DNA from: Candidatus Bathyarchaeota archaeon | GTDB taxonomy: Archaea; Thermoproteota; Bathyarchaeia; Bathyarchaeales; Bathycorpusculaceae | Reading direction: 5' to 3' | Length of the DNA: 64,000 bases | NCBI GenBank assembly: GCA_026014735.1 | Contig: JAOZHT010000001.1 | Location: 62,001 to 126,000, forward strand | Part shown: positions 1 to 64,000 of the stretch, piece by piece | Layout: each line of letters opens with the position of its first letter | Position numbering within the stretch: position 1 is the stretch's first letter | Program-made: the position numbers and the translations under genes | The notes under the pieces: generated by a model | Database searches by the model: none | What the model saw: the letters and a program-made list of their open reading frames with translations, nothing else | What the model was told of the DNA's origin: nothing

Positions 1-1
1 T

Positions 2-1267
2 TCTTACACGGTTTCGGGGAGCTTGCCTGTCGACACCATAAACTATCACAGGATAACTAACATTCATCGGGGCGATATTGTTTTGCTTAGTGTTAGTTCT
101 AGTATAGGCAGCGGCTACAATGTTGGATTTTACTCTGCTATCCTTTTTAGTAATCTTTCGACTGCTTTTGCCATAAATAGTTCGCCGTATTATCCTGGGA
201 ATCCTCATATTTACCAGTTTATTGCGCCAATTGATGGGACCTATTACCTTGAGGTTTACCATGGAACATCCGACTTAACCTACATAGCGGTTTCTAGTCA
301 TCAAGTATCAGGCTTGGTCCCAGCGCCCGTGCAATCCGACTTCTCTTTCAGCCCACTGAGTCCTCAAGCAAACAGTAAGGTCACTTTGACCGACCAATCA
401 CGCGGCAATCCTGTTACTTGGCAATGGAATTTTGGCGACAGTTCCACCACAAGCACCCAACAGAACACTGACCACACCTATTCAACTTCAGGCGATTTTA
501 CAGTGACTCTGGCTGTCACAAACGCAGCGGGCAGCACAAGCACCTTTAGCAAACCAATTCACGTAAGCCCTGCGCCGACAACTTCGCCTACTACGCAACC
601 GACGACTCCGCCTACCACACCTCCCAGTGGGAGTGGACCACAAGCTGACTTCACAGTCAGTCTGCAAAGGGTTCTAGTCCTCGACACCGTTAACTTCCGG
701 GACGCATCCACAGGAAACCCGACTGCTTGGCTGTGGGATTTTGGTGATGGCCAAACAAGCATGGAGAAAAACCCAAGTCATGTTTACCAAATAGTGGGCA
801 CCTACACGGTTACACTTAGAGTGTCCAATGAATATGGCAGCGACACCGCCACAAAACAGGGCTTCATAACTGTTAACCCGTTTGTTAAGCCAATCGCTAA
901 ATTCGGCATAAACGATGTGTCCCCGATTCAGGGAAAAGTGAGAGCATATGTTGGGCAAACACTCCAGTTCTATGACCTCTCAGAAAGCACTGCAACCAGC
1001 TGGCTCTGGGATTTTGGCGATGGCACAACGAGCGCACAGCAAAATCCAACCCACATCTACTGGCAAACAGGCAATTACACGGTGGCACTTACCGTCACCA
1101 ACTCAGCGGGCAGCGACACACAAATAATTGACAGCGTTCTAAACGTTGCCTCCGACCAGTTTACTCTTCTGTTGTCGCCTGAAGTGAATGTTGGAATACG
1201 ATTGTTTGCGGTGCTACTGACTGGTGGAATAGTTCTCTCGATGGTTAGGCGTTCTAAGCACTCATAG
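2..1267 (+). CDS. PKD-repeat surface protein, 5' end missing
   Basis: The reading frame is open to the window edge, so the gene begins outside; the first in-frame start-like codon (TTG at 23) is probably internal. Counting from that TTG, residues 1-100 form a beta-rich domain of unknown type. Three PKD (polycystic kidney disease, Ig-like) domains follow at about 104-183, 206-287 and 292-377, each with the hallmark W-x-F/W-x-FGD and a terminal YTVTL-type strand. A Thr/Pro-rich linker (about 186-204) lies between PKD 1 and 2. The last 30 residues hold one hydrophobic segment and a basic tail (RRSKHS), which fits a C-terminal membrane anchor facing outward. PKD proteins in archaea are typically exported adhesion or S-layer-associated proteins; the precise role is unknown. 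Confidence 0.85.
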   Translation, partial: SYTVSGSLPVDTINYHRITNIHRGDIVLLSVSSSIGSGYNVGFYSAILFSNLSTAFAINSSPYYPGNPHIYQFIAPIDGTYYLEVYHGTSDLTYIAVSSHQVSGLVPAPVQSDFSFSPLSPQANSKVTLTDQSRGNPVTWQWNFGDSSTTSTQQNTDHTYSTSGDFTVTLAVTNAAGSTSTFSKPIHVSPAPTTSPTTQPTTPPTTPPSGSGPQADFTVSLQRVLVLDTVNFRDASTGNPTAWLWDFGDGQTSMEKNPSHVYQIVGTYTVTLRVSNEYGSDTATKQGFITVNPFVKPIAKFGINDVSPIQGKVRAYVGQTLQFYDLSESTATSWLWDFGDGTTSAQQNPTHIYWQTGNYTVALTVTNSAGSDTQIIDSVLNVASDQFTLLLSPEVNVGIRLFAVLLTGGIVLSMVRRSKHS

Positions 1268-1328
1268 GACAAAACCTAAAACTACCATGCAACATAATTA
1301 AACGCTAAGAGCAGAAGGGGAGAACATC

Positions 1329-4300
1329 TTGCCAGTGCCTAGAGAAATCACCGCGGACCAACTGATAGAAAAACTAGACCAAATTCTCCAAGACATCCAT
1401 GAAAAAGGCATGTTCTACTTCGTCAGAGTAGACGGCACTATGTTTGTTCTTGGCCCAACCGATGTATGCAAACTTGCCAGGGGATTAGTTGGGCAAAAAC
1501 GTGGTTGGCCTCTCCGCCTGCAAAGCCAAGACATATGCACTGTGAGAGACATTGAGCCGCTCAAACAGAGTCTTGCATACATTTTCAAAGATGGCACATG
1601 CCTAGCCATGTCCATAAAAGAATCCGATTACGACGCAATTAAGCAAAATGTTGAAAAGCCTGCAAGTGAAGAACGGCAAAAAGGCTTCTCAGAAACCTTG
1701 CCCAATGGTGATAGATCGCCGCCAAACAAGATCTCCGACTCCTGGGTTGAAGGTCAGGTCGTCGCTGGACTGTACTTGATTTTGGATGAAATCGGAGAGG
1801 GCAGTTTTGGAAAAGTGTACAAGGTCAGACACCAACTCTGGCAACAGGACCTGGCAGTCAAGGTTCTCAAGAAAGAGACTCGGTCTAATAGGGCAGCGGT
1901 TGAACGCTTTTACAGAGAAGCCCAAGCGTGGACAGAACTGGGTTTGCACCCTAACATAGTGACATGTTACTATGTGCGGGAACTGAATAAGGTTCCAAAA
2001 ATATTTTTGGAATATGTATCTGGAGGAACCCTCAGAGGAGCAATAGAGAACCTAAATCTGGACCAAGCAATGGACTTTGGAATACAGATTTGCCGAGGCA
2101 TAGCCTATGCGCATCAGCAAAATCTAGTTCATCGAGACCTAAAGCCGGAGAACTGCCTGCTTACCGAGAGTGGCGTACTAAAAGTAACAGACTTTGGCTT
2201 GGTAAAATTGGTAGAATCACTAAATATGGGCGGCGTCGAGGCGGGGAAAACAGGCACAGCTGGAACTCCAGAGTATATGGCGCCTGAACAGTGGGGTTCA
2301 GCATCGAAGGCTTCAACCAAAGCTGACATCTGGGCATTGGGCGCTGTGCTGTATGAGATGTGTAGCGGTACTAGGGCTTTTGGGAGTAGAAAGGGTGAAT
2401 CTATCCATGCGTTCCATGCTCATTTGATGCATACAAATTGGTCGCATGCTGAGCTTCCTAAAACTGTCCCCTACAAACTGGCGAAGTTAATAGAGCAATG
2501 CTTAGAGATTGACCCAGAGAAGCGACCTGAAAGTGCAGTTGCCATAGAAGATAACCTTACAGAAATATACCGCAAGGTCACCAAGCAACCGTACCCCCGC
2601 CAGAAAGTTGAACAAATCGCCCTTTTAGCAACCAGTTTAAACAACAAAGGCGTCTCGCTCATCGACCTTAAAAAAACAACAGAAGCCTTAGAAGCTTTCT
2701 CAGAAGCCCTTAAGGTTGACCCCTCGAACCCTGAAGCTGTCTACAATCAGGCGCTGCTTCAGTGGCGAAATGGCGACATCACCGACTTGGAGGCAGTTGA
2801 CAGAGTCAAAGCTGTAAGCATCAATCTACCTGACGTTTGGAAGTCTCATTATCTTTTGGGTTTACTTCACATCGCTAGGCAAGATGCGGAGTCAGCCAAC
2901 GCTGCGCTGAAAGATGCAGAAAAAATAGCTCCTCAACAACCAGAGGTACAATTGGCCCTTGCAAAGGTAGATTCTGAAAAAGAAAATTGGCCTAAACTCA
3001 TGTGTACAGTGGGCGACGACTCTACATCGGTTACGGCTTTAACGTTCGCCGCGGGTACTCTGCTAATTGGTTACGATGATGGCAAACTCAGAATTTGCAA
3101 TATCCGCGGGCAAACAGAAAGAACAATAACCACCAGAGCCGGCAGCGTTCTCACTGCCATATTTGCGGAAGACTACGCGAATCCATCAGTAATTGTCGCA
3201 AATAGAAAATCAATAAGTTTTTGGAACTTAAAAAGCGGCGATTGTTTTGGAACTCTACACTGCAATATTCAAGGTAAACCGGTCCAGTCGATGGCAATTT
3301 CTTGCGATGGAAAATGGGTGTTAATGGCATCCGGCGAAACAGCTCGTCTATGCCAAATTGACGTTATTAATGACGAAATTTACTATAAATTCGAGTTTAA
3401 AGCGCATAAAGACACTGTTTCTTGTATATGTCTACCGAATTATGGCCGGATTGCCGTCACAGGAAGCTGGGATTCTGCAGCGAAAGTCTGGGATACATCA
3501 TCAGGGCAATGTCTGTTTTCTCTTGAAGGTCACACCAAAGGCTTAAACGCCATGCACCTGTTGCCTGACAGCACATTGCTGTTAACTGGCAGCCTCGACC
3601 ATACCGCTCGGCTCTGGGAGCTGAAATCAGGAAAATGCATCAGAACCATTCAAGGACACAGCCTTTCAGTGGACGCCGTCGCAATATCGCCCAATAAGAA
3701 GTTGGGTTTAACGGCAAGTAGAGACCGCACAGTGCATCTGTGGAATTTAGAAACAGGGCAGTGCTTGAGAAGTCTAATCGGTCACAAAGCGGCAGTGACC
3801 TCGGTTGCTTTCTCAGATGACACCTTCTATGCCGCAACCGGTGACGCTGACGGCAAAGTCATGTTATGGGAAGTCGCTGATAACAAAGGTTCGGAGCCTC
3901 TTTTTGTTTTAGGGGAAGTAAGGTCGCTTGAAGACCAAATAGGGCTTCAGTATCAATTTGATGATTTGGTTGATGAAATAGAGGAAGAGATTTGGATTGG
4001 CCACTGGGAAAAAGCAGTTCAGCTGTTGAAGCAAGCAAGAGCCCTACCTGGATACGAAAGGCACCCAACAATTATGGAGCTTTGGGCAAAAATAGGTCAA
4101 AGAGGCAGAATAAGTCGATGCAAAGCCGCTTGGTGCGTTAGAAATATTGCGTTCGCAGGTGAAGTCAGCAGGGCTATTTACGCTGCTTTCTCTAGCAACG
4201 CAAAACTTGCTCTGACGTCCAGCGAAGGCTTATCAGGTGCCTACGTTTTAAACCTTGATAGCCGAGAATCCATTTCCTTAAATGCACATAGAGGCGAAAT

Positions 4301-5396
4301 CTCTGCAGTGGCAATATCTCCTGACGGCACTGTAGCTTTGACAGGCAGCTCAGACCAAAATGCAGTGATATGGAACACAAAAACCGGAGAATGCCTATAT
4401 GCACTCAAGAAGACGCAGGGAGAAACAACCTTCTTGGGTTTCTCTCCCAACGGCAAAACAGCGTTAGTGGCAAGCTCAGATGGCACAGCCAGACTTTGGA
4501 GCATAAAAACAGGAAAATGCGAAGCGACGCTCTCGGGTCATTCAAGCAGCATCCATGTGGCAGTTTTTTCCCCTGACAGCCGCCATGTCCTTACCGGAAG
4601 CACTGACCAAACTGCCCGTCTATGGGGCGCAGAAACCGGACGCTGTGTTTGCGTCTTAACTGGTCATGCAGGTGATGTGGATGCAGCGGCTTTCTCTCCG
4701 GATGGCTTGTTTGCTTTGACGGGAAGCGCTGACAACACCGCAAGATTTTGGGATTTGCAAACAGGGAAATGCCTGTTTTCGCTGCAAGGCCACAAAGACA
4801 GCATACGTTCAGTGGCTGTCTCCCCAGACGGCACGACTGCAATCACTGGAAGCGGTGACAGAACCGCTCGACTATGGGATTTAAGCACCGGCAGCCTCCT
4901 GTTCACCCTCAAGGGACACAGTGCATTGGTTTCTTCCGTGGCTTTTTCCCCAGATGCGCAATACGTGGTTACAAGCAGCTGGGACAACAGCGCCAAAATA
5001 TGGGCTGTGAAAACTGGCGAGAACTTGATTGAGTTAATAGGGCACAGCGGCCCCATTCATTCCGTGACGTTTTCTCCGGACAGCCGCTTTGTTGTAACTG
5101 CAAGTTACGACAGAACCGTTCGTGTTTGGGAGTGTGACTGGGATTACGCTCTTCCTCAGAAAACTGAATGGAGCCAAGAAGCAAAACCATACCTCAGCAG
5201 TTTCCTGGCGCTTCATTTACCTTTTGTTGGTGAGGGCTTCAAATCATTCGGGAGTCCGGAATGGAAAACCGAAGAATTTGAGGAGCTGTACAAACAGCTT
5301 TCTATGCGGGGCTTCGGTTGGTTAACTAAAAGCGGGGTTGAAAAAAGACTCAAAGAATTAGCCGCTGAAATACTGCGTAAACAAGCGAACGAGTAA
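1329..5396 (+). CDS. Ser/Thr protein kinase with TPR and double WD40 propeller
   Basis: Start TTG, preceded by an AGGGGAG ribosome site. Residues 1-130 form an N-terminal region of unknown fold. The Hanks-type kinase domain spans about 145-415: glycine loop GEGSFG at 156-161, ATP lysine K178, HRD at 268-270, DFG at 288-290 and APE at 318-320 are all present, so it should be active. TPR-like helices follow at 430-555. WD40 repeats form two blocks (about 565-850 and 940-1270) separated by an acidic helical insert (855-935), consistent with two propellers; about 85 residues follow. No membrane segment is seen, so it is probably cytoplasmic. Kinase-WD40 fusions are best known from Planctomycetes, Cyanobacteria and Actinobacteria; in archaea this is uncommon and suggests transfer. 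It faces the HTH-FHA gene tail to tail (13-base gap) and lies upstream of a chaperone operon. Confidence 0.93.
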   Translation: MPVPREITADQLIEKLDQILQDIHEKGMFYFVRVDGTMFVLGPTDVCKLARGLVGQKRGWPLRLQSQDICTVRDIEPLKQSLAYIFKDGTCLAMSIKESDYDAIKQNVEKPASEERQKGFSETLPNGDRSPPNKISDSWVEGQVVAGLYLILDEIGEGSFGKVYKVRHQLWQQDLAVKVLKKETRSNRAAVERFYREAQAWTELGLHPNIVTCYYVRELNKVPKIFLEYVSGGTLRGAIENLNLDQAMDFGIQICRGIAYAHQQNLVHRDLKPENCLLTESGVLKVTDFGLVKLVESLNMGGVEAGKTGTAGTPEYMAPEQWGSASKASTKADIWALGAVLYEMCSGTRAFGSRKGESIHAFHAHLMHTNWSHAELPKTVPYKLAKLIEQCLEIDPEKRPESAVAIEDNLTEIYRKVTKQPYPRQKVEQIALLATSLNNKGVSLIDLKKTTEALEAFSEALKVDPSNPEAVYNQALLQWRNGDITDLEAVDRVKAVSINLPDVWKSHYLLGLLHIARQDAESANAALKDAEKIAPQQPEVQLALAKVDSEKENWPKLMCTVGDDSTSVTALTFAAGTLLIGYDDGKLRICNIRGQTERTITTRAGSVLTAIFAEDYANPSVIVANRKSISFWNLKSGDCFGTLHCNIQGKPVQSMAISCDGKWVLMASGETARLCQIDVINDEIYYKFEFKAHKDTVSCICLPNYGRIAVTGSWDSAAKVWDTSSGQCLFSLEGHTKGLNAMHLLPDSTLLLTGSLDHTARLWELKSGKCIRTIQGHSLSVDAVAISPNKKLGLTASRDRTVHLWNLETGQCLRSLIGHKAAVTSVAFSDDTFYAATGDADGKVMLWEVADNKGSEPLFVLGEVRSLEDQIGLQYQFDDLVDEIEEEIWIGHWEKAVQLLKQARALPGYERHPTIMELWAKIGQRGRISRCKAAWCVRNIAFAGEVSRAIYAAFSSNAKLALTSSEGLSGAYVLNLDSRESISLNAHRGEISAVAISPDGTVALTGSSDQNAVIWNTKTGECLYALKKTQGETTFLGFSPNGKTALVASSDGTARLWSIKTGKCEATLSGHSSSIHVAVFSPDSRHVLTGSTDQTARLWGAETGRCVCVLTGHAGDVDAAAFSPDGLFALTGSADNTARFWDLQTGKCLFSLQGHKDSIRSVAVSPDGTTAITGSGDRTARLWDLSTGSLLFTLKGHSALVSSVAFSPDAQYVVTSSWDNSAKIWAVKTGENLIELIGHSGPIHSVTFSPDSRFVVTASYDRTVRVWECDWDYALPQKTEWSQEAKPYLSSFLALHLPFVGEGFKSFGSPEWKTEEFEELYKQLSMRGFGWLTKSGVEKRLKELAAEILRKQANE

Positions 5397-5409
5397 GTGC
5401 CTGCCCTTT

Positions 5410-6207
5410 TTATTGGTCCTCGGGTGGTTGACATTTAGGAAGCAGGAAAAGCAACCTTACGGTTTTGTCACCTGACAGATGGATTATGTCTTCGTCTTTG
5501 AGTTTTTCTTTTCGACCTTTCACCAATTTTTTGTCCCATAACAATGTGGGGTTTACGGCGTCTCCATGTTCAACATACCAACTGCCCTGCTCAAATGTTA
5601 TCAAAGCCTGAGGTTTCCATACTCTGGAAACGGTTGAATATTTTTCCGAAAGTAAAATGTCATTGGCAGCATCGTATTTGTCGGAATTATCGGGGTCGAC
5701 TCTTCCAATGTTAATGCTGGATTTTTTCAACGGGAAGTATTTGCCATCGTCGATTCCGCCCAGTACCTTGACTTTGGGTGTGCAGAATTCTTCATCCAAG
5801 TTTTTTTGGACCTTCGCTGCTTCTGTTTTTAAATCAATCGAAAGGTCTAATTTGAGCACTTTTTTGGTTGTTCTCAAAGCATTCTCTATTGCGCCCGGTA
5901 CAATCAAGTAATTCATTACTGCTCTACCATTCTTTTCTCCAGGTTCTTTCCTAACTAAGCCCGTGTTAAACAGCTTTTTAAGGTGTCTTTCAATATTTTC
6001 TCTGCTGCAAACGATCTGATTTTTGTATAGTTCATGTGAGATCGATTCCACGTCAAGTGGCTGTTTTTCAATTATTTTTAGAATTTTCAGTCGAATAGTG
6101 CTGCCTAGAATCTCAAGATAACTTGCCAGTTCAACTGTCAAATCAGAACCTTCGGTACTGCCAACGGGGATTGTCTCGCTGTGATTTGCTTTAGGCAATA
6201 GAGTCAC
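5410..6207 (-). CDS. HTH-FHA fusion, candidate phospho-threonine-responsive regulator
   Basis: 265 residues from a GTG start; a TTTTAAAATA box lies about 25 bases upstream, so the transcript may be leaderless. Residues about 25-110 form an ArsR-like winged helix (an ILGSTIRLKILKIIE-like first helix, then a recognition helix and a GLVRK wing). Residues about 145-260 look like a forkhead-associated domain: a KYFPL-SSINIGR strand, S-x-VSR, G-x-WYVEHGD, then KLKDEDIIHLSG. FHA domains bind phosphothreonine. The usual N-G-T turn reads NPTLLW, so binding may be altered. The gene is divergent from the 78-residue/Clp operon with a 166-base shared gap, so it may regulate that operon in response to the neighbouring kinase. 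The FHA call is from motif spacing; the regulatory role is inference. Confidence 0.8.
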   Translation of the reverse strand: MTLLPKANHSETIPVGSTEGSDLTVELASYLEILGSTIRLKILKIIEKQPLDVESISHELYKNQIVCSRENIERHLKKLFNTGLVRKEPGEKNGRAVMNYLIVPGAIENALRTTKKVLKLDLSIDLKTEAAKVQKNLDEEFCTPKVKVLGGIDDGKYFPLKKSSINIGRVDPDNSDKYDAANDILLSEKYSTVSRVWKPQALITFEQGSWYVEHGDAVNPTLLWDKKLVKGRKEKLKDEDIIHLSGDKTVRLLFLLPKCQPPEDQ

Positions 6208-6373
6208 CGGTCATGATTAATAGCGCATTATTTTAAAAGCCTTTAGTTCGAACGAAAAATGTTGTGCTGCTCACCTAATTGTTGCTGTCGGTAACTAGCA
6301 AGTTACAAGATTATAACGCTAACGTTGCTAAATTTAAGTAGCGCAGGTACAATCCGTAAGGAGGTAGAATGGT

Positions 6374-6610
6374 ATGGGTATCGTTAGTGAAATTAAGAGT
6401 TTACCGATCGCTAAACTAATCAGCGCTGATTTTATTTATTTACAAACATGTCTTCATTGTTTTGCCGCCAATCTATTGTTTCTTGGGTTTTACCCAAAAC
6501 TTGATAAACCCACTGCTAAATATGCTTGGCAGACGGGTCTTGGAAATGACTACAAATTCAAGCTCTATGTCGACTGCTTTGCTGGTCTGGCATCTAAAAC
6601 GTGGAGGTAA
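6374..6610 (+). CDS. 78-residue protein of unknown function upstream of Clp ATPase
   Basis: ATG start eight bases after a strong AAGGAGGT ribosome site. The stop lies 6 bases before the Clp start, and the Clp ribosome site (GGAGGT) sits inside the last codons, so the two are probably translated together. The middle (residues about 18-40) is hydrophobic with three cysteines, but is too mixed to call a membrane helix confidently. I recognise no family. Another ATG at 6369 opens only a 16-codon frame and sits too close to the ribosome site. Its operon position suggests a small partner or adaptor of the unfoldase; this is inference. Confidence 0.6.
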   Translation: MGIVSEIKSLPIAKLISADFIYLQTCLHCFAANLLFLGFYPKLDKPTAKYAWQTGLGNDYKFKLYVDCFAGLASKTWR

Positions 6611-6616
6611 AGAATT

Positions 6617-9034
6617 TTGAAGCCCATCTCTGTTGGTCTTAACTTGGCTTGGCAAATTGCAGCTTCCGAAGCCGGTGCCAATCTTAATGAATACGTAACA
6701 AAAGAGTACATGCTTATTGGAATTTGCAGCCTTGAAAAAGCAGCGATGCTTAGTCCAGAGCAGGCAGGGTTAACTCAGCAGGCGCTGCATACGGTTGCGA
6801 TTGAATGTGACAAAATAAAGGGTTTGTTTAGCGATTATGAGTTAAACTGTACTGAACTTAGGCGCGAAATAAGAAAAAGAATTAGCCCGGGCAACTATCG
6901 AAGCAGAGATCAGCTTATCCATCGAAGTTTGGAATGTAAACAAGCTTTTGAAAGGGCGGATACTTTATCCGAAGCAAGCGCTGAAGTAACATGTCTGCAT
7001 TTCTTCGCAGCACTCATGGAGTCACCCGGTAAAGCTGTCTTAGAGGTCCTTTCTGCCAAAGCTGTCAAGCCAGAGGATTTAGCTAAACAAGCTCTGTTTT
7101 ACCAAAACTCCTCTGATTTGACAAGTGAAAAGGAGCCTGTGAAACCTGCTGGAGGTCAACCAGAACAACCCAGTGGCACACACTATCTGGATAAGTACGG
7201 TAGAGACTTAACTGAGGAGGCAAAAAAGGGAAAGCTTGGTCCATTCATCGGTCGACGGTTTGAACTGTTGCAGCTGATTCAAACAATGGCGCGGAAAAGT
7301 AAAAACAACCCCGTCCTCGTTGGGGAAGCAGGCGTTGGAAAAACAGCGATTGTTGAAGCATTAGCGGTACGTATAGCTGAACAGAAAGACCGGCAAGTTT
7401 TGGAAGGCAAAAAAATAATTGAGCTAAACATCGGCAGCCTTGTCGGGGGAACAATGTATAGAGGTGAATTTGAGCAGCGGCTAACAAAGATTATTGAGGA
7501 GGCGAAGGCTCACCCGGAAATCATCATTTTCATAGATGAAATCCACAATTTGATTGGGGCTGGACGCGCTGAAGGTAGCGCCGACGCTGCAAACATAATG
7601 AAACCTGCCCTTGCCCGAGGCGAAGTCCGCTGTATTGGCGCAACAACCATCGCTGAATATCGGCGTTACATTGAATCTGATCCAGCGTTGGAACGCAGAT
7701 TTGAGAAAGTAATCGTTAATGAGCCAAGCGCCCAAGAAACACTGGAAATCCTACGGGGCATTAAAGCAAAGCTGGAAGACTATCATGGTGTGGAGATTTC
7801 AGATTCATCCATGGAGGCTGCGGTGAATCTTTCCATACGTTTTGACGCTGACCACCAGTTGCCCGATAAAGCTATAGATTTAGTTGATAAAGCAGCTGCC
7901 CGCGCTCGCGTTCCCGGGTTGAGTATAGAGAGTGATTCGGACTCAACTGGCGAAACTAAAAGCAAAGATATAGAAGCCAATAAACCGGTTGTCGACGAAA
8001 ACGCTATTGCAAACGTGTTATCGGATAAGATTGCGGTGCCTGTAGAGATAATTACTGGCCATTTGGAGGGCGTGGGACAAAATAGACTCATAAAATTGGC
8101 GCCTTCCCTTAAATCGAAAATAGTTGGGCAGGACGATGCGATTAACCGCGTTTGTAACCGACTGCTTCTTGCCCATTCAGGCCTGGGAAAACGAAATGGG
8201 CCCTTAAGCGTCTTTATGTTCCTTGGACCCACCGGTGTCGGCAAAACAGAGCTGGCAAAGCTGCTGGCAGAGTACTTGTTCGGTAGCAAATCTGACATGA
8301 TCCGCCTTGACATGTCAGAATACATGGAGGAACATAGCACTGCAAAACTTATCGGTTCACCGCCCGGTTACGTAGGCTACGAAGCGGAAGGACAGCTGAC
8401 AGGGAAGCTAAGGACACGCCCCTACTCTGTGGTTCTTCTTGATGAAGTTGAAAAAGCTCACCCCCGCGTCTTGGATATGTTTTTGCAGGTCTTTGATGAA
8501 GGCAGATTGACTGACGCTAAAGGGCGCACAGTTGACGCTGAAAACGCCATCTTCATTATGACTTCAAACATAAAACCCGACAGCTACATGGAGTTGCCCT
8601 CCATGTACGATGGTAGAAAGCAGCAGACTGGAAACGTCCGAGAACAGCTAAAAAGGATGTTTCGGCCAGAATTCATCAACCGCATCAGCGACATAATAGA
8701 GTTCCGCCAACTTAACAGTGAAGATGTAACGAAAATTCTAAAACCCATGCTAGAAAATGTCTTTGCAGTTATCAAAAACAAATGCGGGGTTACCGTCTCA
8801 ACGGAGAAGGAAGCTGAAGATTTCCTCATCAGGACAGGATTTAGTTCCGATTTTGGCGTCCGCGAGCTCCAACGTGTTGTTGAAGAGCAAGTGGAAATCC
8901 CCCTAAGTCACCTGATGCTCAGAGGCGAACTCAAGAAGCATCCAAACTGGACTGTAACTGCTGGAAAAGACGGGCTTGCGTTCACTCCAACCGATGGTAC
9001 TTCTAGGCGCAGTTCAGAAACAGAGCCAGTTTAG
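6617..9034 (+). CDS. Clp/Hsp100-type double AAA+ unfoldase without M domain
   Basis: 805 residues from TTG with GGAGGT 8 bases upstream. An N-terminal Clp-N-like helical repeat region occupies about 1-155. AAA-1 has Walker A GEAGVGKT (236-243), Walker B IIFIDE (303-308) and the pore segment [13 protein letters not shown]-2 has Walker A GPTGVGKT (537-544), the GSPPGYVGY pore segment and Walker [12 protein letters not shown]. Between AAA-1 and AAA-2 only about 30 residues (433-460) replace the roughly 120-residue coiled-coil M domain of ClpB, and no IGF/IGL-type ClpP-docking loop is visible in AAA-2. By these two marks it is neither a classical ClpB disaggregase nor a classical ClpA/ClpX partner of ClpP. 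It heads a chaperone island containing Cdc48-like, GrpE and Hsp70 genes. True ClpB homologues are patchy in archaea, so transfer from bacteria is likely. Confidence 0.92.
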
Positions 9035-9139
9035 GGTCGCTGTCGGTTCGTATTAGAGGGTTTTGCGTGTCTGATGTAAGCGTTAGGTTACATCTGTCAA
9101 CTGGCGAATTCGCAGGTGCAACCATCCCTACCTGACGAG

Positions 9140-9147
9140 TATAAAAA
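9140..9147 (+). promoter_or_regulatory. TATA box of the cdc48-like/GrpE/Hsp70/TPR operon
   Basis: A clear TATAAAAA in the 204-base gap after the Clp gene. The expected transcription start (about 25 bases on, near 9168) lies just before the ATG of a 20-codon leader frame at 9179. This suggests that the Cdc48-like, GrpE, Hsp70 and TPR genes form a transcription unit separate from the Clp gene. Confidence 0.6.
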
Positions 9148-9178
9148 CTGCAGAAAAGAACATTCACGGTGAAGAAGC

Positions 9179-9241
9179 ATGTCCATCATTAAACCAAGCA
9201 CAACCGTTCCAACCGTTAGGCATGGGAGGCCCGTTAGGTGA
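9179..9241 (+). CDS. Possible 20-residue leader peptide overlapping the cdc48-like start
   Basis: ATG preceded by GGTGAAG; the 20 codons (MSIIKPSTTV...) end in TGA at 9239-9241, sharing bases with the GTG start of the next gene (GTGA). The ribosome site of the next gene (GGGAGG, 9223-9228) lies inside this frame. Such an arrangement normally couples translation. It could also be chance, since the sequence is short and unconserved as far as I can tell. Confidence 0.35.
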   Translation: MSIIKPSTTVPTVRHGRPVR

Positions 9242-11349
9242 AGTTTCAACTTAAAGTCCGCGGCAGCGCAGAATTAGATGCTACCCATAGGGCAACCATT
9301 GAATCAGATTTGCCGGGTATCGAAGCCTTGAAATTCGGAACCGACGACGTGGCTTTTCTGAGGCTTGAGAAACAGGGGAAATCATGCGGCTGTATTCTTT
9401 TGGAAGTGAAGAGCGGAAATGCAAACGAGATAGTACTGGACCGTTTTAAGCAGCGGCATCTGAATGTTAAGGATGGCGGAGTGGTAGATGTTGAGGCTGT
9501 CGTGCCCAATACTGCCGAAAGAATTGAGCTTAGTGTACCGCCCGATTTCTCTGAGCGCGATGTAATTCGATTCATAGGTAAACCTCTAACAAGAAACGAG
9601 AAAACTGCTGTTTACGTTTTCAGCGGGGGACTAAACAGCGCACGAGTGGTTACTGTAAGCAATGCAAAACCTGACGGCATAGTTCTTGTCTCCACATCAA
9701 CCCAGTTTATAACATCAATTATGAAGCCCGAAGTCGTTCCTATCCACTACAGTGACATAGGCGGATTAGACAGAGAAATACGTCAGATTCGAGAGGTCGT
9801 CGAGTACCCTTTTCGGTACAATGACGTTTTCGAGCACCTTGGCGTTTCACAACCGAAGGGCTTAATTCTCTATGGTCCACCTGGAACTGGAAAAACCCTT
9901 ATTGCCAAAGCACTTGCCAATGAAGTAGGCGCCAACTTTATGTCCATTAGTGGACCGGAAGTGTACAGCACGTGGGTTGGCGAAAGCGAACGAAAGTTAA
10001 GAGAAATCTTTGACGAGGCAGAGAAAAAGGCGCCGTCGGTTATTTTGATTGATGAAATCGATGCTCTTGCGCCAAAACGTGGAAAATCAACAGGCGAAGT
10101 TGAGCCGCGCCTTGTGGCGACGCTGCTTACGCTAATGGATGGGTTAAGGCAGCTTAAAGGCGTAGTTGTTGTTGGAACTACAAACAGGTTAAACTCGATA
10201 GATGAAGCGCTAAGACGAGAGGGCAGGTTTGGTCACGAAATCCATATAGGTGTCCCAGATTTGGCTGGTAGAAAACAGATTCTTAAGATCCAAACCGTTG
10301 GCATGCCTCTTTTTTCTGACGTTAACTTAGACATAATCGCTGACCGAACAGCGGGTTTTGTGGGCGCCGACCTTGCGGCTGTGTGCCGCGAAGCAGCCTA
10401 CAATGCGTTGAGGCGCACTTTTCCAGCGGTCGCGTTTGAAAGAGGAGAAGTTAATGCAATCGAAGACCTCACTGTAAACCAATTGGACTTTGAAAAGGCA
10501 GTAGCAACCATTCCCCCTTCAGCGATGAAAGAACTGCTCGTCGAGGTTCCCAAGGTCACTTGGAGCGACATAGGCGGCTTGGAAGAAATAAAGAAGCTGC
10601 TTATCGAGAACATCTCTTACTCTATTTCCAAACGAGAAGTCTTCAAGCAGATTGGCTTAAAACCGGCAAAAGGAATCCTGCTTTATGGGCCACCGGGCAC
10701 CGGCAAAACCCTTTTGGCAAAAGCCGTCGCCAACCAATGTGGCGTAAACTTCATTGCAGTTAAAGGACCTGAAATCCACTCAAAATGGGTAGGCGAGTCA
10801 GAGGAGAGAATTCGGTTTCTATTTGCCAAAGCCAGAGAAGTTGCGCCTTGTGTCATTTTCTTTGATGAGATAGACGCTGTTGCCCCAAATAGAAGTGGCG
10901 AATCCCAATTTTTCGACACGCTCGTCAATCAGGTACTTTCCGAAATGGATGGGATAGAAAATTCGGACGGCGTTTACGTTATTGGTGCAACCAACCGAGT
11001 TGAAATGATTGATCCCGCAATCCTGAGACCTGGAAGATTCGATTACCTCATTTACGTTCCGATCCCAGACCCAACAACTAGAAAAGCTATTTTTGAGGTG
11101 CACTTGCGAAGTAAGCCGCTTTCCACAGACTTTTCGGTTGATGAAGCTGTACGTTGCTCGGAAGGGTTCTCAGGCGCTGAAATAATGGAAGCATGCCGCC
11201 AAGCAACCTGGACAGCTATTCGAGAGGCAAACTTCCAGGCAGAGAATTTTGCGTTGACGACTAATCACCTCAAAAACGCGATTGCCTCCATCGCAAAAAC
11301 AAAATCAAATTTGACGGGGTCAAACCAGAGAAGAAGCTATGTTGGATAA
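9238..11349 (+). CDS. Cdc48/VAT-like two-ring AAA+ ATPase
   Basis: 703 residues from GTG. Residues 1-165 form an N-terminal beta-rich substrate/cofactor domain that is only distantly like the Cdc48 N domain. D1 (about 168-400) carries YSDIGGL, Walker A GPPGTGKT (213-220) and Walker B ILIDEID; D2 (about 440-690) carries WSDIGGL, Walker A GPPGTGKT (484-491) and Walker B IFFDEID. Both rings keep the second-region-of-homology arginines (REGRFG and RPGRFD). D1 and D2 pore segments read STWVGES and SKWVGES. Cdc48/VAT proteins unfold proteins for the proteasome or remodel complexes. The protein lacks the longer acidic tail seen in many archaeal VAT proteins, and its operon context with GrpE and Hsp70 suggests a specialised paralogue rather than the housekeeping copy. 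Confidence 0.92.
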   Translation: MKFQLKVRGSAELDATHRATIESDLPGIEALKFGTDDVAFLRLEKQGKSCGCILLEVKSGNANEIVLDRFKQRHLNVKDGGVVDVEAVVPNTAERIELSVPPDFSERDVIRFIGKPLTRNEKTAVYVFSGGLNSARVVTVSNAKPDGIVLVSTSTQFITSIMKPEVVPIHYSDIGGLDREIRQIREVVEYPFRYNDVFEHLGVSQPKGLILYGPPGTGKTLIAKALANEVGANFMSISGPEVYSTWVGESERKLREIFDEAEKKAPSVILIDEIDALAPKRGKSTGEVEPRLVATLLTLMDGLRQLKGVVVVGTTNRLNSIDEALRREGRFGHEIHIGVPDLAGRKQILKIQTVGMPLFSDVNLDIIADRTAGFVGADLAAVCREAAYNALRRTFPAVAFERGEVNAIEDLTVNQLDFEKAVATIPPSAMKELLVEVPKVTWSDIGGLEEIKKLLIENISYSISKREVFKQIGLKPAKGILLYGPPGTGKTLLAKAVANQCGVNFIAVKGPEIHSKWVGESEERIRFLFAKAREVAPCVIFFDEIDAVAPNRSGESQFFDTLVNQVLSEMDGIENSDGVYVIGATNRVEMIDPAILRPGRFDYLIYVPIPDPTTRKAIFEVHLRSKPLSTDFSVDEAVRCSEGFSGAEIMEACRQATWTAIREANFQAENFALTTNHLKNAIASIAKTKSNLTGSNQRRSYVG

Positions 11350-11363
11350 GGAAGGGAAAAAAA

Positions 11364-11909
11364 TTGATAGAAAACAAACCGCTAAACAAACAGTCAAATG
11401 GGAACCCAATAGAAAAGCAAACAATCGAAAACCAAGACTTCTGCGAAATAAAAGCAGCCATGTTCTCGATGCTGGAGCAAAAAGAAAACGAAAAACAACA
11501 GCTAAACTTTCTCCTGCATGAAATCGACACTTGGGCGGTAAAGCAGTGGCAAAGGGAAAACCAACTTTCCGACGACTATGATCGGGTAATTAAAAGTCTG
11601 CTTCTAGTCATTGACCACTTCGGCACGGCAAAAGAGGGTAATCGAGATATCGCCGAATGGATTCTTGGCAAAATTAAAAGGATCATAGAGGATGAGGGTT
11701 TTGAGGAGATAAAAGTGGCGCAGGGAGACTCCTTTGACGGCATTTACCACCAATGCGTTGGTCAACGCTCTGATGTAATCTCGGATGGGGATGGGGAAGT
11801 GGTAGAAATTGTTAGACCAGGATACCTGAGGAAGAATTCAAGCAACAAAGGTCAAACAGTTTTCAGACCAGTCGAAGTCATAGTAAGTCAAAAAACAAAC
11901 GGTTCGTAG
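11364..11909 (+). CDS. grpE: GrpE-like nucleotide exchange factor for Hsp70
   Basis: 181 residues from TTG, with AAGGAAGGG just upstream and 14 bases after the Cdc48-like stop. Residues about 30-100 form a long polar helix as in the GrpE dimer stalk. Residues about 105-175 match the GrpE beta domain: EDEGFEEIKV, the G-x-x-FDGIYHQCVG segment (family form PFDPxxHEAV) and the closing EVVRPGY-like and FRPVEVIVS strands. GrpE releases ADP from Hsp70. It sits directly before the Hsp70 gene. It is divergent, with the FDP core changed to FDG, but the order of elements is right. Confidence 0.8.
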   Translation: MIENKPLNKQSNGNPIEKQTIENQDFCEIKAAMFSMLEQKENEKQQLNFLLHEIDTWAVKQWQRENQLSDDYDRVIKSLLLVIDHFGTAKEGNRDIAEWILGKIKRIIEDEGFEEIKVAQGDSFDGIYHQCVGQRSDVISDGDGEVVEIVRPGYLRKNSSNKGQTVFRPVEVIVSQKTNGS

Positions 11910-11920
11910 AGGGAAAAGAA

Positions 11921-13882
11921 ATGACAAAGTCAATAGGAATCGATTTAGGAACCAGCAACTCAGCCGCTGCTGTTCCAGTAGGCGGCGAAACCATAATGGT
12001 TGAAAGCCGCCATGGACCCACCGTTAACGGTAAAAGTTTCCCGTCATATGTCTTGTTTGATAGTAATGGAAAAAAGAAGTCAGTTGGAAAAACGGCAAAG
12101 ATGCAGGGCGCTGCCACTCCAGAGCTTCTAGTTTGGGGCGTAAAGCGACTAGTAGGTTTATCCTATGATGCTGCCTTAGCAAATGGGGAACTTAGCCGTT
12201 TCCAGTACAAAATAGAGAAAGGCCCCAACGGTTCAATCCTTATAAAAGTCGCTGATGAATACTACACGCCATCGCATATCCTTGAGTTTATTTTGCAGGA
12301 GATCAAAGAGGACGCTGAAAACCAGCAGCTTAATCCCTTGATCGGTAAGGGTTTAGACAGCTTGGTTGTCAGTGTACCGGCATATTTTGACAGCACACGT
12401 GTGACGCCGATTGTGGAGGCGGCAAAAAGAGTCGGCTTCAAAGAAGTTAGCACTATCGCTGAGCCCACAGCAGCGGCGCTTCAATACGGCTTGAACGCAG
12501 ATAAGAAGGCTAGAGTGCTTACCTTCGATTGGGGAGCAGGCACACTTGACGTTACAATTATGTTGTCTGTTGAACAAAAGAACGGTGGCTTTATCTGGGG
12601 TGAACTTCGAACTTCAGGAGACGAAGCCTTAGGCGGCTTAGATATTGACGACAGCTTAATTAGCTACCTTGTCAGGACCTATGACCTCAAAGCTGTAGAA
12701 AAAAACCCCACCTTAAAACACATCCTCAGGGAAGAAGTCGAGAAAGCAAAGATCCAGTTGAGCTCCAAACAAACCGTAAACGTCGATGTGCAACTGGGAA
12801 GAACAATTCAACTTACCCGAACAGAGTTGGAAGCGGTAATTGCGCCAATTCTGGAAAAATGCCGTGGTCCCATAAGGACTGCTTTAAGCCAAGCGCATTT
12901 GCAAGCCAGCCAAATTGACCACTTGGTGTTTGTGGGCGGACCAACCTACATGCCATCGGTTCGTGCAACGGTTAGAGATGAACTGCAACGATTAGGCGCC
13001 TCCCCCGCCTTGATAAGTGAACTAGATGAGTATGAACTGAAGGGTTTGCCAGTTAATCCGATGGAATGTGTAGCTAGGGGTGCAGCCATAAAGGCAGGCG
13101 GAGAAATCAAGCTAACCTCACGAAATGAACCAAACGGTTATGGAACAATCGTGGGTTCCTCAAAGGACTTCTGTGAGTATTACTCTTCAATTATCCCGCC
13201 ATTTTCTCCTTACCCAATAAAGCGAACAAAAACAATAGTGCTAGGCGGGCAAGCCCTCCGTGCCCAAATAGCTTTGGTTAGACGGCGAATGTACTGTGAG
13301 AGAGACAAAACTGTAAACAAGTATATTCACCTCGGTGACTTCGACTTCTACTTGAGAGCAACCGGGGAACCCCCCCTAATAGACATAACAATCGAACTTA
13401 ATGGCAACAAAGAGTTGATCGCAACATTCACCCACAGGCAAACAAGAGAGTTCACACGTCATGAAAACTTGGATGCGTTTGCTTTAAGGGGGGATGAAAT
13501 AAATATCGAAGACCAAAACCAGATGCCTGACCCAGAAATTTCCGATTCTGAGGGTAAGGACGGCCTTAGTGCGTTAATGGATAAATGGGGAAATATGCTT
13601 CCACGCCGAAACTGGAACCAGAAGGCCCTTGAAAGCTCCCTTGACTTGGCCGACAAATTGGTGAAGTCTTATTCTGCGAAGGTAACAGATGCCAGAGTGC
13701 AGGTAAAACGAGAGAGACTCCTGGAAGCGATCAACAATTCAAGGACACCTGAAATTGACACACCTCGTTTAATGAGCCGGATCCAAGAGTTCTTGGAGGC
13801 TCTGTTCTGCGCTGATGTGTTAAAAGAGCCGGAGCTTCTTGTCTACAATCAAGATCTCAGAAATATCGAGAGGACAATGTAG
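11921..13882 (+). CDS. Hsp70-family chaperone with divergent C-terminal half
   Basis: 653 residues, ATG with GAGGGAAAAG upstream. The ATPase half is canonical: phosphate-1 IDLGTSNS (residues 7-14), EPTAAALQYG, phosphate-2 DWGAGTLDV and adenosine motif FVGGPTYMPSVR. Beyond about residue 400 the sequence no longer resembles the DnaK substrate-binding domain: there is a beta-rich segment around 410-530, an acidic linker rich in D/E/P, then a helical end. The co-encoded GrpE supports a working nucleotide cycle, but no J-domain gene is present in the window. The divergent binding domain suggests a dedicated client set. I leave the dnaK symbol off because the housekeeping gene may be elsewhere. Confidence 0.88.
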   Translation: MTKSIGIDLGTSNSAAAVPVGGETIMVESRHGPTVNGKSFPSYVLFDSNGKKKSVGKTAKMQGAATPELLVWGVKRLVGLSYDAALANGELSRFQYKIEKGPNGSILIKVADEYYTPSHILEFILQEIKEDAENQQLNPLIGKGLDSLVVSVPAYFDSTRVTPIVEAAKRVGFKEVSTIAEPTAAALQYGLNADKKARVLTFDWGAGTLDVTIMLSVEQKNGGFIWGELRTSGDEALGGLDIDDSLISYLVRTYDLKAVEKNPTLKHILREEVEKAKIQLSSKQTVNVDVQLGRTIQLTRTELEAVIAPILEKCRGPIRTALSQAHLQASQIDHLVFVGGPTYMPSVRATVRDELQRLGASPALISELDEYELKGLPVNPMECVARGAAIKAGGEIKLTSRNEPNGYGTIVGSSKDFCEYYSSIIPPFSPYPIKRTKTIVLGGQALRAQIALVRRRMYCERDKTVNKYIHLGDFDFYLRATGEPPLIDITIELNGNKELIATFTHRQTREFTRHENLDAFALRGDEINIEDQNQMPDPEISDSEGKDGLSALMDKWGNMLPRRNWNQKALESSLDLADKLVKSYSAKVTDARVQVKRERLLEAINNSRTPEIDTPRLMSRIQEFLEALFCADVLKEPELLVYNQDLRNIERTM

Positions 13883-13896
13883 GGGGATGGAAGGGA

Positions 13897-15171
13897 ATGT
13901 CAGGATTAGATGCTCAAGAAATCATTAAGCTGGTTAAAGAGGAGAAATACGAAGATGCCCTTGGCGTTGGTGTAGGAGCGAAACAGGAAGAAATCGATGA
14001 ACAACACCTTCTGCTTGTTTCAGAATACAGCGACAACTACGATGTTCAAGACTCGCTAAACAACGCCAAGAGCCATTTGATGGAAGAACAAAGCAACGAT
14101 TCAAACAAGGGCCAAAGACTTTTCAGAATTGGAAAAAGCGATGAAGCAATACTGTACCTTAAACGGGCAGTTAAAAGTCGGGGAACCATCGAGGACCAAG
14201 CTAGTTTAGGAGTTATGCTTGCGTCAATGGGATTCTACCGCGAAGCCATTCCATACCTGAAAGTAACGCTTGAATACCAAGCTAATGACAAGCTTGTAAA
14301 CTATTGGTATGGGATGTCACTGCTTAACTTGTATTTTGTTGAAGAAGCAATCCCTTTCCTTCTCGATGGTGGCGTAAAGAACGTGCCGATCTCTGTTCCA
14401 ACGTTGAAAACTGATCCGATGGGCTACGCTTATTTGCAGCATGCACGTGGCTTTGCGTACGCTAAATATGCGCGTGTTGAAGATGTACCTCAAAACTGGA
14501 AAATAGCGATTCAGGGATACAATGAGTCGTTAAAAGTTTACAACAGAAGTCTTCCTGAACAGTACAGTTTAGCACTAAACAACATAGGGTACGCATATAC
14601 GAGGCTTGCTGAATTAGAGGATCCTGCCGCTAACTCCAAGAAAGCAATTTGTGCATTAAAAGAAGCATTATCGATCCGCACAGCAGACAGCGACGAAGCA
14701 GATAACGCTTGGACGATGCGTAACCTGGGATATGCCTACTTGACGCTAGCTAAAGGCGAAAGCAAAATCTTGAATTGTGAGACCTCGATAAGCATATTTA
14801 ACGATGTTTTGAAGGTTTATACATTGTCGGCGTATCCCGACGAGTATGCAAAAACCAATAACTATCTCGGAGTTGCATACCTGCGAATGTATGAAGCAGA
14901 ACCTTTGGTTGAATACATTAAGCAAGCAATAGGTTTTTTCAAGGAAGCCCTCAAAGTTAGAACTGCAACCCACATTCCCACAGAATTCGCGGAATCAGAG
15001 GTTAACCTCGCTAAGGCGTACGCAACACTTGCCAGAGTTTGTGACAAAACTGCAAACAAAGAGAAAGCATTGGACGCCTACAACCAAGCCTTGAAAATAT
15101 ATACAAAGCAAGATTTTCTGTCACTCAACCAGAAAGTTGAAAATGCCCTCCGAGAGCTTGAGGTCATATGA
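13897..15171 (+). CDS. TPR-repeat protein, last gene of the chaperone operon
   Basis: 424 residues, ATG preceded by GGAAGGGA, 14 bases after the Hsp70 stop. From about residue 55 to the end it consists of helical repeats of the TPR/Sel1 kind, with recurring alanine/glycine/tyrosine pattern such as N-x-GYAYxxLA-x-x-E and FKEALKVRT. These form a concave peptide-binding scaffold. The first 50 residues are charged and helical. No signal peptide or membrane segment. In position it could be the co-chaperone or adaptor linking clients to the Hsp70; Hsp70-binding TPRs usually read a C-terminal EEVD, which this Hsp70 lacks, so the mode must differ if they interact. Confidence 0.8.
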   Translation: MSGLDAQEIIKLVKEEKYEDALGVGVGAKQEEIDEQHLLLVSEYSDNYDVQDSLNNAKSHLMEEQSNDSNKGQRLFRIGKSDEAILYLKRAVKSRGTIEDQASLGVMLASMGFYREAIPYLKVTLEYQANDKLVNYWYGMSLLNLYFVEEAIPFLLDGGVKNVPISVPTLKTDPMGYAYLQHARGFAYAKYARVEDVPQNWKIAIQGYNESLKVYNRSLPEQYSLALNNIGYAYTRLAELEDPAANSKKAICALKEALSIRTADSDEADNAWTMRNLGYAYLTLAKGESKILNCETSISIFNDVLKVYTLSAYPDEYAKTNNYLGVAYLRMYEAEPLVEYIKQAIGFFKEALKVRTATHIPTEFAESEVNLAKAYATLARVCDKTANKEKALDAYNQALKIYTKQDFLSLNQKVENALRELEVI

Positions 15172-15232
15172 TTAAGCTAACGCTTGTTACATTTTGAAGC
15201 GAAATTCAAGACAAACAAGAGGTTTTGCCTAA

Positions 15233-15378
15233 AAGCCGTTACGCGGGTCCAGAAATGAAGAGCGGAACGTGAGGTCTCAAGGCTTTGAAGCCCTTGGTAA
15301 ATTAGGCGACAAGAAAGCGGTCGAACCACTGATAGTAAACTGAACGACTCTGGCTATAGCGTACGACGCACGGCAAAC
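15233..15378 (+). pseudogene. Remnant of a HEAT/PBS-lyase repeat gene with frameshift
   Basis: Two adjacent frames together give a typical archaeal HEAT repeat: the first contains NVRSQGFEALGKLGDKKAVE and PLIV, then one base is missing at about 15338 and the second frame continues LNDSGYSVRRTA. A stop lies upstream at about 15230. The fragment has no start and is cut at both ends, so it is a decayed gene, with the rest of the 303-base gap otherwise unremarkable. Confidence 0.65.
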
Positions 15379-15474
15379 TATTTCTTGCTCTGCGGATGCT
15401 GATTTGGACACTTTGCTCATCTATAGTTTTATATTTAATCTATGTGATACGCAATGGTAATTGAGGTATTTGAT

Positions 15475-15591
15475 ATGGCTGATTTGAAAGGTTGCCCCTT
15501 TGGGCAAGACATGCGTAGTGACTGCAAATTCTGCGATTACGGCGACAAAAACCACTTCGACGCCGCGTCGGGGCAATGCGTAAAACGCTAA
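15475..15591 (+). CDS. 38-residue four-cysteine protein, probable zinc finger
   Basis: ATG with TTGAGG about 7 bases upstream and an AT-rich TATA region (TATAGTTTTATATTTAA, 15423-15439) at the right distance. The 38 residues begin MADLKGCPFGQ; cysteines at 7, 17, 20 and 35 plus H27 could bind one zinc (CxxC in the middle: CKFC). The end KR is basic. Too short for family assignment, but the start signals and regular cysteines argue that it is expressed. Confidence 0.55.
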   Translation: MADLKGCPFGQDMRSDCKFCDYGDKNHFDAASGQCVKR

Positions 15592-15624
15592 ATCACTCTT
15601 AGCACAACGTTGTCTGCCGTTTTT

Positions 15625-16014
15625 TCATGTAATCAGAATTGTATTTTTTAAGCCTTCAAAATGGGGGTCGCCTGTGACGATTTTTGCTTGCAGCTTCTCT
15701 GCAGCTGCCAGTATAAACGCATCGGCTATTCCAAAATCCTTTGTGGTTTGCCGCATCTTGGAGTGGAAAAGGCCCGCTTGCTTAGAAAGTTGTTCGTCTA
15801 TCTTTACAATTTGAGAATTGCTCAAAAGCATGTCGTATGCTGCTTCAACATCCCGTTTTTCTCTTGCGACTTTGCTGATTATTTCGGCAACGGATATTGC
15901 ACATGTGTATATTTCGGCGGTGGGCTCTTCTAAGATATCTTTTAGTTTTGCCCCGTATTCGGTGCCTCTGAAATACTCTATCCAAGCCCATGCATCGACG
16001 ATGTACTTATTCAA
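15625..16014 (-). CDS. PIN-domain ribonuclease toxin (VapC-like)
   Basis: 129 residues. The four acidic PIN active-site positions can be placed at D7 (in IVDAWAW), E44 (in SVAEI), D98 (in FGIADAF) and D116 (in VTGDPHF). PIN toxins are Mg-dependent ribonucleases that cut tRNA, rRNA or mRNA. The ATG overlaps the end of the AbrB-type gene by 8 bases, the usual antitoxin-first arrangement. Confidence 0.9.
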   Translation of the reverse strand: MNKYIVDAWAWIEYFRGTEYGAKLKDILEEPTAEIYTCAISVAEIISKVAREKRDVEAAYDMLLSNSQIVKIDEQLSKQAGLFHSKMRQTTKDFGIADAFILAAAEKLQAKIVTGDPHFEGLKNTILIT

Positions 16015-16210
16015 GTTGCCCTTTCATCTCGTCTTCTGTGGTGAACGGAGACATGCCCTTGAACATGCCGAAGCCATTTTTTCTGCATTTCTTTACGACT
16101 ATTTCGATGCATTGGTTTTCCTTAATGTTCTGGGTTTCTACGAGTTCTTTAGGCAAGGTAACTACTATTGAACCGCCAACTTTTCTTGTTTTTGCTAAAC
16201 ATCCCACCAT
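16007..16210 (-). CDS. AbrB/SpoVT-type antitoxin
   Basis: 67 residues with the swapped-hairpin signature RKVGGSIVVTLPKELVE followed by IKENQCIEIVVKK. This fold binds DNA and represses its own operon, while the C-terminal tail (about 45-67) would wrap the PIN toxin. A TATATAATTT box lies about 50 bases upstream of the ATG on this strand. First gene of the toxin-antitoxin pair. Confidence 0.9.
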   Translation of the reverse strand: MVGCLAKTRKVGGSIVVTLPKELVETQNIKENQCIEIVVKKCRKNGFGMFKGMSPFTTEDEMKGQLE

Positions 16211-16359
16211 ACCCGATGCCTAGTGGACAATAATCCAGCTGTAACACATAAGTTTTACTAAATTATATAGAAGTCACAGAAGCATCGTCGCCTTCTCTCA
16301 AGCACAAGCATATACGTCAGTCCACTGCATTTACAAAACCACCCATCAACGAGGGCGCT

Positions 16360-17457
16360 TCAGCGGCTTTGTCTTCTCTTCATCAGCAGATACAGCAGCA
16401 GCGGCCCCCCAAGAAAAGCCGTGATCGCCCCCACCGGCAGCACAATCGGCGCAATCAGGCGTCTGGCAAATATATCTGCAACCAACAGCAAGATAGCGCC
16501 GAAAAGCGCAGAGGACACAATCAGGTACCGCAAATCTCCACCGACTACTCGGCGGCAAATATGCGGCGCAACTAGGCAGATGAACCCGATGGCGCCCGTG
16601 AAGCTTACCACTGTGGCAGTTAACAGGCAAGCTGTGATAAGCGTGATTTTTCTTGTGCGGTCAACCTCTGAGCCGAGGCTTTTTGCTGCGTCGTCGCCCA
16701 TCCGCATCAGGTTAATGTCCCATGACAGCCGCATGTTTATGATAAAGCAGATGACCAGTACCCCGAAAACGTAGGGGAGCTGCCACCAATCCGCCCGCGA
16801 CAGGTCACCTATCACCCAAAAAACGGTTGCGCTGACAGCGTTGGATTCGGCGAAGTACTGCAGTATAGTGGTTATGGCGTTGAATATGTACACCATAGCT
16901 ATGCCTGCTAAAATCATTGTTTCAGGGGATGAGCCTCGGCGTTTAACCAAAAGCAAAATAACCGCAACCGGAATCAAAGAAAAAACGAAGGCGTTGCCGA
17001 CAATTAGCAGGTTGCCCTCGAAAAAGCCCGCGCCTAAAATGATGGCTACGGCTGCCCCTAAGCCTGCGCCCGCAGAGACCCCCAGCGTATAGGGCGTTGC
17101 TATGGGGTTACGTAGGATAGCCTGTGTTGTAACGCCTCCCATCGCCAACGCGGCGCCCGCGAAGATAGCCAGCAGAATCCTTGGAAGCCTCAGGTTCCAG
17201 ACGACTATATCCGCTAGCGAGGAGACATGTATCCAATCGGGAAAGGCCTTGGCGAACATGGCGGCGTAGGCGTCCAGAAAAGTCATGTTGGCTGAACCCT
17301 GCGTTAAAGCGATTCCCGCCACGATAATTAGCAGGATGATGCATGCGGCAAGGAAGAGGGCTCTTTTTGCCATTAGCTTTCGGTACTTTCTTTTTTCCTC
17401 CTCCACGGTTGCGGTTGCCTCTCTTGGGGGGTTTGTTATATGTTTTTTATCCACCAT
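16360..17457 (-). CDS. FecCD/BtuC-type ABC permease, importer A
   Basis: About ten hydrophobic segments with the family landmarks RLPRILLAIFAGAALAMGG, RNPIATPYTLGVSAGAGLG and GFICLVAPHICRR. It forms the membrane channel for corrinoid, siderophore or haem import. I place the start at ATG 17457, behind AAGGCGG; a TTG at 17490 would add 11 residues. It overlaps the end of the methyltransferase gene, so they are translated together. Its substrate-binding protein is the dockerin-containing protein upstream and its ATPase is probably the divergent gene at 19939. It is clearly less similar to permeases B and C than these are to each other. Confidence 0.9.
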   Translation of the reverse strand: MVDKKHITNPPREATATVEEEKRKYRKLMAKRALFLAACIILLIIVAGIALTQGSANMTFLDAYAAMFAKAFPDWIHVSSLADIVVWNLRLPRILLAIFAGAALAMGGVTTQAILRNPIATPYTLGVSAGAGLGAAVAIILGAGFFEGNLLIVGNAFVFSLIPVAVILLLVKRRGSSPETMILAGIAMVYIFNAITTILQYFAESNAVSATVFWVIGDLSRADWWQLPYVFGVLVICFIINMRLSWDINLMRMGDDAAKSLGSEVDRTRKITLITACLLTATVVSFTGAIGFICLVAPHICRRVVGGDLRYLIVSSALFGAILLLVADIFARRLIAPIVLPVGAITAFLGGPLLLYLLMKRRQSR

Positions 17458-18248
17458 ATCATCGCCGCCTTCTTTTGTCGTTTCCACCAAAGCTTATTTT
17501 GTTCATCCAAAACGAGGGTGCTAGATAGAAAATCCCGTAGCTGCACTGTTTTGTCAGCTGGGATGATGTGTCTTTTTGCGAAGCTTTCTGTAGCTTCATC
17601 CAAGCTGCCGAAGCATTGTGTTACCTGGAAATCCCACAAATCCGCGTTTGCCAATATTCCCGCATCATATAGGATGTTGTATGCGCAGATGAAATCCGAA
17701 AGCTGCCCCGGCGCGGTTTCAGCCCCGTAGACGGCGTATTGTATTTCCCTATCCATCCACGGCGAAGCAGACATGAAAAGATAAACGCCTCTTCCTGCCA
17801 GCGCATCCATTTTCAGCAGGCTTTTTTCGAGGTCAGCCATCACAAGAGAGAAGGATGCTACCACGAAGTCATGTCTTGCAACTTCATTTGTCTGTAGGTC
17901 TTCAAGGGCTCCTTTGAGGCATCCGATGTTGCAGAGGTTCTCTTTCTGCGCTGCCGCCTCAAGGTGAAGCAGCATGTTAGCCGACGGATCCAGCGCAGTT
18001 ACCTGCTTAACCCGTTTAGCCAGCGGTATTGTGATTCTTCCTGTGCCCGCGCCCACCTCCAGAACAGTGCATTCGATGGGGAGTTGCAGCCTGTTTAGCT
18101 GTTTCTGCGTTAAATCCTCCATGTGTCTGCAGCTTTGACTGTATGCTGCTGCTTCTTTATCCCAAAACTCGGGTTTGCTAAGTTCAGAGCGGTGAGTGTA
18201 AAATCTTGCTGTATCTCGAAGTTTAGCCCAATCCACTATGCCCGTCAT
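17436..18248 (-). CDS. Class I SAM-dependent methyltransferase inside importer A operon
   Basis: About 270 residues from ATG 18248 (an upstream TTG at 18260 is also possible). Motif I is VLEVGAGTGR (about 62-71), followed by the acidic loop ALDPSANM and a motif IV-like FVVASFSLVM. The N-terminal WAKLRD...FWDKEAAAY resembles small-molecule methyltransferases of the UbiE/COQ5 group. It lies between the substrate-binding protein and permease genes of a metal-chelate importer, so a corrinoid, metallophore or metal-related substrate is plausible, but nothing in the sequence fixes it. A seven-T run just upstream on this strand (18279-18285) may reduce read-through from the binding-protein gene. Confidence 0.85.
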   Translation of the reverse strand: MTGIVDWAKLRDTARFYTHRSELSKPEFWDKEAAAYSQSCRHMEDLTQKQLNRLQLPIECTVLEVGAGTGRITIPLAKRVKQVTALDPSANMLLHLEAAAQKENLCNIGCLKGALEDLQTNEVARHDFVVASFSLVMADLEKSLLKMDALAGRGVYLFMSASPWMDREIQYAVYGAETAPGQLSDFICAYNILYDAGILANADLWDFQVTQCFGSLDEATESFAKRHIIPADKTVQLRDFLSSTLVLDEQNKLWWKRQKKAAMIWWIKNI

Positions 18249-18278
18249 GTTGCTGCTCAACTTTTTCTGAGTTTGACT

Positions 18279-18285
18279 AAAAAAA
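18279..18285 (-). terminator. T-run between binding-protein and methyltransferase genes
   Basis: On the minus strand a TCTTCCCTTTTTTT pyrimidine run follows the binding-protein stop by about 20 bases. Archaeal RNA polymerase terminates at such runs without a hairpin. It probably gives partial termination, keeping the downstream genes at lower level. Confidence 0.4.
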
Positions 18286-18305
18286 GGGAAGAGAAATTGC
18301 CTGTT

Positions 18306-19832
18306 TTAGGCTGCTGCGTTCGGTATACCGACGATGTCGCCGTTAACGCTTATTGTTGGATACAGGTAGACGCCCTTTGTGTCCAAGTTGTAGTCTAACC
18401 GTAGGAAGCGGGTGAAGTATTCCTGATGGATTGCCTGGGGGTTCCAGCTGGAGAAGACGTCGGGGTAGAGGACTTTTGCCATGTAGACTGCGCCGAGTGT
18501 GCCGCCCATTGCGTTGTTGCGGAAGTCACCTGCGATCATGTAGACGTGGCCGTTTTGGACTGCGGTAAGATTTGCGAAGCCTGGCTGAGCGATGTACTGT
18601 GCGAGTTGGTATTTCATGCCTGTGGGGTCGGTGGCGTCTATGCCTTGCGGGGGCTCTTGGGTGAGTCCACCATATGTGTATCTTACGGTGTGGACGAAAA
18701 TGTAGGCTGGATTCTGGTTGAGGATAAATTCTGTATCGATAGTTATGGACGCCCCGGTTAACGATGAGGCTATGTTTTTGCCTCCCGATAAGATGCAGGC
18801 TTGGCCTAGAGTGTCCTGGGCAGTGTAGGCTTTGGGGGCACCGGTGGTAAGGGTTGGGCAATTGGTTATCATCACAGATTTCAGCTGAGCCTCGGGGATG
18901 GTGTTGACTTTTGCGTTTATGGTGGATGTGAGGTTGAGTATCCAGTTTGCATATTCTGTTGCTCGGTCGACTTTGTTGAAGATGTAGCCTGCTTTGAGGA
19001 CGCCTTGGATGAAGCGGGAATCTTCCGGTTTAGTTACGTTGGGGTTGTATAAGCCCAAATATACCACGTCTACGCCGGGCAGATGGGCTGCTTTGTCAGC
19101 GGTGGCGGCGGTGAAAGTGAAAAGCGTTGTGGGGTGGAGGTTTAGGACTGCTTCGTAGTCCGGCGAACTCATTTGACCTACCATGGTTATGCTGGCGTAA
19201 TTGTTAGGGTAGAACAGCTGCTTAACTGGCTCAACGCCTGCGTCGATGCCGACCACCAAGTTCTCTACGCCAAGTATGCGTACGAGCTCGGTGTTTTGGT
19301 TGTACTCAACCACCAATCGGTTTGCAGGTAACGAAACTGATATGTTGGCTTTGTTGCCGTCGAGCATGTAGATTTTTGAAGCTGTCGCGCTGAGGAGTGC
19401 ATTAACTTGGGTTACATCGGCTGTGTTTACTGTGCCGTCTCTGTTTGCGTCGGCGAATTGGGTTGCGGTTCTGGAGCCGTCGATTATTTGCTGGATGTAG
19501 GTGGCGTCGGTGGAGTCGATTTTGTCGTCCATGTTGGCGTTGCCGTATATTTCTAGTGTGAGGTTCATGGCTGAGACCGTGGTGGGTTGGGTTGTCGGTT
19601 TTGCTGTTGGGTTGGCGGTTGGGGTTGGTTTTTTTGTTGGAGTGGCTGTGGGTGGGTTGCTCGTGGTTGGTTCTGTGGTGGGTTGTGGGGTTCCTGTTGG
19701 TGTGGGGGTGGATGTGTTTTGGGGTGTTTCGGTTGGTTGGAACCAGTTTTGGCTGTAACCGACTACTAGTGAGGATGCGATTATTATGGTGAGGAGGGCT
19801 CCTGCGATTATTGTTTTGTTCAAGGTGATCAC
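18306..19832 (-). CDS. ABC substrate-binding protein (BtuF/FepB class) with internal dockerin module
   Basis: 508 residues from GTG; a TTG nine bases further in (19823) fits the expected transcription start better and would be leaderless. Residues 5-27 are a signal/anchor segment without a lipobox cysteine. A Thr/Pro-rich linker spans about 32-86. Residues about 96-150 are a type I dockerin: two F-hand calcium loops (starting at 98, NANMDDKID, and at 128, DANRDGTVN), each followed by a helix. The rest is a two-lobed periplasmic-binding-protein class III fold (VVEYNQNTELVRILG, VVGIDAG, NYASITMVGQM, PTTLFTF). It would deliver a metal chelate such as a corrinoid to permease A. A dockerin in an importer component is unusual: dockerins normally plug into cohesin scaffolds. 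Confidence 0.9.
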   Translation of the reverse strand: MITLNKTIIAGALLTIIIASSLVVGYSQNWFQPTETPQNTSTPTPTGTPQPTTEPTTSNPPTATPTKKPTPTANPTAKPTTQPTTVSAMNLTLEIYGNANMDDKIDSTDATYIQQIIDGSRTATQFADANRDGTVNTADVTQVNALLSATASKIYMLDGNKANISVSLPANRLVVEYNQNTELVRILGVENLVVGIDAGVEPVKQLFYPNNYASITMVGQMSSPDYEAVLNLHPTTLFTFTAATADKAAHLPGVDVVYLGLYNPNVTKPEDSRFIQGVLKAGYIFNKVDRATEYANWILNLTSTINAKVNTIPEAQLKSVMITNCPTLTTGAPKAYTAQDTLGQACILSGGKNIASSLTGASITIDTEFILNQNPAYIFVHTVRYTYGGLTQEPPQGIDATDPTGMKYQLAQYIAQPGFANLTAVQNGHVYMIAGDFRNNAMGGTLGAVYMAKVLYPDVFSSWNPQAIHQEYFTRFLRLDYNLDTKGVYLYPTISVNGDIVGIPNAAA

Positions 19833-19847
19833 GTTGTTACTTTTTTT

Positions 19848-19905
19848 TATTTTAGTATTACTTATACCTTGTGTTACCTTTATCGACTAAAGTAATACTA
19901 AAATA
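19848..19905. promoter_or_regulatory. Mirror-symmetric divergent promoter/operator
   Basis: A 16-base perfect inverted repeat, TATTTTAGTATTACTT (19848-19863) against AAGTAATACTAAAATA (19890-19905), separated by 26 bases and lying between the divergent binding-protein and ATPase genes. Reading outward, each arm ends in a TATA-like CTAAAATA at a reasonable distance from its own gene, so the arms may be two mirrored core promoters, or one bipartite operator covering both. Confidence 0.7.
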
Positions 19906-19938
19906 GCGCTAAACCCATCAATTCACACAGAGAAAAAC

Positions 19939-20712
19939 ATGAACATAACCGTGCAAGACCTAACCTTCAAGTACCGCAGCACCCCCACCCTCACAGAAGT
20001 CTCCCTCAAACTCAAAGAAACCGAAGTCCTCGGCATGGTCGGACCCAACGGCTCAGGAAAAACCACCCTGCTCAAATGCCTAAACAAAATCCTCGAACCC
20101 CAACAAGGCACCATCCTGCTCGACGAACAAACAATAAAGAAGCTAAACCGCCTCGAAGTAGCCAAACACGTTGGCTATGTGCCGCAAAGCTCAGCAGGCG
20201 ACCAAGAATCCCTTCTAGTCTTCGACATGGTCCTGATGGGCAGAAGACCCCACATCGCCTGGCAAAGCAGCGAGCGGGACAACGAAAAAACCTGGGAGGC
20301 ACTTAAAATGCTGGGCATAGAGCAACTGGCGATGCGTAATTTCTATGAACTCAGCGGCGGCGAGCAACAGCGTGTTCTCATCGCAAGGTCTCTGGCTCAG
20401 GAAGCCAAAATTATTCTGCTTGATGAACCAACCAGTAACCTTGACATAAGGCATCAGCTCGAAGTTATGGAGTTAACCCGTAAGCTTGTTGCCGAGCAGC
20501 ATCTTGCGGCGGCGATTGCGATCCATGATTTGAACCTTGCGGCTCGATTCTGCGATAAAATTGTTATGCTAAAGGCTGGCGTGATTTTTGCTGCTGGCGA
20601 GGCAGAGGAAGTGTTGACTGCCCAAAATATCCGTTCTGTCTATGATGTGGAGGTTGCTGTTAACCGGTTTGATAGGGTGCCGTTTATTTTGCCGTTGGCT
20701 CCGATTCGGTAG
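19939..20712 (+). CDS. BtuD/FepC-type ABC ATPase, importer A
   Basis: 257 residues. Walker A GPNGSGKT (about 35-42), Q-loop VPQSSAG, signature LSGGEQQR, Walker B IILLDEPTS and switch histidine in AIHDLNLA are all present. The protein energises uptake by FecCD-type permeases. It is transcribed divergently from the other importer A genes through the symmetric promoter. Importer B has no ATPase gene of its own, so this subunit or the one at 28456 may serve it. Confidence 0.93.
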   Translation: MNITVQDLTFKYRSTPTLTEVSLKLKETEVLGMVGPNGSGKTTLLKCLNKILEPQQGTILLDEQTIKKLNRLEVAKHVGYVPQSSAGDQESLLVFDMVLMGRRPHIAWQSSERDNEKTWEALKMLGIEQLAMRNFYELSGGEQQRVLIARSLAQEAKIILLDEPTSNLDIRHQLEVMELTRKLVAEQHLAAAIAIHDLNLAARFCDKIVMLKAGVIFAAGEAEEVLTAQNIRSVYDVEVAVNRFDRVPFILPLAPIR

Positions 20713-20756
20713 GTTAGTGTGAGGGGTTGGTTGGGTGTTTAGTCAACCCTCATTAC

Positions 20757-20796
20757 TTAACTTGTGATTAACTTGAGTTAAACCAAAATTTATAAG
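20757..20796 (+). promoter_or_regulatory. Operator and TATA box of the wHTH regulator gene
   Basis: Contains TTAACTTG twice, 11 bases apart (20757 and 20768), the second being half of the perfect palindrome TTAACTTGAGTTAA (20768-20781). This is followed by AACCAAA and a TTTATA box (20789-20794). Aligned with the sites at 21700, 24217 and 38425 it gives the shared pattern TNAAC-N4-GATTAA-N6-TTAAAC. Placed directly upstream of TATA, it could be an activator or repressor site, and here would allow autoregulation. Confidence 0.6.
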
Positions 20797-20844
20797 CGCC
20801 CGAAAGAAACACAACACCACAAAGCAGGGGGCTAATGGGTAAAC

Positions 20845-21675
20845 TTGACAAAACACCAACCAAGTTTCCTTGTAAACAAAAGCGAATTCACCAAATTCCA
20901 AATCCTATTCGAAGTCATGCGCAACCAACCCCACATCAAACAAAAAGACATCAGCGACAAACTCGGCATAACCACCCAAGCAATGTCCATCTACTTCAAA
21001 AAACTAATCAAAACCGGCCTCCTAGAAGCCGGCAGCGAACGAGCCGACTACCACCTAACCCCCAAAGGCGTAGCCACAATCAAAGATGTCATATCAAAAC
21101 TGGACGTCTACGTGAAAACAATAAAATCAGACCTCAAAGTCGAACACGCCTGGATAGCCCTAGCCACATGCACCGTGAAAGCCGGCGAACAAGTCGGCTT
21201 AATCTCCAAAGAAGGCATATTCTACACGGTGCCCCCAAGCAACCCTGACGTGGAAGCAATCGGAACCGCCATCTCCGATGCTGAGTCCGGCGAAGATTTA
21301 GGCTTAAAAAATCTCAATGGGCAGGTTAAGCTTAGGCAGGGCAGGATCCTTATCGTGAAGTTGCCCAGTATCCGCAAGGGCGGCTCAAAAGCGGCGGACA
21401 TAGAAAAGATCCGGGCGTATTATGAGGAGTTTAAGCCGGATCGCGTGGGTGTTATGGGGGCTGTGGCGCGGGTGGTTGCCGGTAAGCTTGGGGTAAGGGT
21501 GGATTTTGAGTTCGGTATTAGTCATTCGTCTGCGGTTGCTGCTTATAGGGGGCTCGATGTTTTGGTGTTGGTTGTTGGGCGGATGGTTAATCGGGTGATT
21601 GGGGAGGTTGATTCTTTGAATATGCGTTTTGGCGGGAACATTATTTATGAAGTGAAGGATGCTCAGTTGGTTTAG
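20845..21675 (+). CDS. Winged-helix transcriptional regulator of the corrinoid region
   Basis: 276 residues from TTG; GGGGG 15 bases upstream is a distant ribosome site, so the start is less certain. Residues about 15-80 form a MarR-like winged helix (IKQKDISDKLGITTQAMS, then LIKTGLLEAGSERADYHLTPKG). Residues about 110-276 form an alpha/beta domain with glycine-rich segments (PDRVGVMGAVARVVAGKLG, GISHSSAVAAYRGL), perhaps a ligand-sensing domain. It lies between importers A and B and its own promoter carries the shared operator, so it is the best candidate for the regulator of this region. The effector is unknown; a corrinoid is a reasonable guess from context. Confidence 0.85.
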   Translation: MTKHQPSFLVNKSEFTKFQILFEVMRNQPHIKQKDISDKLGITTQAMSIYFKKLIKTGLLEAGSERADYHLTPKGVATIKDVISKLDVYVKTIKSDLKVEHAWIALATCTVKAGEQVGLISKEGIFYTVPPSNPDVEAIGTAISDAESGEDLGLKNLNGQVKLRQGRILIVKLPSIRKGGSKAADIEKIRAYYEEFKPDRVGVMGAVARVVAGKLGVRVDFEFGISHSSAVAAYRGLDVLVLVVGRMVNRVIGEVDSLNMRFGGNIIYEVKDAQLV

Positions 21676-21699
21676 GTTTGGTTTTGTCAATCAACTGTG

Positions 21700-21764
21700 T
21701 TCAACTTGTGATTAAATTTACTTAAACCAAGGTTTATTAGAAAAAGCTGGCTAATCCATCCAGC
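21700..21764 (+). promoter_or_regulatory. Operator, TATA box and second inverted repeat of importer B operon
   Basis: TTCAACTTGTGATTAAATTT followed by ACTTAAACC at 21700-21728, then AAGG and TATA-like TTTATTAG (21733-21740). Just downstream is GCTGG-CTAATCCAT-CCAGC (21746-21764), a 5-base-arm inverted repeat. Because transcription should start about 25 bases after TATA (near 21763), this second repeat lies before the transcript and is better read as a DNA operator than as RNA structure. Very similar repeats sit at the same place at 24264 and 38470. Confidence 0.6.
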
Positions 21765-21866
21765 AAGGGACCGAGAAACCTTGCAAAAACAAACACACCA
21801 ACCATCCAGCCAGCCAACCACCCACTCCCCACCTCCAAACAATAACCCAACCAGGAGGTGTAACTT

Positions 21867-23114
21867 TTGAAGAAAACCACAATGGCAATCGCAGCATTCA
21901 TCATCGGAATCGTCCTAATCGCATCAACCTATGGCGCCTACACCCTCAACAGCCAACAACCCCCCACACCCAACACCTCACCCACACCAAACGACACAAC
22001 TTCCCCCACAAGCCCCGCCTCCCCCACCGGCACCCCCAGCGCAACCACAAGCACCCCCACCAAAACAAGTACAAAAACTTCAACTTCAAGCTCCCAAACA
22101 AGTTCCAGTTCCAGTACCCCAACGCCTACTCCCGCCCCAACCAGCGTCACCGTAACAGACGGCGACAACAACACCATGACAATATCGCTTCCAGTCAAAA
22201 AAATCGCTGCTCTCGACGGCGGAATCGCGGAGATTTTGTGCGCTATGGGCGTGCAGAACCTGATTGTTGCCCGCACGGATAGCTGTACGATGCCGCCTTC
22301 GATTCTAAACGTTACTTCGTATGGCGAAAACGATTATGCTCCAAGCGTTGAGGGCCTCATCTCCCTTCACCCGGATGTGATCTTTGCAAGTTCAATGTTG
22401 CCCTATAACCCTACGTCTTACCAGCAACTCTTAGCGGCGGGTATACCTGTCTACATCGTTGACACAACCACTCCTGAACCGCTGAATCCTTCTCTGTTGA
22501 CTAAAGCTGAACTCTACGCTTTGCCTACCGCAATAGACTTCACCTGTCAATTAATGCAGAAGTTCGTTCCCATAGTGGGGCATCAAGATAACGTAGATGC
22601 ATACGTTACCTGGGCACAGAGCTACAACAAAATCGTCAAAGACCGCATCTACACCTTAGCATCAAGCCAACAAGTCAAAACCTACCTGGAATGGTACGGC
22701 TACGGCAGAACCTTCGTTACACAAAGCGTCTACCAAGCAGGCGGAACCAACATCGCCGAGAACCAAACCAACTTCTCGCCTGTCCTAAGCAGCGAATTCA
22801 TCGTTGAACAGAACCCCTCCGCCATAATCGTGCTCATCGCCAGCAGCACCCACAACATAAACGACTTCATAGCAGCCAAAAACGATGTAACCTCTCGTCC
22901 GGCGCTCAAAAACATCGATGCAGTCAAGTACGATAGAGTTTACGTCTGTGACTTCTATGCCCGAAGCGGCGTCCGCAGCATCATAGGCTATCTCTACTGG
23001 GCAAAATGGCTTCAGCCAAGCCTCTTCTCTGACATAAACCCCGGCGCAGTGAATCAGGAGCTTAATCAAAAGTTCTTCGGAACAGCCATTCCAGGGACGT
23101 TTGCGTATCCATGA
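21867..23114 (+). CDS. ABC substrate-binding protein, importer B
   Basis: 415 residues from TTG with GGAGGTG 6 bases before it. Residues 5-28 form a signal/anchor segment; residues about 32-92 are a Pro/Ser/Thr linker that should carry the domain through the cell wall. The remainder is a class III binding domain (VKKIAALDGGIAEILCAMG, ARTDSC, VTSYGENDYAPSVEGLISLHPD). It resembles the importer C protein but has the added linker. Its stop overlaps the permease ATG (ATGA). Corrinoid is the likely ligand from context. Confidence 0.9.
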   Translation: MKKTTMAIAAFIIGIVLIASTYGAYTLNSQQPPTPNTSPTPNDTTSPTSPASPTGTPSATTSTPTKTSTKTSTSSSQTSSSSSTPTPTPAPTSVTVTDGDNNTMTISLPVKKIAALDGGIAEILCAMGVQNLIVARTDSCTMPPSILNVTSYGENDYAPSVEGLISLHPDVIFASSMLPYNPTSYQQLLAAGIPVYIVDTTTPEPLNPSLLTKAELYALPTAIDFTCQLMQKFVPIVGHQDNVDAYVTWAQSYNKIVKDRIYTLASSQQVKTYLEWYGYGRTFVTQSVYQAGGTNIAENQTNFSPVLSSEFIVEQNPSAIIVLIASSTHNINDFIAAKNDVTSRPALKNIDAVKYDRVYVCDFYARSGVRSIIGYLYWAKWLQPSLFSDINPGAVNQELNQKFFGTAIPGTFAYP

Positions 23115-24187
23115 CCACTAAAGCTGAACTCAAACAGCTCTACCATAAAGGTAAGAAGCGTAAGCTTCTTGCAATTTTCTCCGTTTTTTTAGCAGCAATA
23201 GCTACCGTTGTGGTTTCCATCAGCTTTGGAGCAGGCTCCCCTCGGCTGCCGGAAGCAATCCAAGTCATTTTTTCGCATTCCCTGCCTTTCCTTAACATCG
23301 ACCCTGGCTCCGCGCTGGCACAAACCATAATCTGGGACATAAGGTTCCCCCGCATCGTTTTAGCCTTGGTGGCAGGTGCAGGACTCGCCGCCGCAGGCGT
23401 CACCATGCAGGGTATTCTGCGTAACCCGCTTGTTTCCTCTTATGTGCTGGGGATTTCTTCTGCCGCTGGGTTTGGCGCGGCGTTAGCTATCGTCTTCGGA
23501 ATCGGCGTTGTATCCTACGTTGGCGGCTACCTAGTAATCGGTAACGCTTTTGTGTTCTGTTTAATCGCGATGTTAATCGTTTATTCGATTGCTCGACTGC
23601 GCGGCATGTCGAGTGAAACGGTGATTTTAGCCGGCGTCGCAGTTGGTTTTCTATTCTCTGCGCTTCTATCCCTTATCCAGTACATTTCCCCCGAGGACAA
23701 GGCGGTGAGCGCGATTGTTTTCTGGCTCTTGGGAGGGCTCTATTCGGCGACGTGGGAAAAAATCCTGATTTGCCTACCCATCGTCGGTGTAGCGGTGCTG
23801 TTGATGATGATGCAGTCCTGGAACATTAACATCATGAGCATGGGCGAAGACGTTGCTACAAGCCTCGGCGTCAACTCAAGGCGGGTTTTAACCATAAATA
23901 TGCTGCTGGAGACGGTGGCCACCGCAAGCATAATTGCCTTCACGGGCGTAATCGGGTTTGTTGACTTGATTGCCCCCCATATAGCCCGTATGCTTTTAGG
24001 CAGTGACCACCGTTACCTTATTCCCTGCAGCGTCGGGGTGGGTGCTTTTATGCTGCTGGCTTCGGATACTGTTGCGCGTTTAATCATTATGCCTACTGAG
24101 TTGCCTGTGGGGATTATTACTTCGCTTTTGGGTGTGCCGTTTTTTATTTATTTGTTGGTGAGTAAGCGTCGGCGGAGTTTTAGGTGA
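23111..24187 (+). CDS. BtuC-type ABC permease, importer B
   Basis: 358 residues, the same length as permease C at 27383 and similar to it along the whole length, including the N-terminal K/R-rich start and the C-terminal KRRRSFR. Family landmarks: FPRIVLALVAGAGLAAAG, LRNPLVSSYVLGISSAAGFG, GFVDLIAPHIARM. About ten membrane segments. No ATPase gene follows in this operon. The similarity to permease C points to a duplication of a binding-protein/permease pair. Confidence 0.93.
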   Translation: MTTKAELKQLYHKGKKRKLLAIFSVFLAAIATVVVSISFGAGSPRLPEAIQVIFSHSLPFLNIDPGSALAQTIIWDIRFPRIVLALVAGAGLAAAGVTMQGILRNPLVSSYVLGISSAAGFGAALAIVFGIGVVSYVGGYLVIGNAFVFCLIAMLIVYSIARLRGMSSETVILAGVAVGFLFSALLSLIQYISPEDKAVSAIVFWLLGGLYSATWEKILICLPIVGVAVLLMMMQSWNINIMSMGEDVATSLGVNSRRVLTINMLLETVATASIIAFTGVIGFVDLIAPHIARMLLGSDHRYLIPCSVGVGAFMLLASDTVARLIIMPTELPVGIITSLLGVPFFIYLLVSKRRRSFR

Positions 24188-24188
24188 G

Positions 24189-24201
24189 TTTTTTCTTTTT
24201 T
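24189..24201 (+). terminator. Oligo-T terminator after importer B
   Basis: TTTTTTCTTTTTT directly after the permease stop and just ahead of the promoter of the chelatase operon; typical archaeal pyrimidine-run termination signal. Confidence 0.55.
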
Positions 24202-24216
24202 AGTCAACTTTTTTTG

Positions 24217-24276
24217 TTCAACCGTTGATTAAAGTGACTTAAACTAAGGTTTATTAGTTTTTTATGGATAATCCAT
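24217..24276 (+). promoter_or_regulatory. Operator, TATA box and second inverted repeat of the chelatase/CobN/CbiZ operon
   Basis: TTCAACCGTTGATTAAAGTG followed by ACTTAAACT (24217-24245), AAGG, TTTATTAG (24251-24258), then ATGGAT-A-ATCCAT (24264-24276) and CC. The layout equals that at 21700: upstream motif, TATA, inverted repeat before the expected transcription start. The first gene starts at 24296, so the leader is short. Confidence 0.6.
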
Positions 24277-24295
24277 CCACGCAGGAAGCAAGCAA

Positions 24296-26320
24296 ATGCA
24301 CAACAAAACAGTCTACCCCTTCACCGCCATCGTCGGACAAGAAAAAATGAAAACAGCCCTCATCCTAAACGTCATCAACCCCAAAATCGGCGGAGTCCTC
24401 CTCCGCGGCGAAAAAGGCACAGGCAAATCCCTCACAGTCCGCGCTCTCGCTCAACTCCTGCCCCAAGCCGACGTGGTAGCCGACTGCGTCTTCCATTGTG
24501 ATCCTACCCGCCCTAAAGATATGTGCGACGCATGCAGCGACAAAGCAGCCCAAGGAGAGAAACTCCCAACTGCAAAGCGTCCCGTATCCGTAGTCGAGCT
24601 ACCCGTAGGCGCAACCGAAGACCGCCTAGTAGGAACCATAGACATCGAGAAAGCCATCAAAACAGGCCAAAAACGCTTCGAACCCGGCATCCTCGCCCAA
24701 GCCAACCGCAACATCCTCTACATAGACGAAGTGAACCTTCTCGACGACCACCTCGTCGATGTCCTGCTGGATGCGGCGGCGATGGGCGTGAATTTTGTGG
24801 AGCGCGAAGGCATCTCTTTCCATCACCCCGCCCAATTCGTTTTGGTGGGCACCATGAATCCCGAGGAAGGTGAATTGCGTCCCCAACTGCTCGATCGCTT
24901 CGCACTATCCGTGGAGATAAAAGGCATCCCCTATCGGGAAGCACGCGCGGAGATCGTGCGGCGCCGCATCGCTTTTGAAAACGACCCCCAAGGCTTCAAT
25001 GATGCCCAAAGCAGCAGCCAAGAGGCGCTTCGCCAAAAAATCCTCTCCGCCGCTCAACTGCTGCCCAAGGTGCAGCTTGGCGAGGAAATGCTTGATTTAA
25101 TCACTCAAATCTGCGTAGACTTCGCCGTAGACGGCCACCGCGCAGACATAACCATGTACAAAACCGCCTGTACCCTTGCGGCGTTCAAGGGCAGAACAAT
25201 GGTGGCGGAAGAAGACATCACCGAAGCCGCCGAGTTGGTGCTGCCTCATCGCCACCGCCGCCAGCCCTTCGAAGAACCCAAACTTGAAGAGCAACAAATC
25301 CAGGAAAGCCTCCAAAAGTGGAATCAGAATAAACAACAACCGCAACAACAAACCTCTCCCCAGAATCCCCCTCCCCAAGATAGCCAAAACGATTCGCCCC
25401 CTGAGACTTCTGAGCAGGAGGATTCTGGGCGAGAGCAAATTTTTGAGGCAGACGCACCCTACGCGGTTAAGGCGCTTTCTACGCCTGTTCTGGATGAGTT
25501 TGAGCGTAGCGGCAGCGGCAGGCGCTCGAAGAGTTTAACCAGCAAAAAGAGCGGCAGATACGTTGCCAGCGCAGTCCCCAAGGGAAAAGTGGCTGATTTG
25601 GCGTTTGACGCGACTTTCCGCGCTGCAGCGCCGTTTCAGCTCCAGCGTAAACGTGAATTCGGCGAATGCGGAGGCTTATTGATTGAGCGGTCTGATTTAC
25701 GCGAAAAAGTCCGCGAATGCAAAGTCGGCAATCTGATAATGTTTGTTGTTGACGCCAGTGGCTCCATGGCTGCGGAGGAGCGGATGACTGCCACTAAGGG
25801 CGCGGTGCTGTCTTTGCTGCTTGATGCGTATCAGCGCCGGGACCGAGTGGGCATGGTGGTTTTCCGTAGGGATACCGCCGAGCTTGTGCTGCCCCCAACC
25901 AACAGCGTTGAGTTAGCGCAGAGGTTTCTGACGGGGTTGCCAACGGGCGGACGCACCCCGATGGCCCACGGCTTATCACTGGGGCTTGACGCTATCCAAG
26001 ATTACATGCGCCGAGACAAAGAAGCCATCCCCCTGTTAGCGTTGGTTTCTGACGGCCGCTCCAACGTCGCCCTCAACGGCGGCGACCCCGTGGCTGAGGC
26101 AAAGATGATTGCCCGCGAAATCGCCACCCGCGGCGTAAAAGCCCTTGCCATCGACACCGAACGCGGCTTCCTCACTTTTGGGCTGGTGAAGCAGATATGT
26201 GATGAAATGAACGGTCGCTATCTGCGTCTTGAGGAACTCAGCGCGTCCCCTATAGTGTCGGCTGTCCGCGAGGGTTTGCATGGTAATTCAGAAATTAAAA
26301 GCATGCCTTGCTGGAGGTGA
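24296..26320 (+). CDS. Fused ChlI-ChlD chelatase motor (AAA+ and vWA)
   Basis: 674 residues, ATG with AGGAAG upstream. The AAA+ part has Walker A GEKGTGKS (38-45), Walker [13 protein letters not shown] and the ChlI insertions; a cysteine cluster C64, C68, C77, C80 (CVFHC...CDAC) is typical of ChlI proteins from cobaltochelatase-like loci. A Gln/Pro-rich linker (about 340-380) leads to a von Willebrand A domain with MIDAS motif DASGS (about 486) and the [14 protein letters not shown] loop. In class I chelatases these motor parts drive metal insertion by the large subunit (CobN/BchH). CobN is encoded four genes on in the same operon. No chlorophyll genes are present, so a corrin or other cobalt/nickel tetrapyrrole substrate is likelier than Mg-protoporphyrin. 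Confidence 0.92.
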
Positions 26321-26324
26321 AAAC

Positions 26325-27386
26325 GTGAAGAAAATCACAATCGCTATCCTTGCAGTCGTGCTTATCGTTATTATCGCCGGTTCAACCTATGGCGTCTACA
26401 CCCTTAACCAGGGCGCATCCGACAACGCTACCCCCGAAGGCAACGTGCTTACCATTGTAGACCCCAACGGGGACACCGTAAAAATCTCTCAGCCAGTGAA
26501 AACCGTTGTTTGCCTTGATGCAGTCGCAACCGAAATTGTCTGTGCCCTAGGATGCCAAAGCCGCATCATCGGGATAGATACAAGCTCAGATTTTCCCCCC
26601 TCCATCACCGCTGTGCCTAACGTAGGCGAATCTTACAGTCCAAGCGTCGAGAAGATACTTGAGATGCAGCCAGATTTGGTTCTTGGCGGCGCACCGATAA
26701 ACTACTTCAACAACCAGACCTCAAAGCAGATTGAAGACGCCGGCATCCCCGTCTTTATCTGCGAAGCCATCAACCCCTCTTTGGATTCAACTGAATCCAT
26801 GGTGGATGAAACCTGCGCGTTGGTGACGCAGCTAGGGCAAATCTTGCAGGTGGAAGATAACGCAACCCGCCTTGTTGATTACATGCAGGGCTACGAAAAC
26901 CTCGTCGATGAGCGGCTAGCAAACCTTGCCGACAGCGAGAAACCCACGGTCTATTACGAATGGTACACTGACTGGCAAACCTCCCTTGTCCCCTCTATAC
27001 CCCAAGCAGGCGGAATCAACATCGCTGAAAACGCAACCGAATACGCTCCTATCCTAAGCCCCGAATTTGTGACTCAAGCTAACCCCGACGTAATCATCCG
27101 CATGATAAGCAGCACAAAATATGAACTCGCAGATTTCACTGCTCAGCAGAACCAGCTTACCGGTCGAACCGCGCTTAAAGCCACCAGCGCCGTCAAAGAG
27201 GGCCACGTCTACATCTGTGACTACGCCATCACCGGCGGCATCGAAATGGTGGTTGGCTACGTTCAGTGGGCTAAGTGGCTGCATCCCGACCTGTTCAGCG
27301 ACGTAAACCCCACAGCCATCCATCAGGAGCTGCTCGCTGAGTTCTTCCCAGGCGTCACCCTGCAAGGAGTCTACGCTTACCCATGA
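26325..27386 (+). CDS. ABC substrate-binding protein, importer C
   Basis: 353 residues from GTG behind GGAGGTG, 4 bases after the chelatase stop. An in-frame ATG at 26280 lies inside the chelatase gene and has no ribosome site. Residues 3-25 are the signal/anchor; unlike importer B's protein there is no long linker. The class III binding fold follows (VKTVVCLDAVATEIVCALG, IGIDTSSDFPPSITAVPNVG, YSPSVEKILEMQPDLVLGG). The stop overlaps the permease start (ATGA). Likely ligand: a corrinoid. Confidence 0.92.
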   Translation: MKKITIAILAVVLIVIIAGSTYGVYTLNQGASDNATPEGNVLTIVDPNGDTVKISQPVKTVVCLDAVATEIVCALGCQSRIIGIDTSSDFPPSITAVPNVGESYSPSVEKILEMQPDLVLGGAPINYFNNQTSKQIEDAGIPVFICEAINPSLDSTESMVDETCALVTQLGQILQVEDNATRLVDYMQGYENLVDERLANLADSEKPTVYYEWYTDWQTSLVPSIPQAGGINIAENATEYAPILSPEFVTQANPDVIIRMISSTKYELADFTAQQNQLTGRTALKATSAVKEGHVYICDYAITGGIEMVVGYVQWAKWLHPDLFSDVNPTAIHQELLAEFFPGVTLQGVYAYP

Positions 27387-28459
27387 CCTCAGCCCTCGAG
27401 CTTAAGCGGCTCTACAACAAGGGCAAGAGACGAAAAACTCTTGTCATCTTCTCCCTTTTTGCAGCATTGCTTCTAACTATGGTGTTTTCTATTAGTTTGG
27501 GGGCTGCTTCACCGGGTTTTGTTGAAGCGCTCCAAGTTATCTTCGGCAAACTTTTCCCATTCCTTGACCTTAAACCTCTTCCCCAAGTAACCCAAATCAT
27601 CGTATTCGATCTGCGTCTGCCCCGCATTATCATGGCGATTTTGGCGGGTGCAGGTTTAGCGGCGGCGGGAGCCACCATGCAGGGCACTCTACGCAACCCC
27701 TTGGTGTCCTCCTATGTGCTGGGCATATCCTCGGCTGCTGGCTTTGGCGCTGCCTTGGCTATAGTGTTCGGCGTAGGTGTACTCTCGGTGTTCGGTGGGT
27801 ACCTTGTGATACTTAACGCCTTCTTCTTCAGTGTAATCGCGATGTCGATTGTATATGCGATCGCTCGCCTACGTGGATTAACTTCGGAAACCGTGATATT
27901 GGTCGGCGTCGCCATCGGATTCCTCTTCTCCGCTATGCTGTCGCTGATTCAGTACATTGCCCCCGAGTATCAGGCGGTGAACGCTGTGGTTTTCTGGCTG
28001 ATGGGCAGTCTCTCATCGGCAAGCTGGGAAAACATAATGATCGTTTTGCCCATAGTCCTGTTTACTATTGTTATGATGACTCAGCAGTCCTGGAACATCA
28101 ACGTGCTCAGCATGGGCGAGGACGTCGCCACCAGTCTCGGCGTCAACTCCAAGCGTGTGCTATCAACCAACATGGTGCTCGAGACGCTGGCGACCGCCGC
28201 CATCATCGCATTCACCGGCGTCATCGGCTTTGTGGATTTGATTGCCCCCCATATGGCGCGGATGCTCATCGGCAACGACCACCGTTTCCTAATACCCTGC
28301 AGCGCCCTCGTCGGCGGCTTTCTGCTTCTGTGCTCAGATACGCTGGCGCGGCTGGTGATGGCACCAACCGAGTTACCCGTAGGCATCGTCACCTCGATGC
28401 TAGGTGTTCCATTCTTCATTTACATCATGATAAACCGAAAGAGGCGAAGTTTTAGATGA
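27383..28459 (+). CDS. BtuC-type ABC permease, importer C
   Basis: 358 residues; close paralogue of permease B (23111). Landmarks LPRIIMAILAGAGLAAAG, LRNPLVSSYVLGISSAAGFG and GFVDLIAPHMARM; about ten membrane segments. Start and stop both overlap neighbours by 4 bases (ATGA), so translation is coupled through the operon. Confidence 0.93.
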   Translation: MTSALELKRLYNKGKRRKTLVIFSLFAALLLTMVFSISLGAASPGFVEALQVIFGKLFPFLDLKPLPQVTQIIVFDLRLPRIIMAILAGAGLAAAGATMQGTLRNPLVSSYVLGISSAAGFGAALAIVFGVGVLSVFGGYLVILNAFFFSVIAMSIVYAIARLRGLTSETVILVGVAIGFLFSAMLSLIQYIAPEYQAVNAVVFWLMGSLSSASWENIMIVLPIVLFTIVMMTQQSWNINVLSMGEDVATSLGVNSKRVLSTNMVLETLATAAIIAFTGVIGFVDLIAPHMARMLIGNDHRFLIPCSALVGGFLLLCSDTLARLVMAPTELPVGIVTSMLGVPFFIYIMINRKRRSFR

Positions 28460-29280
28460 AACTAAGCATAAACAAACTATCCTTCAGCTACGCGGGATAC
28501 GAGGTCCTTAAAGAAATTGAGTTAGAGCTAGGATTAGGCGAGATGCTGAGCATCGTGGGCCCCAACGGCTCAGGCAAAAGCACCCTGCTCAAATGCATAA
28601 ACCGCATCCTTAAAACCAAACATAACACCGTGCTAATCGACGACAAAGACACCAGCACCTTAACCCTCAAGGAACTCGCCAAAGTCATGGGGTATGTTCC
28701 CCAGAACTCAACCAGCACCTTCCCCTTCACCGTCTTTGACGTTGTGCTTATGGGCCGTAAACCCTACATACACTGGAACATCGGTGAAAAAGACAACGAA
28801 ATCGTCGCGGAGATGCTGGATTTCTTGGGCATCGGCCACTTGGCTATGCGGCACTTCGATGAGCTCAGCGGCGGCGAACAGCAGAAAGTCATCATTGCCC
28901 GGGCGTTGGCGCAGCAGCCGCAGCTTATGCTGCTTGATGAACCCACCAGTTCACTGGACATTAAGCATCAGCTTGAGATCCTCTGTATGCTTCGGGGGTT
29001 GGCTCGTAGCGGGGAACGCTCGGTGGTGGTGTCGATGCATGACCTTAACATGGCCAGCAACTTCAGCGACCGCATGGTTATGATTAAGAAGGGCAGCATA
29101 TTCGCGGTGGGCACCCCTAAAGAGGTAATCACCGAAAAGAACATCGAGGCGGTCTACGGCATCAAAGCAAACGTAGCCCTCTCTGCGCATGGCAAACCCC
29201 AAATCACACCCATAGTAGCGGAGGAAAGCTACAGTTTCTATCCTAAACTAACCCAGATGGTCGAGGCAAAGCATCCATGA
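28456..29280 (+). CDS. BtuD-type ABC ATPase, importer C
   Basis: 274 residues. Walker A GPNGSGKS (about 35-42), Q-loop VPQNS, signature LSGGEQQK, Walker B LMLLDEPTS and switch histidine in SMHDLNMA. Joined by ATGA overlaps to the permease and CobN genes. About 20 residues longer at the C-terminus than the importer A ATPase. It completes a BtuCDF set and may also serve importer B. Confidence 0.94.
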   Translation: MKLSINKLSFSYAGYEVLKEIELELGLGEMLSIVGPNGSGKSTLLKCINRILKTKHNTVLIDDKDTSTLTLKELAKVMGYVPQNSTSTFPFTVFDVVLMGRKPYIHWNIGEKDNEIVAEMLDFLGIGHLAMRHFDELSGGEQQKVIIARALAQQPQLMLLDEPTSSLDIKHQLEILCMLRGLARSGERSVVVSMHDLNMASNFSDRMVMIKKGSIFAVGTPKEVITEKNIEAVYGIKANVALSAHGKPQITPIVAEESYSFYPKLTQMVEAKHP

Positions 29281-32200
29281 CCAAAATCAAAGTAGCAATG
29301 GCAACAACCATCCCAACCGACGTCATCCCCGCCATCAACGCCGCTAACAAAATCAACCAGAAAAATCCGGGCGCCATCGAACTGCGGCTTCGCATGGGCG
29401 GCGACTACCGCGACTTCGGAGCCCTCGACGACTTCATCGCCTTCGCAAAAACCGCGCACATCGTTATCGTGCATCTGATGGGTGATTTGCCCGAGTTCGA
29501 CCGGCTTGTGGAAGCCATAAAACCCGCCAAAGTGCCCCTCATGGTGTCCGCGCCCTTCTTCGGAGCCAAAAACCAAACCAAATACACCACAGTGGACGCT
29601 GAGGATAAACAAAAAATCTACTTCTACCTTAACTACGGCGGCATCCGCAACTTCGAAAACCTCATGTACTATTTGCTTAACCGCTTCACAGGCACCGATC
29701 ACCCCGTAGAGGCTCCTGCTAAACCGCAGTGGGAAGGCATCTATCACCCCGACTTCGAGTCTCCGCCAACGCTGGAGGAGTATCTGGCAAAGAAAGTTGA
29801 CCCCACCCGCATTACAGTGGGGCTGTGGTTTCACCAGAGCAGCTGGCAGGGCGGCACAACCGGCTACGTGGACGCGGTTATCCGCGAAATCGAATCTCAG
29901 GGCGCCAACGTGTTGCCCCTGTTTTTCAGCGGCTCCAAGAACCCTAAGCTGGGCATAAACGGCTTAGAGTGGATGGTGGACACTTATCTGCTAAAAGACG
30001 GCAAACCCCTGGTTGATGTGGTCATGAGCTTGTTCTCGTTTTCGTTTTCCACCTGCCTAGGCGGCTCCGAAGCAACGGGGGTGCTGCGGAAACTCGGGGT
30101 GCCCATCATCAAAGCCATAACTACCTGCAACACCTACACGGAGTGGCGTGACACCATGCAGGGACTCAACATCATGGATATCCCCGCCAACGTGGCTATG
30201 CCTGAATTCGACGGCGCCATAATCACCGTGCCCGTCGCCGCCATGGACTGCTGCCAAATCAACCCCTCCACCGGAACCCGCCTCATCAAATACGAACCCA
30301 TACCGGAACGCACAAAAAAAGCAGTCAGCTTAACCATAAACTGGGGTAAACTGCGGCGGCTACCCAACGGCCAAAAGAAGGTGGCAATCATCTTCCACAA
30401 TTATCCGCCCCGAAACGACACCATCGGTCACGCCTTCGGCTTGGATTCATCGGCTTCCGTGATGAACATTCTTGAGGGCTTAAAGCATCAGGGCTACAAG
30501 TTGGGGGAGTTGCCGCAGAGCAGCCAGGAACTCATGGACGCCATAATCGCGGGGTTAACTAATGATCGCCGCTGGGCAAGCCCCAAGGAACTCTACGAGC
30601 GTGCCCTGGACAAAATCCCCCTTGAGCAGTATGAGTCCTGGTATAGCGATTTAGCATCTGACGTCGCCGCCAAAATCGAGAAGGACTGGGGTAAACTCCC
30701 CGGTAAACTCTTCACCTACAACGGCAAGTTGCTGGTGGCGGGCTTAGTTAACGGCAACGTCTTTGTAGGAATGCAGCCTCCCCGCGGCTTTATGGAGGAC
30801 TCCGTCAACATTTACCATAGCCCCGACATAGCTATGCCCTACCATTACCATGCCTACTACCGCTGGATATGCGACGACTTCGGCGCAAACGTGGTCCTGC
30901 ATATTGGATGCCACGGGACACAGGAGTGGCTGCCCGGCAAATCCGTTGGGTTATCCCGCAGCTGCCAATCCGACATCACCATCGCCGACATGCCCAACAT
31001 CTACCCCTACGTGCAAACCAACCCCGGCGAAGGCACCCAGGCCAAGCGGCGCGGCTACTGCTGCATCATCGAGCACCTTATGCCCGTCATGCACAACGCC
31101 GACTCATATGAGGAACTGGCTAAACTCGAGGTGCAGCTGCAGGAGTATTACCACGCCAAAACAGTTGACCAGCAGAAACTGCCGGTGCTGCGTAACCTGA
31201 TTTGGGAGCTGGTGGTCGATGCCAAACTTGACAAGGACCTCTGCGTCACCCAGGACGCGGCTTTCGCCGGCTTCGACGAGTTTCTTGAGCAGCTTCACGC
31301 CTACATCAATGAGCTCTCGGACGCGCAGATCCGCGATGGACTCCACACGCTCGGGGAAGCTCCTAAAGATTCGCGTCTCGACGAGTTTTTAGTTACATTA
31401 ACAAGGCTCAGCAACGGCGATGTGCCCTCGCTGCGGCAGTCGCTTGCGGAGTTGAAGGGCTACGACTTCGACGACCTGCTGGCGCACCGCGGCAAACTTG
31501 GCTTGGACGGCAAAACCAACGGCGACCGCCTAAACGAAATCGGCGCCCTCTCCCTGGAGCTTATCCAATGCTTCCACGCCGCTGACTTCAAAGAAGAAAA
31601 AATCCCTGAGGTCACCAAATCTGTTCTTGGCGTAGGCACCCCAAAAATCACCTGTGCCCTCCAATACGTCAGCGGCTTCCTCGCCCCCGCCCTCGCCCAA
31701 ACCACCGACGAAGTAACCTACACGCTGCTTGGCTGCAGCGGCGGCTACGTGCCCCCCGGGCCCTCAGGCTCTATCACGCGGGGCATGGCTGATATCTTGC
31801 CCACTGGCAGAAACTTTTACTCCATTGATCCCCGCGCGGTGCCCTCCGCGGCGGCATGGGAAGTCGGCGTCTCCTTAGCCAACGTGCTGCTGGAGCGGTA
31901 CCTCAAAGAGGAAGGCAAATACCCTGAATCCGTGGGCATCGTAATCTGGGCAACCGACACCATGAAAACCAAGGGCGACGACGTAGCTGAAATCCTCTAC
32001 TTGCTCGGCGTCAAGCCCATCTGGGAGCGGTCCAGCGGCAGAGTAATCGGCATCCAAGCTATCCCGCTTGGCGAGTTGGGGCGTCCCCGCATCGATGTCA
32101 CCATGCGCATAAGCGGTATGTTCCGCGACAGCTTCCCCGTCGTTGTTAACCTCCTTGACCAAGCCATTGAACTCGTGGCTGCATTAAATGAGCCGCATAG

Positions 32201-33053
32201 CCAAAACTATGTGGCAAAGCATGTGGAGACAGAGGTAGCTGAGGAAACCGCCAAAGGCACAAACCCGGCGAAGGCCCGCGAGGAAGCCTGCTACCGCATC
32301 TTCGGCGATCGCCCAGGTGCATATGGCTGCGGCGTCAGCGAAGCCATCGACTCCAAAAACTGGAAAACCCAGCAGGACCTCAGCGACATCTACATCAGCT
32401 GGGGCAGCTACGCCTACACCCGCAAAACCTACGGGTGCCAGGTGCCCGAGCAGTTCAAGCGGTGCCTACGCAAAATCAACGTCACCGTCAAAAACCAGGA
32501 TAGCCGCGAATACGACATCCTCGACGGCGACGACTGGTACGACGCCCACGGCGGCATGATAAACGCTGTGAAAGTCGTCGGCGGCAAAGCCCCCCGCTCG
32601 TACTGCGGCGACAGCAGCGACCCCAAACGCGTTAAAGTCCGAAGCACACAGGAGGAAACCTGCCATGTCTTCCGCAGCCGCCTGCTTAACCCAAAATACA
32701 TAGAGGGCATGAAACGCCACGGCTACCAGGGCGCGGCGGATTTGTCGCGGACTATGGATACGGTGCTTGGCTGGGACGCCACCGTGGAGGCTGTGGAGGA
32801 TTGGATGTGGGAGGGGCTTGCTCAGAAGTACGTTTTGGATAAGGCTATGCAGGAATGGCTAAAAGACGTAAATCCTTATGCCTTACAGAATATGGTGGAG
32901 CGCCTCCTTGAAGCGGTGGAGCGAAACATCTGGTGGGCCTCTGAGGAGATGAAAAAGCAGCTTCAGCAGCTCTACCTCGAAATCGAGGGGCTACTGGAGG
33001 GCGCCGCAGAGAAAGGGAACGGTAACACAAAAACTGGAGAGAGAAGAAAATGA
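29277..33053 (+). CDS. cobN: CobN-type large subunit of a tetrapyrrole metal chelatase
   Basis: 1258 residues, the usual CobN/BchH size. Landmarks of the family are the catalytic-region motif HIGCHGTQEWLPGK (about residue 541), the glycine/proline stretch SGGYVPPGPSGSITRG, and the C-terminal RISGMFRDSFP...LLDQAIE and GxYGCGVSEAID regions. CobN proteins bind the corrin macrocycle and insert cobalt with ATP-driven help from ChlI/ChlD-type subunits, present here as one fused gene. CobN belongs to the aerobic cobalamin route, yet many anaerobic archaea carry CobN-like proteins of unproven substrate beside corrinoid importers. Here it sits between the importer and CbiZ genes, so a role in metal handling of salvaged corrinoids is plausible. 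Starts and ends with ATGA overlaps. Confidence 0.9.
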   Translation: MTKIKVAMATTIPTDVIPAINAANKINQKNPGAIELRLRMGGDYRDFGALDDFIAFAKTAHIVIVHLMGDLPEFDRLVEAIKPAKVPLMVSAPFFGAKNQTKYTTVDAEDKQKIYFYLNYGGIRNFENLMYYLLNRFTGTDHPVEAPAKPQWEGIYHPDFESPPTLEEYLAKKVDPTRITVGLWFHQSSWQGGTTGYVDAVIREIESQGANVLPLFFSGSKNPKLGINGLEWMVDTYLLKDGKPLVDVVMSLFSFSFSTCLGGSEATGVLRKLGVPIIKAITTCNTYTEWRDTMQGLNIMDIPANVAMPEFDGAIITVPVAAMDCCQINPSTGTRLIKYEPIPERTKKAVSLTINWGKLRRLPNGQKKVAIIFHNYPPRNDTIGHAFGLDSSASVMNILEGLKHQGYKLGELPQSSQELMDAIIAGLTNDRRWASPKELYERALDKIPLEQYESWYSDLASDVAAKIEKDWGKLPGKLFTYNGKLLVAGLVNGNVFVGMQPPRGFMEDSVNIYHSPDIAMPYHYHAYYRWICDDFGANVVLHIGCHGTQEWLPGKSVGLSRSCQSDITIADMPNIYPYVQTNPGEGTQAKRRGYCCIIEHLMPVMHNADSYEELAKLEVQLQEYYHAKTVDQQKLPVLRNLIWELVVDAKLDKDLCVTQDAAFAGFDEFLEQLHAYINELSDAQIRDGLHTLGEAPKDSRLDEFLVTLTRLSNGDVPSLRQSLAELKGYDFDDLLAHRGKLGLDGKTNGDRLNEIGALSLELIQCFHAADFKEEKIPEVTKSVLGVGTPKITCALQYVSGFLAPALAQTTDEVTYTLLGCSGGYVPPGPSGSITRGMADILPTGRNFYSIDPRAVPSAAAWEVGVSLANVLLERYLKEEGKYPESVGIVIWATDTMKTKGDDVAEILYLLGVKPIWERSSGRVIGIQAIPLGELGRPRIDVTMRISGMFRDSFPVVVNLLDQAIELVAALNEPHSQNYVAKHVETEVAEETAKGTNPAKAREEACYRIFGDRPGAYGCGVSEAIDSKNWKTQQDLSDIYISWGSYAYTRKTYGCQVPEQFKRCLRKINVTVKNQDSREYDILDGDDWYDAHGGMINAVKVVGGKAPRSYCGDSSDPKRVKVRSTQEETCHVFRSRLLNPKYIEGMKRHGYQGAADLSRTMDTVLGWDATVEAVEDWMWEGLAQKYVLDKAMQEWLKDVNPYALQNMVERLLEAVERNIWWASEEMKKQLQQLYLEIEGLLEGAAEKGNGNTKTGERRK

Positions 33054-33829
33054 AAAACGCAGATACAATAGTTAGAGAGCAGAAACTAAACATCCACCTC
33101 GACGGGGTAGAGGCAAAAGTAATCTGGCACAAATACGACGGTGTACCCCTGAACACAACGCTGGTTTCGTTTGGCCAAAACCGCAGAGTGCTCTCCACCA
33201 TCGACGGACTCAAGCATGTCCCCTACATAGGTAACGTGTATGTTCCCGGGGAATTATCCAGTAGCCACATGACGCTTCAGAGCTACGCTAAATTCCAAAA
33301 GCGTTTACCTGCAACTCTTGGCATCCGCCGCGCAGACCTCACCTTTGTAAGCACAGCCGTCAACATGGAGAAAGTAGCTGTCTGCGAAAAATCCTACGGC
33401 GACTTCAAAGTCTGCATAATCGCAACCGGCGGCGCCAAAAACAACGCGCTACGCATGGGCGTGGACAGAGGCGACTGGGTAGAAACCAAAACGGAGTTCC
33501 AAAGCGCCCAAGGCACCATAAACATGCTGCTCCTAACAAACGTCACCTTATCAGTCGGCGCCATGGCACGCGCCATAATGACTGCCACCGAAGGCAAAAC
33601 CGCGGCGCTGGAGGATTTGCATTACAAGAGCACACCTTCCCCTAAGCTGCAAGCCACCGGCACCGGAACCGACAGCATGATAGTTGCCTCGGCTAACAAC
33701 CCCGGCCTCAAAATCTATCATACCGGCGGACACACAAAGATGGGTGAGCTAATTGGGTTCTGCGCAAAAGAGGCGGTGACCTTGGCGCTGCGGCGGTTCG
33801 ATAACGATGAGCCGGGGGAAATCAGTTGA
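33050..33829 (+). CDS. cbiZ: Adenosylcobinamide amidohydrolase CbiZ
   Basis: 259 residues. The CbiZ pattern is clear: STAVNMEKVAV, the glycine-rich ATGGAKNNALRMG, LTNVTLSVGAMARAIMTATE, ATGTGTDSMIVAS and the closing HTGGHTKMGELIG. CbiZ cuts the aminopropanol arm from adenosylcobinamide to give adenosylcobyric acid, allowing archaea to salvage and remodel corrinoids with a new lower ligand. It overlaps CobN by ATGA and the next gene by TTGA. This gene is the strongest evidence that the whole region concerns corrinoids. Confidence 0.92.
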   Translation: MKNADTIVREQKLNIHLDGVEAKVIWHKYDGVPLNTTLVSFGQNRRVLSTIDGLKHVPYIGNVYVPGELSSSHMTLQSYAKFQKRLPATLGIRRADLTFVSTAVNMEKVAVCEKSYGDFKVCIIATGGAKNNALRMGVDRGDWVETKTEFQSAQGTINMLLLTNVTLSVGAMARAIMTATEGKTAALEDLHYKSTPSPKLQATGTGTDSMIVASANNPGLKIYHTGGHTKMGELIGFCAKEAVTLALRRFDNDEPGEIS

Positions 33830-34686
33830 AGGGCTTCATCTACACCGAGAATTTAACCAAGAACTACGGCGACACAAAAGCCATAAACGGCCTAGATTTG
33901 CAGGTACGCAGCGGAGAAATCTTTGGTTTTCTTGGCCCCAACGGCGCAGGCAAAACCACCACAATCCGCGTCTTAACCACCCTAACGCGGCCCACCTCAG
34001 GGTTCGCCTCGGTTGACGGGTTCGACGTGGTAACTGAGCCTGGAAAAGTCAAGAAGGTTATCGGCGTGGTTCAGCAGCACCTGACTCTGGACCGGGACCT
34101 GTCGGTTCGGGAAAACATGGAGTTCCACGCCCGCATCCACGGCTTAGATTCCTCTAAACGCAAAGCCCGCATCGCAGAGCTGCTCGAGTATGTTGAACTC
34201 ACTGAATACGCCGATAAAATGGTAGACACCCTCTCGGGCGGCATGAAAAAGAAAGCCGCAATCGTCTGCAGCCTGCTACATGAGCCCAAGCTGCTGTTTC
34301 TCGACGAACCCACGGTGGGGCTGGATGCTCAGGCGCGGCGCCGCATGTGGGATTTAATGCGGAGGCTAAACAGCGACGGCACCACCATATTCCTCACCAC
34401 ACACTACATCGAGGAAGCCGAGGTTCTCTGCCACCGCGTCGGCATAATGCATCATGGCCGATTAATCGCTGTGGGTCAACCCGCTGAGCTTTGCCAAAAG
34501 CTAGGTTCAGTTGTGGTGGAAACCCTCAACACCGGAAAAGAAACCAGCTACGAATTCTTCGCTGACCGCGAAGCAGCAAACCGCCATATCCAAAACCTCT
34601 CCTCCGCCTCGAGAGTTATCATTCGAGAGTCTAACCTTGAAGATGTCTTTATCGAGCAGACTGGCGAGAAGGTGGGTGACAGCTAA
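33826..34686 (+). CDS. ABC-2 type exporter ATPase (DrrA-like)
   Basis: 286 residues from TTG overlapping the CbiZ stop. Walker A GPNGAGKT, Q-loop VVQQH, signature LSGGMKKK, Walker B LLFLDEPTVGLD, H-loop TTHYIEEAE; the C-terminal NLEDVFIEQTG is typical of DrrA/NatA-type exporter ATPases. It pairs with the next gene. Position at the end of the corrinoid operon hints at export of a corrinoid by-product or toxic relative, but the substrate class of DrrAB-like pumps is broad. Confidence 0.92.
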   Translation: MKGFIYTENLTKNYGDTKAINGLDLQVRSGEIFGFLGPNGAGKTTTIRVLTTLTRPTSGFASVDGFDVVTEPGKVKKVIGVVQQHLTLDRDLSVRENMEFHARIHGLDSSKRKARIAELLEYVELTEYADKMVDTLSGGMKKKAAIVCSLLHEPKLLFLDEPTVGLDAQARRRMWDLMRRLNSDGTTIFLTTHYIEEAEVLCHRVGIMHHGRLIAVGQPAELCQKLGSVVVETLNTGKETSYEFFADREAANRHIQNLSSASRVIIRESNLEDVFIEQTGEKVGDS

Positions 34687-35435
34687 TGGCAAAAGCCCTA
34701 AATGACATCTACGCGGTTCTCTGGGTGGACCTGCGCAATATGCGGCGACACTGGAAATCCACTGTTGCCACGAGTTTGATTTTGCCCCTGCTGTACCTTG
34801 TGGCTTTCGGCTACGGTTTAGGCCGCGGCATAGACGTTGACGGCGTTAACTACCTTGCCTTTGTAGTTCCCGGCATCGTGGCGTTAACTGCGTTTTCAAC
34901 CAGCTTCAGCGGCGCCGCCTCTAAGTTGCAGGTTGACAAGTTTTTCTACAAGAGCTTTGATGAGCTTTTGATGTCGCCGGTAAGTTTGCAGTCAATCATA
35001 GTTGGGAAAGCCTTGATTGGGGTGCTGCGGGGCCTGATTAGTTCCGTCGCTATCTTAGCCGTCGGCTTTCTGCTTGCTCCCACCTTGATAATCAGTCCGC
35101 TTATGCTATCTATGCTGCTGCTGTCCTGCTTTGTGTTTGCTCTATTCGGCGTTTTGATTGCGTTGGTAGTCAATACCCATCAGGGCATGAGCACATTTAG
35201 CAACCTGGTAATTCTGCCCATGACGTTTCTCTGCGGAACCTTCTTCTCACTCAGCCAACTGCCCGACGCCGCCAAAGCCGTCCTCTACTTCTTGCCCCTA
35301 ACCCACTCCAGCCAACTCCTACGCGCAACCGCTCTCGACACACCGTTTCCCTGGCTGTCTTTAGCTGGCCTCTGCATTTTTGGAGCAGTCTTCTTTGGGG
35401 CAAGTGTGCTAGCGCTAAAAAAATCTAGCGTATAG
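34686..35435 (+). CDS. ABC-2 type exporter permease
   Basis: 249 residues, start overlapping the ATPase stop (TAATG). Six hydrophobic segments with the ABC-2 pattern (YLAFVVPGIVALTAFSTSF near the first third and FLCGTFFSLSQLPDAAKAVLY...PLTHSSQLLR towards the end). Forms the membrane part of the exporter with the preceding ATPase. Last gene of the chelatase operon; a short T-rich stretch (35441-35450) follows. Confidence 0.9.
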   Translation: MAKALNDIYAVLWVDLRNMRRHWKSTVATSLILPLLYLVAFGYGLGRGIDVDGVNYLAFVVPGIVALTAFSTSFSGAASKLQVDKFFYKSFDELLMSPVSLQSIIVGKALIGVLRGLISSVAILAVGFLLAPTLIISPLMLSMLLLSCFVFALFGVLIALVVNTHQGMSTFSNLVILPMTFLCGTFFSLSQLPDAAKAVLYFLPLTHSSQLLRATALDTPFPWLSLAGLCIFGAVFFGASVLALKKSSV

Positions 35436-35463
35436 CCCCCATTTTTGTTTTGAGGTGATTTGT

Positions 35464-35868
35464 TTGGCCCAGGGTTTTGATGCAGAACTGTTCGCGCGGT
35501 GTGGAATCAATTGTCGCACCTGCGTGGGCTTTTTTGGCTACACGCTGGATGGGAAGCGGCAAGCTCCCTGTGGCGGCTGCCCCACACGGCAGGCAACCTG
35601 CAGTTTTTTCAAGAAATACTGTGTGAACCCCAATCGAGAGAAATTCGACTACTGCTACCAGTGCCTACTGTTTCCCTGTGCTGAACTCCAAAAAATCGAT
35701 CAATACTATAGCGGAAAATACGGCGTCAGCCTAATCGAAGCGTTTGAGCACATCCGATCCCGCGGCATGCAAGATTACCTGCAGAGTGAGCGGCAGAAAT
35801 GGACTTGCCCGGTTTGTGGCGGAGTTATTTGTGCGCAAACCAAGCGATGCTACAGCTGCCATCCGTAG
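35464..35868 (+). CDS. DUF3795-type cysteine-rich protein with zinc ribbon
   Basis: 134 residues. I choose TTG 35464 because GAGGTGA lies 6 bases before it; a GTG at 35455 lies within that ribosome site. The N-terminal half matches DUF3795 (ARCGINCRTCVGFFGY, APCGGCPTR, KYCV, DYCYQCLLFPC), and the last 25 residues add a CPVCGG...CYSCHP zinc ribbon. Metal binding is nearly certain from cysteine spacing; function is unknown. Confidence 0.8.
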   Translation: MAQGFDAELFARCGINCRTCVGFFGYTLDGKRQAPCGGCPTRQATCSFFKKYCVNPNREKFDYCYQCLLFPCAELQKIDQYYSGKYGVSLIEAFEHIRSRGMQDYLQSERQKWTCPVCGGVICAQTKRCYSCHP

Positions 35869-36031
35869 TTAGGCGTTTTCCTCCATAACCCTACGATAGG
35901 CCGGCAAAATGTCAACTTATAGTCGGCTTTATTGTGAGTTGACCGAGCGTTTTGTAGTGTATGTTTGTGTTTTAGCACTACCACATAGGTTTAAACTACT
36001 TGCATCTCCTCTAAAAACGGAGGAAAACATT

Positions 36032-36751
36032 TTGTCAACAACTACTGTACCATGGCGTGATACTATAAAGAAAGAAGCACGCGGAGTAAACGATCTTGAC
36101 CTAGGAGAAGTGCAGGAGACAGGAACCTACTATGTGCATACGCAGCGAGGAATCGGAAGCAAAACGCAGTTCTATATCCCCAAAAGGATGTTCAGAAACT
36201 ACGATGGACACACCGTTCATTTTGACATAGCTGAAAATGATGCTAACCAATTCGTTGGGAACAAATTCCCCTCGGACGAAGAATACCGAGCCAAATACGA
36301 GAGGCCAACGATGGAGAAGCCGATGGGGCCGAGCAATGCAGAGTACAATGACATGGAACGGATTCCAATCATGACTGAACGCATAGAGGTGTCAAAGCAT
36401 ATGCACACCGACGAAGTCACCATTACCAAAACCCCCTATATGGAGACACGTACGATGGATGTCCCGGTGATGCATGAAGAGATTAGAATCGAAGAAGCCA
36501 GGCCTGCAAGCGGCACTAAAGTTCCCGAGGTCCGAAGGGACCTCAACGAGGAAACCATCAAGATTCCCGTAAGGCATGAGGATGTTGATGTCAGACGAAC
36601 ACCTGAGGTCAAGGAGGAACTGGTTATTCACCGAACCCCCGTCACTGAGACCCGCCGTATCAGCGAGGATGTCCGAAGCGAAAGATTCGAGGTTACCGAC
36701 AAAACCAAGGCTACGCTTGAAGAAGAAAAAAAGAAGCACTCTGTAGCGTAA
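36032..36751 (+). CDS. PRC-barrel-like/DUF2382 (YsnF-type) stress protein
   Basis: 239 residues from TTG behind GGAGG; a longer in-frame reading from 35909 is possible but unsupported. Residues about 15-75 resemble a PRC-barrel (YYVHTQRGIG-x-KTQFYIPKRM). The remainder is made of strand-like repeats of the DUF2382 kind: IPIMTERIEVSK, VPVMHEEIRIE, IPVRHEDVDVRR, ELVIHRTPV. In bacteria DUF2382 proteins (YsnF, AvaK) accompany general stress responses. A TTTAAACT box lies about 45 bases upstream of the start. Ends in a lysine/glutamate-rich tail. Confidence 0.75.
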   Translation: MSTTTVPWRDTIKKEARGVNDLDLGEVQETGTYYVHTQRGIGSKTQFYIPKRMFRNYDGHTVHFDIAENDANQFVGNKFPSDEEYRAKYERPTMEKPMGPSNAEYNDMERIPIMTERIEVSKHMHTDEVTITKTPYMETRTMDVPVMHEEIRIEEARPASGTKVPEVRRDLNEETIKIPVRHEDVDVRRTPEVKEELVIHRTPVTETRRISEDVRSERFEVTDKTKATLEEEKKKHSVA

Positions 36752-36786
36752 AACATGAATCTGGAACAGGCACGCTGTGCTTCCCA

Positions 36787-36793
36787 TTTTTTT
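36787..36793 (+). terminator. Oligo-T terminator after the DUF2382 gene
   Basis: TTCCCATTTTTTT run 36 bases after the stop codon; consistent with archaeal intrinsic termination. Confidence 0.45.
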
Positions 36794-36929
36794 AGTAACA
36801 GCCAACTAATTTTTAACCAAACAAACATGCTCATCTAAGGTGATCCAAAAATGGTTTTGCTTGTTTTCCAAAAGCTTTACCCCACAACCTAGCCGACGAC
36901 CAATTAGGACAGTAACTGACTTAGCGGCT

Positions 36930-37006
36930 TTTTATAAGGGGAGGGAGGTAGTGGTGGAGCAGTTGATGTCGCTTCTATGTTGCTATAAATAGAGGGGGGG
37001 TAGGTG
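36930..37006 (+). repeat. G-rich interspersed repeat, copy 1
   Basis: About 77 bp, aligned almost without gaps to copy 2 at 52141-52217; differences are five substitutions in the middle, one G in a G run, and a few at the end. It begins TTTTATAAGGGGAGGGAGG, has GTGGTGG, then a nearly invariant CGCTTCTATGTTGCTATAAA and TAGAGGGGGG. The two halves are themselves similar (TATAAGGGGAGGGAGGTAG and TATAAATAGAGGGGGGTAG). The G runs at 36938-36957 could form a two-layer quadruplex. It occupies the 287-base gap between convergent genes; no protein is encoded. Confidence 0.8.
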
Positions 37007-37037
37007 TGTGTGAGCAACAGAGTCCCCTTTGCAGCGG

Positions 37038-38315
37038 TTACTTTTTTAGCTCATCCAACTTGGAGACGGCAAACGGAACCAGCATCTCCTCCTCGCAGAG
37101 GCCGCCATGCTGCCCCATAAACGTAATCCTCGTAGTGAACTGCTCAAACCAAACCGTCTCGCCGCCGCAGGGCAAAATAAGCAGGTTCCCGGCGCGATCC
37201 AAAAAGTCCTGGCTTGCCGCGCCAACCCCAAACAAGCCCTCCTCCACTGCCTGCGCTGTCTCCACGATTTCCGCGCGGTCGCCGAGCTGTGTCATCAGCC
37301 ACGCTTTGGTTTCCTGCAGCTTATCCTCTTTTATGTGTAGGAAAATTTCGCGTGGGCCGCCTGTGGGCATGATGGGTTTTCCGTTGCTGCCACGCTGCAG
37401 GTTCATCATGGTTTTTGGCTGTAGGTTAAGGTAGATGGTTCGGTTGGGGTTCGATTCGATTCCGCCGTGGTCTGCAGTTAGAAGCAGCAGCGTCTCTTTT
37501 GCTGTTGATGAATCCAGCTTCTCCACCAGTTCCCTTTGCAGCAGATAAGTGATCGTTGCCAACTCGGCTTGGTACTCTATGCTTTGGGGTCCATACTGAT
37601 GCGAAATCGTGTCTAACGTGTCAAGGTGAACAAAAAAGTAGGCGTTACCCGAGGTTTCCTCCAGGTTCTTCCGGAGCCGAACAATCGTGTCGGAGGTTTT
37701 CAGCGAAGGCACCATGGTGCTGCCCTTGAAAATCAGTTTTGAGCATGCGTTAGAGCTGTTTGCCGCCTGCATATGCGCAAAGCTGCTGACGCCCCAGCTG
37801 CTTAGGGTCTGATGGATGCTTTTTCCATTAAACATTAAGCTGGGGTCAAAGCCCTCGTCGATGAGCTTTCGGTTTCCGCCGCCGATGCGCTCAAACTGCA
37901 AGGCGTTGATGAGCCCGATGTTTTTTAGGTAAATAAAATACTCGAGCATTCCATGCTGCTGCGGCGTTAACCCCGTGTTTAGGGTTGTTAGGGCATTGGT
38001 GGTTTGGGAGGGAAACACGCTGGTTAACGGGGAAACCTCGCCTGCCTCTGTGAGGCCTTTGAGGAAGGGGTTTTGTTTGTGGTGGTTTATGAATTGGTCA
38101 AATCCGAAGCCGTCAACAACCAGTAGCACGACTTTGTTTGCTTTTTCAGCATCAACTGTGCCTTGGCAATCCGCTAGGAGGTTGGGTGCTGAGTTTTTTA
38201 TGTGGAAGTGCGAAAGGATGGTGTTTGGGATGTTTGAGATGCAGGCTCTTTCGTATTGGGGGTAGATGAAGTTGGTGTCGGGGTTTTTTGGTGTGGCGAG
38301 TTTTTGGACTAGCAT
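37038..38315 (-). CDS. Alkaline-phosphatase-superfamily phosphodiesterase/nucleotide pyrophosphatase
   Basis: 425 residues. Fits the type I phosphodiesterase family: VLLVVDGFGFDQF (metal aspartate), VFPSQTTNALTTLNTGLTPQQHG with the nucleophilic threonine after FPS, and LLLTADHGG late in the protein. These two-metal enzymes cleave phosphodiesters or pyrophosphates of nucleotides or related compounds. No signal peptide, so cytoplasmic. The HLDTLDTISHQYGP stretch gives further metal ligands. Transcribed divergently from the alpha/beta hydrolase. Confidence 0.88.
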   Translation of the reverse strand: MLVQKLATPKNPDTNFIYPQYERACISNIPNTILSHFHIKNSAPNLLADCQGTVDAEKANKVVLLVVDGFGFDQFINHHKQNPFLKGLTEAGEVSPLTSVFPSQTTNALTTLNTGLTPQQHGMLEYFIYLKNIGLINALQFERIGGGNRKLIDEGFDPSLMFNGKSIHQTLSSWGVSSFAHMQAANSSNACSKLIFKGSTMVPSLKTSDTIVRLRKNLEETSGNAYFFVHLDTLDTISHQYGPQSIEYQAELATITYLLQRELVEKLDSSTAKETLLLLTADHGGIESNPNRTIYLNLQPKTMMNLQRGSNGKPIMPTGGPREIFLHIKEDKLQETKAWLMTQLGDRAEIVETAQAVEEGLFGVGAASQDFLDRAGNLLILPCGGETVWFEQFTTRITFMGQHGGLCEEEMLVPFAVSKLDELKK

Positions 38316-38365
38316 TTGAGTGCCTGCTGTTTTGTTTTGGTTCTGCTGTTTTGTGTGTGGGATGG

Positions 38366-38380
38366 GATATAAAGTTTGGT
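38366..38380 (-). promoter_or_regulatory. Core promoter of the phosphodiesterase gene
   Basis: On the minus strand ACCAAACTTTATATC precedes the gene by about 50 bases. It resembles the core of the four corrinoid-region promoters (AAACCAARGTTTAT) but lacks their upstream TGATTAA motif, showing that the ACCAAA-TTTATA part is probably just the organism's strong BRE/TATA. Confidence 0.6.
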
Positions 38381-38424
38381 TTATTTTGTTTAACTGTGGG
38401 TTTAGCGGTGGCCGAATAACATAA

Positions 38425-38487
38425 TCAACCTATGATTAATTTAAGTTAAACCAAAGTTTATATCGTATGCTGGCTTAACCATACCAG
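38425..38487 (+). promoter_or_regulatory. Operator, TATA box and second inverted repeat of the alpha/beta hydrolase gene
   Basis: TCAACCTATGATTAATTTAA followed by GTTAAACC (38425-38452), AAAG, TTTATATC (38457-38464), and GCTGGCTTAACCATACCAG (38469-38487, CTGG/CCAG arms). Same three-part layout as at 21700 and 24217, although it lies 3 kb beyond the corrinoid operon. This ties the hydrolase to the same control. Confidence 0.6.
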
Positions 38488-38493
38488 TCAACC

Positions 38494-38623
38494 GCTTTGC
38501 ACACAACAAAGCCTGACTGAATCTGAAAACCAAACACAGATTCAAACCGCCACCATAGATAAAAAAAAGCCGAAGCTCTGCCGTAGGGGACCCCAACCTG
38601 CCCAACCCATCCCCTACGGTAGA
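38494..38623 (+). ncRNA. Candidate structured leader RNA with three hairpins
   Basis: About 190 bases separate the expected transcription start (near 38486) from the hydrolase ATG. Three successive inverted repeats occur: GCTTTG/CAAAGC (38494-38499, 38507-38512), TGAATCTG/CAGATTCA (38518-38525, 38537-38544) and a 14-base stem TCTGCCGTAGGGGA/TCCCCTACGGTAGA (38577-38590, 38610-38623; one G-U pair). Such ordered stems in an otherwise compact genome suggest a cis-regulatory RNA or a small RNA. I see no match to the cobalamin riboswitch core. Confidence 0.45.
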
Positions 38624-38677
38624 ATAGCCGCCGCCCATAAACAACGTTGATAAACAAAACCCGCATAAACTAACAAG

Positions 38678-39562
38678 ATGGTGCCAGTGAAAAGCCAAAC
38701 CGCCGTTTTGCCCGATGGCCGACAACTCGGATACACAACCGTCGGCAAAGGAGACCCTGTCCTGTATTTTCATGGCACCGCAAGCAGCCGCCTTGAAGTT
38801 TTACTTCTAAAAGACCTTGCTGAATCCCAGAATCTGCAACTTATCGGCGTCGACCGCCCCGGCTATGGGCTGTCCAGTTACGAATCAGGCCGTGACCTGC
38901 AAGGCTTTAACGGCGACGTCAACGCTTTGATGGATCATCTGGGCATTGGTCGGTTTGGGCTTCTGGGTTGGTCAGGCGGCGGAGTGTTTGCGTTGGCGTA
39001 TCTGGCGTTTTTTTCTAGCCGCGTAACCCATGCGGTCGTGGCTTCTTCACCGTCTTTACCGTTTGATGTTTCAAGTGCACATAACATGCCCCTGGCACGC
39101 TACATCATGAAGCTGCCCTTCGTGGGGGTTTTGGCGATGCGGCAGATGCGCCGAGAAGTCCTGCGTGCCGGGAACGCCGCGGCTTTTCTGTCTTCTCCGC
39201 AGGGCAAGCGGATGCTGCGTGGCTGCTCAACCGATGACTTGAGGTTTTTTGGCGACCCAGCTTGGATGGATTTGATGTATCAGTCGATGGCTGAAGCGTT
39301 CCGTCAGGGCGAGGCGGGGGTGCAGGCGGTGGTTTTGGAGCACCAGTTTTTTGCTAAGCCGTGGAGTTTTTCTTTTGATGGTGTTCCCGCGGGTAAGTTG
39401 ACGGTTTGGCATGGAAGCGATGATTTGACCTGTAGGGTTGAGAATGCTTATGCGTTGTGTCGCTGTGTTGGGGGGAGTGGCTTGGAGGTTTTTGTTGGTC
39501 GGGGGCATTGTGTGTTGTTTGGGGAGTGTGGGCGGCTGGGTGGGCTTCTGAGGGGTGTTTGA
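38678..39562 (+). CDS. Alpha/beta hydrolase
   Basis: 294 residues from ATG (no clear ribosome site; the leader is discussed separately). Oxyanion HG at 32-33, nucleophile elbow GWSGGG with S99, an aspartate in HGSDD and a late histidine in GRGHCVLF complete the triad. Residues about 128-210 form a helical cap. The family includes esterases, peptidases and haloalkane-type hydrolases; substrate cannot be read. Its promoter carries the corrinoid-region operators, so a corrinoid, ester or amide substrate from that pathway is worth testing. Confidence 0.88.
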   Translation: MVPVKSQTAVLPDGRQLGYTTVGKGDPVLYFHGTASSRLEVLLLKDLAESQNLQLIGVDRPGYGLSSYESGRDLQGFNGDVNALMDHLGIGRFGLLGWSGGGVFALAYLAFFSSRVTHAVVASSPSLPFDVSSAHNMPLARYIMKLPFVGVLAMRQMRREVLRAGNAAAFLSSPQGKRMLRGCSTDDLRFFGDPAWMDLMYQSMAEAFRQGEAGVQAVVLEHQFFAKPWSFSFDGVPAGKLTVWHGSDDLTCRVENAYALCRCVGGSGLEVFVGRGHCVLFGECGRLGGLLRGV

Positions 39563-39731
39563 TTTGGGGTTGGCGGTAGTTTTATATGGTGGTTTGTGGT
39601 AATATGCTGTTGGTGTTACGAATTGGACGTTTGGTAACACCAATAACCTTTTTTTGAAAACCTTAAAAAACCACCGCGCCACTTCCCCCTTATCCCTACT
39701 TCTAATCCAATCGTCTTGGGAGGTGAATTTT

Positions 39732-39842
39732 TTGAGTAAATCCAAAAAGAAAGACATGACAGTCAAGGAAGCTGGACGAATGGGTGGTCAAAGAGAAAAA
39801 GAACTCGTTGAGGAAGGCAAGAAACATGAAGATGAAGATTAG
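39732..39842 (+). CDS. 36-residue KGG-like stress microprotein
   Basis: TTG start with GGGAGGTGAA 6 bases upstream. The 36 residues include MTVKEAGRMGGQ followed by a charged KELVEEGKKHEDED tail, resembling one unit of the KGG repeat of bacterial stress-induced hydrophilic proteins (EAGRKGGE-type). Highly hydrophilic, probably disordered. It lies 21 bases before the F420-dependent enzyme gene and may share its transcript. Confidence 0.6.
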   Translation: MSKSKKKDMTVKEAGRMGGQREKELVEEGKKHEDED

Positions 39843-39863
39843 CGTATGAAGGAGTATGGTTAA

Positions 39864-40859
39864 ATGAACACAGATAAGAGTAGAATCGAGATCGGATATT
39901 CTTTAATGTCCGAGGAGCATCCACCATTAGCTCTCGTTAAATACGCCGCGCTCGCGGAGCAATCAGGCTTCAGTTTTGCGACGATATCAGATCATTACCA
40001 TCCCTGGATAAGCAAGCAGGGGCAAGCACCCTTCGTCTGGAGTACTCTGGGCGCGATTTCCCAAGTTACCAGCACACTGAAGATAGGCACAGCAGTCACA
40101 TGCCCCACGATTCGAATGCACCCCGCCATAGTTGCGCATGCCGCCGCTACTTCCGCTTCGCTTATGCCGAACAGGTTTTTTCTGGGCGTCGGCACAGGCG
40201 AAAACTTAAACGAGCATATCGTGGGGGAAGGCTGGCCTAGCCATGCTGTTCGCAGGGAAATGCTAAAGGAAGCCGTGGAGATAATCCGTGAGCTTTGGAC
40301 AGGTGAAAAAACCAGCTATTTTGGCGCATTTTACACGGTGGAGAACGCGAAACTGTACACTTTGCCCCCTGAACCAGTGCCCATCATTGTGTCGGTTGTA
40401 GGCAAAGAAATCGCGAAACTTGCTTCGGAGATCGGCGACGGAATGATCAGCACAGAACCTAACCGTGAATACATCGACATTTTCCTCTCAAACCGCACAG
40501 ACGCAGAGGCACCGCTTTACTGTCAAGCCACCGTCTGCTATGCACCCACCGAAGAGCAAGCACGTGACATCGTCTTTAAGCAGTGGCCAAACAGCGGGCT
40601 TCCAGGCGACCTAAGCTGGGAGACTTACTCAACCGAACTCATTGAGGCTGAAGTGAAGCTGGTTACGAAGCAGCAGGCATCTGAACATATTGCCTGTGGA
40701 CCCGACCCCGCTAAGCATTTGGAGACTATCCAGAAATACATTGACGCAGGGTTCGATAAGGTTTCAATCCATAACGTGGGACCCTATCAGGAAGAGTTTT
40801 TCAGGTTCTACAAAGAGCACGTAATCCCCAAAATCATGGGTGACCGAAAGTTAAGATGA
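39864..40859 (+). CDS. F420-dependent luciferase-like oxidoreductase (FGD family)
   Basis: 331 residues, ATG with AAGGAG about 14 bases upstream. Shares the F420-dependent glucose-6-phosphate dehydrogenase pattern: SDHYHPW with H44 and W48 matching the catalytic H40 and W44 of mycobacterial FGD, and GVGTGENLNE with E113 matching E109. Also WSTLGAISQVT and IIVSVVGKEIAKLA as in the TIM-barrel family. It should transfer hydride between coenzyme F420 and an alcohol or sugar; archaeal members do not necessarily use glucose-6-phosphate. Cytoplasmic. Confidence 0.88.
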   Translation: MNTDKSRIEIGYSLMSEEHPPLALVKYAALAEQSGFSFATISDHYHPWISKQGQAPFVWSTLGAISQVTSTLKIGTAVTCPTIRMHPAIVAHAAATSASLMPNRFFLGVGTGENLNEHIVGEGWPSHAVRREMLKEAVEIIRELWTGEKTSYFGAFYTVENAKLYTLPPEPVPIIVSVVGKEIAKLASEIGDGMISTEPNREYIDIFLSNRTDAEAPLYCQATVCYAPTEEQARDIVFKQWPNSGLPGDLSWETYSTELIEAEVKLVTKQQASEHIACGPDPAKHLETIQKYIDAGFDKVSIHNVGPYQEEFFRFYKEHVIPKIMGDRKLR

Positions 40860-40900
40860 AAAAAATATTGTGCGGTTTACAGACTTCTACTTGGCGGTAA

Positions 40901-41239
40901 CTAAAGTTTTAGCCAGAGCAGAATGCCCATAATTAAACCGTAAATTGCCAACGCTTCAGCCAACGCTACGATGAGGAAGCTTCTGAAGAAGGTTTCAGGT
41001 TTCTCAGCTAATGCACTGATTGCAGCACTGCCAGCCGCGGAGATTGCAAGACCCGCACTCAAAGCGGGAAGACTAATGGCTAATGCAGCGGAGATGGCGA
41101 TTGCGACGCGGTCATAGTTTGCAGCATTTGCAGTGGTTGTTTGGTCCTGAACTGTGGAGACTGTTACTGCGGCTGCCATGCCCATGAGTGGTAGGAGCAC
41201 GAGCGGAAGTAACACGAACAGTATTAGTTTTCGTTTCAC
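40901..41239 (-). CDS. atpK: A-type ATP synthase subunit K (c-ring proteolipid)
   Basis: 112 residues from GTG 41239, placed 7 bases after GGAGTGA; a TTG at 41272 would lie upstream of that site. An N-terminal hydrophobic stretch (5-24) ending MGMAAA may be a cleaved signal, followed by one hairpin of two membrane helices (about 43-76 and 84-111). The ion-binding carboxylate is E95 in ALAEALAIYG. The sodium-type glutamine of the first helix is not evident, so protons are the likelier coupling ion. Last gene of the minus-strand synthase operon. Confidence 0.88.
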   Translation of the reverse strand: MKRKLILFVLLPLVLLPLMGMAAAVTVSTVQDQTTTANAANYDRVAIAISAALAISLPALSAGLAISAAGSAAISALAEKPETFFRSFLIVALAEALAIYGLIMGILLWLKL

Positions 41240-41319
41240 GTTGATGTCACTCCAATGGGTATGATTGCACAATAAGCTTAGCTATTAACTTTTTCTTGTT
41301 TTAACATATCTTCCCTTGA

Positions 41320-41475
41320 TTAAGAAGCGAATTCAAAAGCCTCGCCGATTTCAGCAGCTTTGTCTTTGAGGGCATTGAGGTCTTGGCGGATTTTCTCGAT
41401 TTCAGCTTGGCAGGCGTCTTCGATGGATTTAAGGAAACGCTGGTAATCAGCTTCAAGCTTTTCTGAAGTCGGCAT
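41320..41475 (-). CDS. 51-residue coiled-coil protein within the ATP synthase operon
   Basis: ATG with GAGGTAG 8 bases upstream, 11 bases after the UspA stop. The 51 residues begin MPTSEKLEADYQRF and continue as one long charged amphipathic helix (KSIEDACQAEIEKIRQDLNA, LKDKAAEIGEAF). Strong start signals and heptad pattern argue for a real gene. Its place between UspA and subunit K suggests an accessory or stalk-associated factor of the synthase; I know no family name for it. Confidence 0.7.
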   Translation of the reverse strand: MPTSEKLEADYQRFLKSIEDACQAEIEKIRQDLNALKDKAAEIGEAFEFAS

Positions 41476-41486
41476 CTTACCTACCT

Positions 41487-41933
41487 CTACTTGACCACCA
41501 GCACAGGGCAGGATGAATACTCGATGACGCGTTCAGCAACGCTGCCCATCAGTATCCGCTCGGCGCCCCTATACCCGTAGGTGCCCATAACGATGAGGTC
41601 CATGTTTAGGCCCTTAGCTAAATTCACGATCTGCTCAAAGGGTCTGCCCCGTGCAACCATAGCGGTAGCCTTCACGCCGGCTTCTGTTGCTAACCCCAAA
41701 ACGTAGTTTGTGTAGCGTTGCCCATCGATCTTGAGTTCCCGCTCGACCACCTCGCGTTCGGTGATCTCTGAGAATTTATCGATGACAACCTCATCCACCA
41801 CGTAGACAACCATAAGTTGGGCATCGTGGTTTTTTGCGATGCCTATGGCGTATTCAGCCGCGCGGATGCTGTGTTCAGAGCCGTCGGTTGGAACCAGTAT
41901 CTTCTCGATTGTTTCCGAACTAAACCTCTTCAT
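41487..41933 (-). CDS. Universal stress protein (UspA family)
   Basis: 148 residues: KILVPTDGSEHSIRAAEYAI at the start and the ATP-binding signature GTYGYRGAERILMGSVAERV near the end (G-x2-G-x6-GS form), then CPVLVV. Probably binds ATP. Its ATG lies inside the end of the subunit D gene (14-base overlap), so it is translated with the synthase genes. Usp genes inside an ATP synthase operon are unusual and hint at energy-state regulation. Confidence 0.93.
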   Translation of the reverse strand: MKRFSSETIEKILVPTDGSEHSIRAAEYAIGIAKNHDAQLMVVYVVDEVVIDKFSEITEREVVERELKIDGQRYTNYVLGLATEAGVKATAMVARGRPFEQIVNLAKGLNMDLIVMGTYGYRGAERILMGSVAERVIEYSSCPVLVVK

Positions 41934-42573
41934 TTAAAATCTCCTCTTGATGACTTTGAATCATGGTTTTGATGCGTTTAGTACGCACGAATTCCTCGCG
42001 TTCCTTCTCCTCCAGAACCATTTCGATCTGCTTTGCTGTGCTGCGGTAACGGGGAATCAAAACGTGGTTGAGGGCGTTGACGCGGCGCTGGGTTCGTTTG
42101 ACGTCGTTGGCTATCTGAAAGGTTGTTCCTTCTGCTTTAGCTAAATGCGCCAGCAGCTTTAAGACGTTATGGAACTCCTTAAACGCGTGGTCTAACTCGG
42201 CGTTGGTGTTGGCAAAGCCATAGTCGGGTTTAACGTCGGTTGCTCCCTGAAAGGTAACGGCTGGAACCGTCACGCCCATGATGCTGCGGTAATCAATCAG
42301 GTACTCGGCTTTGTTAGTGGATCCCAGCGCCACGTTAGCGATGGTTTCCGAGCCCTTCGCCATAATCGCCTCCCGCAGACTCAAGTAAGCCTTCGCCAGC
42401 GCCTCCAACAGGTCCTCGCGGCTTTTCTCCGCGTCAAAGATGCTGTTACGCAGCTCCCGAAGCAGAATATCCCGTTTACGCTCCAGCACTTCCCGTCCGG
42501 ACTCTGCTAGACTCAGGGTCTTTTTGGTCTGTATGAGGTTGATTCTGGTGGGGCTGATGTTTTCCGCCGACAT
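41920..42573 (-). CDS. atpD: A-type ATP synthase subunit D (central rotor stalk)
   Basis: 217 residues. Long N- and C-terminal helices with the family start SPTRINLIQTKKTLSLAESG..LLERKRD-like segment and the RRVNALNHVLIPR motif in the C-terminal helix. It forms the rotating shaft inside the A3B3 head. Ends with a short EEILNEEV tail. Start 2 bases after the subunit B stop. Confidence 0.95.
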   Translation of the reverse strand: MSAENISPTRINLIQTKKTLSLAESGREVLERKRDILLRELRNSIFDAEKSREDLLEALAKAYLSLREAIMAKGSETIANVALGSTNKAEYLIDYRSIMGVTVPAVTFQGATDVKPDYGFANTNAELDHAFKEFHNVLKLLAHLAKAEGTTFQIANDVKRTQRRVNALNHVLIPRYRSTAKQIEMVLEEKEREEFVRTKRIKTMIQSHQEEILNEEV

Positions 42574-42575
42574 AC

Positions 42576-43976
42576 CTAGTACTTAACCTCAACGTCGGTT
42601 TTGGGCATGTACTTGTTGATGTACTCGGGTTTGACGCTGGTTAATTCTTCCTCAGGCAAATCAGAAAGCACATCCCATGCAATCGATAGGGTTTCTTCGA
42701 TGCTGCGGTTCTCGTTTTTGCCTTGCTTGATGAGGGTTTTCTCGAAGTGCTCGCCGAAGCGAAGGTACTCTTTGTCTCGGGTGCCAAGGCCTTCTTCGCC
42801 TATGATTGTGACCAGTGACTTAACCGAGTTGTATTGGGCATATGCACTGTAGAGTTGGCTGGCGACGTTTGCGTGGTCTTCTCGGGTGCTGCCGGCGCCG
42901 ATGCCGTCCTTCATCAGCCGGCTAAGGCTGGTTGAGATGTAGATGGGCGGGTAGATGCCCTGCTTTTCGAGTGAGCGGGAAAGCACGATTTGTCCCTCGG
43001 TGATGTAGCCGGTTAAGTCGGGGATGGGGTGGGTGATGTCGTCGTTGGGCATGGTTAGAATGGGCATCTGCGTAATCGAGCCGCGTTTGCCGATGATTCT
43101 GCCTGCGCGTTCATAGATGCTGGCGAGGTCACTGTACATGTAGCCGGGGTAGCCTTTGCGGCTGGGCACCTCCTCCATCGATGAGCTGACTTCACGCAGC
43201 GCCTCACAATAATTAGTCATATCCGTCATGACAACGAGTACGTGGCTTTCCTGATCAAACGCCAGATACTCCGCCAACGTCAAACCCGCGCGGGGAGTGA
43301 TGATGCGCTCCACAGGGGGGTCATCTGCCAAATTAAGGAACATGGCGACGTTTTTGATGGCGCCGGTTTCCTCAAAGCTCTTCTGGAAAAACGCTGCGTC
43401 ATCATGCTCAAGTCCCATGGCGATGAAGACGATGTTGAAGGGTTCGTTTGCGCTGCGGATTTGGGCTTGCCTAACAACCTGTGCGGCGAGTTCATTGTGG
43501 CTTAAGCCGGGGCCGCTGAAAACGGGGAGTTTTTGCCCGCGGACGAGGCTGGTTAAGCCGTCGATGGCGGATATGCCGGTTTGGATGAAGTCTTTGGGGT
43601 ATTCGCGTGCGTTGGGGTTAAGGGGGAAGCCGTTGACGTCGCGTTTTTCTTCGGTGAAGAAGCGGGGGTGGCCGTCGATGGGTTCGCCGAAGCTGTTCAT
43701 GACGCGTCCCAGCATCTCGGTGGAAACGGGCACTTCAAGGGGCCTGCCTAAAAAGCGGGTGCGGGTCTGCGACAGCGAGAGCCCAGTGGTGCCTTCGAAA
43801 ACCTGCACGGTGACGGCTTTCTGGGTAACCTGGATAACTTTGCCAAGGCGGGTTTCGCCGCTTTGGGTTTTCACTGCAACAAGCTCGTCGTAGCCTACTT
43901 GCTTGACGTTTTCGACGACGATGATGGGTCCTGAGATTGATGAGACACCTTTATACTCTAAACCTGTTCCTGCCAT
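42576..43976 (-). CDS. atpB: A-type ATP synthase subunit B (regulatory)
   Basis: 466 residues. Typical [17 protein letters not shown] start, [20 protein letters not shown] in place of a P-loop (so non-catalytic nucleotide site), FVIFIAMG-like core and the SYLSDLAxIYERAGR-type segment ([14 protein letters not shown]). Alternates with subunit A in the hexamer. Five bases after the A stop in the operon. Confidence 0.96.
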
Positions 43977-43981
43977 AGCGA

Positions 43982-45751
43982 TTACCTCAAACTTGCCTCC
44001 AATACCTCAAAATTCTCATGCATACGCTTCTCTAAATCATCCAGCGCCCCAACTTTATCGTTAGGTATGGAAGATTTCATGCGCATGATTTCATCCATTA
44101 CTGGAAGCTCGGTGACTTTGAAAATTGGTGCACCCTTGGTAACGACGTCCTCGGCTAGCCGATGGAAATCCACGATTATCTTCAACATCATGAATTGCTT
44201 CTGTGGGCTGCAGTAGGTGTCGATGGGGTCAAGCGCGTTCTGCTGAAGCATGGCGATGCGCAGGATGCGGGCGGTCTCCAGTACCAGCCGCTGCTTATCA
44301 GGCAACGCCTCGGGGCCAACTAGCTTAACGATGTTTTTAAGTTCATCTTCCGCCTGCAATATACGCATGGCTTCTTCGCGGTAGCTGTTCCATTTCTCGT
44401 TGACGTTTTTATGCCACCAGCCTGCAAGATCAGCGACGTAGCCGCTGTAACTCTGCATCCAGTTAATCGAGGGGTAATGGCGTGCATCCGCAAGCTCCGC
44501 ATCCAGCGCCCAGAAAACCCTTGTGAATCGTTTAGTATGTTGGGTGACGGGTTCGGAGAAGTCGCCGCCAGGAGGAGAAACCGCGCCGATGGCGCAGATG
44601 GAGCCCATTCGCTGGTCTGAGCCTAGGGTTTCGACGACGCCGGTGCGTTCGTAGAACTCGGCTAGTCGCGAGGGCAGATAGCTGGGGAAGCCTTCTTCAG
44701 CGGGCATCTCTTCGAGTCTGCCTGAGACTTCGCGGAGTGCCTCGGCCCATCTGCTGGTTGAATCCGCCATCAACGCGACTGCGTAGCCCATGTCACGGTA
44801 GTATTCGGCGATGGCTATGCCAGTGTAGATGCTGGCTTCACGCGCGGAAACGGGCATGTTGCTGGTGTTCGCGATTAGGATGGTGCGTTCCATCAGGGGA
44901 TGCCCCGTGACGGGGTCGATGAGTTTGGGGAAGCTATCGAGGACATCGACCATTTCGTTGCCGCGTTCACCGCAGCCCACGTAGATGACGATGTTGGCGT
45001 CTGACCACTTCGCCAGCTGCTGCTGAGTGACGGTTTTGCCCGCGCCGAAGGGTCCAGGGATAGCTGCGGAGCCGCCTTTAGCGATGGGGAAAAACGTGTC
45101 GATGACCCGCTGCCCCGTGATAAGCGGTGTGAAGGCGAAGAGGCGTTTGCTGTGGGGGCGGGGTTTGCGGACAGGCCACTTCTGCATCATTGTAAGCTCA
45201 GTTTGGGCGCCGTTGGCTTCCAGCGTGGCGATGCTTTCGGCGACTGTGTATTCGCCTTCAGCTGCGATTTTGAGGATTTTGCCTTGTGTACCGATGGGGG
45301 CAAGGATACGGTGCTCGACTATGTCGGTTTCTTGGACTGTGCCCAGTATGTCGCCGCCCACGACTTCGTCGCCGACTTTGACTTTGGGTGTGAACAGCCA
45401 TTTTTTGGTTCGGGAAAGCGCGGTTACTCCCCGGGCTTGCTTGATGAAGGCGCCGGTTATTTCCCGTAGCGTCTCAAGTGGACGCTGGATGCCATCGAAG
45501 GTGTTTCCCAAAAGGCCTGGTCCAAGCTCTACTGAAAGCGGGCTGCCTGTGCCGGTTGCGGGTTCTTCGAGTTTAAGGCCGGTGGTGTTTTGGTAAACTT
45601 GGATGGTTGCGTATTCGCCTTCGAGGCGGATGATTTCGCCGATTAAGCCTTCGTTGCCTACTTCGACCATCTCGTGCATGACGGCGTCTGACATGCCTTT
45701 GGCTTCGACGACGGGGCCTGCAACTCGGATAACGCTGCCTTTCGCGGTCAT
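43982..45751 (-). CDS. atpA: A-type ATP synthase subunit A (catalytic)
   Basis: 589 residues from ATG 45751, with GGAG upstream and one base after the subunit E stop; a longer reading from 45781 would add ten unconserved residues. Contains [12 protein letters not shown] start, the non-homologous bulge domain, Walker A GPFGAGKT, Walker B-type [17 protein letters not shown] and the [17 protein letters not shown] stretch. Hydrolyses or makes ATP in the A3B3 head. No intein is present. Confidence 0.96.
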
Positions 45752-45752
45752 A

Positions 45753-46370
45753 TTATGCAGCTCCGAAGAGTTGTTTTGCAACCGCCACTCGCAGCGCCGA
45801 TGTTAACTCGGCAAGTTTGTTGTCGAGTGTGGCGTCGTAGATTATTTTGCCGTCGCTGGTTTGGATTTTGCAGCCGCCGATGAAGTCTTCTTTTTCATTG
45901 GATAATTCAAGTTCACTGCCTATTTTCCCAGATATAGTTTTGAGCATGTCTGATGTTAACCAACCTTTGTCCTTTACGTTAACTTGAACTACAAGTTTTT
46001 TCTGCCCCATCCGCTGTGCGACAGCTTCTATTAGCCCTAAAAGGTAGCTGCTGTAGTTTTTGCTTTGAGCAAACTCTTTGAGTGCGGCGGTGGCTTTCTC
46101 GAAGGCTGCATCCACCAGTTGCTCTTTGGTTTGAAGCAACCGGTTGCGGGCTTCCACCTCTGCCACGGAGGCGATTTTGCGTTTCTCCACGTCCGCTTTC
46201 TCCTTTGCCTGGGCTACGGCGGCGCGGTAGCTCTCCCGGGCTTTATCGTTGGCTATTCGCAGGGTTTCTTTAGCTTCGGTTTGAGCTGCCAAAATCAGGG
46301 CTTCAGCTTCCTTTTGCACGTCGCCTATGACTTCGCTGGCGATTGCTGCAATTCCAGTTTTTACGCTCAT
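45753..46370 (-). CDS. atpE: A-type ATP synthase subunit E (peripheral stalk)
   Basis: 205 residues. Long charged N-terminal coiled coil (about 1-95, KEAEALILAAQTEAKETLR) and a C-terminal globular part ending IIYDATLDNKLAELTSALRV, as in the family. It forms the outer stalk with subunit H. Confidence 0.93.
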   Translation of the reverse strand: MSVKTGIAAIASEVIGDVQKEAEALILAAQTEAKETLRIANDKARESYRAAVAQAKEKADVEKRKIASVAEVEARNRLLQTKEQLVDAAFEKATAALKEFAQSKNYSSYLLGLIEAVAQRMGQKKLVVQVNVKDKGWLTSDMLKTISGKIGSELELSNEKEDFIGGCKIQTSDGKIIYDATLDNKLAELTSALRVAVAKQLFGAA

Positions 46371-46382
46371 GGGGTAGTCTCT

Positions 46383-46691
46383 CTACATTTTTATGCCTAA
46401 GATTTTGCCGATGGTATCCGACAGCTTCACGGTGTTCTTTGCGCCTTTGCTGCCGGGTAACTCTACAATCAAAGGGGTCACGCGTTCCTGCCGCACCCTA
46501 TCCACCTGTGCCTGTATAGCAGGCTCCAGGGCGAAGGCTTCGCTGAGGATAATTATGGCTACGTCACTGCGTTCCAGAGCCTGGTTTAAGGCGCGGATGG
46601 CTTCCTCAACCGAATTTGCCTCTGCCCCCTCGACGCCGACCAAGCGGAAGCCCGCAAGCATGTCACTGTCGCCTATTACGTAGCCAATCAT
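46383..46691 (-). CDS. atpF: A-type ATP synthase subunit F
   Basis: 102 residues: IGYVIGDSDMLAGFRLVGVEG start and DVAIIILSEAFA core are characteristic. Caps the lower end of the rotor stalk. ATG with AGGTGAC upstream. It is the first gene of the minus-strand block that contains E, A, B, D, UspA, the 51-residue gene and K, and starts only 56 bases from the divergent subunit I gene. Confidence 0.93.
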   Translation of the reverse strand: MIGYVIGDSDMLAGFRLVGVEGAEANSVEEAIRALNQALERSDVAIIILSEAFALEPAIQAQVDRVRQERVTPLIVELPGSKGAKNTVKLSDTIGKILGIKM

Positions 46692-46747
46692 GCCGTCACC
46701 TAATATAACTTTAAATGCTTGTTGGTAAGTTCAAAATACTGTTAAAA
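46692..46747. promoter_or_regulatory. Short bidirectional promoter between subunits F and I
   Basis: TAATATAACTTTAAA (46701-46715) is TATA-like on both strands. On the plus strand it lies about 40 bases before the ATG of subunit I at 46748; on the minus strand about 15-20 bases before the subunit F start. The two units would thus share one compact control region. Confidence 0.45.
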
Positions 46748-48796
46748 ATGTTGCGACCCGAAAGAATGACTTCGACATCCATTATATGTATAAAAAAAGA
46801 TGTTGAGTCCATCCTTGAAAAGTTAAGCGCATTTGGCGAGTTCCATATTGAGCCGTCGGCAAGTGATGAGGCAAGTCTGGGAGAATACAACCAGAGTATC
46901 CAAACCGTCGAGGAACGTCTGCTGGATGTCAAGGCGTTAACGGGTCAGATTGTTAAGGAAAAAACGGGTTTACTTGATTTATTTAAGGTAAAGCAGCCCA
47001 CGACTGTGGATGTGACAGCGGACAACTGGAGAAGCCTTCTTGAAGACACAAGCAAAAGCATACTGACGCTGAAAAAGGAAATCGCGGGCTTAAATGCTTC
47101 GCTGGAGAGTCTCAAAGGAAAAGCCGCTGAGCTAGTCCAGCTAAGAGACATGCTTGCTACGATGAATGAAATCGGCGTGGACCTTGCCAGCATCAACAAA
47201 TTCAAGCTGCTTCACGTTGACATGGTTAGATTGCCCGAAAAGAACCTGGAATCGTTTGAAACCGCCATCGACCAGCTGCCGCTGGAACTGCATAAGTGCT
47301 CGATGGTCGGCGACTTTATGTTTATACTCATCGCCATGCCCGCTAAGCACCGTGATGAAGTAGAAAAAATTCTTCATACCTACCATGCTGAAGTTTTCGT
47401 TTTGCCCTCTGAGCTTCCACCCGACGCAGGCGAAGCCCTCAAGTTGGTTAAGGCGCGTTTGCAAAGCAACTCGGAGGAGCAAAAGGAGCTTCAGGGCAGA
47501 CTGGATAAGCTGGGTGAAGAAAACAAGGGAAACCTCGCTGCGTGGACGGAGAGTAGCGAGAACATTTTGGAGCTGCTTAACGCAGAGAAAAAGATTCTGC
47601 AGTCAGGCAGGCTTGCCACCATCAAGGGCTTTGTTTCCCAGAAGAAGTATCCTGAACTCAAGCAAACCGTGCATGGGATGCTCAACGACCGAGTGCTGTT
47701 GCTGCCGGAGGGTTCAATGGAAGATGAGGAGGCGGCGCCGTCCAAGTTTAGGCATGGCCGCTTAGTGAGGCCCTTTGAAGAAATCACCAAGCTCTATGGC
47801 GTCCCCAAATACAACGAAGTTGATCCCACCCCGCTTATCGCCATCACTTTCCCAATTATCTTCGGGTTAATGTTTGCAGATTTCGGGCAGGGACTGGTGC
47901 TGTTTATCGGCGGCTTAACAGTGGGTATGCTAATTAAGAGCAATCAGGGCATGAAAAACACCTGTTTCATCGTTGCTGTCTGCGGTATAGGCGCTATGGC
48001 TGCGGGTTTAGTGTTCGGTGAATGCTTCGGCAGAGAACTTATCCCTGCTCTCTGGTTTAGTCCAGTGCCCCATGTGGCGGGCGGTGCAGAAGCGTTAGCG
48101 CATGCATCCACCACCGTGTTTAACTTCTTGATATTCGCGTTGATGGTGGGGGTTGTTCAGATCATTAGCGGCTTAATCATTGAAGGCGCCAACTTTGCCC
48201 TCAAGCACCAATACATCGATACCTTCCTTACGTCTGCGCCTAAAATCGGGTTCTACATCGGCGGCATCTGGCTCATCGCCACCTACCAGCTTGACTTCGC
48301 CGCTTGGCTTGCCGGACCCATTCTTGCCCCCATAATACCCTTCGCCATCTTGGTTGCGGGTAAACCTCTTTACTTGATGATAGCTAAACCCAAAGTAGCC
48401 CATGCAAGCGAGCATGCGGAAAGCGACACTTTCGTGGGCAGACTCTTTGAGGGCGGAGACTTCTTCACCAGTCTGCTTAGCAACACAATCTCTTATAGCC
48501 GTATTTTGGCGTTGCTGATGGCGCATTGGGCGCTGCTGCTGGTCACCTACACGGTTGCAGAGTTGATTGCGCCTGCGGGTTCAGGCATACTGGGCGTGGT
48601 ATTGGCGGGTGTCATCGTGGTTTTCGGCAACATCGCCGTTATGGCGTTGGAGGGCTTAATCGTGTTTATCCATACGCTTAGGCTGCACTTCTATGAGTGG
48701 TTCAGCAAATTCTATGGGGGCACAGGCGTCGAGTTTAAGGCGTTTAAGCAGAAATTCGTCTATACCAAGCTGACTTTCAAGAAAGAGAAGACTTAG
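46748..48796 (+). CDS. atpI: A-type ATP synthase subunit I (a-subunit, ion channel)
   Basis: 682 residues from ATG 46748, chosen because it begins MLRPERM as most archaeal homologues do; an ATG at 46715 would add 11 residues. The N-terminal half (to about 355) is soluble with coiled coils. The C-terminal half has about seven membrane segments, with PTPL..FPIIFGLMFADFGQGLVLF, SNTISYSRILALLMAHWALL (arginine of the ion path) and FIHTLRLHFYEWFSKFYGG. It is on the plus strand whereas all other synthase subunits are on the minus strand, and it ends tail to tail with subunit C, overlapping by 4 bases. Confidence 0.95.
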   Translation: MLRPERMTSTSIICIKKDVESILEKLSAFGEFHIEPSASDEASLGEYNQSIQTVEERLLDVKALTGQIVKEKTGLLDLFKVKQPTTVDVTADNWRSLLEDTSKSILTLKKEIAGLNASLESLKGKAAELVQLRDMLATMNEIGVDLASINKFKLLHVDMVRLPEKNLESFETAIDQLPLELHKCSMVGDFMFILIAMPAKHRDEVEKILHTYHAEVFVLPSELPPDAGEALKLVKARLQSNSEEQKELQGRLDKLGEENKGNLAAWTESSENILELLNAEKKILQSGRLATIKGFVSQKKYPELKQTVHGMLNDRVLLLPEGSMEDEEAAPSKFRHGRLVRPFEEITKLYGVPKYNEVDPTPLIAITFPIIFGLMFADFGQGLVLFIGGLTVGMLIKSNQGMKNTCFIVAVCGIGAMAAGLVFGECFGRELIPALWFSPVPHVAGGAEALAHASTTVFNFLIFALMVGVVQIISGLIIEGANFALKHQYIDTFLTSAPKIGFYIGGIWLIATYQLDFAAWLAGPILAPIIPFAILVAGKPLYLMIAKPKVAHASEHAESDTFVGRLFEGGDFFTSLLSNTISYSRILALLMAHWALLLVTYTVAELIAPAGSGILGVVLAGVIVVFGNIAVMALEGLIVFIHTLRLHFYEWFSKFYGGTGVEFKAFKQKFVYTKLTFKKEKT

Positions 48797-49845
48797 AATA
48801 GAAGCTGATTGCGGATGAGGTCAGGCTGCAATTCGCCGTCGATGCCCAACGCCACTGCACGCAGGTTATAGACTTCTGCTTCTTTTTGGGTGATAAACGC
48901 CAGCGGCATACCAATGTTAAAGGTGGTGGTTATGGTGCCGCTTTTAGCGTTTTTCAGTCTGGCTTCTTTGAAGGCACGCTCGGCGGCTGCCAGGATAACT
49001 TCGGGGGTGCCTTCCCTGCTGAAATATTCGCTGTAGCGGCTTGCAAGGGCAACCTTGTATGCTGCCTCAAAGTTCTGCGCGGAAAGGATAGCTTCTGCGA
49101 TGCTGCGGGTGAGGTTGAAGTAGTTTTGGGGTATGGCTAGGCGTAGCCAGTTGGAGTCGTAGTTGAGGTTTTTTGCGCGCAGCAGCGAAATCAGGATGTA
49201 GCCGTCGTTTTCGATGCTTGCGTAGATGTGTGCATGCGATTTTTCTCTGCGGGGCAGCTTCTGGTAGGCTTGGTAGAGGTGCTCGTAATAGAAGGCGTCG
49301 AGGAACACGTCAAGGCAGGTGGTTGAGCCGTTTTGGTTGTAGCTTTCCAGCCCCGAAGAAAGCGGAGCATAATAGGGGGTTTTCATGAAGCTATGCACCA
49401 GCGCAACCATCGTGGAGGCTTTAGCGGCTTCCTCAAAAACTAGGTACTTTTTGATGTGACAGGGCACAAAGGGGTAGAGCTTGGCGAGTTTCTGCTCCGC
49501 TGAAAGCTTGGCGACGGTGGCTTTCACCAGCAACTTGACATTCTCCACCTCAAAACGCAGCAGATACAGCTGCAGATAGTCGGTGGCGGCTTTGGGGGAG
49601 TACTTGATGATTTTTTTGTAGAGTTCAATTAGGTTCTCGTTGAATGCGCGTTCCAGTTTGCGTCCTGTGAATGGAGGCGTGATTTTGCTGATTTGCTCCT
49701 GGTAGGGTGTGTCGCGGAGCTGTGAGGCGAAGTCAGCGAGGTTTTTGCTGTCCGCCAAAATTTTGATTTTGGAGTCGGTGAGTAAATCGCCACGTTGCGC
49801 CCCAATTTTGGCAAGGACCGATGCGTAGCGGGTTGTCTGGGTCAG
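48793..49845 (-). CDS. atpC: A-type ATP synthase subunit C, probable non-AUG start
   Basis: Subunit C family helices are evident (LPRREKSHAHIYASIEND, SRYSEYFSREGTPEVILAAA). The first ATG/GTG/TTG in frame (TTG 49758) has no ribosome site and would remove the conserved N-terminus. The frame is open further upstream, encoding LTQTTRYASVLAKIGAQRGD and LLTDSKIKI, as expected for this family. The likely start is CTG at 49845, 6 bases after AGAGGA and 2 bases after the subunit H stop, giving 350 residues, the usual length; ATA at 49851 is the other option. Confidence 0.85.
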   Translation of the reverse strand: MTQTTRYASVLAKIGAQRGDLLTDSKIKILADSKNLADFASQLRDTPYQEQISKITPPFTGRKLERAFNENLIELYKKIIKYSPKAATDYLQLYLLRFEVENVKLLVKATVAKLSAEQKLAKLYPFVPCHIKKYLVFEEAAKASTMVALVHSFMKTPYYAPLSSGLESYNQNGSTTCLDVFLDAFYYEHLYQAYQKLPRREKSHAHIYASIENDGYILISLLRAKNLNYDSNWLRLAIPQNYFNLTRSIAEAILSAQNFEAAYKVALASRYSEYFSREGTPEVILAAAERAFKEARLKNAKSGTITTTFNIGMPLAFITQKEAEVYNLRAVALGIDGELQPDLIRNQLLF

Positions 49846-49847
49846 AT

Positions 49848-50159
49848 TTATTCCTCTAAAACCGCTTTAACAATCAAGGAAACAGCGCTGTCCATGCGCT
49901 GCATCGCTTGGGCTTTGAGTTCGGCGGCTTTCTGCTCGTTGGCATCCAGCAACTCGGCTCTGTGCTGGTTGGCTTCCGATACGGCTTTGCCGTAGATTTT
50001 AGCGGCTTCTTCTTCACCGTAGGCTTTGCTGTTAGCCATTAACTTGTCGGATTCCTGCTTTGATAGTAACGTGATGTTTTTTGCCCTCTCTTTGGCTTCA
50101 GACTGGATCTGCTCAGCCTGCGCTTCGATCTTTTTAAGTTCATCCCAAACCTTCTGCAT
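49848..50159 (-). CDS. atpH: A-type ATP synthase subunit H (peripheral stalk)
   Basis: 103 residues from ATG 50159 (GGTG site 9-10 bases upstream); an ATG at 50174 would add five residues. One long right-handed-coiled-coil type helix rich in K, E, A (IEAQAEQIQSEAKERAKNI), then a shorter second part ending SAVSLIVKAVLEE. Pairs with subunit E. First gene of the H-C transcript. Confidence 0.88.
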   Translation of the reverse strand: MQKVWDELKKIEAQAEQIQSEAKERAKNITLLSKQESDKLMANSKAYGEEEAAKIYGKAVSEANQHRAELLDANEQKAAELKAQAMQRMDSAVSLIVKAVLEE

Positions 50160-50186
50160 CGCTAACCACACCACATACCCTATAGC

Positions 50187-50369
50187 TTAAAGATGCAAAC
50201 ATAAGATTGTTACGGTAAACAACAACAAAACAGCAGCAAACACTACACCTGATACAAGAACAAAGCAGCAATGGCGAATCGCGCAAGTGGCATGAGGCAA
50301 CAGCGTGTGGTGACTTAGCCTTTTCTGTTTTTTAATCCTGCGTGAACGCTGGCTCTCTGTTGCTTGCAC
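50187..50369 (-). CDS. Doubtful 60-residue small membrane protein
   Basis: GTG start near the position where transcription from the TATA box at 50385-50393 should begin. Residues 1-35 are basic, residues 38-58 form one hydrophobic helix (SGVVFAAVLLLFTVTILCL). No ribosome site or family is visible, and the stop lies 28 bases before subunit H. It may simply be the leader of the atpH-atpC transcript. Confidence 0.25.
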   Translation of the reverse strand: MQATESQRSRRIKKQKRLSHHTLLPHATCAIRHCCFVLVSGVVFAAVLLLFTVTILCLHL

Positions 50370-50384
50370 AAATCTAAAGGCCCC

Positions 50385-50393
50385 TTTTATATA
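50385..50393 (-). promoter_or_regulatory. TATA box for the atpH-atpC transcript
   Basis: CTATATAAAAGG on the minus strand is a near-ideal archaeal TATA box. Transcription would start near 50363, giving a leader of about 200 bases before subunit H. A weaker box (TTTAAGCTATA) lies immediately before subunit H and may be an alternative. Confidence 0.5.
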
Positions 50394-50641
50394 GGCGGTA
50401 TATGGAAACGTATGCGCAGCCAGCAGAAGTTCTATCCATGCTAGATAGCGCTATGCAAGCACCACACTACTGAATCGCTGGCGCCGCTATAGGCAGTTGT
50501 GCCGCTGGCGTGAGGCGAGAGAAAAAATGTTTCGGCAATGAACACGTGCCCTTCTGTTGTTAAGTCAAGAAACTTTGACAAAGCTTAGTCAACATCTCTG
50601 GACAAGAACGCTTTTAACGCTAAAACGTTGAAAGAGTAAGT

Positions 50642-51994
50642 ATGGGAAAAGTGGCTGAGGGTATAGCTTTACTGCTTATACTTTGTTCCTTAATTGTGAC
50701 AGTTACTCAGTCTTTTGTCCTTCCCGCATATGCTCAACCAACATGGAATACGCATTTGGTCGACGATAAAGGTTGGAGCGGTTCCTTAGCAATAGACTCT
50801 TACGGTAACCCACATGTTCTATACAGTGACTTTTACGTTAACAACTCATACTATGAGACCATATATTTGAAATCGAACTATGTCGTCTGGGATGGCGCAA
50901 ACTGGAGTGCCCAATCCTTAGACCCGGCGATAATAAATGGAAACTTCGCACTCGATTCGAACAATCTTCCGCATATCATTTATCTTGATAACAACATTCT
51001 AAAGTATGCGTTTTTTAATGGTGACAACTGGATTTTTCAAACAATAGATTCATCGGCAACGAGTTTTTCTACGGTTTTAGACTCAAAAGGCAACCCTCAA
51101 ACAGTGTATACAACCTACGGCAATGGAATAAGCTATTTGAAATATGCGCACTTAGAAGGGTCAAGATGGAGTAATAAGGTTATTACGTATCTTAACACAA
51201 CAGGCCATGGTCACAAATCGGTCTCAATTGCTCTAGATTCAAGCGATAACCCACAAATTATTTACCTTGAAAATATTGATTATAATTTTGGGAAAAACGG
51301 TTTATGGTCAACTAATAATGTAAACTTTGTTGAACTTAGCGTTTCAAAATGGAGCATTAAAACTGTAGCTTCAAATGTCTCACAGATTTACAACGTAGCC
51401 GTTGACGCTACTGGTAAACCAAGCTTTTGTTATGTTCAAGATCAGAATTTTTCATATACGACAGATAATAGTTTCAGATTTGATTCATCGTTAAATTATG
51501 CAAATTGGGATGGGATTGTTTGGCATACTCAAGCTCTTGATTCTCCAAGTCTGAAGGATGGGTACAAAAATGGGCAAGCGTATTTACATTTAGATTCTTA
51601 CGATAATCCTCAGATTTTCTTCTACACCACTAACTACAGCAACCAAACACTAAGCAGTTTAATGTATCTGCAATGGACAGGGACAAACTGGGCTATTCAG
51701 AAACTTGGCAATTTCCCCAATATAGATGATTATTACGTGGACATGGCACAAATAGTTGATGTCGCCTTTGATTCCCGGGGAAACTTGAATTTGCTGTATG
51801 GTGGTGAGGTGGGAACTATACGTTCAGCCGCTGTTTTCGGACAATTAACCTATGCCAGCATAGAACTCCCCGGCTATACGCCAACCGTATTGTGGACCAC
51901 AATCGCTTTAATCATTCTGTCTGTTATCTTAGTTTTTGTGACGGCTTTGTTGCTTTTTAGAAGGCATCGGAAAACCGCAGGCTCCACGCAATGA
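50642..51994 (+). CDS. Secreted beta-propeller-like protein with C-terminal anchor
   Basis: 450 residues. Signal peptide at about 5-30 (ALLLILCSLIVTVTQSF, cut near AYAQP). Seven copies of a loose repeat with core LDS-x-x-NPQIIY (for example IALDSSDNPQIIYLEN, FALDSNNLPHIIYLDN, VAFDSRGNLNLLYGG) suggest a seven-bladed propeller. The C-terminus has a membrane helix (TIALIILSVILVFVTALLLF) and basic tail. Such proteins are anchored outside the cell; function unknown. A CTTTTAAC TATA-like box lies about 30 bases upstream of the ATG. Confidence 0.75.
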   Translation: MGKVAEGIALLLILCSLIVTVTQSFVLPAYAQPTWNTHLVDDKGWSGSLAIDSYGNPHVLYSDFYVNNSYYETIYLKSNYVVWDGANWSAQSLDPAIINGNFALDSNNLPHIIYLDNNILKYAFFNGDNWIFQTIDSSATSFSTVLDSKGNPQTVYTTYGNGISYLKYAHLEGSRWSNKVITYLNTTGHGHKSVSIALDSSDNPQIIYLENIDYNFGKNGLWSTNNVNFVELSVSKWSIKTVASNVSQIYNVAVDATGKPSFCYVQDQNFSYTTDNSFRFDSSLNYANWDGIVWHTQALDSPSLKDGYKNGQAYLHLDSYDNPQIFFYTTNYSNQTLSSLMYLQWTGTNWAIQKLGNFPNIDDYYVDMAQIVDVAFDSRGNLNLLYGGEVGTIRSAAVFGQLTYASIELPGYTPTVLWTTIALIILSVILVFVTALLLFRRHRKTAGSTQ

Positions 51995-52140
51995 CCTTTT
52001 CCGTACTATCGCGGGTTGGGTCAGGGGTGTATTGTTTGGTTTTTCACTTTGGTTCTGCCGGTGGTTTGATTTATCCACTAAAAGTTTTACGTTAAAAACG
52101 TCAAACCGCTCCGCAGCGACAGCATTCAAACAACCTTTGT

Positions 52141-52217
52141 TTTTATAAGGGGAGGGAGGTAGTGGTGGTGCAGCAGTTGCCGCTTCTATGTTGCTATAAA
52201 TAGAGGGGGGTAGAGGT
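52141..52217 (+). repeat. G-rich interspersed repeat, copy 2
   Basis: Matches copy 1 (36930-37006) over about 77 bp. It lies in the 369-base gap after the propeller gene, again about 150 bases downstream of a plus-strand gene. A proline-rich minus-strand reading across it (PPLPPSIYSN, PPLPPSPYKN) merely reflects the internal duplication and G-rich composition. A TTTATATC box for the next gene lies further on at 52304-52311. Confidence 0.8.
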
Positions 52218-52362
52218 GGCAGAGCAAGCGATAGGACGTTGCGTGCCCTGGCGCTTCTTCTTTTAGCTATAAAATGGTGCCTCATTGGGAAGGAGCGCGG
52301 TTTATATCGGTAGGGTTTACCTAGTGATTGAGCACTCCTCCCGGTGCATTGGGAAGTTTAGA

Positions 52363-53052
52363 ATGGCTGAGAACATTCGTGGCGCCGAGTTAACTGAGCA
52401 GAACGTGGTTGCTAAGGTAGCTGAGCTTATGGAGACGCTTGACCAGGTTAAGCAGTACAATGCGTTGACCTCTGCGCTTAAGAAATTCGCGCTCATCGTG
52501 GTGAGTTCTATCATTGTTTTTTTGGCTGTGGGCGCCAGCATCGGCTTTCTCAACCTGGTCGCGACGCTCGATAAGCCCCAGCTTTTCCTAACTGCCCTTC
52601 TGCTGCTGCTCATACCCATAGGCGGAATCTCGCTGGGCGTGGTTTTCATCAGAAAAAAAGTGAACTCTATCAAAACAGGGGAATGGAAAGGGGAACTATC
52701 CAGCGGTTTCCCGGCGGCGCTAAAAATCCTAACGGAACTCGACTGGGACAAAACCTTCGATGAAATCTCGATTGGCAGAGTCGGCTACGCCATATACAGT
52801 TTTCTTAAATTGATGGCGTATTGGATCATAAGCTTCTTTGCTATAGCGCTGGTAGGTAATGGGGTGGCGTTTATTTTTCTGCATGAGACGGGGGTGCTTG
52901 GGGGACCCGTTTTAGCGTTGATTTCGCTTCTGGTCGTGTATTTGCTGTTGCGCAAGGACTTCTCGAGGCGTTATCATCAAATCAGAACCTTAGATAATCT
53001 ACTTTGGGAGCTGCGGTGGTTTAGCGTTGAGCTTAGGCGAGCAGAGTTCTAA
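52363..53052 (+). CDS. Four-helix integral membrane protein of unknown function
   Basis: 229 residues from ATG 52363; the in-frame stretch back to 52285 is upstream of or near the expected transcription start and is not included. After a charged helical start (about 1-45), four hydrophobic segments occur in two pairs (about 50-75, 78-105, 150-175, 180-200), separated by a soluble loop, and a basic end. No family recognised. It overlaps the winged-helix gene by 26 bases, so the pair is co-translated and may form a membrane-sensing and DNA-binding couple. Confidence 0.7.
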   Translation: MAENIRGAELTEQNVVAKVAELMETLDQVKQYNALTSALKKFALIVVSSIIVFLAVGASIGFLNLVATLDKPQLFLTALLLLLIPIGGISLGVVFIRKKVNSIKTGEWKGELSSGFPAALKILTELDWDKTFDEISIGRVGYAIYSFLKLMAYWIISFFAIALVGNGVAFIFLHETGVLGGPVLALISLLVVYLLLRKDFSRRYHQIRTLDNLLWELRWFSVELRRAEF

Positions 53053-53332
53053 ACCCGACCTCTACGTCATCGCCCGCATAATCAAGGCGCTTAAAGAAAA
53101 AAACAAAATGAACAAAACCGCGCTCGCCACCTCCACAGGATTAGCGTACGATAATTTGGTGAAGTATCTGGCATGGATGTCTGAGAAGGGCTTTGTCGCC
53201 GTCACCGATGAGGGGTTGGTATGCTTAACTGCGGAGGGTTCAAGGGCATACGATGATTTGGTGCAGTGGATAATTAAGTATGTGGGGAAACTCAAGTTTC
53301 CTAGGGCAAAATTCCTCAAGCTCCAGACCTGA
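53027..53332 (+). CDS. Archaeal winged-helix DNA-binding protein
   Basis: 101 residues from TTG within the preceding gene. Single winged helix: ARIIKALKEK then MNKTALATSTGLAYDNLVKYLAWMSEKGFVAV and wing LVCLTAEGSRAYDDL. Resembles the small archaeal regulators of the DUF4364/PhrH-type group. Close coupling with the upstream membrane protein, and the MacB pair beginning 84 bases on, make these the likely targets. Confidence 0.8.
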   Translation: MSLGEQSSKPDLYVIARIIKALKEKNKMNKTALATSTGLAYDNLVKYLAWMSEKGFVAVTDEGLVCLTAEGSRAYDDLVQWIIKYVGKLKFPRAKFLKLQT

Positions 53333-53387
53333 GTGGTGCTCATTTGGAATGAGTATACCTTTTAAGCCGCCTCAATATATTGCTATC

Positions 53388-53396
53388 AAATATATT
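53388..53396 (+). promoter_or_regulatory. TATA box of the MacB-like operon
   Basis: AAATATATT about 24 bases before the ATG at 53416, consistent with a leaderless transcript starting at the start codon. A second AT-rich copy (CAATATATTG) lies just upstream at 53373-53382. Confidence 0.5.
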
Positions 53397-53415
53397 CACA
53401 TAAGTGGGAAAAAAA

Positions 53416-54099
53416 ATGGTAGCAATAGTTGAAGCTATAGATTTAAAAAAAACCTATATGCTTGGAAAAGTGCCGGTTGAAGCACTCAGAGGCATAAACC
53501 TCCACGTCGCCGCCGGCGAATTCGTATCGATCCTTGGACCATCCGGAAGCGGCAAGTCCACCATGCTCAACCTCATCGGAGCACTCGACAAGCCAACATC
53601 AGGCAGGCTCCTAATCGACGGCTTAGACGTCGCAATGCTCAACGATAACCAACTCTCCGAGCTGCGACTCAAAATAGGCTTTGTTTTCCAGTTCTTCAAT
53701 CTCATCCCCAGGTTAAGCGCCCGCGACAACGTAGAGTTAGCCCTATCCATCGCTAACGTACGCAAACGAAAAAGACGCAGACGCGCAACCGAGCTTCTTG
53801 AAACAGTGGGCCTCAAAGACAGGATGAAGCATAAACCCACTGAATTAAGCGGTGGACAACAACAACGAGTCGCAATCGCAAGGGCGCTAGCTAACGACCC
53901 CAAGTTCCTGCTGCTTGATGAACCCACAGGAAACGTTGACTCAAAAACAGCAAAGGAGATTCTGGATTTAATCCACCTGCTAAACAAAGAAAAAGGAGTC
54001 AGCATAATCATGGTTACCCACGACGAAAAACTAGCCCATGAAGCCACAAGAACCATCCGGATGGTTGACGGTCAAATATCCGAGCAAGTGGTGAATTAA
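53416..54099 (+). CDS. MacB/LolD-type ABC ATPase
   Basis: About 227 residues from ATG 53416 (a GTG at 53404 is the other option). Walker A GPSGSGKS, Q-loop VFQFFNLIPRLSA, signature LSGGQQQRVAIARAL, Walker B FLLLDEPTGNVD, switch histidine MVTHDEKLA: the LolD/MacB/FtsE group. Works with the FtsX-like permease that starts one base after its stop. These transporters use ATP to pull or push on extracytoplasmic substrates rather than pump through a channel. Confidence 0.94.
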   Translation: MVAIVEAIDLKKTYMLGKVPVEALRGINLHVAAGEFVSILGPSGSGKSTMLNLIGALDKPTSGRLLIDGLDVAMLNDNQLSELRLKIGFVFQFFNLIPRLSARDNVELALSIANVRKRKRRRRATELLETVGLKDRMKHKPTELSGGQQQRVAIARALANDPKFLLLDEPTGNVDSKTAKEILDLIHLLNKEKGVSIIMVTHDEKLAHEATRTIRMVDGQISEQVVN

Positions 54100-54100
54100 G

Positions 54101-55402
54101 ATGCGGTCCAGCGATATCTTCGGTTACTCTTTCAATGCCATTCGGCTCCGCAAACTCAGAGCTGCTTTAACGACGCTGGGCGTTGTCATCGGCATCGCCG
54201 CCATCGTGGCGCTGCTATCCATCACCCAGGGGCTGGAGGCGTCACTGACAAGCCAGCTAAACGAGGGCTTAGCCGCAGACACCCTTGTCGTCACTGCCGG
54301 CGGCGGCTTTGCTGATTTCTCAAACCAGGGATCCACCAGCGGCGGCGGCTTTTCTGGCTTATCAAATGATGATTCGGGGTTTGCACTCTACCTCAACGAC
54401 ACCGAAATAATCAGTGACCTCTCCCCCGATATTGTAGCGACAGCAGGCGTCATCAGCCACAGCGGATACGTGCAAACCGCAGACCTTGATGAATCCGTAA
54501 CCATCTACGGCGTTGACTTCGCAACCTACGAGGAAATCTACAGCAACACCTTCGTAGCTCAAGACGGCAGCATACCCTCCAACCCCGACTTAGACGAGGC
54601 CATCGTGGGCGCTAGGGTTGTTGACCCCGGCGACAACAGCACCCTCTACTTCGGCGTCGGCGACCACATCAACCTCACATGGACCAACTCGTCAGCTTAC
54701 CCGCTTACCAACCAAACCACCACGATGGTTGTTTCAGGCGTGCTAGAAGAAGTCGGCGGCTTGACCCTATCGGGTCCATCGGACAGCGGCGTGTATATTC
54801 CCTTAGAGAAAGCCGAGGACTTTTTAGGCTCCGCCAAATGCAGCATGATAGTATTGAAGCTCACAGACAGCAGCGACGCCACGATAGATTCGGTAACTGA
54901 AGCGATTAAGGACCACTATGGCTCTAACGTCTCGGTTTTATCTTCCACCTCGATGCTCAGCATGATTAACACAATCTTTAGCACCATACAACTGTTCCTC
55001 TTAGGCATCGCAGGCATCTCGCTGCTAGTCGCCGGCGTAGGCATAATGAACATCATGATTGTCTCCATGATTGAACGCACACGCGAAATCGGCACGCTCA
55101 AAGCGTTAGGCATGAAAAGCCGCACGGTGCTCTCGATTTTCCTGGGCGAATCAGCCATCATAGGCGTCATCGGCGCCGTTATCGGGATAATCGCTGGTTA
55201 CGGCTTAGCAGTGGCTGTTGCACAAATCTTGGGCTCAGGGCTACTGGGCGGAGGCGGCGGATTAACCATCACTCCCACGTTGACTCCGCTAGTGCTTTTG
55301 GGCGCCTTCGGCTTCGGTATAGGCGTCAGCGTTATCTTTGCCCTGTACCCCGCATGGAAGGCATCAAAGCTCAAGCCCGTAGAGGCGTTGAGGTACGAAT
55401 AA
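54101..55402 (+). CDS. MacB/FtsX-type ABC permease
   Basis: 433 residues. One N-terminal membrane helix (LRAALTTLGVVIGIAAIVAL), a large outside domain (about 50-280) and three C-terminal helices with the family sequence MIVSMIERTREIGTLKALG and AWKASKLKPVEALRYE at the end. The outside domain has a glycine/serine-rich loop near the start (GGGFADFSNQG, SGGGFSGLSNDD). Pairs with the preceding ATPase; substrate unknown, possibly linked to the surface protein encoded next. Confidence 0.94.
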   Translation: MRSSDIFGYSFNAIRLRKLRAALTTLGVVIGIAAIVALLSITQGLEASLTSQLNEGLAADTLVVTAGGGFADFSNQGSTSGGGFSGLSNDDSGFALYLNDTEIISDLSPDIVATAGVISHSGYVQTADLDESVTIYGVDFATYEEIYSNTFVAQDGSIPSNPDLDEAIVGARVVDPGDNSTLYFGVGDHINLTWTNSSAYPLTNQTTTMVVSGVLEEVGGLTLSGPSDSGVYIPLEKAEDFLGSAKCSMIVLKLTDSSDATIDSVTEAIKDHYGSNVSVLSSTSMLSMINTIFSTIQLFLLGIAGISLLVAGVGIMNIMIVSMIERTREIGTLKALGMKSRTVLSIFLGESAIIGVIGAVIGIIAGYGLAVAVAQILGSGLLGGGGGLTITPTLTPLVLLGAFGFGIGVSVIFALYPAWKASKLKPVEALRYE

Positions 55403-55413
55403 AGGTGAATAAA

Positions 55414-56235
55414 ATGAACGGAAAACAAATGTATAAAAAAACTCGTAGCTTCGCAGCTTTAGCGGTGCTCTGCGCCATGCTGGCTATGCCCCTATTGGCG
55501 GTTGCGGACGCATCCACCGTCGCCATCATAAATGTTGCTCCAACCAGCGACAGCAAAGTAATCACTGTAATCGGCAACGGCTTTGACCCAAGCGAGCAGG
55601 TTTACCTTGCCTTGGCCAACGCAACCACCGGCGTGGTCGTGTATAACTTCACCGAATCCATAACCACCAGCAGCATGGGCTTATTCACCAAAGAAGTAAC
55701 CCTGCCCACCCTGCCCTACGGCAACTACTACATAGTCGCAAAAACCTCCACCGTCACCGCCTACAAAGAATACAGCCTAGCATATGCAGCTAACCCCAAA
55801 ATCGCGGTGACACCCCCAAACAGCAACATCATCAAAGTCGCAGGCATCGGCTTTAGCCCCGCTGACATCGCGGCTTTCACTTTACTGGGGCAGTACTACA
55901 CTTCAGCCTTCAACTTCACCGACTACGCCTTCGCCGACGCCCAAGGCAACTTCACAGCAACCCTGATAATCCCAACCAGCCTCAGCGGCAACTACACCCT
56001 ACTGGCCGCAACCCGAACCGGGTTAACAGCAAACGCATCCATAACTGTGCCGGATTTAACTGGACCCAAAGGCGACACAGGCGAAGCGGGGGATCGGGGA
56101 CCAAAAGGCACAGCGGGCATAGATGCGGAGGCTGCAGACGGCACTTTAGTCTATGTGGCTATAATCATAAGTGTCATAGCCGCAGTTGTCTCTGTGGCTT
56201 CTTTACTAAGAGACCGCGAACCCGACGAGGACTAA
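55414..56235 (+). CDS. Surface protein with collagen-like stalk and C-terminal anchor
   Basis: 273 residues from ATG 55414 with AAGGTGAAT upstream; a longer reading from 55354 lies inside the permease gene. Signal peptide at about 8-32. Two related beta domains follow (about 35-130 and 132-220; cores ITVIGNGFDPSEQVYLAL and IKVAGIGFSPADIAAFTL). Residues about 225-243 are Gly-X-Y triplets (GPKGDTGEAGDRGPKGTAG), a collagen-like segment, then a membrane helix and an acidic end REPDED. Follows the MacB pair by 11 bases, so it may be its extracellular partner. Confidence 0.8.
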   Translation: MNGKQMYKKTRSFAALAVLCAMLAMPLLAVADASTVAIINVAPTSDSKVITVIGNGFDPSEQVYLALANATTGVVVYNFTESITTSSMGLFTKEVTLPTLPYGNYYIVAKTSTVTAYKEYSLAYAANPKIAVTPPNSNIIKVAGIGFSPADIAAFTLLGQYYTSAFNFTDYAFADAQGNFTATLIIPTSLSGNYTLLAATRTGLTANASITVPDLTGPKGDTGEAGDRGPKGTAGIDAEAADGTLVYVAIIISVIAAVVSVASLLRDREPDED

Positions 56236-56381
56236 ACCCGCCAAGCCGGAATCAGAATTACTCCCTTTTCTTTTTGTGGCTGCCAGACAAATGGTTTGAG
56301 GCATTTCGCCCCTGTCAATATTCAATCATTGAGCATATAAATATCCGTACTTGATATTTATTGTAGCAGTAACGGCGATTT

Positions 56382-58706
56382 ATGATTAGAAAACGACGAG
56401 GCTCCTACTTGAATAAAGCAAAAAACATGTTTCTTTCTGATGGCTGCAAGGAATCAGGAATCGACATGCGCGTGCTCCTCGAAGCTGCCCTGGCGGGTAT
56501 CGAAGGCTCCTTTTTTGTTCTCGATACAAACTACCGATACGTGTTTTTTAACATCTTCCATAAAGCGCGAATGAAGGGTCTCTACGGCATCGACATTGCG
56601 CGTGGACTAAATATTCTCGAATGCATACCCAATGCCGTTGACAGAGCAAAACTCAAGGCCAACGTCGATGAAGCATTGACTGGAAAATCCGTTGAGGAAC
56701 AGACAAAAATCAGCGGCGACAAACAAAAACCAACATGGGTTTTAGCCCGCCATGCCCCCGTAAAAGCTGCCAACCGAAAAATAGTGGGGGTCTCCGTTTT
56801 CACTGTGGATTTAAGCAAAGAATTGAAGATGCAGGCTGCTTTGCGTGTGAGTGAAGAAAAATATCGCCAGATCGTCAACGCCGCACACGAGGGCATCTTG
56901 ATACTGGATACGCAGGGCAAAGTCACATTCGTTAACAAGATCTTGGCAGATTGGGTCGGCTATAAAGTCGAAGAGCTGATGGGCAAAAGCGCATTCAAAT
57001 TTGCTCCAAAAAAAGAGCTCCAGCAAGCCTACAGTCACTGGGAAAAACGCAAGTCGGGGGCACCCGAAAGCTATGATTTCAAAGTCCAAGCAAAGGACGG
57101 ATCGGATGTCTGGCTGATAATAAGCGGTGCACCACTCAAAGATGGCTATGGTTACTTTGCGGGTACTCTGGCGATGTTTTCCAACATTACTGCTCGCAAG
57201 AAAACCGAAATTGCCTGCAAAGAGGCTGAAGAGCGATTTAGAGCTTTGGTTGAGAGTACGAGTGATGTTATTTGGCAGGTGGATGAGGATGGAGTCTACA
57301 CCTATGTTAGCCCAAAAATCAAGGACGTTTTAGGATATGACCCAACTGAAGTGGTGGGTAAGACTCCGTTTGATTTGCTTGCTCAAGAGGACTGTGAAAA
57401 AATTCTCAGTCAATATGTAGATATCGCAAACAGGAAGGAGCCCTTCTATAATCTTGAGAACTGGAATGTAGCTAAGGACGGGTCACTTGTGCTTCTTGAG
57501 ACCAGCGGCGTCCCCATTATAGATGAGAAGGGACAGTTGAGGGGCTACAGGGGGATCGATAGGGACATCACTGACCGCAAAAAAGCTCAGGACACCCTAG
57601 GAAAATCTGAGGAAAAATTCGCAAAGGCCTTCAATAACAGCCCCATAGCTATAACTATAACCCGGCTAGAAGATGGAGCAGTTTTAGATATTAACGAATC
57701 TACCTATAGCTTGTTTGGTTTCAGCCGAGAAGAAGCGATTGGAAAAAGCAGCACAGATTTAGGTATATGGGGAAACGCTGATCAACGCGTCAATTTCACA
57801 AGGACTCTTCTATCCGACGGATACCTTCGTAACCATGAATATGAGATGTACCGAAAAGGCGGAGACAAAGTAGTTGTGAATGTATCCGCTGAACTTATAG
57901 AGATCAACGGGGAAGACTGCATTTTATCCTCGTTTATCGACGTTACCGAACGCAAGCGAATGGAAGCGCAGATAGAAGAGTATAACAAACGTTTGGAAGC
58001 GCTTGTTGCACAGCGCACGGCGCAGCTAAGGGAAGCCGAGCGGTTAGCCGCTATCGGCCAGACAGCCGGTATGGTTGGGCATGACCTGCGCAACCCCCTG
58101 CAGACAATCGTTGGAGAACTGTATCTTGCCAAGATTGAGATATCCGACATAGATGACAGCGACCCAGGGAAAGCAAAAATGCTCGAGAGCCTGCAAAACC
58201 TCTCTGACCAAGTCAGTTATATGGATAAGATCGTTTCTGATTTGCAGACTTTTGTTAAGCCGGTTACGGTTCAGAAGCAAATGCTTGATTTAAAGCAACT
58301 AATCAGCGGGGTCTTAACGCAGGTGGATGTTCCAAGGAACGTTGAGTGCACCTTAGATGTTAAGGCTTTAAGCGCTTATGCTGACCCTCAACTGCTAAAG
58401 AGGGTGCTGATTAACTTGGTGACTAATGCCGTACAAGCGATGCCTAATGGCGGGAGATTAACCGTAGCGAGTACATACATTGACGGTCAAAAATCCGTGG
58501 AGGTAGTGGTTAGTGATACTGGAACTGGAATTTCTGATGAGATAAAACCGAAACTCTTTATGCCGCTCTTCACCACCAAAGCCAAGGGACAAGGCTTCGG
58601 GTTAGCTGTCTGCAAGCGGGTTATAGAGGCGCAGGGAGGCAATATCCGCTTTGAAAGCACAGAAGGGCAGGGAACCACATTTTTTGTTACTCTCCCAACC
58701 AACTAA
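56382..58706 (+). CDS. Soluble multi-PAS sensor histidine kinase
   Basis: 774 residues; ATG. Four PAS domains at about 25-145, 150-275, 285-405 and 410-530, each with the FVNK/YVSP/DINE-like core and PAC ends (ITARKKTE, DRDITDRKKAQ, DVTERKRME). A HisKA helix carries the phosphorylatable histidine at about 567 (GMVGHDLRNPLQ). The ATPase domain shows LINLVTNAVQAMPNGG (N box), VSDTGTGIS (G1) and GQGFGLAVCKRVIEAQGG (G2). No membrane segment, so it senses an internal signal such as redox or a ligand. No response regulator is encoded nearby. Confidence 0.94.
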   Translation: MIRKRRGSYLNKAKNMFLSDGCKESGIDMRVLLEAALAGIEGSFFVLDTNYRYVFFNIFHKARMKGLYGIDIARGLNILECIPNAVDRAKLKANVDEALTGKSVEEQTKISGDKQKPTWVLARHAPVKAANRKIVGVSVFTVDLSKELKMQAALRVSEEKYRQIVNAAHEGILILDTQGKVTFVNKILADWVGYKVEELMGKSAFKFAPKKELQQAYSHWEKRKSGAPESYDFKVQAKDGSDVWLIISGAPLKDGYGYFAGTLAMFSNITARKKTEIACKEAEERFRALVESTSDVIWQVDEDGVYTYVSPKIKDVLGYDPTEVVGKTPFDLLAQEDCEKILSQYVDIANRKEPFYNLENWNVAKDGSLVLLETSGVPIIDEKGQLRGYRGIDRDITDRKKAQDTLGKSEEKFAKAFNNSPIAITITRLEDGAVLDINESTYSLFGFSREEAIGKSSTDLGIWGNADQRVNFTRTLLSDGYLRNHEYEMYRKGGDKVVVNVSAELIEINGEDCILSSFIDVTERKRMEAQIEEYNKRLEALVAQRTAQLREAERLAAIGQTAGMVGHDLRNPLQTIVGELYLAKIEISDIDDSDPGKAKMLESLQNLSDQVSYMDKIVSDLQTFVKPVTVQKQMLDLKQLISGVLTQVDVPRNVECTLDVKALSAYADPQLLKRVLINLVTNAVQAMPNGGRLTVASTYIDGQKSVEVVVSDTGTGISDEIKPKLFMPLFTTKAKGQGFGLAVCKRVIEAQGGNIRFESTEGQGTTFFVTLPTN

Positions 58707-58864
58707 CCGTTGGATAAAAAAGGCGGCCCCGCAAAACGCCATCACAGCCTTTTCCACAGGAGTCATGTATAGAGCAGGCTTCCTCTGTCTCCGCCAGAGG
58801 TCTCAAACGTAGCTCACTTAGAGTCAACGAAAAGAAAAGATTGACTTAGGGTTTTTGGTTATGG

Positions 58865-59221
58865 TTAGGCTTGTTTTTGGGTTTGTTTGGTTTTAGTGGG
58901 CTGGTAAATCATTAGGCCTTCGTCTTCTTCCTGCATCGAGAGCTGATATTTTTGTGCTATCGATGATACTTGTCGTTTGCGCACGTTGGTGAGGAATGAT
59001 TTGATTAGGATGGTGTAGCCGTCGGCATGTTGGACGTTGTTTTTTATTTCGATTTGCTGCTTGTCTGCTTGGGAGAGGTCCATGCATGCGTCCTGTATCT
59101 CGTTTATGCAACTGAGTGCCTGAGTTCGCTTCATATCGGTCATCAACCTATCTTTATGTTGAATGCGGGATAAAAGGGTTTGCAATTCATGCCTTTGAGT
59201 GCTTGTTTTGATTTTTAGCAT
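58865..59221 (-). CDS. 118-residue hypothetical protein
   Basis: ATG with ATTTTATCC about 25 bases upstream on this strand, compatible with a leaderless transcript. Mostly helical and charged, glutamine-rich at the end (KTKQTQKQA), with a middle stretch ILIKSFLTNVRKRQVSSIAQ. No membrane segment, no recognised family. A second reading frame inside it (58893-59111) is its shadow. Confidence 0.55.
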   Translation of the reverse strand: MLKIKTSTQRHELQTLLSRIQHKDRLMTDMKRTQALSCINEIQDACMDLSQADKQQIEIKNNVQHADGYTILIKSFLTNVRKRQVSSIAQKYQLSMQEEDEGLMIYQPTKTKQTQKQA

Positions 59222-59963
59222 GCATTTAGCGGATAAAATTGTCTTAATTATCGAGTATGATGTCTTGAATATTAACAGCCTTCGGCTAACTCGCCATATT
59301 TGTTACAGCAGCAGTGAACCCACAACGTCTTTTATTGTTTAGAAAAATTCTAATCCTGTGTGGAAAAGCGTTCTGGTGCCCGACAAGTTAGGCGGGTCCG
59401 GCTGCTGAAGCCGAATTGGCATATGGGTCGAATATTTTTGTGCCGCTCGACCTCAGCACATGGCTGAATCCGCTTAACACTCTTTTTGTGGAAGCTTCTG
59501 TTGTTGCCTAACTACAGTCACATGATTATTTATGCTTCAATACATACATTATATGATAACGGAAAGGGTTGGCTTAAAAGCAGGTAATTGTTTCCCCTCT
59601 CTCTTCCTGAATTTTACCTGCTTTTAAGTTAACTTTCCCCTCTCTCAACCTTCTAATTTCATTGGTCAGAACCAATTAAAACTTATTTGCGGGTTAACGT
59701 TAATTCGCTTTTTCTTATTTGATGGGGCCACATTTGATTTGGTGGGTGGTTTGGCGCTTTTTGGTATGTTTATGGTTGACTGCAGGTTTTTTTATTTATT
59801 TGCTTTTTGCCCTATGTCTTTTTGGCATTTATGTGCTTAAAGGATTCATGTTAGCAAGCAAGCGTTCCCTTATTTTAGCTATTTTTCAGTACTCACTCCA
59901 TGTGAGTGAAGCTTAAAGCTAATTCTGATATCTAAATGGCTATACATTAGGAGAAAAAACCAA
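59222..59963. other. 742-base region with no convincing gene
   Basis: Contains the hairpin and repeats at 59573-59646, a short GC hairpin CGGCT/AGCCG near 59400, and a hydrophobic 64-residue frame (ATG 59722 to 59916) lacking a ribosome site, which I do not accept. Otherwise AT-rich and stop-rich. The last 30 bases carry the TAGGAG ribosome site of the next gene. Confidence 0.5.
59573..59646. repeat. 15-base inverted repeat with paired pyrimidine tracts
   Basis: CTTAAAAGCAGGTAA (59573-59587) is exactly complementary to TTACCTGCTTTTAAG (59614-59628). The tract TTTCCCCTCTCTC lies once in the 26-base loop (59591-59603) and again just after the right arm (59634-59646). The TACATTATATGATAA box at 59546-59560 could start a small RNA here, and the pyrimidine tracts could end it. 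Confidence 0.65.
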
Positions 59964-62774
59964 ATGAAAATGCTAAAAACCAGATATACAAGAATAATGG
60001 CTATATCAATTGCAATACTACTAATGATATCTGCCGGAGCAACAACACTACTGCCAAGCGCCAGCGCACACACCCCTCCATATGAAATCAGCACTTACGC
60101 CGCAGTATCCGCCCAGCCTCCAATTATCGGGGTTGGACAGTCAGCCCTAGTCTATGCTTACCTTCGAATGAACCCACTATCCGGTTCAACGATGTTTAAC
60201 ACCTTTAGAAACCACAACTACACCATCACCATCACAGATCCAAACGGCAAAGCAGAAGTCTACCACTGGGATACAGTGGAGGATACAACCGGTGTTCAGT
60301 TCTTCCGCTTCACACCTACAGTTGTTGGTCAATATAACATCAGCTTCCTGTTTGGTGGAAACGTGCTTAACTCAACCTGGTTTGACACAACCACTGCATC
60401 TGCTGTTGGAGACAAATGGCTTCCAAGCACTGCTAACTGTACATTGATTGTTCAAGAAGACCCCGTGAAAGAGTTCCCTGCTAGCTATGCTTTGCCTGTT
60501 GAGTACTGGACGCGTCCAATTTATGGCGAAAACAACTACTGGTTTACCATCTCGTCTGACTGGTTAGGAATAGGTTCAGTGTGCCTCTCTGATGTGAGCT
60601 ATGGCACAATAAGCACTGTTCCAATGAGTCAATCGGGGATTCAGAGGTATCCAGGTGACGCAGTCGGTTCTTTGACTAGCCACGTTATGTGGACTAAGCC
60701 GCTTCAGGAAGGCGGTGTTGTTGGAGGCGACAGATTTGAGACCGCTGGCGACACTTACTTTGAGGGTTCTGCATACAACAACCGATACACCAATCCCATC
60801 ATCATGTACGGACGCTTATTCTACAGAGAACCAGTTTCCTTTACGGGCGTAAGCAGCGGAGACAGTGTCTGCGTTGATTTACGGACTGGTGAGGAAATTT
60901 GGAGACGCAGCGACCTTCCAGCTATTGCCTGTGGCTATACCTTTGATGTTCAGTCACCTAACCAGCACGGCGTTTACCCTGCGTGGCTTTGCACAAGCGC
61001 AAGCAACTTTGGTAACGTCTATGACATGTGGACCGGCAAGAACCTCTTTAACGTGTCAGGTTCACCGTCGGGCTTTTCAGTGCTTGGTCCTCAGGGTGAA
61101 TTGCTAAAATACAACGTCTTTAGCAACGGCACAACTGGCTACTTCCTTTCGCTATGGAACTCTTCCAAACTCTTCCGAGGCGCAGGCTACACTGGCACAG
61201 GAAACACCATTACCATTGACACTTCCACTGGCGGTTCCAGAACAACATATGCCTTGGTCAACACAACCACCTACGTTAACAACGTCAAGACAGTTACAAG
61301 CGAGAACGTTTCAACTACTGTATTGGGTTCAACCACAGTCAACGCAACCATGAGCATACGCTACGAGTACCTAGATGCTAACACCCAGAACGTATCCTTA
61401 TCCTGGTGTAGAGCGGCACCTACGGTTTTGGCAGTGAAGTACGCGGATTACATGCTTTGCAGAAACGGATCCTACTCAAGCAACTCTGGTGTGACACAGA
61501 ACACTTCAGGCACAGTCTATGTGACAAGCGCAAACTGGACGTACTACAAGATTAACTTGAATTCGTCTAAGGGCGCAATCGGCAGTATTCTTTGGACCAG
61601 TCCAACCATCACGCACAAGAACGATGAATCCTACACTTTCGGTGGCTTTGATCCAGTCGCTGAGGTTGTAACTGAAGTTAGCAGAGAGACACAGAACATT
61701 AAGGGCTACAGCACTAAAGATTCTGATAAGGGCAAGCTGCTTTGGGAAACCAACAAGGTTAACACTTTAAACCAGCAGGATATTACGCCGCTTGACTACT
61801 TTGGCAACCCCTACTTCCCGTATTACTCTACTCAGACGGCCTACGGTAACATTTATGGTCTTGCTTATGGCGGTGTTATGTACTGCTATAACTTGACTAC
61901 GGGTGTTAGAACGTGGACTTATGGTAACGGTAACACAGCGGGTAACACTACTGACACGGGCACTTCGGTTCCAGGCTACTTCCCATCCTACATACAGGCT
62001 GTTGGTAACGGCGTTATCTATGCGGTTGCGACACAGCACACTATCATTACACCAATCAGCAAAGGACAAATGTCATATGCGGTCAATGCGACTTCGGGCG
62101 AGTTGATCTGGGAAATCTCAGATTACACTGGTTCATTTAACACCTTTAGCTATGCTATGGCTGACGGCTACTGCAACTGGCTTAACGGCTATGACAACAA
62201 CATCTACACTGTCGGGCGCGGTCCAACTACGCTGTCGGTTTCTGCTCCAAACCTTGCTGCTGCCTCAGACCAGCCAATAGTTATCACTGGCTCGGTTCTA
62301 GACATCAGCGCGGGTTCAAAGCAGGATGAGCAGGCAGCGCGGTTCCCCAATGGTATTCCATGCGCTTCCGATGCAGCTATGAGTGATTGGATGGGCTATG
62401 TCTATCAGCAGAAGCCTTTGCCTTCTACCTTTGAGGGTGTCACAGTTGACATCAGCGTGGTGGATGCAAACGGTAACTATCGCAGTATTGGCGAGGCGTT
62501 GACTGATGCGAAGGGTAACTATAACTTGGTTTGGGCGCCGGATATTCCTGGCACTTATCAGGTTATTGCGACTTTTGCCGGTACTAATGGGTATTGGCCT
62601 TCGTCTTCGACGACTGCCTTCTCTGTGATGGAGGCTGCTCCTGCAGTTACTGCATCGCCGACTCCGGCACCTTCGATTTCGGATCAGTATTTTGTTCCGG
62701 CGATCGCTGGTTTGTTTGCCTTTGTGGCAATCATCGGCGTCGTTATCATCCTGGTGCTACGCAAACGACCATAA
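59964..62774 (+). CDS. Large exported PQQ-like beta-propeller protein with C-terminal anchor
   Basis: 936 residues, ATG 59964 with TAGGAG about 10 bases upstream. Signal peptide at about 10-34 ending PSASA. A first Ig-like domain (about 40-150) precedes a long region with Trp- and Gly-rich PQQ-propeller features (CVDLRTGEEIWRR, AVNATSGELIWEISDYTG, YCYNLTTGVRTWTYG). A second Ig-like domain occupies about 825-900 (FEGVTVDISVVDANGNYRS). A short Pro/Thr linker and a membrane helix (FVPAIAGLFAFVAIIGVVII) close the protein. Asn-x-Ser/Thr sites are abundant, consistent with a glycosylated surface protein; an S-layer or abundant envelope protein is possible. Confidence 0.85.
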   Translation: MKMLKTRYTRIMAISIAILLMISAGATTLLPSASAHTPPYEISTYAAVSAQPPIIGVGQSALVYAYLRMNPLSGSTMFNTFRNHNYTITITDPNGKAEVYHWDTVEDTTGVQFFRFTPTVVGQYNISFLFGGNVLNSTWFDTTTASAVGDKWLPSTANCTLIVQEDPVKEFPASYALPVEYWTRPIYGENNYWFTISSDWLGIGSVCLSDVSYGTISTVPMSQSGIQRYPGDAVGSLTSHVMWTKPLQEGGVVGGDRFETAGDTYFEGSAYNNRYTNPIIMYGRLFYREPVSFTGVSSGDSVCVDLRTGEEIWRRSDLPAIACGYTFDVQSPNQHGVYPAWLCTSASNFGNVYDMWTGKNLFNVSGSPSGFSVLGPQGELLKYNVFSNGTTGYFLSLWNSSKLFRGAGYTGTGNTITIDTSTGGSRTTYALVNTTTYVNNVKTVTSENVSTTVLGSTTVNATMSIRYEYLDANTQNVSLSWCRAAPTVLAVKYADYMLCRNGSYSSNSGVTQNTSGTVYVTSANWTYYKINLNSSKGAIGSILWTSPTITHKNDESYTFGGFDPVAEVVTEVSRETQNIKGYSTKDSDKGKLLWETNKVNTLNQQDITPLDYFGNPYFPYYSTQTAYGNIYGLAYGGVMYCYNLTTGVRTWTYGNGNTAGNTTDTGTSVPGYFPSYIQAVGNGVIYAVATQHTIITPISKGQMSYAVNATSGELIWEISDYTGSFNTFSYAMADGYCNWLNGYDNNIYTVGRGPTTLSVSAPNLAAASDQPIVITGSVLDISAGSKQDEQAARFPNGIPCASDAAMSDWMGYVYQQKPLPSTFEGVTVDISVVDANGNYRSIGEALTDAKGNYNLVWAPDIPGTYQVIATFAGTNGYWPSSSTTAFSVMEAAPAVTASPTPAPSISDQYFVPAIAGLFAFVAIIGVVIILVLRKRP

Positions 62775-62805
62775 AACAGTGCAACAACAAATCTTCCCCC
62801 TTTCC

Positions 62806-62812
62806 TTTTTTT
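62806..62812 (+). terminator. Oligo-T terminator after the PQQ-like gene
   Basis: TTCCCCCTTTCC followed by seven T, about 30 bases after the stop; typical archaeal signal. Confidence 0.5.
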
Positions 62813-62913
62813 GTTTAGTTTAAATCAACCCTATTATCCAAGCAAGGGCACCGCTTCACAAGATTAGACCTAAAATCTCTTATACCCACGTTTGTTTCTT
62901 TCCATCGATTGAT

Positions 62914-63054
62914 ATGCCCACGTTTGAATGTCCAGTTTGTCACCGAAGAGTCCGAGGGGAATACGAGGTCAGCTGCACCGGCGATGTTAAACGCAACGTG
63001 GAGAAGGCTCCTTGGTGCTGTGGCCGAGAAATGATTGAATCCCTCGATGATTAG
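62914..63054 (+). CDS. 46-residue zinc-ribbon-like protein
   Basis: ATG with TCTTATACC (62876-62884) about 30 bases upstream, so nearly leaderless. Begins MPTFECPVCHRRVRG, then SCTGDVKR and APWCCGREM: C6, C9, C21, C35 and C36 with H10 can bind a zinc. The layout resembles small rubredoxin/zinc-ribbon-like archaeal proteins. The end overlaps the ParB-like gene by 4 bases, tail to tail. Confidence 0.6.
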   Translation: MPTFECPVCHRRVRGEYEVSCTGDVKRNVEKAPWCCGREMIESLDD

Positions 63055-63530
63055 TCCTGCTGTTTTATGTTCTCAATAAAGTTGCTGAGGAACTGTTTTA
63101 GGTTCTGGTGCAAGCGGATAGCTGGTTGGCGGAGTCCCTCGGTGAATTCGGGGCTTGGCTGGAAGTACCCGTGCTGTGTTAGGTAGAAGATTACGCTGGA
63201 GTAGTCGCCGGCTATGGCGCAGTCAATTTCTTGCCGGCCCAGTTCCCGGTAGGCGTAGTAGCGGTGGTGTCCATCTAGAACAGCGTAGAGTTCTTTGCGT
63301 GGATGCTTAACGACGATGATAGGGCAGATTTTTTGGTTTGTTACGATTCTGTTTTTGTAGGCTTCGATGCCCTGCCGTGACACCTTCGAGTCTGCAACCA
63401 CCATGTCGATGGGTAAGCAAACCGCATATTTAGCGGGGTGAAAGAAGACGTCGGCGTTAACTTCGCTTTTTCCGCTAAACCAGTAGGCGACGTCATGTTT
63501 GATAGAAGAAAATAATTCAAAAACCGTCAT
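63051..63530 (-). CDS. Stand-alone ParB/Srx-fold domain protein
   Basis: 159 residues. The ParB-N-like core is visible: VCLPIDMVVADSKVS, NQKICPIIVVKHP and the signature LDGHHRYYAYRELGRQEI. This fold is used by DNA-partition CTPases, nucleases and small kinases (SerK-type). No HTH domain, so it is not a classical ParB. The N-terminal 30 residues include an aromatic stretch; the C-terminal 45 are helical. Function uncertain; phosphotransfer or CTP binding are options. Confidence 0.75.
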   Translation of the reverse strand: MTVFELFSSIKHDVAYWFSGKSEVNADVFFHPAKYAVCLPIDMVVADSKVSRQGIEAYKNRIVTNQKICPIIVVKHPRKELYAVLDGHHRYYAYRELGRQEIDCAIAGDYSSVIFYLTQHGYFQPSPEFTEGLRQPAIRLHQNLKQFLSNFIENIKQQD

Positions 63531-63655
63531 CCCAAAGAACCCGCTGATGCAGTATCTTGGTTTCTCAGGAAAATAGATAAGGCTTTCATTGCCCGCTAAC
63601 CTGACATGCCGAGCAGCGATGTGTATTTTTATACTTAAACTTCCACTTTATTTAT

Positions 63656-64000
63656 GTGCAGACGGTTCTGACTTTTGAGGTTGTCGCCAGCTTGCTTTTA
63701 GCGATTCTGCTTGGCGGCATCGTGGGTTTTGAGCGGGAAGCCATCCATAAACCAGCTGGGCTTCGAACCCATATGCTGGTCTGCCTGGGCGCCTGCCTCT
63801 TCACCGTTGTCTCCTTAGGCTTCAGCATGGATCCGGCGCGGGTAGCAGCGGGGATAGTGGCGGGCATCGGGTTCATCGGCGCCGGCACCATCTGGGCAGA
63901 CAAGGATAAGGTGCAGGGTGTAACCACCGCGGCGAGTCTTTGGGCTACCGCTGCGATAGGTTTGGCTGTGGGCGTCGGCGATTTTCTGTTGGCTGCTTTG
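63656..64000 (+). CDS. MgtC/SapB-family membrane protein, 3' end missing
   Basis: Runs off the window end. GTG 63656 is the likely start; TTTTTATACTT (63626-63636) lies at leaderless distance. An ATG two bases earlier is in another frame with an early stop. The 115 residues seen hold the family sequence LLGGIVGFEREAIHKPAGLRTHMLVCLGACLFT, given here in pieces: GGIVGFERE, PAGLRTHMLV, GIGFIGAGTIW, VQGVTTAASLW, with four membrane segments. MgtC-type proteins are linked to magnesium homeostasis and pH or ATP synthase control. Confidence 0.9.
   Translation, partial: MQTVLTFEVVASLLLAILLGGIVGFEREAIHKPAGLRTHMLVCLGACLFTVVSLGFSMDPARVAAGIVAGIGFIGAGTIWADKDKVQGVTTAASLWATAAIGLAVGVGDFLLAAL

Follow-up and report, generated by a model that had tools for sequence, protein, structure and literature searches.

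The 64-kb window analysed here (the whole stretch of 64,000 nucleotides, to which all positions refer) carries at 38486–38629 what is probably the local copy of a genus-specific structured RNA, expressed from a promoter of the corrinoid/cobalt regulon and best read as a small RNA (sRNA). The existence of the RNA and its membership of the regulon are well supported by sequence comparison. In this genus of termite-gut archaea the RNA probably stands alone as a rule, not as the leader of a gene. The window copy is best interpreted as a corrinoid/cobalt-regulon sRNA of about 130–145 nt, which here would be co-transcribed with the downstream hydrolase gene.

Predicted fold of the window RNA

The RNA comprises the following elements:

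38486–38629, + strand: predicted structured RNA of about 144 nt (sRNA body or hydrolase leader), with a fold z of -7.18 and homologues in the genus
38486–38518, + strand: hairpin 1, 5 + 6 pairs, predicted by folding; extra relative to the free-standing homologues
38518–38544, + strand: hairpin 2, 7–8 pairs, predicted by folding; positional counterpart of domain 1 of the homologues
38552–38576, + strand: single-stranded linker ACCATAGATAAAAAAAAGCCGAAGC, defined by alignments; genus consensus RTCATAGA-n-GCCGTRGARAA
38577–38623, + strand: long hairpin (domain 2), 14 pairs, identified by covariation and by the match of a model built without this copy; consensus TCTATCGTGGG...CCCACGATAGA

The three stems of 6, 8 and 14 pairs described in the initial annotation are present, the longest occupying exactly 38577–38623. 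Direct reading of the sequence and the folds agree on stem 1, in which GCTTTG (38494–38499) pairs with CAAAGC (38507–38512) over 6 pairs, with an outer extension formed by AGTCA (38486–38490) and TGACT (38514–38518). Stem 2 joins TGAATCTG (38518–38525) to CAGATTCA (38537–38544) by 8 pairs, or by 7 if stem 1 keeps position 38518. Stem 3, formed by TCTGCCGTAGGGGA (38577–38590) and TCCCCTACGGTAGA (38610–38623), consists of 14 uninterrupted pairs closing a 19-nt loop. The 144-nt segment 38486–38629 folds at -42.7 kcal/mol versus -20.1 kcal/mol for shuffled sequences (z -7.2), a stability reached by none of 200 shuffles. Extension of the segment to 38690 gives -52.4 kcal/mol versus -30.3 +/- 3.8 kcal/mol (z -5.8, again 0 of 200), and the fold of the opposite strand of the hairpin region is less exceptional (z -2.5). 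The TATA box TTTATAT (38457–38463) places the probable 5' end of the RNA near 38486, and the end of the conserved hairpin suggests a 3' end at 38629.

At the gathering score, Rfam models have no match in the 64-kb window or in 12 homologous loci, and a relaxed search of 38380–38760 returned only PK-repZ, with 13.9 bits versus a gathering score of 44. No tRNA was found either. A tiny open reading frame within the RNA was rejected, its start and frame not being conserved.

Promoter and the corrinoid/cobalt regulon

The promoter of the RNA and the related elements of the window are:

38436–38463, + strand: regulon promoter box TTAATTTAAGTTAAACCAAAGTTTATAT, a TTAA-type palindrome joined to the TATA box
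38470–38487, no strand assigned: palindrome CTGGCTTAACCATACCAG, of the form TGGNTWANCCA, overlapping the predicted start site; second operator-like site
20768–20795, + strand: the same box before the DUF7839/MarR-type regulator gene, located by the genome-wide box search
20845–21675, + strand: protein with a MarR-like HTH and DUF7839, candidate regulator of the box as suggested by its position
21712–21738, + strand: the same box before the btuF-like gene at 21867, located by the genome-wide box search

The rare box TTAANTTAANTTAAACCAAAGTTTATA marks out a genus-wide corrinoid/cobalt regulon. At up to three mismatches, the 38436–38462 sequence TTAATTTAAGTTAAACCAAAGTTTATA has three sites in the 2.9-Mb genome, and its reversed control has none. 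The two other copies precede the regulator gene (20768) and btuF (21712); all three thus lie in a corrinoid context, which bears out the earlier assignment of this promoter to the corrinoid set. In the genus as a whole, 39 boxes with up to two mismatches were counted among the matches listed, versus 2 in the control, and the genes preceded by a box include cbiM (Pfam CbiM), cobaltochelatase, btuF, the DUF7839 gene and a phosphodiesterase-hydrolase operon. The region of the window upstream of the RNA contains corrinoid uptake genes, a putative cobaltochelatase subunit, CobN and CbiZ. The position of its gene alone makes the DUF7839 protein the obvious candidate for the regulator that recognizes the box.

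The TGGNTWANCCA palindrome recurs at the corresponding site before btuF (GCTGGCTAATCCATCCAGC, about 21748–21766), in the form TTGGATAATCCAA before the cobaltochelatase promoters of relatives, and where transcription is expected to start at several regulon promoters. It may be another operator.

Two further features of corrinoid-related genes were observed. The corrinoid-type periplasmic binding protein encoded at 18306–19832 carries a dockerin type I domain. Nitrogenase-like genes, among them one with a NifH domain joined to a nitrogenase component 1 domain, occur at L104:5688-9156 (also in L110, L111 and L113); they have genes for cobalamin synthesis and for a corrinoid-type ABC ATPase as neighbours and possibly encode a tetrapyrrole-reducing system.

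Homologues and covariation within the genus

Homologous RNA was found at 19 loci in 13 of the 32 genus genomes sampled, among which the window genome is designated G000. Two weak matches (G019:C141 and G028:C3) were removed as coding-like sequence with neither a box nor a long hairpin. Since MAFFT had not brought the stems of the first three leaders into register, the first covariance model, R1, used only the G007 sequence, duplicated to give an alignment. It found G016 and two loci not linked to a hydrolase, in G010 and G026, and a linker pattern search found G001, G004, G020 and G027; the loci found in these two ways all lie behind a regulon box. The second model, R2, comprised seven sequences and added G002, G014, G015 and G028, together with extra copies in G004, G026, G027 and G028. 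G000 was deliberately omitted from both R2 and R3, and model searches supplied the later alignments.

The sole match of R2 in the window at E up to 5 is 38552–38629 (E 0.03, 16 bits). The best window match of R3 is likewise the window copy (E 0.098), and R3 has no match at E up to 2 when searched against the whole genome of this copy. The 16-bit score would not be significant at genome scale and represents a modest recognition, so the assignment also leans on the box, the fold and the hydrolase position shared with G007 and G016. The window copy is the most divergent of the homologues and lacks most of the GCCGTRGARAA part of the linker. No second copy was found in its own genome by BLASTN or by model search. 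A BLASTN search of 61 genomes with the leader matched relatives mainly at the promoter box and gave short weak matches elsewhere. Outside the genus, no homologue was detected under stricter filters in genomes sampled from the same order (151 genomes and 64 genera in all).

The homologues share a common layout: a first hairpin (domain 1), often closed by GATAGA/TCTATC, is followed by the linker and then by the long hairpin, which carries a small apical stem. The linker lies 69–106 nt behind the regulon-type promoter in the homologues measured; counted from the TATA box, the distance is 76–83 nt in the measurable free-standing copies, 69 nt in G014 and 91–106 nt in the three hydrolase-linked copies. 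The box is degenerate in G016 and G014. Free-standing RNAs begin with domain 1 and have no counterpart of window hairpin 1. Hairpin 2 of the window is homologous in position to domain 1, the hairpin just 5' of the ATAGA linker, and differs from it in sequence.

Absence of covariation had been named beforehand as a result that would speak against a structured regulatory RNA. The long hairpin does covary: both-side changes occur at 11 of its 15 pairs in a 12-sequence alignment, in which 93% of the cells are paired, counts to be read with the fact that the alignments were fitted to the structure, which favours pairing. On every measure all 500 shuffles fall short of the alignment, and sliding the partner strand gives 27–44% pairing. 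The long hairpin is also the minimum-energy fold of single sequences, with the exception of G020, in which its 3' half is disrupted near the contig end. Seven of eight full-length relatives have folds with z from -3.3 to -4.8, a tandem copy of G028 reaching only -1.6; the values for G007 and G016 are -4.0 and -4.3.

Other candidate features were discarded. An anti-Shine-Dalgarno CCTCC occurs in the loops of G001 and G010 and is not conserved, and neither is a pseudoknot of the first loop with the linker's GTGGAG, possible by eye in a few genomes. A T-run close downstream is absent from most copies of the RNA.

Gene context, alternatives and possible function

Genomes with the RNA have one to three copies of it, all preceded by a promoter of the regulon type, recognized by the box, the start-site palindrome or both. 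A convergent gene comes next in G001, G002, G004, G010, G014 and G026a; in G028 and G015 the next gene lies more than 600 nt away. In G026b it has a box-like promoter of its own, and in G027a a co-directional mechanosensitive-channel gene begins at least 121 nt downstream. At least ten loci have no close co-directional partner gene. The homologues thus show the own promoter and the lack of a dependent ORF expected of a free-standing sRNA gene, and the position directly upstream of a co-directional gene, expected of a cis leader, is not kept among them. A review of archaeal small RNAs cautions that a conserved structure found by prediction need not be an sRNA gene and may belong, riboswitch-like, to a UTR (PMC3432209). 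In the present genus, gene context points to sRNA genes in most species, and the suggestion that the longest stem is part of an independent small RNA is favoured by the comparison.

Tandem pairs with one box per copy are present in G004, G015, G027 and G028; the pairs of G015, G027:C125 and G028 are nearly identical and do not count as independent observations. The G027:C125 locus (L112) is a short contig near-identical to the G015 and G028 loci, even though G027 has a differing copy of its own; this points to cross-binning or recent transfer.

The genes flanking the RNA in the window are:

37038–38315, - strand: divergent gene of the phosphodiesterase/nucleotide pyrophosphatase family, a neighbour of the hydrolase in many genus genomes
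38678–39562, + strand: alpha/beta hydrolase (Abhydrolase_1, Pfam PF00561), 49 nt after the RNA in G000
39610–39656, + strand: hairpin TTGGTGTTAC...GTAACACCAA with a 10-bp stem, then TAACC and seven T, as read from the sequence

Hydrolase orthologues are encoded in 24 of the 32 genomes, and a comparable long-hairpin leader besides that of the window occurs only in G007 and G016, such a leader being absent in 21 of the 24. Only in G000, G007 and G016 does the hydrolase follow the hairpin on the same strand, at 49–63 nt. The Shine-Dalgarno motif is missing before the hydrolase in G000 and G007, consistent with the earlier observation that the ATG at 38678 lacks a ribosome site, and the gene cannot extend further upstream because of an in-frame TAA at 38666–38668. 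In all three genomes the stretch between the long hairpin and the hydrolase is free of T-runs. The terminator-like hairpin at 39610–39656 is the probable end of the hydrolase transcript; it exceeds the loop and spacing limits of the consensus terminator scan, which did not flag it. The lack of a T-run before the hydrolase and the hairpin with seven T after it make a joint RNA-hydrolase transcript likely.

Two observations concern the hydrolase and its surroundings. In G023:C44 (L033/L032) the orthologue is split across two frames. Downstream in the window, 39720–39842 encodes a lysine/glutamate-rich peptide of about 40 residues, SKSKKKDMTVKEAGRMGGQREKELVEEGKKHEDED, which resembles small stress-associated KGG-type proteins; a Pfam search with this peptide gave no match.

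Among the alternatives to an sRNA acting on other transcripts, a protein-binding decoy, in which the hairpins or the repeated TAGA motifs titrate an RNA-binding protein, is unlikely. It has a bacterial precedent in EutX/Rli55 of the Gram-positive Enterococcus and Listeria, a cobalamin-linked decoy sRNA that titrates EutV (PMC5821096). EutX/Rli55 resembles the present family in its stand-alone, vitamin B12-tied, two-hairpin arrangement. EutX, however, combines a cobalamin riboswitch with a constitutive promoter, whereas the present family has no riboswitch match and its promoter is the regulated part. The free-standing two-hairpin layout, the tandem copies in four genomes, and the conservation of structure over sequence together with short recurring TAGA/GCCG motifs all speak for a decoy, which fits the anatomy about as well as other trans mechanisms. 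Against it, the size and sequence of the hairpin loops vary between species, and the analysis identified no candidate RNA-binding partner.

A cis-acting leader, riboswitch-like or an attenuator, through which the RNA senses corrinoid or cobalt and controls the hydrolase, is improbable. The initial annotation had proposed a structured regulatory RNA acting as a ligand-sensing leader; the structured part of that proposal stands on the fold and the covariation, and the cis riboswitch part finds no support in the mostly free-standing homologues. The arrangement in G000, G007 and G016, close, co-directional and free of a T-run, would suit such a leader, as would the missing Shine-Dalgarno motif in two of these genomes. 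TCTATC of the long hairpin can, moreover, pair with the upstream ATAGA too, which would allow switching, but this alternative amounts to 4–5 pairs versus a hairpin region of roughly -25 kcal/mol. Most homologues lack a close downstream co-directional gene, other hydrolase orthologues of the genus lack the leader, and no Rfam riboswitch matches. Like the cobalamin riboswitch (RF00174 and relatives), the RNA is associated with corrinoid uptake and synthesis genes; unlike it, the family has no match to these models at the gathering or relaxed threshold and usually has no following gene.

It is quite improbable that the structure is a fortuitously folded long 5' UTR, or that the hydrolase has a start-proximal promoter and a vestigial leader. 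A weak TATA-like GTTGATAAAC near 38650, about 26 nt before the hydrolase ATG, would permit a leaderless mRNA, and most of the linker core is missing from the window copy, but the strong fold of this copy with its 14 uninterrupted pairs, the genus-wide compensatory evolution and the retention of the regulon promoter run counter to both versions. A mobile or DNA-level repeat, MITE-like or a palindromic protein-binding site without function as RNA, is highly improbable: a large inverted repeat and the palindromic TCTRTCATAGA in several copies would fit it, but the few copies per genome lie behind regulon-type promoters and keep their pairing while the hairpin sequence changes, and the single copy of the window genome is not the set of multiple dispersed copies expected of a MITE.

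The preferred reading thus remains an sRNA of the corrinoid/cobalt regulon. Experimental work on archaeal sRNAs has centred on methanogens, haloarchaea and a few hyperthermophiles, and few of these RNAs are linked to specific regulons. An archaeal sRNA is a known kind of molecule, and as far as tested the family, the regulon and the taxon are new: no paper on a matching RNA family was found in the open-access literature and no Rfam family corresponds to it, nor did that literature yield a regulatory RNA described for Bathyarchaeia. The family presents a concrete testable case, since the regulon, promoter, RNA boundaries and homologues are all named, and also a natural experiment, the sRNA gene being independent in most species and forming the 5' portion of a protein-coding transcript in others.

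The metal-sparing sRNAs of the RyhB type are bacterial and Hfq-dependent, stand under the control of a regulator for a cofactor or metal in short supply and are sometimes duplicated. The present RNA resembles them in its probable place under a regulator of this kind and in the duplicates of some genomes; its structure is different, and a sparing role is only a hypothesis. Among archaeal RNAs, sRNA162 of Methanosarcina mazei is tied to the switch between methanol and methylamine, a metabolism of corrinoid proteins. This trans/cis antisense sRNA masks a ribosome binding site with its single-stranded linker (PMC3510493). Both are archaeal structured RNAs with a single-stranded linker, which in the window family is only the candidate pairing segment. 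Targets and processing are demonstrated for sRNA162, whereas the window family is known here from sequence alone, and no sequence relation is expected between them. The window family further differs in belonging to the corrinoid/cobalt regulon and in that it can be tandem or precede an mRNA.

In the proposed mechanism, the corrinoid/cobalt regulator would release the box, and the RNA would be made together with the genes for corrinoid uptake and cobalt chelation. The hairpins would stabilize the RNA and display the single-stranded linker and the C-rich loops, which could base-pair with other mRNAs and so adjust corrinoid-dependent metabolism. With sRNA162 as the model, the linker is the most likely point of contact with a target; the target itself and the pairing mechanism are guesses. 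In G000, G007 and G016 the promoter would also drive the hydrolase, producing a hybrid transcript whose 5' part, the sRNA, may stay as a leader or be released by processing. On a broader view, it is possible, although doubtful, that the family rewires corrinoid metabolism post-transcriptionally and has been captured as a leader in some species, acting both in trans and in cis. If so, no earlier vitamin-B12-regulon sRNA of archaea would be known, as judged from the open-access literature searched. A search with the antisense pattern of the linker core gave 57 sites in 8 genomes versus 36 for the control, with no coherent target set. In G020, G027 and G010, sites fall near the start of an orthologous membrane-protein gene, within a conserved coding motif.

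Follow-up and report, generated by a model that had tools for sequence, protein, structure and literature searches.

A small helical protein encoded between atpD and atpK, a probable accessory part of the A-type ATP synthase in Bathyarchaeia

Results and discussion

The A-type ATP synthase operon of a Candidatus Bathyarchaeota genome contains two genes between those for the central-stalk subunit D (atpD) and the c/K proteolipid (atpK): a universal stress protein gene (usp) and a small gene for a protein of 51 amino acids. The small gene is a real, conserved gene. We lean towards reading its product as a small single-helix accessory subunit of the synthase, encoded in the slot of the epsilon subunit, with the Usp as an inserted, probable modulator. 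A tiny helical gene shares this slot in many related archaea, some of them Sulfolobus-like, and the small gene probably codes for an accessory part of the enzyme that has been overlooked. All coordinates refer to the window, i.e., the whole stretch of 64,000 nucleotides that was analyzed.

Organization of the operon

On the minus strand the gene order is F-E-A-B-D-usp-small gene-K, with the genes for subunits H and C farther upstream on the same strand. Subunits F (46383..46691), E (45753..46370), and A (43982..45781) have Pfam matches, as do atpD (41920..42573; E = 3.3e-52) and atpK (40901..41239; E = 1.9e-14), the latter with a probable GTG start at 41239 and a longest open reading frame (ORF) reaching 41272; subunit B lies at 42576..43976. 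Subunit I (46715..48796, Pfam match) is on the plus strand, inverted between F and C (48793..49758, with an open frame that extends farther upstream). A gene for a putative stator subunit H (49848..50174) adjoins C and has a weak match to TIGR02926, below the cut-off. As an earlier note on this DNA had described, usp (41487..41933, minus strand) overlaps atpD by 14 bases, and the small gene (41320..41475, minus strand) follows usp after 11 bases with its own ribosome site (AGAGGT before the ATG); the coordinates and the sequence agree with this description. The inversion of subunit I relative to F-E-A-B-D is also seen in 16 other loci of the genus, and in one genome (G025, L060) the genes for C and H are on the opposite strand, past atpK. 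A scan with a subunit D alignment returned 15 loci, including those of named Candidatus Bathycorpusculum genomes and two Thermotogaceae.

Conservation and predicted structure of the small protein

The 51-amino-acid protein has no Pfam match near a curated cut-off, and a direct search of the named genomes with this sequence alone gave no match; graded matches were obtained in a protein search of 61 related genomes. A first profile of the small protein matched 15 of 256 genomes of the class, of which 13 belong to the window's genus and two, from another genus, match only in part. It missed three homologues in f9, another family of the same order as the window genome, which were noticed when the loci around the f9 subunit D genes were read. 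Widened with these three sequences, the profile matched 16 of the 256 genomes (13 of the genus plus G177, G178, and G190 of f9), the f9 homologues being recovered by construction. The genus and f9 protein families are clearly related in a profile comparison (probability 93.5, score 36.8; reversed controls 15.1 and 17.8), and in all 16 carriers (13 genus genomes including the window's, and three of f9) the homologue lies between usp and atpK.

It is hardly credible that the small ORF is a spurious or non-functional frame in the gap between atpD and atpK. It is short and is missing from 4 of the 17 synthase-bearing genomes of the genus, but homologues hold the same slot in 16 genomes; their presence there in 12 other genus genomes and three f9 genomes shows that the ORF is not due to chance. 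Against a spurious frame, too, purifying selection is indicated by a pN below pS in all 78 genus pairs (means 0.46 and 0.77, respectively), although the margin is narrow in the closest pair (G028/G015; pN 0.25, pS 0.30). The earlier note had made its proposal hinge on conservation in relatives, where both usp and the small gene are indeed kept in the synthase operon; far from being absent from all relatives with this operon, the small gene is found in 13 of the 17 genomes of the genus in which subunit B is present.

Helical periodicity of the small family likewise argues against a spurious ORF. In the averaged hydrophobicity profile the periodicity is strongest at 99.5 degrees per residue, and 5 of 2000 shuffles reach this peak; a finer scanning step was used for the real profile than for the shuffles, which biases the test slightly in its favor. 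Taken singly, 10 of the 13 genus proteins are periodic at p < 0.05. For the 51-amino-acid protein, AlphaFold2 predicts one helix spanning residues 3-50 (mean pLDDT 93.3, pTM 0.58), in line with the helix proposed earlier; by eye, hydrophobic positions recur along it from L7 to F47 with one stutter.

Several other matches were rejected. The G014 match lies in a 142-amino-acid frame that is not near synthase genes within the 13 kb read. Partial matches in other genera, spanning 25-27 residues within longer frames (E = 2.7e-4 to 9.2e-4), were regarded as coiled-coil noise; these occurred in two genomes in the first class scan (223-amino-acid frames, other genus) and in seven in another scan. Matches of the small family to PDB sequences over about 20 residues, to bicaudal D homologues (3e-4, 0.0015) and GpsB, are short coiled-coil resemblances judged to be coincidence.

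The slot after atpD in related archaea

Subunit D matches are present in 307 of 398 genomes of the phylum. We surveyed 76 atpD loci, of which 74 were picked for family spread from the best matches listed and two were added (G035 of the same family and G048 of the same order as the window genome); the sample leans to subunits D resembling the window's. A charged, proline-poor ORF of 36-63 amino acids, here called a slot ORF, is present in 51 of the 76 loci and in 15 of 30 family codes. In 48 loci it was picked out by a rule and starts between -50 and +38 nt from the atpD stop; in the three f9 loci it follows usp and was added by hand. Since the rule was set after the data had been viewed, the real control is the contrast with other gene ends: by this rule a slot ORF follows 46 of 73 atpD ends, whereas other long ORFs of those stretches have one at 1 of 335 ends (Fisher p = 2e-40). 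Where a K-like ORF was recognized within 1.3 kb downstream, a slot ORF is present in 36 of 39 loci, compared with 15 of 37 otherwise; among the three misses, one ORF enters an assembly gap and one is just under the charge cut-off by hand count. Helical periodicity reaches p < 0.05 in 50 of the 51 slot ORFs.

By the rule, 25 of the 76 loci have no slot ORF. It is missing from all five Bathyarchaeia loci outside the genus and f9 (G035, G048, G074, G091, and G210), from every surveyed locus of f46, f49, and f51, and from some loci of f50, f30, f35, and f69 whose relatives have one. One locus without a slot ORF (L208) has just 303 bases downstream of atpD. In two f35 loci (L157:9404-9819 and L158:7400-8022) the slot ORF is separated from the K-like ORF by two further ORFs, one of which encodes 66-67 amino acids with, by eye, two likely membrane helices.

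The earlier note had regarded both the Usp and the small protein as non-standard in archaeal synthases. This stands for the Usp, which the operon profile detects in the fetched stretch of 3 of the 76 surveyed loci, all of f9, and which is a lineage-specific insertion, a local addition. It is not supported for the small protein, in that a small charged helical ORF is common after atpD in the surveyed loci of the phylum and, in family f42, matches PF08112. Within the portions of open-licence papers on archaeal ATP synthase operons that were covered, no description of a Usp or of a slot ORF was found; in an excerpt on Thermoproteus tenax, the legend of a gene-cluster figure lists an unnamed 'hypothetical protein' (PMC3189178).

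Comparison with the epsilon subunit

PF08112, 'ATP synthase epsilon subunit', matches all three f42 slot ORFs that were scanned, out of four (1.9e-27, 2.2e-7, and 1.3e-4; the weakest match falls short of the curated cut-off, and the other two exceed it). Based on these matches, f42 is taken as Sulfolobales-like. In a control search PF08112 had matches in 6 of 14 well-known genomes, including that of Sulfolobus acidocaldarius, and exceeded the cut-off in one. We take the operon order of S. acidocaldarius to be delta-alpha-beta-gamma-epsilon-c. A PDB search with one f42 slot ORF yielded just apolipoprotein-like and other helices (E of 0.024 and above), which were set aside.

Like epsilon, the window protein has its gene between those for subunit D and the c ring, has a charged helical sequence, and is of similar length (51 amino acids versus 47-53 in f42). 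The f42 genes start a few bases from the atpD stop, whereas in the window lineage the Usp is inserted ahead of the small gene, and the window protein has no detectable sequence homology to epsilon. Searching the window genome with PF08112 did not find the small gene, its sole match being elsewhere, within a 658-amino-acid frame (E = 0.575); none of the 13 genus proteins match at E <= 0.1, nor did 17 other ORFs after atpD (one, G372, below the charge cut-off) at the thresholds used. The window family scores 12.5 against f42 in a profile comparison, versus 13.7 and 14.9 for reversed controls.

Across 55 pairs of groups, slot-ORF profiles have a median score of 16.9 versus 15.4 for 110 reversed controls, and 5.5% of pairs versus 0.9% of reversed controls reach 25 or more. 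With pooled leave-out profiles, real sequences outscore reversed ones in 51 of 64 cases, at low scores; the share is 11 of 13 in the window genus and 1 of 4 in f42. This signal hints at either a distant relationship or a shared helix make-up. Given that homology to epsilon was not found and that the five other Bathyarchaeia loci have no such ORF, we call the window protein a positional and physical counterpart of epsilon and not a member of its family.

Distribution and loss within the genus

Of the 32 genus genomes, 17 have subunit B, 14 the operon usp, and 13 the small gene. All 14 usp carriers have subunit B, so that the operon usp orthologue is found only beside the synthase; a 15th genome (G018) matches only with a Usp of 38% identity. 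The synthase-bearing genomes without the small gene are G001, which has usp only, G019 and G020, which have neither gene, and G026. In G026 (L064:9301-9996) a gene named by eye as SAICAR-synthetase-like fills the slot between atpD and atpK, with neither usp nor the small gene.

We constructed a quick tree from subunits A, B, D, and E, in which the four non-carriers form one clade (SH-aLRT 100) nested among carriers, with support of 97 and 91 at the next forks outward; one change suffices for the small gene, and the deepest fork within the genus stays open on this tree. Both usp and the small gene are found in the f9 relatives, which makes loss the simpler explanation, with the small gene going first and usp afterwards. 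If so, the synthase can persist without either gene, and both look accessory since one clade lost them and yet keeps the enzyme.

Subunit B has no match in 15 of the 32 genus genomes. Ten of these are among the 23 high-quality genomes, which points to a real absence of the synthase. An excerpt of PMC7886697 reports synthase absence in termite Bathyarchaeia, with incomplete assembly thought most likely. Window subunit D is 46-49% identical to that of f9 (L152-L154) and about 25% to that of G035 (L066), a member of its own family, which suggests horizontal transfer of the operon, judging by sequence identity; Bathyarchaeota are also misplaced in an ATPase tree, according to part of PMC6863869.

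The universal stress protein

The window Usp has a Usp domain (PF00582, E = 3.3e-33) and carries the motif GTYGYRGAERILMGS. The pattern G-2x-G-9x-G-[S/T], which we take to be the ATP-binding motif of Usp proteins, is intact in 15 of 17 operon copies, the window's among them; in L057 it is interrupted by an assembly gap, and L053 is without it. Operon copies in the genus are 58-80% identical to the window's, while the five other Usp matches listed are 33-42% identical. Five PDB sequences match the window Usp at E <= 1e-10, including 1wjg (probable ATP-binding protein), MJ0577 (1mjh), and TeaD (3hgm). Like TeaD of Halomonas elongata, the window Usp is a predicted ATP-binding Usp encoded beside the genes of a membrane machine; unlike TeaD, which acts on the TRAP transporter TeaABC and, in an excerpt of PMC9006882, modulates its activity, its regulatory role would be by analogy.

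The small protein could also be a partner or adaptor of the Usp, its helix tethering this ATP-binding protein to the synthase and the two together acting as a lineage-specific energy sensor. We consider this possible though doubtful. In its favor, usp is directly upstream in all 16 carriers, the pattern in the non-carrier clade is as expected if the small gene was lost before usp, and the Usp keeps its ATP-binding motif, with TeaD and MJ0577 among its nearest solved relatives. However, at 48 surveyed loci from outside the class atpD is followed by a comparable ORF, with no Usp in the stretch that was fetched (homology of these ORFs to the window's is unproven), and G001 has usp without the small gene.

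Proposed role

Mitochondrial IF1 and alphaproteobacterial zeta are small helical regulators of rotary ATPases, and the earlier note had likened the small protein to them. The likeness extends to a small helical protein; the window protein has no sequence match to either and belongs with a different ATPase class. An inhibitor of hydrolysis of this type, whose helix would enter the A3B3 interface when ATP or the membrane gradient falls, is unlikely. The predicted single amphipathic helix would be of the right size, and the small gene is missing from a clade that keeps the synthase, but neither an IF1 nor a zeta family is among the Pfam matches at E <= 1 (HMMER filters apply), so the comparison found no backing there.

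The note's other suggestion, a stalk partner, could be understood as a relative of subunit H/G that serves as a second, or shortened, stator helix and pairs with E. The small protein resembles subunit H/G (TIGR02926) as a small charged helical operon protein, and no clear subunit H homologue is reported for neutrophilic ammonia oxidizers in an excerpt of PMC6863869. The f29 loci with a slot ORF may, as an assumption, belong to these organisms. However, the window has a separate H-like gene of 108 amino acids beside C, and the small protein is barely closer to H than reversed controls (profile score 15.6 versus 14.1 and 14.2), with a comparable result for E (14.0 versus 13.5 and 13.1). It thus has neither a distinct similarity to the H profile nor the place of a sole H gene, and a stator identity is distinctly improbable.

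We favor an accessory subunit in the epsilon slot, a role supported by the fixed position, conservation, and predicted amphipathic helix of the small protein and by its absence from one synthase-keeping clade. The protein would be made just downstream of central-stalk D, filling the slot of the Sulfolobus-type 'epsilon' chain, and its helix may pack against the A1 sector, close to D and the A3B3 ring. There it would tune assembly or restrain ATP hydrolysis and not build the core. The Usp would sense ATP and is probably an ATP-binding modulator of the synthase, as TeaD is of its transporter. Some Bathyarchaeia may reverse the ATP synthase to build membrane potential, as suggested in a part of PMC7886697, in which case control of hydrolysis would matter.

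More tentatively, a single-helix subunit after D may be general across much of Thermoproteota and mostly unrecognized, with Sulfolobus epsilon as the sole named case, and Bathycorpusculum may add an ATP-binding Usp as energy-sensing control. Should the ORF after atpD prove to encode a real subunit, the current subunit picture of many lineages lacks this protein, whose role, whether in assembly, as a clamp, or as a brake on hydrolysis, can be tested in cultured archaea such as Sulfolobus. The excerpt of PMC6863869 counts nine subunits for the V-type-like enzyme and just eight identified for the A-type of neutrophilic ammonia oxidizers. The Usp insertion would be a candidate case of a Usp acting on ATP synthase.

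A promoter-like element before atpK

The sequence AAAA-[AG]-[GC]-TTAATA, which we take to resemble an archaeal BRE/TATA element, occurs about 45-60 bases upstream of atpK in 16 of the 17 genus loci, with a variant in the 17th, and is present also in the four loci without the small gene. In the window (AGAAAAAGTTAATAGC, 41281..41296, minus strand) it is the best matrix match on either strand, the matrix having been built partly from that site. Since the putative element separates the small gene from atpK, the latter may be transcribed alone, and the small gene would then belong with the atpD side of the operon. Judging from this motif, the c-ring gene can probably be transcribed separately, and usp and the small gene probably depend on promoters farther upstream. 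An element private to atpK may allow extra c subunit to be made for the ring.
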